Under the pieces are notes generated by a model. It was not told the origin of the DNA. It saw only the letters and a program-made list of their open reading frames with translations, and searched no databases. From the IMG/VR virus record IMGVR_UViG_3300017962_000156, positions 1-20,809 of that record: a stretch of 20,809 bases of DNA. One strand, 5' to 3'. The stretch is from a virus. Below, piece by piece: positions 1 through 20,809 of the stretch (the stretch's first letter is position 1; each line of letters opens with the position of its first letter). The translations under genes and the position numbers were made by a program.

Positions 1-1
1 A

Positions 2-625
2 AAACAATTAGAAGAACAGATGGCACTAGCCAAAAATGATTATATTGAAGCTTATAATTCTGGTGATCCAGAGAGAACTCTAGCAGCTTTGGATGTACTT
101 CAAAGGGCATCAAATAATATTAATGATCTACAAAGACATCAATATGCACTAGAGGATTATGAAAAACAACATGCAGCCCAAGAAGAACAACAAGTACAAC
201 AACAAGCTCCTCAACAACCTGATGCGTTAGCGGTTGATTGGGTAGAAAATAATGAATGGTTCGGTAAGGATTCAGTTATGACTGCAGCAGCTTATGCAAT
301 TGATGCAGATCTAAAACAAACAGGTTATGATCCTAAAGAACAAGATTTTTATGACGAGATTGATCGTAGACTACGGAATGAATTTCCACATAAGTTTAAT
401 CAAGAAGAGAGTGTTGAAGCTAGCACAACTCGACAACCCTCTCAGGTGGTGGCGGGAACATCACGCAGTCCCACCAGTTCTAATAAAAAGATAAAGCTAT
501 CTCAAGAAGATGTGAGACTAGCTCAGAAATGGAACATACCACTTGAGGTATATGCTGCTGAGAAACTAAAAGTTGATAAATCAGACAGTGAATATACAGA
601 TATAACATTTAAGCGTGGAGTATAG
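2..625 (+). CDS. Putative scaffolding/minor head protein (5' end outside window)
   Basis: The frame is open from base 2, reading KQLEEQ before the first ATG at 20, so the true start probably lies upstream and the protein is at least 207 residues. After the ATG the N-terminal third is charged, Gln-rich and probably coiled coil (runs such as EEQQVQQQ). A compact segment follows near residues 72-125 with WVENNEWFGKD and FYDEIDRRLRNEFPHKF. I recall similar WFG...MT and YY..id.R..FP segments in proteins just upstream of the capsid gene in marine phages, often called scaffolding or structural. The tail is Ser/Lys-rich and polar. Position before the capsid genes and the low-complexity helical character fit an internal scaffold, but a minor head protein is equally possible. 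No catalytic motif is visible. Confidence 0.5.
   Translation, partial: KQLEEQMALAKNDYIEAYNSGDPERTLAALDVLQRASNNINDLQRHQYALEDYEKQHAAQEEQQVQQQAPQQPDALAVDWVENNEWFGKDSVMTAAAYAIDADLKQTGYDPKEQDFYDEIDRRLRNEFPHKFNQEESVEASTTRQPSQVVAGTSRSPTSSNKKIKLSQEDVRLAQKWNIPLEVYAAEKLKVDKSDSEYTDITFKRGV
617..620 (+). promoter_or_regulatory. GGAG ribosome binding site deciding the start at 630
   Basis: GGAG lies 9 nt before ATG 630. It overlaps the in-frame GTG at 615, which therefore cannot use it, so the ATG is the better start. The site sits inside the last codons of the upstream gene. Confidence 0.6.
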
Positions 626-629
626 TAAA

Positions 630-1130
630 ATGGATACACGGAAAGAAATTAAAGAACGTAGCATTGATACAAGAGAACATAATTCTAGAGAAGAAACCGA
701 ATGGACCTATGAAGAGCCTAATGCTCTAGAGATTCCTGAGAGCGTATATAGACGCTTTGAAAATGAGGGAATGGGTCTAAGATGGATTCGCATTACATTA
801 CGCAACCAAGATGATTACCAGAATGTTGGTAAGAAACAAGCAGAAGGTTGGACTTTTGTAGACCCTGAAGAAGTTCCTGAATTATCTATGTCCTCTATCG
901 TTCAAGAGGAAGGGCGGTATGCTGGTACAGTCTGTCGTGGAGACTTAGCTTTGGCTAAAATGCCCCTTGGCAAGCTTGCTGCTCGTAAACGGTATTATGA
1001 GAATAAGAGTAGAGAACTAATGGATGCAGTGAATGCTCAATTAGAAAGAAATTCAGATTCTCGTATGCCTATCACAAATAATAATCGTTCGACTGTTACT
1101 AAAGGAAGACGACCTAGTTTTCAAGAATAA
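630..1130 (+). CDS. Conserved head-region protein of unknown function
   Basis: This 166-residue protein has an acidic, charged N-terminus and then a globular part. That part includes RWIRITLRNQDDYQNVGKK, EGWTFVDPEEVPEL and GDLALAKMPLGKLAARKRYY, followed by a helical C-terminus ending in a basic tail. A GTG at 615 is also in frame, but the GGAG at 617-620 is correctly spaced only for ATG 630. I recall proteins with the same EGW and GDL.LAK.P landmarks beside capsid genes in marine phages, without an assigned role. Position between a scaffold-like gene and the decoration and capsid genes suggests a head assembly or minor virion role. No enzyme motif, signal peptide or membrane segment is seen. 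The gene overlaps none of the next one; a 37-nt gap with a strong ribosome binding site follows. Confidence 0.65.
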   Translation: MDTRKEIKERSIDTREHNSREETEWTYEEPNALEIPESVYRRFENEGMGLRWIRITLRNQDDYQNVGKKQAEGWTFVDPEEVPELSMSSIVQEEGRYAGTVCRGDLALAKMPLGKLAARKRYYENKSRELMDAVNAQLERNSDSRMPITNNNRSTVTKGRRPSFQE

Positions 1131-1167
1131 TAACAGGGAACGGTGCAACTAGGAAAGGAGAGACAAT

Positions 1168-1749
1168 ATGTCTACCACTAAAAACCTTCGTGGCTTCCTT
1201 CCTGCTCGTAAACGTGGTTCAGGTACTAACTCCACTGGCGTAGACGAACTACCTATCGCTTCTGGGGATGCAAGAAACATCTTCACAGGTGTCTTGGTAA
1301 AGACCAGCCTTGGTAATATTGAACCCGTTTCGGCGGATGCTGACTATGCAGTTGGTGTTTTTCAGGGAGTCTATTATGAAGAAAACGGTGAGCCAAAATT
1401 CAAGCAATATTGGCCAGCCAATACCAGTGCTTCTAATATTAAAGCAATGGTAGATACTAACCCTGCCTCAACTTATTTCATCCAAGCGGATGCTTCGCTC
1501 AGTGCAGGTGATATCAACCAGTTGAACTTCGGCTTGACTCTAGGCGCAGGGAGCACCTTTACAGGTGAATCTGGGTTTGGTATTAAAGCTTCAACTCGTA
1601 ACACCACTATTCTTCCAGTAAGACCTATTGGTGTTGAGGACGTTCCGGGTAATGATATTGCTGTTTCTGCTGAAAGAGCATTCCCTGTCGTTGAAGTTCG
1701 TATTGTTAAACATGTAGACGCTGTTCTGTCTGCACCATCTGGTATTTAA
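1168..1749 (+). CDS. Putative capsid decoration/head structural protein
   Basis: This 193-residue protein lies directly upstream of the major capsid protein and has the same more GC-rich composition, as expected for an abundant virion protein. The N-terminus is basic (GFLPARKRGSG). The rest is beta-rich and Gly/Ser/Thr-rich, with landmarks RNIFTGVLVKTSLGNIEPV, VGVFQGVYYEENGEPKFKQ and FPVVEVRIVKHVD. I recall similar VGVFQG-containing proteins immediately before capsid genes in marine podovirus-like genomes, where they are taken as decoration or capsid-fibre proteins. That role is inferred from position and composition, not from a catalytic or binding motif. The start is clear: AGGAG at 1156-1160 is 7 nt from the ATG. 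Only 13 nt separate it from the capsid gene, so the two are probably co-expressed. Confidence 0.55.
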   Translation: MSTTKNLRGFLPARKRGSGTNSTGVDELPIASGDARNIFTGVLVKTSLGNIEPVSADADYAVGVFQGVYYEENGEPKFKQYWPANTSASNIKAMVDTNPASTYFIQADASLSAGDINQLNFGLTLGAGSTFTGESGFGIKASTRNTTILPVRPIGVEDVPGNDIAVSAERAFPVVEVRIVKHVDAVLSAPSGI

Positions 1750-1762
1750 GGGAGGTTAAATT

Positions 1763-2713
1763 ATGGCTATTAATAGAGCTAGTATTAGCAAACAACTGCT
1801 TCCCGGTCTAAATGCTATTTTTGGTTTGGAATACGGGGAAGTTGAGAATGAGCATGTTCCGCTGTTTGAAATTGAAAATTCAGACCGGGCATTTGAAGAA
1901 GAAGTTCTGTTCACAGGCTTCGGTAATGCTCCAGTAAAAGCAGAAGGTGCTGCTGTTACTTATGACGAAGCTAGCGAAAGCTATGTTGCTCGTTATACTA
2001 ACGAAACAATTGCACTTGCTTTTGCTGTTACCGAAGAAGCTATGGAAGATAATCTGTATGATACTTTTGCCAAGCTTCGGGCTAAAGCCCTTGCAAGAGC
2101 AATGGGCAACACCAAGCAGGTAAAAGCTGCAGATGTTTTCAACAATGGTTTTAATGCTGCCTATGCAGGTGGTGATGGGCAACCACTTTTTAGTGCTTCT
2201 CATCCAACTGTAAACGGCACACAGTCGAACCTACTTACTGCGGCAGACCTTTCGTTTGCCTCACTTGAGACTGCCCTTACGACCATTCAGAAGATCAAGG
2301 ATGATCGTGGCATTCTCGTTGGCGGTAGTGCAGAATCACTTCATGTTGCTCCCGATAACTGGGCAACATCAAACGCACTGTTGAACTCCACTCTTATTCC
2401 TGCTTCTGGTACAGTTTCCACTCTTGGTGGATCACAAGCTGCTACCAACCCTGCAGGTTGGAATGACGTAAACTCAATTCAGAGCATGTCTATGCTTCCA
2501 AAGGGTGTGTTTATCAACCGTCGATTCACTGATGCAGACGCTTTCTTCGTTAAGACAAATGTTCCTAACGGTACAAAGATGTTTGTTCGTGCGCCACTGC
2601 AGACCAAGATGGAGCCTGACTTCGATACGGGCAACCTTCGCTTTAAGGCTAGAGAGCGTTATAGCTTTGGTTTCTCCGATTGGAGAGGTTTCTTTGGTAA
2701 TCAGGGTAACTAA
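1763..2713 (+). CDS. Major capsid protein, Mu gpT-like (HK97 fold)
   Basis: This 316-residue protein forms the head shell. It matches the Mu-like major head subunit (gpT) type. The N-terminal arm has LLPGLNAIFGLEYG. Residues 44-60 carry FEEEVLFTGFGNAPVKA. Residues 89-100 are VTEEAMEDNLYD, followed by a long helix (spine-helix position) and then DGQPLFSASHP at 138-148, a hallmark of this family. The C-terminus has RFKARERYSFGFSDWRGFFG. Length is typical for compact HK97-fold capsids without a protease-cleaved delta domain. GGGAGG at 1750-1755 sits 7 nt before the ATG, one of the strongest ribosome binding sites in the window. GC is visibly higher than in nearby accessory genes; two 60-nt rows counted by hand (1921-1980 and 2221-2280) give 47% and 52%. 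A stable hairpin follows the stop codon. Confidence 0.9.
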   Translation: MAINRASISKQLLPGLNAIFGLEYGEVENEHVPLFEIENSDRAFEEEVLFTGFGNAPVKAEGAAVTYDEASESYVARYTNETIALAFAVTEEAMEDNLYDTFAKLRAKALARAMGNTKQVKAADVFNNGFNAAYAGGDGQPLFSASHPTVNGTQSNLLTAADLSFASLETALTTIQKIKDDRGILVGGSAESLHVAPDNWATSNALLNSTLIPASGTVSTLGGSQAATNPAGWNDVNSIQSMSMLPKGVFINRRFTDADAFFVKTNVPNGTKMFVRAPLQTKMEPDFDTGNLRFKARERYSFGFSDWRGFFGNQGN

Positions 2714-2722
2714 AATTAAGAG

Positions 2723-2748
2723 AAGGGGAGAGAGAAATCTCTCCTCTT
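2723..2748 (+). promoter_or_regulatory. 11-bp RNA hairpin with GAAA tetraloop after capsid gene
   Basis: Bases 2723-2733 pair with 2738-2748 over 11 pairs with a single G-U wobble, closed by the four-base loop GAAA (2734-2737), a stable GNRA tetraloop. No U-run follows, so it is not a standard intrinsic terminator. It more likely protects the 3' end of capsid mRNA, marks a processing site, or partly attenuates read-through to the 98-residue gene downstream. Confidence 0.65.
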
Positions 2749-2757
2749 ACTCTGATT

Positions 2758-2761
2758 GGAG
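2758..2761 (+). promoter_or_regulatory. GGAG ribosome binding site deciding the start at 2768
   Basis: GGAG lies 6 nt before ATG 2768. The in-frame TTG at 2756 overlaps this site and is therefore unlikely to be the start. Confidence 0.65.
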
Positions 2762-2767
2762 AATCAT

Positions 2768-3064
2768 ATGTCAAATGTTAGATTAGCCCAAGTTACGGGG
2801 GGTGCTGGAGGCAACGGTATTTTTGTCGATGCAGTAACAAGTGTTACGATTGCAGATACCAGAGTGCAAGTTTACGCTTTTTCAGTAACGGTTGCATCTG
2901 AATTAGTGGTTGGTGATCAGAATGGAACTAGAATTAAACATGCTGCACTAACAGCAAACACTATGGACAATGTATATCTTAATGATGTTGGTGTAAAATG
3001 TAGTGGCAAAGTTTCACTGTCTGGCTCTAGCGATGGTGGAAAATTCTATATTTACTATGGATAA
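2768..3064 (+). CDS. Small beta-rich virion-region protein, unknown function
   Basis: This 98-residue protein starts MSNVRLAQVTGGAGGNGIFV. It is dominated by alternating hydrophobic/polar residues (for example VTIADTRVQVYAFSVTVAS), which predicts beta strands, and ends SSDGGKFYIYYG. No cysteine cluster, enzyme motif or export signal is present apart from one cysteine near residue 80. It lies between the capsid gene and the head-tail adaptor, a place where small head-completion or cement proteins often lie, but I do not recognise the family. The start at 2768 is supported by the GGAG 6 nt upstream. The hairpin before it may separate its expression level from that of the capsid protein. Five nucleotides separate its stop from the next start. 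Confidence 0.6.
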   Translation: MSNVRLAQVTGGAGGNGIFVDAVTSVTIADTRVQVYAFSVTVASELVVGDQNGTRIKHAALTANTMDNVYLNDVGVKCSGKVSLSGSSDGGKFYIYYG

Positions 3065-3069
3065 AGCTT

Positions 3070-3729
3070 ATGGTTGACTATACCTACCTTGTAAACGATA
3101 TTATTAATACAGCAGAAAATAAAGGCACAGAGTTTGTAAATCAAATTCCTAAATTTGTAAACAAAGCTGAAAATAGATTAATTAAAGAACTGGATGATAT
3201 TGGTTTAAATACCACTGTTTCTATTACTTGTGTCGTTAGCAATCAAACTGTTTCTGTTGCAGAAGATACAAGAATTATTAGGCATGTCAACCTAAGAGCT
3301 AGTGGAAGCAAAATTAATTTACTTCAAAGAACTGAAGAGTTTCTTAATGACTATTGGCCTTATGCTGATACCTCAACTGGAGTTCCTAAGTATTACTCAG
3401 TTGCTAATAACTCTTCTATATATTTAGCACCTACTCCTACTTCAGCATATCAAGGTGAAGTTGTTTATGTTGCAAGACCAACTACTTTAACATCTGCTAC
3501 ACCTAATAATTATTTTACTGACTTTTGTTACGATGCTTTATTTTATGCTTCGATGATTGAAGCATTTTTGTATATGAAAGATACAACATTTAGTGCTGTG
3601 TTCACAAATGAATATAAAGGTGCTATAGAAGGATTACGAAATCAGGCGAGAAGAAATCGTCAAGACAATATGCAAAATAATGCTAGTCCTGCAGGATCAG
3701 CAAATACTTTAGTTCAGGGATCACAGTAA
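3070..3729 (+). CDS. Head-tail adaptor protein (SU10/P22-type adaptor family)
   Basis: This 219-residue protein probably forms the ring that joins the portal to the short tail. The N-terminal helix (VNDIINTAENKGTEFVNQIP) and KFVNKAENRLIKELDDIGL near residues 29-47 are followed by a beta domain. That domain has a GVPKYYSVANNSSIYLAPTP block near 113-133 and VVYVARPTTLTS. The C-terminal helices include CYDALFYASMIEAFLYMKD. This order (N.AE.RL..EL, then VP.YY, then APTP, then Y.A.L.EA) is what I know of the podovirus adaptor family represented by phage SU10. A disordered Asn/Ser-rich tail ends the protein. GGA at 3059-3061 is 8 nt before the ATG. A second adaptor-like protein lies at 7400-8074, so the two may occupy successive rings. 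Confidence 0.7.
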   Translation: MVDYTYLVNDIINTAENKGTEFVNQIPKFVNKAENRLIKELDDIGLNTTVSITCVVSNQTVSVAEDTRIIRHVNLRASGSKINLLQRTEEFLNDYWPYADTSTGVPKYYSVANNSSIYLAPTPTSAYQGEVVYVARPTTLTSATPNNYFTDFCYDALFYASMIEAFLYMKDTTFSAVFTNEYKGAIEGLRNQARRNRQDNMQNNASPAGSANTLVQGSQ

Positions 3730-3740
3730 GGAGAATCACT

Positions 3741-3938
3741 ATGAAAATTATTAACAATAAAATTTATTCAGACGATAAAAAAGGTTTTGATCGTTATAAA
3801 GAAGAAAGAATGGAATGCACAGGTAGACCCACTGGTAATGGTTATGGTGCGGCTAGAAAAGGTCCAGCCGTAAACAGAACTTCCGTTGATCTTAGTAAAG
3901 TTGTTATTGATAATAAAGAATACGATTATTCTGTTTAA
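3741..3938 (+). CDS. 65-residue hypothetical protein with GNGYGAARKG motif
   Basis: The ribosome binding site AAGGAG (3728-3733) overlaps the upstream stop and is 7 nt from the ATG, so translation is well supported. The protein has a basic, charged N-terminus (KKGFDRYKEERMECTG). A Gly-rich segment follows near residues 28-40 (GRPTGNGYGAARKGP), then a short acidic/hydrophobic end. The Cys plus G-x-GYG-x-A-x-x-G pattern loosely recalls the RGCG...RGxGxA tails of the basic proteins at 5084-6703, though the order of residues is not the same. No function can be assigned. It sits between the adaptor and the first asparagine-synthetase-like gene. Confidence 0.6.
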   Translation: MKIINNKIYSDDKKGFDRYKEERMECTGRPTGNGYGAARKGPAVNRTSVDLSKVVIDNKEYDYSV

Positions 3939-3943
3939 GTTTT

Positions 3944-5074
3944 ATGTCTGAACTAAAAGTTATTAAATTACATTCTTTAAGTGTATATAAATTTTTTAAA
4001 ATATTAGAATATCCAGAATGGTATAAATTTTTATTATCTGTTTTAGGTAGGCATCCATCTGATCCTATTGATAGAACAGGAACTTTAAAAAACTTCTATA
4101 AGATTGATCCTAAGTATCAACTAAAAATGCCAACGGAGATAGAAGAAGTAGACTTAATTAACTGTATTGAAAATAAAATTAATACAATTAATTCTTTATC
4201 TGACAATAAATATATTGACGTTTTTCTTTCAGGTGGTTTTGATTCTGCAACAATGTACGCAGGGTTTTTACAAAATTGTGATAAAAATAAAATTAGAGCA
4301 GTATTTACTTTTGATGAGGATACAAACAATAGAAAAGCATTAAATCAATTTAATCCTGCTCTGTATAAATTTATAATTGATAACGGTTATAATTACAGAT
4401 TAATTAACAACACCGATCTTCACCCAGAAGATTCTGTGTCAATTATAGGACACCCCGGTAATACATTATCAAATGGTACGGTTCATGATATTTATTATTA
4501 TCATGGTTTAAAAACAGTTAAATGGCCTGACATTTTAAATGGATTATATAAAGATAAATCTTGGCAAGAACTAATAAAAGATATTGCAGACAATATTCCA
4601 TATTGTAACAGTGATACAGTTGTTGAGGAATTAACTAATTTTATTGAAGCAGCACCGATAAATATTAAAAATAACCCATTAAAAATTTTATGGTGGATTA
4701 AATTTAATTTTGCATACACAGACAAAGTTATTGGGCCTTGGTATTTAATGAAGGACATTTCAGTTGATAGAGCAGATAATGTTTTTTCTTTTTACCATAG
4801 CGATGAATTTCAAAAGTATATGATGTATACCTGTTTAGAACAAGGAAAATATATTAGTCCAGAACATGGTCGTAATTCCGAAATGATTAATTATATGTTA
4901 TCTTTTTACAAAGATCAATCTCTTATTGACTATTCTAATCAGTTGCCCCACCAAAAAGGTGAAGTTCATAAAAATCAAAATCGAGGAATTATTAGATTAA
5001 ATAATGGCAAAGTTTTAGATAAGCAATCTTTTTTAGATAACTATAATCAAATTAAAGAAGTATTTTTTCAATAG
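3944..5074 (+). CDS. Asparagine-synthetase-like PP-loop ATPase, divergent (paralogue 1)
   Basis: This 376-residue protein has the PP-loop signature LSGGFDSATM with SGGFDS at residues 96-101. That motif binds ATP in the asparagine synthetase C-terminal domain family (AMP-forming amide ligases and relatives). VFTFDED near 120-126 fits the next beta strand. ILWWIKFNFAYTDKV and YHSDEFQKYM match equivalent segments in the second copy at 12563 (DLFWWWNFNLKWDEV, FRTDDFQKW), so the two are paralogues. The usual G-x-GGD-E/Q-LFG block appears as GHPGNTLSNG near 169-178, with Asn for the conserved Asp, so activity may be altered. There is no N-terminal glutaminase domain and no Cys2, so ammonia or another nucleophile would be needed. 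It starts 5 nt after the previous stop with no clear ribosome binding site, suggesting coupling. Very AT-rich: row 4141-4200 is 18% GC by hand count. Confidence 0.75.
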   Translation: MSELKVIKLHSLSVYKFFKILEYPEWYKFLLSVLGRHPSDPIDRTGTLKNFYKIDPKYQLKMPTEIEEVDLINCIENKINTINSLSDNKYIDVFLSGGFDSATMYAGFLQNCDKNKIRAVFTFDEDTNNRKALNQFNPALYKFIIDNGYNYRLINNTDLHPEDSVSIIGHPGNTLSNGTVHDIYYYHGLKTVKWPDILNGLYKDKSWQELIKDIADNIPYCNSDTVVEELTNFIEAAPINIKNNPLKILWWIKFNFAYTDKVIGPWYLMKDISVDRADNVFSFYHSDEFQKYMMYTCLEQGKYISPEHGRNSEMINYMLSFYKDQSLIDYSNQLPHQKGEVHKNQNRGIIRLNNGKVLDKQSFLDNYNQIKEVFFQ

Positions 5075-5083
5075 GAGAATAAG

Positions 5084-5734
5084 ATGCCAGCATCAAAAAT
5101 TTCAAAGACTATTAAAAGAGGCAGAAAAAGCCGCAGGGGTCGTCCCTCTAATAAAGTTAAAGAGCTAATGGAATCAAGAAATATCTCTAAATCAGAAGCT
5201 GAAAAAATTGCAAAGACAGAGGTTGACAAAAAACCTGTAAAGAAAAAAACTACAAAGAAAAAAGCTGCAGAGAAAAAATCAGAGCCAAAAAGAACTAGGT
5301 CTGAGCAAAGAGAATTAGATAAACTTATTAGGCAGCAAGAAAGAGAAATGCGGGGATCAGGTGCAAATGAAACTGCTAGAGCAGGTGCTACGCAAGAAGA
5401 AAGACTTTCTATTAATGCTCCAGCTAGATCAAAGGAAAGACCTCCTGAAAGAAAAGATTTATCACCCGCACAGCTTAGACGTTTGGTAACATCAGGATTG
5501 GCTGGTGTAGGTAAAAAAGGACAGGTCACTGATAAAGGAACATATTCATCCGGTGCTGATGTAGCTAGTAGAATGATGCGAGGAGACGTTGGTGGAGATG
5601 TTAATATGAAAGCACTAGAAAATGAGCTAAGAACAATAGGCGGCTTTGAAGGACTTAAAAGCGGTGGTAAAGTAGGTATTGGCAGAGGGTGTGGCGTAGC
5701 TATGCGAGGTGCTGGTGCAGTTAGAAAATCTTAA
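5084..5734 (+). CDS. Lys/Arg-rich protein with AT-hook and C-terminal RGCG tail
   Basis: This 216-residue protein has a histone-H1-like basic N-terminus. It contains an AT-hook core RGRP at residues 18-21 within KSRRGRPSNK, then a lysine-rich stretch near 50-75. The middle is charged and helical (QRELDKLIRQQEREMRG), followed by a smaller ordered part (LSPAQLRRLVTSGLAGVGKK) and ENELRTIGGFEG. It ends with GGKVGIGRGCGVAMRGAGA, a motif shared with two otherwise unrelated neighbours. The AT-hook and charge suggest DNA binding, perhaps in the capsid, but this is inference. AGGAG at 5073-5077 overlaps the previous stop, 6 nt before the ATG. It opens a run of seven small basic genes. Confidence 0.7.
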   Translation: MPASKISKTIKRGRKSRRGRPSNKVKELMESRNISKSEAEKIAKTEVDKKPVKKKTTKKKAAEKKSEPKRTRSEQRELDKLIRQQEREMRGSGANETARAGATQEERLSINAPARSKERPPERKDLSPAQLRRLVTSGLAGVGKKGQVTDKGTYSSGADVASRMMRGDVGGDVNMKALENELRTIGGFEGLKSGGKVGIGRGCGVAMRGAGAVRKS

Positions 5735-5746
5735 AGGAGGTTTAAA

Positions 5747-6076
5747 ATGGCAGCAAATATAGTTAAAAAATCAAAGAAATTTTTTGATAAGAAAAAAAGT
5801 GATTCTAAAACTAAGGATGCTAAAAAATTATTACGAGATAGAAAAAAATCTATTGATGATCGACCAGAGTGGGCAAGAGATCTATCTGATGCTGAATATA
5901 AAGATATATTAGGATTACCTCGTAGAGGAAAACCAGGTGAAGAAAATCCTGATATGGTAATACATAGAAAAAAAGGTGGTAAAGTAGATAAACCTAGAGG
6001 CTGTGGACAAGCTCAACGTGGTTATGGTAAGGCTATGATGGGTGGTGGTAAGATTAAAACCAAGAGTAGTTATTAA
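5747..6076 (+). CDS. Small basic protein with C-terminal RGCG tail
   Basis: This 109-residue protein has a very basic N-terminal half (IVKKSKKFFDKKKSD). A short acidic/aromatic segment near residues 43-60 (PEWARDLSDAEYKDILGLP) may form the only folded part. It ends with KKGGKVDKPRGCGQAQRGYG followed by Lys/Met/Gly-rich residues, the same C-terminal motif as its neighbours at 5084 and 6233. AGGAGG at 5735-5740, 6 nt before the ATG, is one of the best ribosome binding sites in the window and implies abundant product. No enzyme motif or membrane segment is seen. It may bind nucleic acid or be packaged, but that is inferred from charge and context only. Confidence 0.65.
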   Translation: MAANIVKKSKKFFDKKKSDSKTKDAKKLLRDRKKSIDDRPEWARDLSDAEYKDILGLPRRGKPGEENPDMVIHRKKGGKVDKPRGCGQAQRGYGKAMMGGGKIKTKSSY

Positions 6077-6096
6077 AACTAAGGTAAGATTTAATA

Positions 6097-6240
6097 ATGC
6101 CATTAAAAAAAGGTTCAAGCCGAAAGACAATTAGTGCAAACATTCGTAAGCTAAAAAAAGAAAAATATCCTCAAAAGCAAGCGGTAGCTATTGCACTTAG
6201 TCAAGCAAAAAAGCGTAAGGGAAAAAGAAAAAGTGGCTAA
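6097..6240 (+). CDS. 47-residue basic protein, [13 protein letters not shown] type
   Basis: This short gene encodes 47 residues with 13 Lys and 4 Arg against one Glu. The core [20 protein letters not shown] and ALSQAKK matches a small protein I recall as widespread in marine phages and environmental bacteria (a YPQ.QA.AIAL.KA motif, probably the DUF6496 type). In that family the central segment is predicted to be a short helix-turn-helix-like hairpin. Function is unknown; charge and the surrounding basic genes suggest nucleic-acid contact. Its last 8 nt overlap the GTG start of the next gene, a strong sign of translational coupling. The ribosome binding site is weak (AAGG near 6081, 12 nt upstream). 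Confidence 0.75.
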
Positions 6241-6703
6241 ACTCTGTCCAAAAGGTAAAGCTGCAGCAAAGCGTAAGTTTGATGTTTATCCATCTGCTTA
6301 TGCTAATATGTATGCGTCTGCTGTTTGTAGTGGTAAAGTAAAACCTGGTGGTAAGAAAAAAAAAGTTGTTAAGAAGAAAACTGGAGGTGGATTACGCAAA
6401 TGGGTAGATGAGAAGTGGGTTGATATTGGCGCACCAAAGAAAAACGGTAAGTATCAGCCATGTGGTAGAAAGTCAACTAAGGGTACAAAACGTAAGTATC
6501 CTAAGTGTGTTCCCCTCGCAAAAGCACAACGTATGACAGAATCTCAGAAAAAATCTGCTGTTAAAAGAAAAAGAGCCAAGCCTCAAGGAGTAGGTGGTAA
6601 GCCTACAATGGTTAAAACATTTAAATCAAAGGGTGGTCAAATTAAACCCAGAGGCTGTGGAGTAGCTCAAAGAGGTTTTGGCAGAGCTATGAAAGGTAAA
6701 TAG
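6233..6703 (+). CDS. Cys-containing Lys-rich protein (DUF5872-like) with RGCG tail
   Basis: The GTG at 6233 gives [20 protein letters not shown], the start typical of this protein in other phages as I recall it, so I prefer it to upstream TTG 6191, which lies deep in the preceding gene. The product is 156 residues. Three parts are visible: the N-terminal [20 protein letters not shown] with ASAVCSGK; a middle block [28 protein letters not shown] and [13 protein letters not shown] resembling DUF5872 domains; and the tail [20 protein letters not shown]. Five cysteines in basic settings could bind metal or form disulfides. Role unknown; probable virion-associated basic protein. It overlaps the preceding gene by 8 nt. 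Confidence 0.7.
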
Positions 6704-6711
6704 GTTATATC

Positions 6712-7011
6712 ATGGCAGTAAAAAGAAAACGTAAAGGAACAGGCATGAAAGGAATGACCATTGGTGGTGGTCATAAACGTCCTACCAAAGCTGGTGCCGG
6801 TATGACTAAAAAGGGAGTAGCTAAATATCGTAGGCAAAATCCCGGTAGTAAACTTCAAACTGCTGTAACAGAATCTAAACCTACTGGTAAAAGAGCAGCA
6901 AGACGTAAAAGTTATTGTGCTAGATCAGCAGGACAAATGAAAAAGTTTCCTAAAGCTGCTAAGAATCCTAACTCAAGACTTAGACAAGCTAGAAAAAGAT
7001 GGAAGTGTTAG
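6712..7011 (+). CDS. DUF6321-like Lys/Arg-rich protein
   Basis: This 99-residue protein is about one third Lys plus Arg with almost no acidic residues. It carries AGMTKKGVAKYRRQNPGSKL, QTAVTESKPTGKRAARRKSY and CARSAGQM, and ends ARKRWKC. I recognise this order (GMT.KGV.KYR..NPGSKLQTAVT, then RRKS.CAR, then a final W.C) as the DUF6321 type found in phages and giant viruses. Two Cys at the CAR and WKC positions are conserved in my memory of the family. Function is unknown; strong positive charge suggests nucleic-acid binding or packaging. AGG at 6702-6704 is 7-8 nt before the ATG. The next gene starts immediately after its stop. Confidence 0.75.
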   Translation: MAVKRKRKGTGMKGMTIGGGHKRPTKAGAGMTKKGVAKYRRQNPGSKLQTAVTESKPTGKRAARRKSYCARSAGQMKKFPKAAKNPNSRLRQARKRWKC

Positions 7012-7293
7012 ATGGCTAAAGGCATGGCACATTTTACTAAAGATGGTACACCCTATTATGGTGAAGTTCATAAAATGCCAGATGGGTCAATACATAGTGG
7101 AAAGACACATACTAAAACATCCAAGAAGGTAATGCACTTTAAAGATTTATCTACTACAGCTAAAAATAAAGCAGGTGACAAAATGGCAAAAGATACATAT
7201 AAAGGAAGAAAGATGAAAAAAACTAAGTATATGTCTAAGGGTGGTGTTGTTCGTCAAAGATATGCAATGGCATCTAGTAAAAAGAAAAAGTAA
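7012..7293 (+). CDS. Small basic His/Lys-rich protein, unknown function
   Basis: This 93-residue protein starts directly after the previous stop codon and overlaps the next start by one base (TAATG), so it is embedded in a coupled run. The N-terminal half repeats a simple pattern: HFTKDGTPYYGEVHKMPDGS then IHSGKTHTKTSKKVMHF, with several His and two DG turns. This looks like a small beta unit seen in other marine phage proteins. The C-terminal half is Lys-rich and contains YMSKGGVVRQRYAMAS. The SKGG element resembles the beginning of the RGCG tails of its neighbours, but the RGCG itself is missing. No function can be assigned. Confidence 0.65.
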   Translation: MAKGMAHFTKDGTPYYGEVHKMPDGSIHSGKTHTKTSKKVMHFKDLSTTAKNKAGDKMAKDTYKGRKMKKTKYMSKGGVVRQRYAMASSKKKK

Positions 7294-7394
7294 TGGCTAT
7301 TGGTAGATCAAACATACCACAACAGATTACTAAACCTCCTCAAAAGAAAAAGCGTAAAAAGAAAGTTACATCTTATAAACGCAAAAAAGGATAA
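7293..7394 (+). CDS. 33-residue basic peptide
   Basis: This mini gene begins in the TAATG overlap with the preceding stop and encodes 33 residues, 13 of them Lys or Arg and none acidic. It begins MAIGRSNIPQQITKPP, and the rest is a Lys-rich tail. I recall short peptides beginning with GRSNIP.QITKPP in marine phage structural regions, often as the beginning of longer proteins, which supports it being real. The end lies 5 nt before the tail accessory gene. It completes the seven-gene basic cluster. Function unknown. Confidence 0.6.
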   Translation: MAIGRSNIPQQITKPPQKKKRKKKVTSYKRKKG

Positions 7395-7399
7395 ATTAA

Positions 7400-8074
7400 A
7401 TGGCGACTAGTGGAACATTTACATTTAATTTGGATATAGACGAAGTTATTCAAGAAGCAATGGAAATGATCGGAGGAGAACAAACTCTAGGTCATGAGCC
7501 AGCCTCCGCTCGTCGTTCTTTAAATCTAATGTTAAAAGATTGGCAGAATAGAGAAATTTTATTATGGACAACAGAAGCATCTGTTATATCTCTTTCTACA
7601 AGTACTACTTCATATCCTCTTAGTGATTCAACTATTGATACCTTGCAAGTTATTTTAAATAGAGATAATACTGATCTACCGTTAGATCGTATTTCTTATG
7701 AAGAATATTTACAAGTTCCTCGTAAAGGACAGACAGGTAGACCTACTCAATATACTGTTAAAAGAAATAGAGACAATCCTACAATATTTCTTTGGCCTAT
7801 TCCAGAAAATTCTACAGACAAATTAAAAGTAGAAAAAATTAGTGAACTTCAAGATATAAATAAATCAGCACTTCAGAATGCTGATATTTCTAAAAGATTT
7901 CTACCTTGTCTAACTGCTGGTCTAGCATATTACATGTCTATGAAAAGAGCAGGAGTTCCTGAAGGTAGAATTACAATGTTAAAACAAAATTATGAAGAGC
8001 TATTAGCAAGAGCTAACACTGAAGATAAAGAACGAGCTAGCATGTATATTAGACCAAGACTCGGATATATTTAA
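7400..8074 (+). CDS. Tail accessory protein, P22 gp4-like
   Basis: This 224-residue protein begins with an N-terminal helical block: DEVIQEAMEMIGGEQTLG, then ARRSLNLMLKDWQNREILLW near residues 36-55. A beta segment follows (TTSYPLSDSTIDTLQVILNR), then DRISYEEYLQVPRKGQTGRP, YTVKRN and IFLWPIPEN, and a C-terminal helical part with AGLAYYMSMKRAGVP. The pattern A..IG, then A...LN.ML..W...G/E I.LW, belongs to the P22 tail accessory factor (gp4) type, which binds under the portal and stabilises packaged DNA. It is unrelated in obvious sequence to the adaptor at 3070-3729 but shares the beta-plus-helical layout. The 3.7 kb between the two adaptors is filled by the first PP-loop gene and the basic cluster. 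Confidence 0.7.
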   Translation: MATSGTFTFNLDIDEVIQEAMEMIGGEQTLGHEPASARRSLNLMLKDWQNREILLWTTEASVISLSTSTTSYPLSDSTIDTLQVILNRDNTDLPLDRISYEEYLQVPRKGQTGRPTQYTVKRNRDNPTIFLWPIPENSTDKLKVEKISELQDINKSALQNADISKRFLPCLTAGLAYYMSMKRAGVPEGRITMLKQNYEELLARANTEDKERASMYIRPRLGYI

Positions 8075-8088
8075 TATAGAGTAGTATT

Positions 8089-8367
8089 ATGGCAACAAAT
8101 AAAAATGCTAAAGGACTTTGTGATACTTGTGGATTTGCATATCCTTTAAGAGTATTGCGTATGAATAGCTACGGAATGCTGGTTTGCCCTGAAGATTTTG
8201 AGGGAAACTTTGATTTAAAAAATCATCCACAAAATAGAACTCCTAATACAAGAGATGACGAAACCCTTCGTAATCCTAGACCTCCTCTTAATAATGATAG
8301 AAATGTTGCTTGGCAACTAGCTACAACTGAGTGGGAAAACGAAACAACTGAATGGAATATGGTTTAA
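8089..8367 (+). CDS. Small Cys-motif (zinc-ribbon-like) virion-region protein
   Basis: This 92-residue protein has a CDTCGFAYPLRVLRMNSYGM segment followed by LVCPEDFEGN and HPQN. That gives three clear cysteines (CxxC plus one downstream) and nearby His, as in a small metal-binding knuckle. I recall marine phage proteins with the same C..CGF.YPL.....W.G..VC...FE..HPQ order between the tail accessory gene and the fibres; their role is unassigned. The C-terminal third is Asn/Pro/Arg-rich and then W/E-rich (TTEWENETTEWNMV). Its stop shares one base with the start of the fibre gene (TAATG). A structural or chaperone role for the tail is possible. Confidence 0.65.
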   Translation: MATNKNAKGLCDTCGFAYPLRVLRMNSYGMLVCPEDFEGNFDLKNHPQNRTPNTRDDETLRNPRPPLNNDRNVAWQLATTEWENETTEWNMV

Positions 8368-10316
8368 TGAGTAAACTTACTGGAAACTTAATTGCAAATA
8401 CATATAAACAACTCCTGCAGGTTGGATCAAATAATACGGGTCTAACATCAACTGAACAAACTGTTCAGGATGGATCAGGAGAAAACTCTGCTTTAAAACT
8501 AAGTAAAAGTGCTGTAGATATTAATGGAACATTTAAACTTAATGGTGTTGCAATTACAACCAATGCATCAGCTATTAATGCAATTACCGATCTAACAGGT
8601 ATTACAGGTCTTGTTGCAGTAAGTAGTGGAGATGTATACGGCAGGACACTTACTGCAGGTACAGGTATAACAATTGGTAATGGAGATGGTACTGAAGGAA
8701 ATCCTACTATTGCTGTAAGTTTAGCTGACACAACAATTAATGTTGCTAAAGTTTCTGCATCTGCCGCTACATTTAATGACATTGTTAGTGCAGGATTCTT
8801 TGTAGGTGATGGTTCAGGTCTTGTCAATGTTCCTTCTGCTGAAGGTGGTACTGTTAAGTTTATTGAAGCAGGTACTGGTATTAAAATTACAGTTGATGGT
8901 GCAGTATCAAGTAATATTCCTGTAAGTGGTACAATACTTGTTTCTGCAGACCAAAACTTTGGTACAGTTTCAGTTAGTACTGCACTAGCAGTTACAGGAT
9001 CAGCTTTATTTAATGTTGTATCTGCTACTTCATATTATGGTGATGGTTCAAATCTTACAGGTGTTACACAAACTTCAGTATCTAATTATACTGTTAATCA
9101 GTTAACAGTTGTAAGTGCAGCTAGTTTTCCTGATGATGCTACATTAAATTTTGGAACAGGAAATGATTTACAAATAGTTCATAATGGTCTTAATTCTGTA
9201 ATTAAAGAAAGTGGAACTGGTAGTTTATTTGTTCAAAGTAATGAAATTAAATTAACAAATACTGGTTCTTTTTCAATGCTTACTTTAACAGATGGTCAAG
9301 ATGCAGTTTTTCCATATGGTATTCAAGTAAGTGGTACAGTTAGTGCTACATCATTTATAGGACCAACGATTACTTCAATTAATTCTGTAATTTCAAACGT
9401 ATCTGCTCTTACTTCTGTAAATGCAGCAGCCATTACAAGTATCAATACAGTCATTGACGGATTTGATTTTGCAACTTCTGCCGAACTTGCAGCAGTTTCT
9501 TCTGCACTAGCAACTAGCATTGCTACTGCAAATACAAGAATTACTTCAGTAAGTGACTATGCTGTAGCACTTTCAGCTACTCTTGCTACAAGTATTGGTA
9601 ATTCTAATTCGGCTATAACTTCTATTAATGCTATTCTTGGAGATGGTAGTAACTTTGCTACAAGTGCAGAACTAGCTACAGTATCTGCTGCTCTTGCAAC
9701 AAGTATAGCTACAGCAAATACTCGCATAACATCTGTTAGTGACTTTGCGGTAGCGTTGTCTGCAACAATGGCAACTAGTATAGGAACTGCTAATACTCGA
9801 ATAACTTCCGTTAGTGATTATGCGGTAGCACTATCCGCAACTCTAGCCACAAGCATTGGAACTAGATTAGCCATTGCAAATAATCTTTCAGATTTAAATA
9901 ATGCTGGAACTGCTAGAACGAATCTTGGAGTGGCAATTGGAAGTGACGTTGAGGCTTATGATCCTGATATATTAAAGGCTGATACGGCAGATGAATTAAC
10001 TGCTGGATTTAGTGCTGCTGCTTATAATGCAGGTACACAGACTACTGGTACTTACACACCTGATGTTGATAATGGAAATTTCCAATATACAATTAATGGT
10101 GGCGCACATACATTAGGTGTTCCTAGTAAGAATTGTACGATGGTAATTTTATATAAGAATAATGCTAGTGCAGGAACAGTAACCACTTCTGGTTATACTA
10201 AAGTAGACGGAGATACAATTTCCACTACCGATGGAGATGAGTTTTTCTTTTATATTACAAGAGTAAATGACGGTACAACTACATTCTCTATGTTGACTGT
10301 AAAGGCACTACAGTAA
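8367..10316 (+). CDS. Long tail fibre protein with coiled/beta repeats
   Basis: This 649-residue product starts at ATG 8367 (MSKLTGNLIANTYKQLLQVG) in a TAATG overlap; ATG 8352 is in frame but lies within the previous gene. The N-terminal part, with VQDGSGENSALKLSKSAVDI, is typical of fibre attachment regions. The shaft is rich in Ser/Thr/Ala/Val with repeated GDGS.L.NV or GDGSNLTGV turns. Three 25-residue repeats (9525-9860) look like trimeric coiled or beta units. NNLSDLNNAGTARTNLGVAI is the well-known phage tail-fibre repeat. The C-terminus (YNAGTQTTGTYTPDVDNGNF to FSMLTVKALQ) is a compact beta domain I have seen ending other marine fibres. It probably contacts the host surface or carries the adhesins encoded next. 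Confidence 0.8.
   Translation: MSKLTGNLIANTYKQLLQVGSNNTGLTSTEQTVQDGSGENSALKLSKSAVDINGTFKLNGVAITTNASAINAITDLTGITGLVAVSSGDVYGRTLTAGTGITIGNGDGTEGNPTIAVSLADTTINVAKVSASAATFNDIVSAGFFVGDGSGLVNVPSAEGGTVKFIEAGTGIKITVDGAVSSNIPVSGTILVSADQNFGTVSVSTALAVTGSALFNVVSATSYYGDGSNLTGVTQTSVSNYTVNQLTVVSAASFPDDATLNFGTGNDLQIVHNGLNSVIKESGTGSLFVQSNEIKLTNTGSFSMLTLTDGQDAVFPYGIQVSGTVSATSFIGPTITSINSVISNVSALTSVNAAAITSINTVIDGFDFATSAELAAVSSALATSIATANTRITSVSDYAVALSATLATSIGNSNSAITSINAILGDGSNFATSAELATVSAALATSIATANTRITSVSDFAVALSATMATSIGTANTRITSVSDYAVALSATLATSIGTRLAIANNLSDLNNAGTARTNLGVAIGSDVEAYDPDILKADTADELTAGFSAAAYNAGTQTTGTYTPDVDNGNFQYTINGGAHTLGVPSKNCTMVILYKNNASAGTVTTSGYTKVDGDTISTTDGDEFFFYITRVNDGTTTFSMLTVKALQ
9525..9860 (+). repeat. 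Three 25-codon protein repeats in the tail fibre
   Basis: Copies at 9525-9599, 9711-9785 and 9786-9860 encode TANTRITSVSD[YF]AVALSAT followed by [LM]ATSIG. Copies 1 and 3 are identical over 25 residues yet 15 of 25 codons differ synonymously. A second, partial unit (FATSAELA.VS.ALATSIA) precedes copies 1 and 2. Confidence 0.85.
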
Positions 10317-10317
10317 C

Positions 10318-11094
10318 ATGACTTTTCCAATACCTATAGTTCAAGGTGGTATTACAATATTTGATACTGGAACTATTATCACAATTTCTGCTAATACTGC
10401 TGATTATAATTTAAGAAATGATCTTGTAAATAATTATAGTTGGGATGGCACAAGTGCTATTGATGTTACTCTGAATATTAATTCAGGCATAAATGTTAGA
10501 GCAACTACAACAGGAACTGCAGCTATTACAGCCGACCTTGTTGCAGGTTCTAATTTAACAATTAACAATAGCGGAACTATAGCAGGAAGAGGTGGTGCTG
10601 GAGGTAATGGTGGCAATCCTAATGGTGGAACAGGTGGGGCTGGTGGAAACGCTATTGATCTTACAAATCTAACTTGTGTTATTAACAATGCTTCGGGAGC
10701 TAACATTGCTGGTGCCGGTGGTGGTGGCGGTGGAGGTGCTGGCGGCACAGGTGGAGGAAGTTATGACACAGAAACAGGGTGTATCGGACAAGTTTCATTC
10801 AGTGGAGGTGCAGGTGGTGCAGGAGCAAGCACCGATAATCCCGCTACTAATAATGCAACTACTGGCAGTGCGGGATCAAGTAATTCTGGTGGGACTGGCG
10901 GAACTGGAGGTACTGGAGGAAGTTGGGGAAATGTTGGAGCAACTGGAGGTACTGCTTCGGCAAACCCACCTACCCAATGTCGTTCAACTGGAAGTCCCGG
11001 TAGTGGTGGTGCTGCAGGTAAAGCAATTTCTGTAGGGTCAGGTGCGTCTAATACCTTAAATAATTCTGGAAACGTGTACGGGGCTACAAGTTAA
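10318..11094 (+). CDS. Glycine-rich putative receptor-binding adhesin (copy 1)
   Basis: This 258-residue protein has an N-terminal beta part (LVNNYSWDGTSAIDVTLNIN, then ADLVAGSNLTINNSGTIAGR). Dense glycine runs follow (GGAGGNGGNPNGGTGG, AGGGGGGGAGG, GGTGGTGGTGGSWGNVG) with interleaved strand-like pieces such as CVINNASGANIAGAG. It ends GASNTLNNSGNVYGATS. Long Gly-x and GG runs bounded by N-N-S-G-I turns resemble the polyglycine type II helix sandwich of gp38-type adhesins and glycine-rich fibre tips in other phages. I infer a receptor-contacting tip or fibre-chaperone adhesin. The next gene is a clear paralogue. The start is 2 nt after the fibre stop with no strong ribosome binding site, so it is probably coupled to the fibre. 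Confidence 0.65.
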   Translation: MTFPIPIVQGGITIFDTGTIITISANTADYNLRNDLVNNYSWDGTSAIDVTLNINSGINVRATTTGTAAITADLVAGSNLTINNSGTIAGRGGAGGNGGNPNGGTGGAGGNAIDLTNLTCVINNASGANIAGAGGGGGGGAGGTGGGSYDTETGCIGQVSFSGGAGGAGASTDNPATNNATTGSAGSSNSGGTGGTGGTGGSWGNVGATGGTASANPPTQCRSTGSPGSGGAAGKAISVGSGASNTLNNSGNVYGATS

Positions 11095-11095
11095 A

Positions 11096-11851
11096 ATGTC
11101 TATTTTATTTTTTGGAAGCAGACGATTTAGAGGTCAAACATTAAATATCACTTCAGATACAGAAAATTATAATCTGTCTAATGTTTTACAAGGTAGTTAT
11201 GGTTGGAATGGTGTAGACCCCATTGACGCTACGGTTGTTATTAATAGTGGTGTAAATGTTTTTAGCCAAGTTACTAATGTACCAGCATTTACTGCTCATC
11301 TTGTTGCAGGAAGTAATTTTATTTTAATTAATAATGGTAACATTATTGGTAGAGGTGGATTAGGTGGTAGTGCTGGTGGTGCTGGCGATAACGGTGGTGC
11401 AGGTGGAAATGGTGGAGATGCTATTAGTTTAGAAAATATTACCGCATCTATTAACAATGCTTCAGGCGCAAACATTGCCGGAGGTGGTGGCGGTGGTGGC
11501 GGGGGAGGAGGATACCAAACCTGTAATCTATATGATAGTGAATTTCAGGATTGTAATGATTGTATTTATCTAGTAGGAGGTAATGGAGGTAAGGGTGCAA
11601 GCTTTGATGTTCCTCCTACCAATACTAATACAAGTGGATCATCGGGAGCAGCTTCTACTGGAGGAGCAGGAGGAACTTGGGGTAATGTAGGTGCAGGGGG
11701 TGCAGGAGGAAGTGGTCCTGCAGGTATTGTAAACTGTAGAGTTATTGGATCAGGTGGACCGGGAGGTGATGCAGGAAAAGCAGTTAGATTAAATTCAGGT
11801 GCATCGGTAAACATAACAAATAACGGAAATATTTATGGAGCTACATCGTAG
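11096..11851 (+). CDS. Glycine-rich putative receptor-binding adhesin (copy 2)
   Basis: This 251-residue protein is a paralogue of the gene before it. It has the same N-terminal strand pattern (GSYGWNGVDPIDATVVINSG, AHLVAGSNFILINNGNIIGR) and the same boundaries ASINNASGANIAGGG and GDAGKAV. The end GASVNITNNGNIYGATS is almost the same. Between these landmarks are poly-Gly runs (GGGGGGGGGGG near residue 130) and a Cys-containing loop (CNLYDSEFQDCNDCIYLVGG) that differs from copy 1 (ETGCIGQVSFSGG). The conserved frame and variable loops are what one expects of host-range determinants. Only one base separates it from copy 1 and the next gene begins right after its stop, so all are in one transcript. 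The exact role (tip or accessory adhesin) is inferred. Confidence 0.65.
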   Translation: MSILFFGSRRFRGQTLNITSDTENYNLSNVLQGSYGWNGVDPIDATVVINSGVNVFSQVTNVPAFTAHLVAGSNFILINNGNIIGRGGLGGSAGGAGDNGGAGGNGGDAISLENITASINNASGANIAGGGGGGGGGGGYQTCNLYDSEFQDCNDCIYLVGGNGGKGASFDVPPTNTNTSGSSGAASTGGAGGTWGNVGAGGAGGSGPAGIVNCRVIGSGGPGGDAGKAVRLNSGASVNITNNGNIYGATS

Positions 11852-12436
11852 ATGTTATTTTTAAACAATTACACTTACATTGCACCTCAAAATAGTTTAT
11901 ACTATTACGAAGTAGATAACACAGGAAACCAATATAAAGTACCTAAAAATAGTTCAGCATGGATTATTAATAAAGAAAGTGTATCGGTTAAGAATTCGGG
12001 TACATGTTTTGGTGAAGTTATTATTACTATATATGGGTACACACCACCAAATAGAACTGCTCAAATTAATTTAAATACTTATTTACCTTATATTAATGGG
12101 TGTAGTACAAATAATATCTTACCTCCTATTCGATCTGGTGATCCTTGTATGCAATTATTAAAGATACCTGCTGGATGCTCAGAACAAAAACATCACATTC
12201 ATTCAACAGATAGAGTGGTATATGTTTTATCGGGGAGAGGTACAGCAGTTTCAGGTGTAGGTTCTAATGTAGAGAGATATAAATTAGTTGAAGGCAAAAC
12301 TTTAATTTTAAATGCTATGGAGCCACATCACTTTGAAACAGACGATGAAGACTTGATTGTTGTTCCTATGCATATATGGTCTAGTACTAATGAAGAATTT
12401 AACCATCCTATGATGTTGGGAACACATATTGTCTAA
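11852..12436 (+). CDS. Cupin-domain protein in the fibre region
   Basis: This 194-residue protein has an N-terminal beta-rich part of about 95 residues without a recognised fold and a C-terminal cupin domain near residues 105-178. Cupin motif 1 is present as HHIHSTDRVVYVLSGRG, with HxH at 115/117. Motif 2 is EGKTLILNAMEPHHFE, with His at 159-160. The three-His metal set is therefore there, but the Glu expected in motif 1 is Arg121. Cupins of this kind bind Fe, Mn or Ni and may be enzymes, sugar-binding proteins or structural domains. In this place, between adhesins and the second PP-loop gene, it could be a fibre-associated domain or an enzyme acting on a virion or cell-surface substrate. GGAG at 11837-11840 lies 11 nt upstream; the start directly follows the previous stop. 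Confidence 0.7.
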   Translation: MLFLNNYTYIAPQNSLYYYEVDNTGNQYKVPKNSSAWIINKESVSVKNSGTCFGEVIITIYGYTPPNRTAQINLNTYLPYINGCSTNNILPPIRSGDPCMQLLKIPAGCSEQKHHIHSTDRVVYVLSGRGTAVSGVGSNVERYKLVEGKTLILNAMEPHHFETDDEDLIVVPMHIWSSTNEEFNHPMMLGTHIV

Positions 12437-12566
12437 AAAATATATTATATATACACTAAAGTTTTTTGGTTTATGTTTTGTTTTTTATGGTTGTTTTGCG
12501 TATTTTCAAGAACAAGTTAGAGTAATAGTGCAGCTTCATCAATTGGAAAAGAGTTTTATAAAATGA
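12429..12566 (+). CDS. 45-residue membrane peptide (TTG start)
   Basis: This short gene fills the apparent gap before the second PP-loop gene. TTG 12429 is the only normal start in frame, since an in-frame stop lies at 12411-12413. GGGAA (12418-12422) is 6 nt upstream. The product begins MSKKYIIYTLKFFGLCF, has one hydrophobic segment near residues 5-24 (YIIYTLKFFGLCFVFYGCFA), then a charged amphipathic end (EQVRVIVQLHQLEKSFIK). This fits a single-pass inner-membrane peptide with a basic N-terminus. It overlaps the cupin gene by 8 nt and the PP-loop start by ATGA, both signs of coupling. Holin-like or anchor roles are possible, but no family is recognised. Confidence 0.65.
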   Translation: MSKKYIIYTLKFFGLCFVFYGCFAYFQEQVRVIVQLHQLEKSFIK

Positions 12567-14269
12567 GTTTAGTATTAAAAAGAATAGATAATCCAATACC
12601 GGGAAGTGATAAATCACCTTCTGATATTGAACTAAAGGTTATGGTTCTCAATACAGATAAGACAGCCTTTGAAGAACAGTGGAAAGATTTACCAACTGTT
12701 AAAAAAGTTGTTTTAGAAAGATTTAATAATCAATATATAAAAATTAGAGATTGGTATTTTCCAGAACCTGAAAGCATTACACAAGTTGAACAATTCCTTA
12801 GATCAGAAATAACTACAAATCAAGCAACTACAGTTATAGGAAATACTAAAGAAGAAAAAGTTGACAATGCATTACAACAATTTAAGAATAATGCATATAG
12901 ATTATTTATTGAGAAATTATATCAAACTAGACGTCAAGAAATTTTAGATGCTACTGATCCTCAAACTTGTGTAGATATTTTAAATAATCAAGATGAATTT
13001 ATTAATCCTGTATCTGAAGAAGAATGTATAGATTGTGCAATTCTTTTACACACTGCAGTAGGTGTTGGAAAAATTAAAAATATTTTCGGTCAATTAGATA
13101 TTGATTGTGGTATAAAAGTTTTAGATAAATTTGTTGATATATTTAATTTTGAAACTCAGACATCGGTTGATGTATCAACAGATGGACTAGGTGATAAATT
13201 AATTTTTGCTCGTCCAGATTTTTTAAGAGTTGGATCGGGTGAATATAAAAAAACAACTTTAGATGCTATAGGAGGAGATATTCATTGTCTTTGGACTCCT
13301 AATGATCGAACAAATACTTTATCTAGTAATTTAAAGTTAGAGGGTAATCCAATACCTGATGCTACAGGATTTACAAAAACCTTTATAGAGGTAGCAGATG
13401 AAACAGGTGTAAATCTATGGAATGAAAATAAAGAAATAAAAGTATACTGGAGTGGTGGAATAGATAGCACAGTAGCATTAGTAAGTCTACTAAAATCTAA
13501 ACCGTCTGATTGGCACGATAGATTAAAAATTATTTATACTGACGCTTCTATTGAAGAGTATTCTTTATTTTGGAATAATTATATTGATGGGAAAATTCAA
13601 ACAGAAAAAGTTGTAGAACCAGTAAAAGACCCTGATAAATATTACATGGATAAACCTTTTTTCTCTCCCATTCTAAAACACATTGAAAATAATTTAGGTA
13701 CTGGTATATCTGTTACAGGTGAATGTGGCGATCAACTTTTTGGCTCATCAGGATTGATGTCTCATCCTGAACTATTTCTTATGACGGTAGATGAATTTTT
13801 AAAAGAAAAATATCCTGACAACATAGATGAAATAAAATTATTTAATTCTAAATGTCCTTATACTATATCATCTATTAAGGATTTATTTTGGTGGTGGAAT
13901 TTTAATTTAAAATGGGATGAGGTAAGTTATAGAGCACTATCCCTTGTTAAAAATAAAAATTATTTAGCTAACTCTCGTCCCTTCTTTAGAACTGATGATT
14001 TTCAAAAATGGTCTATTTCAAATCCTGATAAAAAGATTAAAGATACTTTAGCGTCATATAAATTTACAGCAAAAGATTACATCTTTGATTATACTTCAGA
14101 TGCAGATTATAGAGATAAAAAATTAAAAATTGGTTCTTTAAAAGTTAGATGGGGAAGCACTATAGCAATAGATAATAATAATAATATTATTTATGTTGGA
14201 GATACCTCAACTAATACCGACTTGTTAAAAGATAAATATGGAGATTCACTACAAAGGTTTATTAATTAA
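12563..14269 (+). CDS. Asparagine-synthetase-like PP-loop protein with unknown N-terminal region (paralogue 2)
   Basis: This 568-residue protein has two parts. Residues 1 to about 285 match nothing I know: charged, helical (LQQFKNNAYRLFIEKLYQTR) and then beta-rich, and not a class II glutaminase because no N-terminal Cys2 is present. Residues from about 290 form the synthetase domain: VYWSGGIDSTVALVSLL with SGGIDS at 297-302, a GECGDQLFGS block with Asp390, DLFWWWNFNLKWDEV and FRTDDFQKWS. The motifs are better preserved than in the copy at 3944. Known relatives make asparagine, beta-lactams, lasso-peptide isopeptides or amides through an acyl-adenylate. The substrate here is unknown. The ATG is in an ATGA overlap with the membrane peptide gene. 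AT-rich (row 14041-14100 is 27% GC by hand count). Confidence 0.75.
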   Translation: MSLVLKRIDNPIPGSDKSPSDIELKVMVLNTDKTAFEEQWKDLPTVKKVVLERFNNQYIKIRDWYFPEPESITQVEQFLRSEITTNQATTVIGNTKEEKVDNALQQFKNNAYRLFIEKLYQTRRQEILDATDPQTCVDILNNQDEFINPVSEEECIDCAILLHTAVGVGKIKNIFGQLDIDCGIKVLDKFVDIFNFETQTSVDVSTDGLGDKLIFARPDFLRVGSGEYKKTTLDAIGGDIHCLWTPNDRTNTLSSNLKLEGNPIPDATGFTKTFIEVADETGVNLWNENKEIKVYWSGGIDSTVALVSLLKSKPSDWHDRLKIIYTDASIEEYSLFWNNYIDGKIQTEKVVEPVKDPDKYYMDKPFFSPILKHIENNLGTGISVTGECGDQLFGSSGLMSHPELFLMTVDEFLKEKYPDNIDEIKLFNSKCPYTISSIKDLFWWWNFNLKWDEVSYRALSLVKNKNYLANSRPFFRTDDFQKWSISNPDKKIKDTLASYKFTAKDYIFDYTSDADYRDKKLKIGSLKVRWGSTIAIDNNNNIIYVGDTSTNTDLLKDKYGDSLQRFIN

Positions 14270-14270
14270 A

Positions 14271-14651
14271 ATGAAAAAAATAATTTTAATTTTAGCAGCT
14301 ATTTTATTCTTTTTATTGGTGTCTAATTATGGTGTAGCTTTAGCAAATACTTGGAAAATTGGTGACAAAGCAGTTGTAATTTTTATGTGTAAAAAAGAAA
14401 AAGCTATAATGGATATAGCTTATGCTGATACTAAAAGTCAAGAAAAACTTATCTTAACTATCTATAAAAATATTATTAATTCTAATTGTCTACAAATAAG
14501 ACCACCACAAATATTTTTAATTACTGATATTATTGGAAGTTACAAAGATTATAACAATAGAAATACTACTATACTTAAAATTAAGTCACCTGTTTATCCC
14601 TCTTTTAACGGTTATACAGTAGCCACAGGTGTTGAAGGAAAAGGAATTTAA
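14271..14651 (+). CDS. Secreted small protein with signal peptide, unknown function
   Basis: ATG 14271 gives MKKIILILAAILFFLLVSNY then GVALA, a classic type I signal peptide with an ALA cleavage site at residues 23-25; upstream ATG 14238 would bury it and lies inside the preceding gene. The mature part is about 101 residues with landmarks WKIGDKAVVIFMCKKEKAIM, ADTKSQEK and NSNCLQIRPP. It holds two cysteines, at 40 and 77, which could form a disulfide in the periplasm. I recall similar C..E.AI..IA.AD.KS proteins in environmental phage genomes, without a known role. An exported product beside fibre genes could act on the infected cell surface, for example superinfection exclusion or lysis timing; this is inference. 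Confidence 0.7.
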   Translation: MKKIILILAAILFFLLVSNYGVALANTWKIGDKAVVIFMCKKEKAIMDIAYADTKSQEKLILTIYKNIINSNCLQIRPPQIFLITDIIGSYKDYNNRNTTILKIKSPVYPSFNGYTVATGVEGKGI

Positions 14652-14653
14652 GA

Positions 14654-15631
14654 ATGCCTAGTACTTATACTTCTAGAATTAGATTAGAAAAACAAGGTGA
14701 TGGAGAAAATCCTAATAGTTGGGGTACTATTCTAAATCAAAATGTTATTGATCTAGTAGATGAGGCTATTGCTGCATACACTACCATTACTGTTTCTAGT
14801 GCAGATGTAACCTTAACAGCTAATGACGGAACGTCAGATCAATCTCGTAGTCCCTTTTTAGAATTATCTGGAACTGTTTCTGCTAGCTTAAATGTTATTG
14901 TTCCAGAAAAATCTAAAGCTTATATTATTAACGACAAGACTACCAGAGAAAATTCAGCAGTAATTACTTTGAAAAGTGGGTCAGGCTCTGGTTCAGGATC
15001 AACAGTTGCAAGCGGCAGCAAAAAAATGTTTTTCTGTGATAGTGTTTCTGTTTATGGTCTTGATTATTTAACTGCTGATACAACTGCTAGCTTTGCAAAA
15101 CTATCTTCGGCTAATACTTTTACAGATACTAATACTTTTAATAAACCTGTAACCTTTGCATCTGCGGTGGGCTTTGCTACAAGTGTATCAGCTACTAGTA
15201 TATATACAACCTCTATTGCGGCTGATTCAGCAGTTGTTTCTAATGCAGTTTTAAATATTGTTAGTGTAGCAGGAAGTGCAACATTTAATTCACAAGCTAC
15301 GTTCTCTGGTCAACTTGTAGTTCCACCTGTTACTCTAACAGAAGCAGCATCAATTGCTCTTGATCTATCGACAGCCACTACCTTCTTTGTTTCTTTAACG
15401 GGTAATAGAACTTTACAGAATCCATCAAATGCATTGCCGGGACAAAGTGGATATATCTATGTATTTCAGGATAACACTGGAAGTCGGACACTATCATACG
15501 GAGATAGTTATAATTTTCCTGACTCAGAGATTCCTGTTTTATCTACAGTAGCTAGTGCTGTAGATATGTTGGTTTACAATGTTAGGGGTGTAAGTGCAAT
15601 TGATATGGTTTTAGTATCTTCATTTGGATAA
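14654..15631 (+). CDS. Second tail fibre/fibre-anchor protein
   Basis: This 325-residue protein begins with SRIRLEKQGDGENPNSWGTI and LNQNVIDLVDEAIAAYTTI, a conserved virion-anchoring N-terminus I have seen at the start of many short-tailed phage fibres. A Ser/Thr/Ala-rich shaft follows (GSGSGSGSTVASGSKKMFF, SANTFTDTNTFNKPVTFAS) and a compact C-terminal beta domain (TLTEAASIALDLSTATTFFV, QNPSNALPGQSGYIYVFQD, LVYNVRGVSAIDMVLVSSFG). It is about half the size of the fibre at 8367 and could be the proximal part that links the longer fibre to the tail. A purine-rich AAGGAA upstream (near 14642) supports the ATG. Shares no obvious repeats with the first fibre except Ser/Ala-rich shaft composition. 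Confidence 0.7.
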   Translation: MPSTYTSRIRLEKQGDGENPNSWGTILNQNVIDLVDEAIAAYTTITVSSADVTLTANDGTSDQSRSPFLELSGTVSASLNVIVPEKSKAYIINDKTTRENSAVITLKSGSGSGSGSTVASGSKKMFFCDSVSVYGLDYLTADTTASFAKLSSANTFTDTNTFNKPVTFASAVGFATSVSATSIYTTSIAADSAVVSNAVLNIVSVAGSATFNSQATFSGQLVVPPVTLTEAASIALDLSTATTFFVSLTGNRTLQNPSNALPGQSGYIYVFQDNTGSRTLSYGDSYNFPDSEIPVLSTVASAVDMLVYNVRGVSAIDMVLVSSFG

Positions 15632-15637
15632 AAACAT

Positions 15638-17524
15638 ATGCCATCTACTACTTCAAAATTAGAGAAATTAAATTTCAAGCCGGGGTTTCACCGAGAGTCT
15701 ACTCAGTATTCTGAGGAAGGGAAGTGGTTTGATGGTGATCGGGTCAGATTTAGAGAAGGTAAACCTGAAAATTTAAGGGGGTATCAAAAATTTATTGATA
15801 ACTCTTTTATTGGAATAGCAAGAGATTTGCTTGCATGGACAAATAATAATACAGAAAAACTTTTAGGGTTTGGTACTGAAAGTAAATTATACGTTGTATA
15901 TAATGATTTTCCTTATGATGTAACACCGATTGTCAGCACTGTTAGTATTGGAGATTTAGGAACTGGAGGAAGTTTCAATACTGCTGCTGGATCACCTTTA
16001 ATTGAAGTTAGTTCTAATAATAATGGTCGAGCCGTTGGTGACTTTGTAGAATTTTCTAATACATCTATTAATGGATTTGGAACAGATGGCTTAGACTTTT
16101 CTGCCTCTTCTTTTGGTGGTCCAACCTTTGAGGTTGTTAGTGTTCAAGGATTAAATAATTTCTTTATTAGTGTAACTAGCGTAGCTACTAGCACTGAAAC
16201 AGATCAAGGTAGTGGAGTTGCATTCTTTTTATTAGCATCAGGTAAGTCAAATCCTATTCAAGGATTAGGATATGGTGCTGGTGTATATAATGCAGGTGCT
16301 TCTGCAACAGGAGAAAGAGCTTGGAATAGCCCGGCAGAATCTTCTAATATTGTTTTCTTAGGGACACAGTGGTCTTTAGATAACTTTGGTGAAGATTTAT
16401 TAGCTGCTAGAGCGGGAGGACAATTAATTCACTGGGATGCTACGGCTAGTTTAACCCCTGTTAGAGCAAGTATTGTACCAACATCTCCAGAGCAGATAAA
16501 TAGCATTGTTATTTCTCCCAACGATAGACATGTTATTGCTTTAGGTACGGAAGAGTTTGCAACATCTGTATTTAATCCATTACTAGTAAGATGGTCTGAT
16601 CAAGAAAGTTTTTCTAACTGGACTCCTTCAGTTTCTTCTACATCAGGTGAGCTACAGTTAATTGATGGTACTAGAATTATAGGAGGTGTGCGAGGACGTA
16701 ATGCTATTCTTATTTACACGGACAATGCTCTATATACTTTACAGTATGTTGGTCCTCCGTTTATTTTTAGATTAGCTCAAGTCGGTACGAACTGTGGTTT
16801 AATTGGTCCACATGCTGCAATTGATGTTGGTGGTAGAACATTCTGGATGGGCGATACTGATTTTTATGTCTTTGATGGTTCGGTTAAAAAATTAGATTGT
16901 ACCGTTAGAAGATTTTTATATGATGATTTTAATATGACTCAAAAGTCTAAAGTATTTGCAGGACTTAATTCTGAGTTTCATGAGGTTATTTGGTTATATC
17001 CTAAAGAAGGATCAAATGAACCTAATAGTTATGTAATATATAATTATATGGAAAATACTTGGGTCTACGGAAGTAATTTTTATACTACCTATATTGATGA
17101 TTCTATTTTCCTTAATACGGTAGCAACTGGAGCAGTAAGCGGTACAGTTTCAACAACTAACCCACAGTACCTTTGGTTTAATGAGCCAACTTCTGTTTTC
17201 TCTGGTGATGGTCAAGCATTATCTTCTTTTATTGAAAGTGCTGATTTTGATATGGGTGATGGTGATGATATTATGTTTATAGATAGAATTATTCCTGATT
17301 ATGATATCAATCAAGGGACAATTAAATTTTCTTTAAATGTTAAAGATTTTCCTTCAGATCCTACAACGGAAGTAGGCCCTTTCGATATAACAAATCAAAC
17401 TAGAAAAATTGATATGAGGGCTAGGGGTAGACAGGCTAATGTTAGAGTATCAACGTCTGATATTAATACGTCTTGGAAATGGGGTAGTGTTAGAATAGCT
17501 ATGCAACCAGCAGGTAAACGATAA
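15638..17524 (+). CDS. Tail nozzle / packaged-DNA stabilisation protein, P22 gp10-like
   Basis: This 628-residue protein has the landmark N-terminus FKPGFHRESTQYSEEGKWFD then GDRVRFREGKPENLRGYQKF, typical of the phage stabilisation protein family (P22 gp10 type), which caps the tail tube below the adaptor. Repeated beta-blade-like segments follow: GIARDLLAWTNNNTEKLLGF, VRWSDQESFSNWTPS, LIDGTRIIGGVRGRNAILIY, FRLAQVGTNCGLIGPHAAID and RTFWMGDTDFYVFDGSVK. They suggest the beta-propeller seen in gp10-type nozzles. The C-terminal strand-rich domain has IKFSLNVKDFPSD. It is longer than P22 gp10 (472 residues as I recall), with a loop rich in Gly/Ser near 100-200. It shares its last base with the next start (TAATG). 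Confidence 0.7.
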   Translation: MPSTTSKLEKLNFKPGFHRESTQYSEEGKWFDGDRVRFREGKPENLRGYQKFIDNSFIGIARDLLAWTNNNTEKLLGFGTESKLYVVYNDFPYDVTPIVSTVSIGDLGTGGSFNTAAGSPLIEVSSNNNGRAVGDFVEFSNTSINGFGTDGLDFSASSFGGPTFEVVSVQGLNNFFISVTSVATSTETDQGSGVAFFLLASGKSNPIQGLGYGAGVYNAGASATGERAWNSPAESSNIVFLGTQWSLDNFGEDLLAARAGGQLIHWDATASLTPVRASIVPTSPEQINSIVISPNDRHVIALGTEEFATSVFNPLLVRWSDQESFSNWTPSVSSTSGELQLIDGTRIIGGVRGRNAILIYTDNALYTLQYVGPPFIFRLAQVGTNCGLIGPHAAIDVGGRTFWMGDTDFYVFDGSVKKLDCTVRRFLYDDFNMTQKSKVFAGLNSEFHEVIWLYPKEGSNEPNSYVIYNYMENTWVYGSNFYTTYIDDSIFLNTVATGAVSGTVSTTNPQYLWFNEPTSVFSGDGQALSSFIESADFDMGDGDDIMFIDRIIPDYDINQGTIKFSLNVKDFPSDPTTEVGPFDITNQTRKIDMRARGRQANVRVSTSDINTSWKWGSVRIAMQPAGKR

Positions 17525-17796
17525 TGTCTTTTTCATATCCTAACTTTAATGTTAATTATAATATTACTGATGAAGAATTAATTCAACTATATAATTCAAT
17601 TAATACATGGGCATCAGAAATAAAATTTTTATTGGAGAGTAGAGACATAGAATTAGATGCTAGACCTTCAACTAAAATTTACTCTGTTGTAACTGTCACA
17701 GAAATAGGTAGACCTCAAAGTGGTTATGTAGCATACTCAGCTAGCTCTGGCAAGTTTAAAGGTTATGTAAATAATGCTTGGGTTGATTTTCACTAG
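17524..17796 (+). CDS. 90-residue partner of the nozzle gene, unknown function
   Basis: This small gene starts in a TAATG overlap with the nozzle gene. The first half is helical and acidic (ITDEELIQLYNSINTWASEI), a likely short coiled coil. The second half is beta-rich, with KIYSVVTVTEIGRPQSGYVA and KGYVNNAWVDFH, and resembles the short C-terminal domains that end some phage fibre or tail-tip proteins. The tight coupling to the nozzle gene suggests it assembles with it or plugs the tail, but I do not recognise a named family. It is the last gene before the promoter-bearing gap. Confidence 0.65.
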   Translation: MSFSYPNFNVNYNITDEELIQLYNSINTWASEIKFLLESRDIELDARPSTKIYSVVTVTEIGRPQSGYVAYSASSGKFKGYVNNAWVDFH

Positions 17797-17798
17797 TT

Positions 17799-17827
17799 TT
17801 GCATGAAACTAATTTTTATTGTATAAT
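17799..17827 (+). promoter_or_regulatory. Candidate sigma70-type promoter before ejection protein
   Basis: A perfect TATAAT (17822-17827) lies exactly 17 nt after TTGCAT (17799-17804), which matches 3 of 6 of the -35 consensus. It sits in the longest gene-free gap (59 nt) and upstream of GGAG (17844-17847) and ATG 17856. The gap is very AT-rich, so a chance match is possible. Confidence 0.5.
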
Positions 17828-17855
17828 ATATAAAATATAACTTGGAGAATTATAG

Positions 17856-20300
17856 ATGGTAGCGATGATGAATCAAGATGCTCCTTATAGCGGCATAGCT
17901 GGATTGATGGCAGCAAAGGGACGTTATGGGGATACAGAGCTTTTGCATGTTAGACCTGATGAGCTTGCTGGTCTTGCTAGCGTAGGTCAGTTGACTATTA
18001 ATCCTGATACAGGACTACCTGAAGCATTTAGTTTTAGATCACTGTTGCCAGCCATAGGTGCAATTGCTGGTAGTGTATTGCTTGGTCCCGGCATTGGCAC
18101 AGCTCTTGGAGAAGGTGCTTTTGCCGCCGCTGCCGGTGCTGGACTTGGTGCAGGTGTTGGTGGATTTGCTGGTGGACTTGCAGCAGGTCAATCACCAACT
18201 CAAGCTCTTATCGGTGGTTTAATGTCTGGTGCTACCACTGGTATTATGGCGGGTATAATGGGTCCAAGTCCGGGTGACCTAACAGGAATTACTGAAGCAG
18301 GAGCACAAACAGCACAACAAACTAGTGGACAGGCTATAACTAAAGCTGGACTTGAAGTAGGTAAATTTGCATCACCAGAATCATTGTTACGTCCTGAATT
18401 AACAGCTACTCCTCCTATTAATGTTGGACAAGTTTTGTCTCCATCAGGTTCATACATACCTGGATCTCTACAATCATTGGTAAGTCCTGAATTAACAGTT
18501 ACTCCTGCTATTAATGCTGGACAAGTTTTGTCTCCATCAGGTTCATACATATCTGGATCTCTTCTAGATCCAACAATAGGTTCTCCAGTTCCTCAGGTAC
18601 AAAGTTTTCCACTTTCTCCGGTGCCTGCAAATGCGGTAGCAGGTATGTCGGCAGGAGAACAAGCACTTGTGGATGCTGCTCAAAAATCAGCATCGCAAGG
18701 ACTTCCTCCGGTTCCTGTTGCTGCCCCTCCTGCTGCATCTGATACTGTTTCTAAACTTGTTAAAGTTGAAGGAGATTTAGCTAAAGAACTAGGTAGCACA
18801 TCAATTGGAGACTCAGTTAAAGCTGGATTAAATCCGGGTGAACAAGTTGTAACAGTTGGTGGTATAAAAACACTTCCATACGTTCAAAAAGCTTTAGGAG
18901 CAGGGAATGAGTTGACAACTGGTGAGATAGCAGGTGCATTATTACAAAGACCATCAACTTATACTCCTCTAGCATTTGGTGCGGTAGAAGGTATGATGGC
19001 TCCTCCAGAATTTGATCCTAGTCAAGATGAAGGTTTAGCTGCATTAGAAAGCACATATACTCCTAGAGATTTAAGAGTAACTGGTGGTGAATTTACTCAA
19101 GGAGATTTAAGTCAAGAGGATTATACTAGACTTGCTCTAGAGGGTGGACTTCAATCACCCTTAACACCATTTAGATATGAGGAAGAAGATACTGTTACAT
19201 TAGCTGAAGGTGGAACACCCGAAGCAAAAGAAGTTGATACTCAGGTTGAGGAAGATACTGTAGCATCTGAAGAGAAAAGAAAAGAAGAAGAGATACTTCA
19301 GAAACGAAAAGCAGCATCGGAGGTGGATAAATTTATATCTAATACGGTAGGAGGGGCAGCGTTAGGAGCTTTGATACAGGGTGGATTAAATCAAGACCCT
19401 GCTGCTACTGCAACTCCATATGGTCAAGGAGCACAACCAATTAATACAGGAGGTAATTTTGGATTTAATCAAGGCGGTCTTGTTGGCTTGTCTAATGGTG
19501 GCAGCACCAGCACAGGCTCAAAAAAAAATTCTTTTAATCAAAGACAGGAACTAGTTTTTAATTTCTTTAAAGAGAAAGGATATCCTGATGAAAGCATAGC
19601 TGCTATAATGGGAAATATAGCAGTTGAGGCACCTACCTTTAAATATTCTGAAAAAGAAAAAGGAGGAAAGAAAGGTAGAGATCAGGGAATTGGTTTGTTT
19701 CAGTTTACAAGAGGTAGACAAGACGATTATAAAAAATATTTAAGAGATAATAAATTATCAGATAATGCTATAAATCAACTAGAGTATGTTCATGAGCAAA
19801 TGACTAGTGATTCTAAAGATGAACTTTCTTATGATGTTGGTGTTAAAAATAGAGAAAGACTAAGAAAAGTTTTACTAGGTAAAGGAATGGGAGCAGTAGA
19901 AGACAGGGCAAAATTTATATCAGACATTTTTCTTCGTCCCGGCAAACCTCATATGGAAAGAAGTATGGAAGAAAGTTTAAATATGTATGATATGATTCCT
20001 CGACAAGATAAAATAACAGGAGGACTTAGATCTTATTTTGAAGGTAAAGTTATTGGTCCCGGTGATGGACAATCAGATCAAGTTTTATTTGATGTAGAGG
20101 GTAATGATCCAGATATGGCGTTGTTAAGCCCTGATGAATATGTTATACCTGCAGATGCGGTGGCTATGATTGGTAGTGGATCATCTAATGCAGGTGCAAA
20201 GAAATTAGATGGCTTTGTTAAAAATATAAGAAAAAAAGCTACAGGAAAAACAAAACAACAAAAGCCTATTAAGCAAGGCTTAGAATCATTTCTAGCATAG
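17856..20300 (+). CDS. Internal virion/ejection protein with glycine-zipper region and lysozyme domain
   Basis: This 814-residue multidomain protein opens with GRYGDTELLHVRPDELAGL and TINPDTGLPEAFSF, landmarks I know from large internal proteins of marine phages. Residues about 60-145 are hydrophobic and Gly/Ala-rich (GLGAGVGGFAGGLAAG, GLMSGATTGIMAGIMG), able to enter membranes. A low-complexity linker holds a 31-residue tandem repeat. Residues about 560-690 match phage tail lysozymes: IAAIMGNIAVEAPTF with likely catalytic Glu591, then GIGLFQFTRGRQDDY. The end carries GPGDGQSDQVL and LSPDEYVIPADAVAMIGSG, a recurrent motif of such proteins. It probably leaves the virion, crosses the envelope and cuts peptidoglycan for DNA entry. 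GGAG is 8 nt before the ATG. Confidence 0.75.
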   Translation: MVAMMNQDAPYSGIAGLMAAKGRYGDTELLHVRPDELAGLASVGQLTINPDTGLPEAFSFRSLLPAIGAIAGSVLLGPGIGTALGEGAFAAAAGAGLGAGVGGFAGGLAAGQSPTQALIGGLMSGATTGIMAGIMGPSPGDLTGITEAGAQTAQQTSGQAITKAGLEVGKFASPESLLRPELTATPPINVGQVLSPSGSYIPGSLQSLVSPELTVTPAINAGQVLSPSGSYISGSLLDPTIGSPVPQVQSFPLSPVPANAVAGMSAGEQALVDAAQKSASQGLPPVPVAAPPAASDTVSKLVKVEGDLAKELGSTSIGDSVKAGLNPGEQVVTVGGIKTLPYVQKALGAGNELTTGEIAGALLQRPSTYTPLAFGAVEGMMAPPEFDPSQDEGLAALESTYTPRDLRVTGGEFTQGDLSQEDYTRLALEGGLQSPLTPFRYEEEDTVTLAEGGTPEAKEVDTQVEEDTVASEEKRKEEEILQKRKAASEVDKFISNTVGGAALGALIQGGLNQDPAATATPYGQGAQPINTGGNFGFNQGGLVGLSNGGSTSTGSKKNSFNQRQELVFNFFKEKGYPDESIAAIMGNIAVEAPTFKYSEKEKGGKKGRDQGIGLFQFTRGRQDDYKKYLRDNKLSDNAINQLEYVHEQMTSDSKDELSYDVGVKNRERLRKVLLGKGMGAVEDRAKFISDIFLRPGKPHMERSMEESLNMYDMIPRQDKITGGLRSYFEGKVIGPGDGQSDQVLFDVEGNDPDMALLSPDEYVIPADAVAMIGSGSSNAGAKKLDGFVKNIRKKATGKTKQQKPIKQGLESFLA
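18379..18562 (+). repeat. 93-bp tandem repeat inside the ejection protein
   Basis: Copies at 18379-18469 and 18472-18562 are 91 nt long, in frame, with 6 mismatches (period 93). They encode S.ELT.TP.IN.GQVLSPSG in a disordered linker. High DNA identity suggests recent duplication. Confidence 0.9.
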
Positions 20301-20310
20301 GATGAAATAA

Positions 20311-20809
20311 ATGGTAGTTCTTACTGGTGATCAACAACAGTATTTGCAAAATACAGGCCAGACTTCTTCTACAGATGTGGGTAATGGTTTGGTACAGCCA
20401 ACAGCAATGCCTACAGCTACGGTGTCACCTACCGTAACTCCTCCAGTTCCTCCTCAACCTATTAGTCTTGTTAATAGAACTAATCAAGGACCAGCACCCC
20501 AAACTTCTCTGCAAACTCCTTTAAGTTCTTTACCTCCTACTCCAACAAGCGGTAAGGGAGGTATGGGTGTGCCAACACAACCATCCCAACTATCTACTGG
20601 TATGTCTACTACATCAGCTTTGTCTACCTTTCTGCCACTTCAAAGACCAAATTTAGTCCAACGTAGTTCAACGGATGCTATTAATGCTTCAGTTCCACCT
20701 GTAAGATCAGGTAAAGGTGGTGGAACACCTGCTCAACCAACAGGAGTTAATAGTTTATTTTCTCCTTCTTATACTCCTACTGTATATGATACAGGTGATG
20801 CATACAGTG
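20311..20809 (+). CDS. Pro/Thr/Ser-rich protein, N-terminal part (runs off window)
   Basis: An open frame runs from ATG 20311 to the last base, at least 166 residues, with AGGA at 20299-20302 placed 8 nt upstream. It starts MVVLTGDQQQYLQNTGQT and continues as low-complexity sequence rich in Pro, Thr, Gln and Ser (ATVSPTVTPPVPPQPISLVN). SGKGG followed by Pro/Gln (SGKGGMGVPTQP and SGKGGGTPAQP) occurs twice. The last visible residues, SPSYTPTVYDTGDAY, may begin a folded region. The position just after the lysozyme-bearing gene suggests another internal virion or ejection protein with a disordered front part. Its function cannot be judged from this fragment. Confidence 0.65.
   Translation, partial: MVVLTGDQQQYLQNTGQTSSTDVGNGLVQPTAMPTATVSPTVTPPVPPQPISLVNRTNQGPAPQTSLQTPLSSLPPTPTSGKGGMGVPTQPSQLSTGMSTTSALSTFLPLQRPNLVQRSSTDAINASVPPVRSGKGGGTPAQPTGVNSLFSPSYTPTVYDTGDAYS

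Follow-up and report, generated by a model that had tools for sequence, protein, structure and literature searches.

A short RGxG motif at the ends of unrelated basic phage proteins, a candidate virion-loading tag

The window analyzed here is the whole of a 20,809-base viral record (IMGVR_UViG_3300017962_000156, positions 1 to 20,809). It contains a run of small basic genes at 5084–7293, lying among genes for structural proteins of the virion. The features that bear on the analysis are as follows.

1763–2713, + strand, major capsid protein (phrog_371, E = 1.9e-18)
3070–3729, + strand, virion structural (adaptor-type) protein, a head/neck module marker (phrog_2941, E = 3.2e-18)
5084–5734, + strand, open reading frame of tagged protein 1, 216 aa, basic, with C-terminal tail
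5747–6076, + strand, open reading frame of tagged protein 2, 109 aa, very basic, with tail
6097–6240, + strand, 47-aa basic protein of the cluster, untagged (phrog_2423, E = 4.8e-17)
6233–6703, + strand, tagged protein 3, 156 aa, GTG start; a phrog_27331 domain, then a DUF5872-like domain (phrog_23735), then the tail
6712–7011, + strand, DUF6321 protein of the cluster (Pfam, E = 1.7e-12)
7012–7293, + strand, 93-aa basic protein, last gene of the cluster; ends SKGGVVRQRYAMASSKKKK, with a GG-V linker and no RGxG core
7400–8074, + strand, phrog_12985 adaptor-type protein, a head/neck module marker directly downstream of the tagged cluster (E = 2.3e-24)
15638–17524, + strand, virion structural protein, a marker of virion type (phrog_3287, E = 5.8e-87)
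17856, position of a tail-lysozyme protein

No family could be assigned to protein 1, which had no Pfam match and a PHROG match at E = 0.03 only, or to protein 2, which matched neither Pfam nor PHROG. The two domains of protein 3 matched PHROG at E = 2.3e-26 (phrog_27331) and 4.6e-33 (phrog_23735). Against DUF5872 (PF19197) this protein scored 25.3 bits (E = 2.5e-5), below the curated gathering cutoff of 27.5, and it is therefore named DUF5872-like; L264 passes the same threshold over residues 51–98, which is its YPSAYAN region. The protein at 6712 scored 48.2 bits against DUF6321 (PF19846), above the gathering threshold of 28.5. Searches of solved structures gave no match for either the capsid protein or protein 3; for the protein at 6712 the sole match was a designed TIM barrel (E = 0.005).

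Proteins 1 to 3 share a common end, in which GG[KQ][VI] is followed after a short spacer by RGCGxAxRGxG:

5663–5731, + strand, linker and tail of protein 1, GGKVGIG-RGCGVAMRGAGAVRKS, then the stop
5975–6073, + strand, linker and tail of protein 2, GGKVDKP-RGCGQAQRGYGKAMMGGGKIKTKSSY
6632–6700, + strand, linker and tail of protein 3, with GGQI as linker

The R of RGCG is encoded at 5684, 5996 and 6650, with GG[KQ][VI] a little upstream at 5663, 5975 and 6632. The preliminary description had placed such tails on these three proteins, and the open reading frames and motif positions confirm its coordinates; it had also called the remainder of the proteins unalignable, which is borne out by a best pairwise BLAST E value of 0.02 in a three-sequence search. 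RGCGxAxRG occurs three times on the + strand of the record and never on the − strand, and the reversed control pattern is absent. At residues shared between the three tails, synonymous codons differ at 3 of 8, 4 of 10 and 2 of 12, and the tails are thus not simple DNA copies of one another.

Other features of the window were recorded in passing. The N-terminus of the DUF6321 protein, RKGTGMKGMTIGGG, is possibly a degenerate N-terminal form of the motif, a weak reading based on the N-termini of orthologues; DUF6321 proteins frequently have a [RK]G[TMK]G-like start (window 6712–6780; L249:2471–2752; L260:2093–2419), for example MASRGMGIKTSVKSG, and these starts are perhaps degenerate N-terminal tags. 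A 65-aa protein at 3741–3938 carries GNGYGAARKGPAV in mid-chain rather than at an end, and this sequence may be distantly related to the motif. The proteins at 3944–5074 and 12563–14269, both among structural genes, have an SGG[FI]DS PP-loop motif (asparagine-synthase or QueC-like) and weak PHROG matches to QueC, the second having SGECGDQLFGS in addition. Two adjoining, evidently paralogous glycine-rich proteins (10318–11094 and 11096–11851) beside the tail-fiber-like gene at 8352 are possibly receptor-binding proteins, and a 194-aa protein in the structural region (11852–12436) has a cupin-like C-terminal stretch (HIHSTDRVVYVLSGRGTAVSGV).

To find the motif elsewhere, 2.9 million viral contigs of IMG/VR were covered by motif scans, the abundances from which are lower bounds. 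Many chance matches arose in non-coding frames of GC-rich contigs and were set aside. Among the matches listed, at least 77 open reading frames end in RGCGxAxRGxG, and they fall into about 26 unrelated body clusters, a number that depends on the BLAST threshold and on low-complexity sequence. A second large set of tails, among the matches listed, came from the pattern RGTGAAxRG, for example ending RGTGAAIRGTKFKGVF-stop. In loci with a GC content below 0.5, picked by the presence of the motif and not by its position, RG[CT]GxAxRG was terminal in 138 of the listed matches and internal in 4, with 15–18 residues from the R to the stop in most. An independent test used loci picked by other motifs: 55 of 56 occurrences were C-terminal, one was N-terminal and none was internal, against an expectation by length of about 26% within 30 residues of the C-terminus, with no occurrence of the reversed motif; these loci are partly related to each other and the counts are not independent events. 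The terminal position, together with the strand and reversed-motif controls, rules out a chance low-complexity match. Both of the ways in which the preliminary description had expected its proposal to fail have gone the other way: internal copies are rare, and the tail is not a piece of one longer domain common to the three proteins, which the body clusters and the unrelated bodies in the window rule out. As it also stated, other marine phages do have similar tails.

The same description had drawn attention to an invariant Cys. This holds for the three tails of the window and not beyond them. At position 3 of the core (n = 209) C and T stand in 85 tails each, V in 21, A in 9 and M in 4, the search patterns themselves favoring C and T; M is found in the RGMG set, and V or G in phage HTVC023P. 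The core of the putative tag is R-G-[C/T/V/M]-G-x-[A/V], with Cys merely one of the residues allowed. Since T, V, A, M or G can take its place, a special role of the Cys is unsupported, and Cys-specific chemistry (metal, disulfide or lipid) is ruled out as a general role.

Several dialects of the motif were identified. The sister tail RGCGxVMxxRRKxTKx was first met in phage 023Pt_psg01; its RGCGxVMxxRRK part was C-terminal in 120 of 120 matches among those listed, and bacterial and archaeal genomes amounting to 257 billion bases gave just two copies of a longer form, each on a contig with phage structural genes. By counts read from the listed matches, about 71 contigs have the RGMG form at a C-terminus (for example KGGKMGCRGMGAAIKGGGFSIR) and 45 have it at an N-terminus (for example MKCRGMGKAMKKPIALKKGGSVKDACYHKVKAQYKVFPSAYASG); MKCRGMGxAM is the pattern of the N-terminal version. 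Many of the N-terminal copies precede a VFPSAYASG body, and the same body is tagged at the C-terminus in L310. Bodies of the YPSAYAN type carry RGCG in the window, an RGTG...FKGVF-type tail in L184, RGCGxVM in L293, L296 and L310, and an N-terminal form in L384-type proteins. As one type of body takes such varied tails at either end, the motif is an end module that moves between proteins, rather than a domain, and its dialects appear equivalent and interchangeable, placeable at either end. More C-terminal variants, ARGFNNMLPGKRTKTKLS, GGLVSIRGQGAVMSNRLR and ...GGVKVSNPSLKKYYKGML, were seen on the same body families (L256:977–1237, L270:5081–5311, L293:4746–5111, L308:1661–1873) and are possibly further dialects.

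The tagged bodies are strongly basic, with a mean net charge per residue of +0.142 compared to +0.014 for the other long open reading frames found in those loci, some of which are not genes. Recognizable domains among them are an SLT transglycosylase (L038) and LysM (twice in L025, and in L153). The YPSAYAS domain of the tagged L310 matched 364 phage records, nearly all of them cyanophages, and the cyanophage protein concerned is annotated as a T4-like structural protein, GC0119. In S-SM1 the DUF5872-like, YPSAYAS/YPSAYAN and DUF6321 modules lie in one chain, the first two correspondences being read by eye; the window splits them over the genes at 6233 and 6712. The body domains shared most widely among tagged proteins belong to this T4-GC119 protein (S-SM1 SSM1_115, S-CREM2 gp160), which is thus a single long untagged chain in cyanomyoviruses, whereas the window has separate small end-tagged genes. 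In S-CREM2 the YPSAYAS match falls in gp160, a protein that mass spectrometry has detected, by 7 unique peptides, in purified virions (PMC10665884, Table 3). As an untagged homolog of one body domain, gp160 is the closest experimental link between the tagged bodies and virions. Searches by tblastn of annotated phages with the tail, proteins 1 and 2, and L233 found nothing.

The distribution of the motif follows the type of virion. At least one homolog of the eight structural proteins of the window was present in 291 of 359 tagged loci among the matches listed, and in 113 of the 125 loci of at least 9 kb. Loci of the same scans without a recognized tag, which serve as a chance-match set, had such homologs in 8 of 104 cases, and some of these 8 are tagged proteins that the classifier missed. 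The commonest marker was the phrog_12985 protein (7400), in 221 of 359 tagged loci. Among 32 longer tag-containing records, 25 had a homolog of the capsid protein and 4 more had the 15638 homolog (present in 15 in all); we judge the other three to be probable chance matches, in sequence that is GC-rich or unrelated. The capsid protein of the window is 53–56% identical to those of HTVC023P, HTVC027P, 023Pt_psg01 and DSL-LC04, which places it in their structural type. In HTVC010P, HTVC203P, C75C1 and cyanomyoviruses the same bodies occur with neither the tag nor a capsid protein of the window type. On this distribution, hardly any tags lie outside one type of virion, that of the short-tailed HTVC023P/DSL-LC04-type phages, and these phages are one abundant kind of marine and freshwater bacterial virus. 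That the tag tracks the virion type and not the body points to a receptor belonging to the virion or to the machinery that assembles it.

In the cultured pelagiphage HTVC023P, which infects HTCC1062, gp32, whose gene adjoins the portal, ends RGVGAAIRGHKFIGVK, the YPSAYAN protein gp51 ends SRGGGAAVRGMGFKGVF, and gp30 has a looser form of the tail at its end. HTVC027P has the capsid type and no recognized tag, and hence the tag is not essential to the HTVC023P/DSL-LC04 virion. Nor is every body in phages of the tag-bearing type tagged.

From the sequences, the motif appears as a terminal element, found at either end, set off by a GG-x-V linker, joined to dozens of unrelated basic bodies and exchanged between them. 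We put at about even the chances that it is an end-tag by which basic proteins, probably internal to the head, are targeted to the capsid and loaded into the virion. Such a short modular tag would load its bearers into the virion, most likely into the interior of the head. A capsid, portal or scaffold component, exclusive to this virion or to the machinery that assembles it, would bind the exposed chain end during head assembly, and any protein gaining the tag would travel along with the DNA and possibly be ejected with it. Of the roles put forward in the preliminary description, a sorting or packaging signal is the reading best supported here, shorn of any special part for the Cys; the nucleic-acid contact that it also named is kept alive as a rival by the very basic bodies.

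According to that rival, the tail is the RG-rich, basic nucleic-acid-binding end of DNA-condensing or DNA-ejection proteins, and their association with the virion is secondary to DNA binding. The R/K/G-rich composition of the tail agrees with this, as does its low confidence in structure models, where it is probably disordered; the two proteins folded had a mean pLDDT of about 63, with the tail mostly of low confidence, too weak for further use, and a fold search with the low-confidence DUF5872-like model gave no match. However, restriction to one virion type would not be expected of a tail that binds DNA in general, the same basic bodies are untagged elsewhere, and the conserved Gly spacing and fixed distance to the end suggest a specific docking peptide. 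We regard DNA binding as an unlikely explanation, though the most serious of the alternatives.

A more doubtful proposal makes the tagged proteins normal components of the head and neck, with a structural or assembly role, and the tail a subunit-interface arm of several minor proteins, not a cargo signal. Their genes do lie among portal, capsid and adaptor genes, with 207 of 374 tagged loci having one of four head-module clusters, but the bodies are too numerous, variable and replaceable for such parts, and the tag switches between ends.

It is improbable that the tail is mainly a recombination joint, conserved as DNA for the swapping of gene bodies and of little function as protein. Contig L075, about 99% identical to the window, lacks window positions 5695–5968, so that body 1 is joined in frame to tail 2 at the GGKV codons; this is either a genuine tail-to-tail exchange or an assembly collapse. 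Tails of the same genome also share more synonymous codons than codon usage would predict (369 observed against 285 expected, of 733). Yet about half of the synonymous codons differ within a genome, which indicates that selection acts on the amino-acid sequence, and a joint would leave the fixed terminal position and the N-terminal placement unexplained. Least probable is that the end motif is the target of a phage or host enzyme (a protease, modifying enzyme or chaperone), with removal or modification at the Cys for example: the terminal placement and the GG ahead of the core would suit such a target, but the Cys is not conserved at position 3, the motif stands at either end, as most cleavage or C-degron signals do not, and no candidate enzyme came up in passing.

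A virion-loading tag would have counterparts in the cargo-loading peptides of encapsulins and microcompartments, in which a short terminal motif with a flexible linker is found at either end of unrelated cargo. Those peptides bind the shell proteins of cellular compartments, and the binding to a phage shell proposed here would be the equivalent step. In phage T4, a short terminal peptide sends internal proteins (IPIII) into the head and does the same for foreign proteins to which it is fused (PMC9024508), and in P1 the 30 terminal residues of DarB, an N-terminal capsid targeting signal, suffice to package a reporter (PMC9024508). The RGxG motif may work like these signals; by lying at the chain end and by recurring on unrelated bodies (about 26 clusters, and the three of the window) it shares two features with capsid targeting sequences, a likeness in manner of working and not a claim to belong to the class. 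The T4 signal, likened here by description, is N-terminal as described, whereas the RGxGxA motif is mostly C-terminal, sometimes N-terminal, and spread over dozens of bodies. No common consensus was reported for the Dar proteins of P1 (PMC9024508), in contrast to the consensus found here across unrelated proteins.

A literature search on the motif returned no relevant paper. A portable tag shared across proteins is unreported in the literature found, the cited capsid targeting signals having been discovered protein by protein. A recognizable end-tag would allow prediction of which unknown proteins ride in the particle, and it would offer a tool for the loading of proteins into phage heads.
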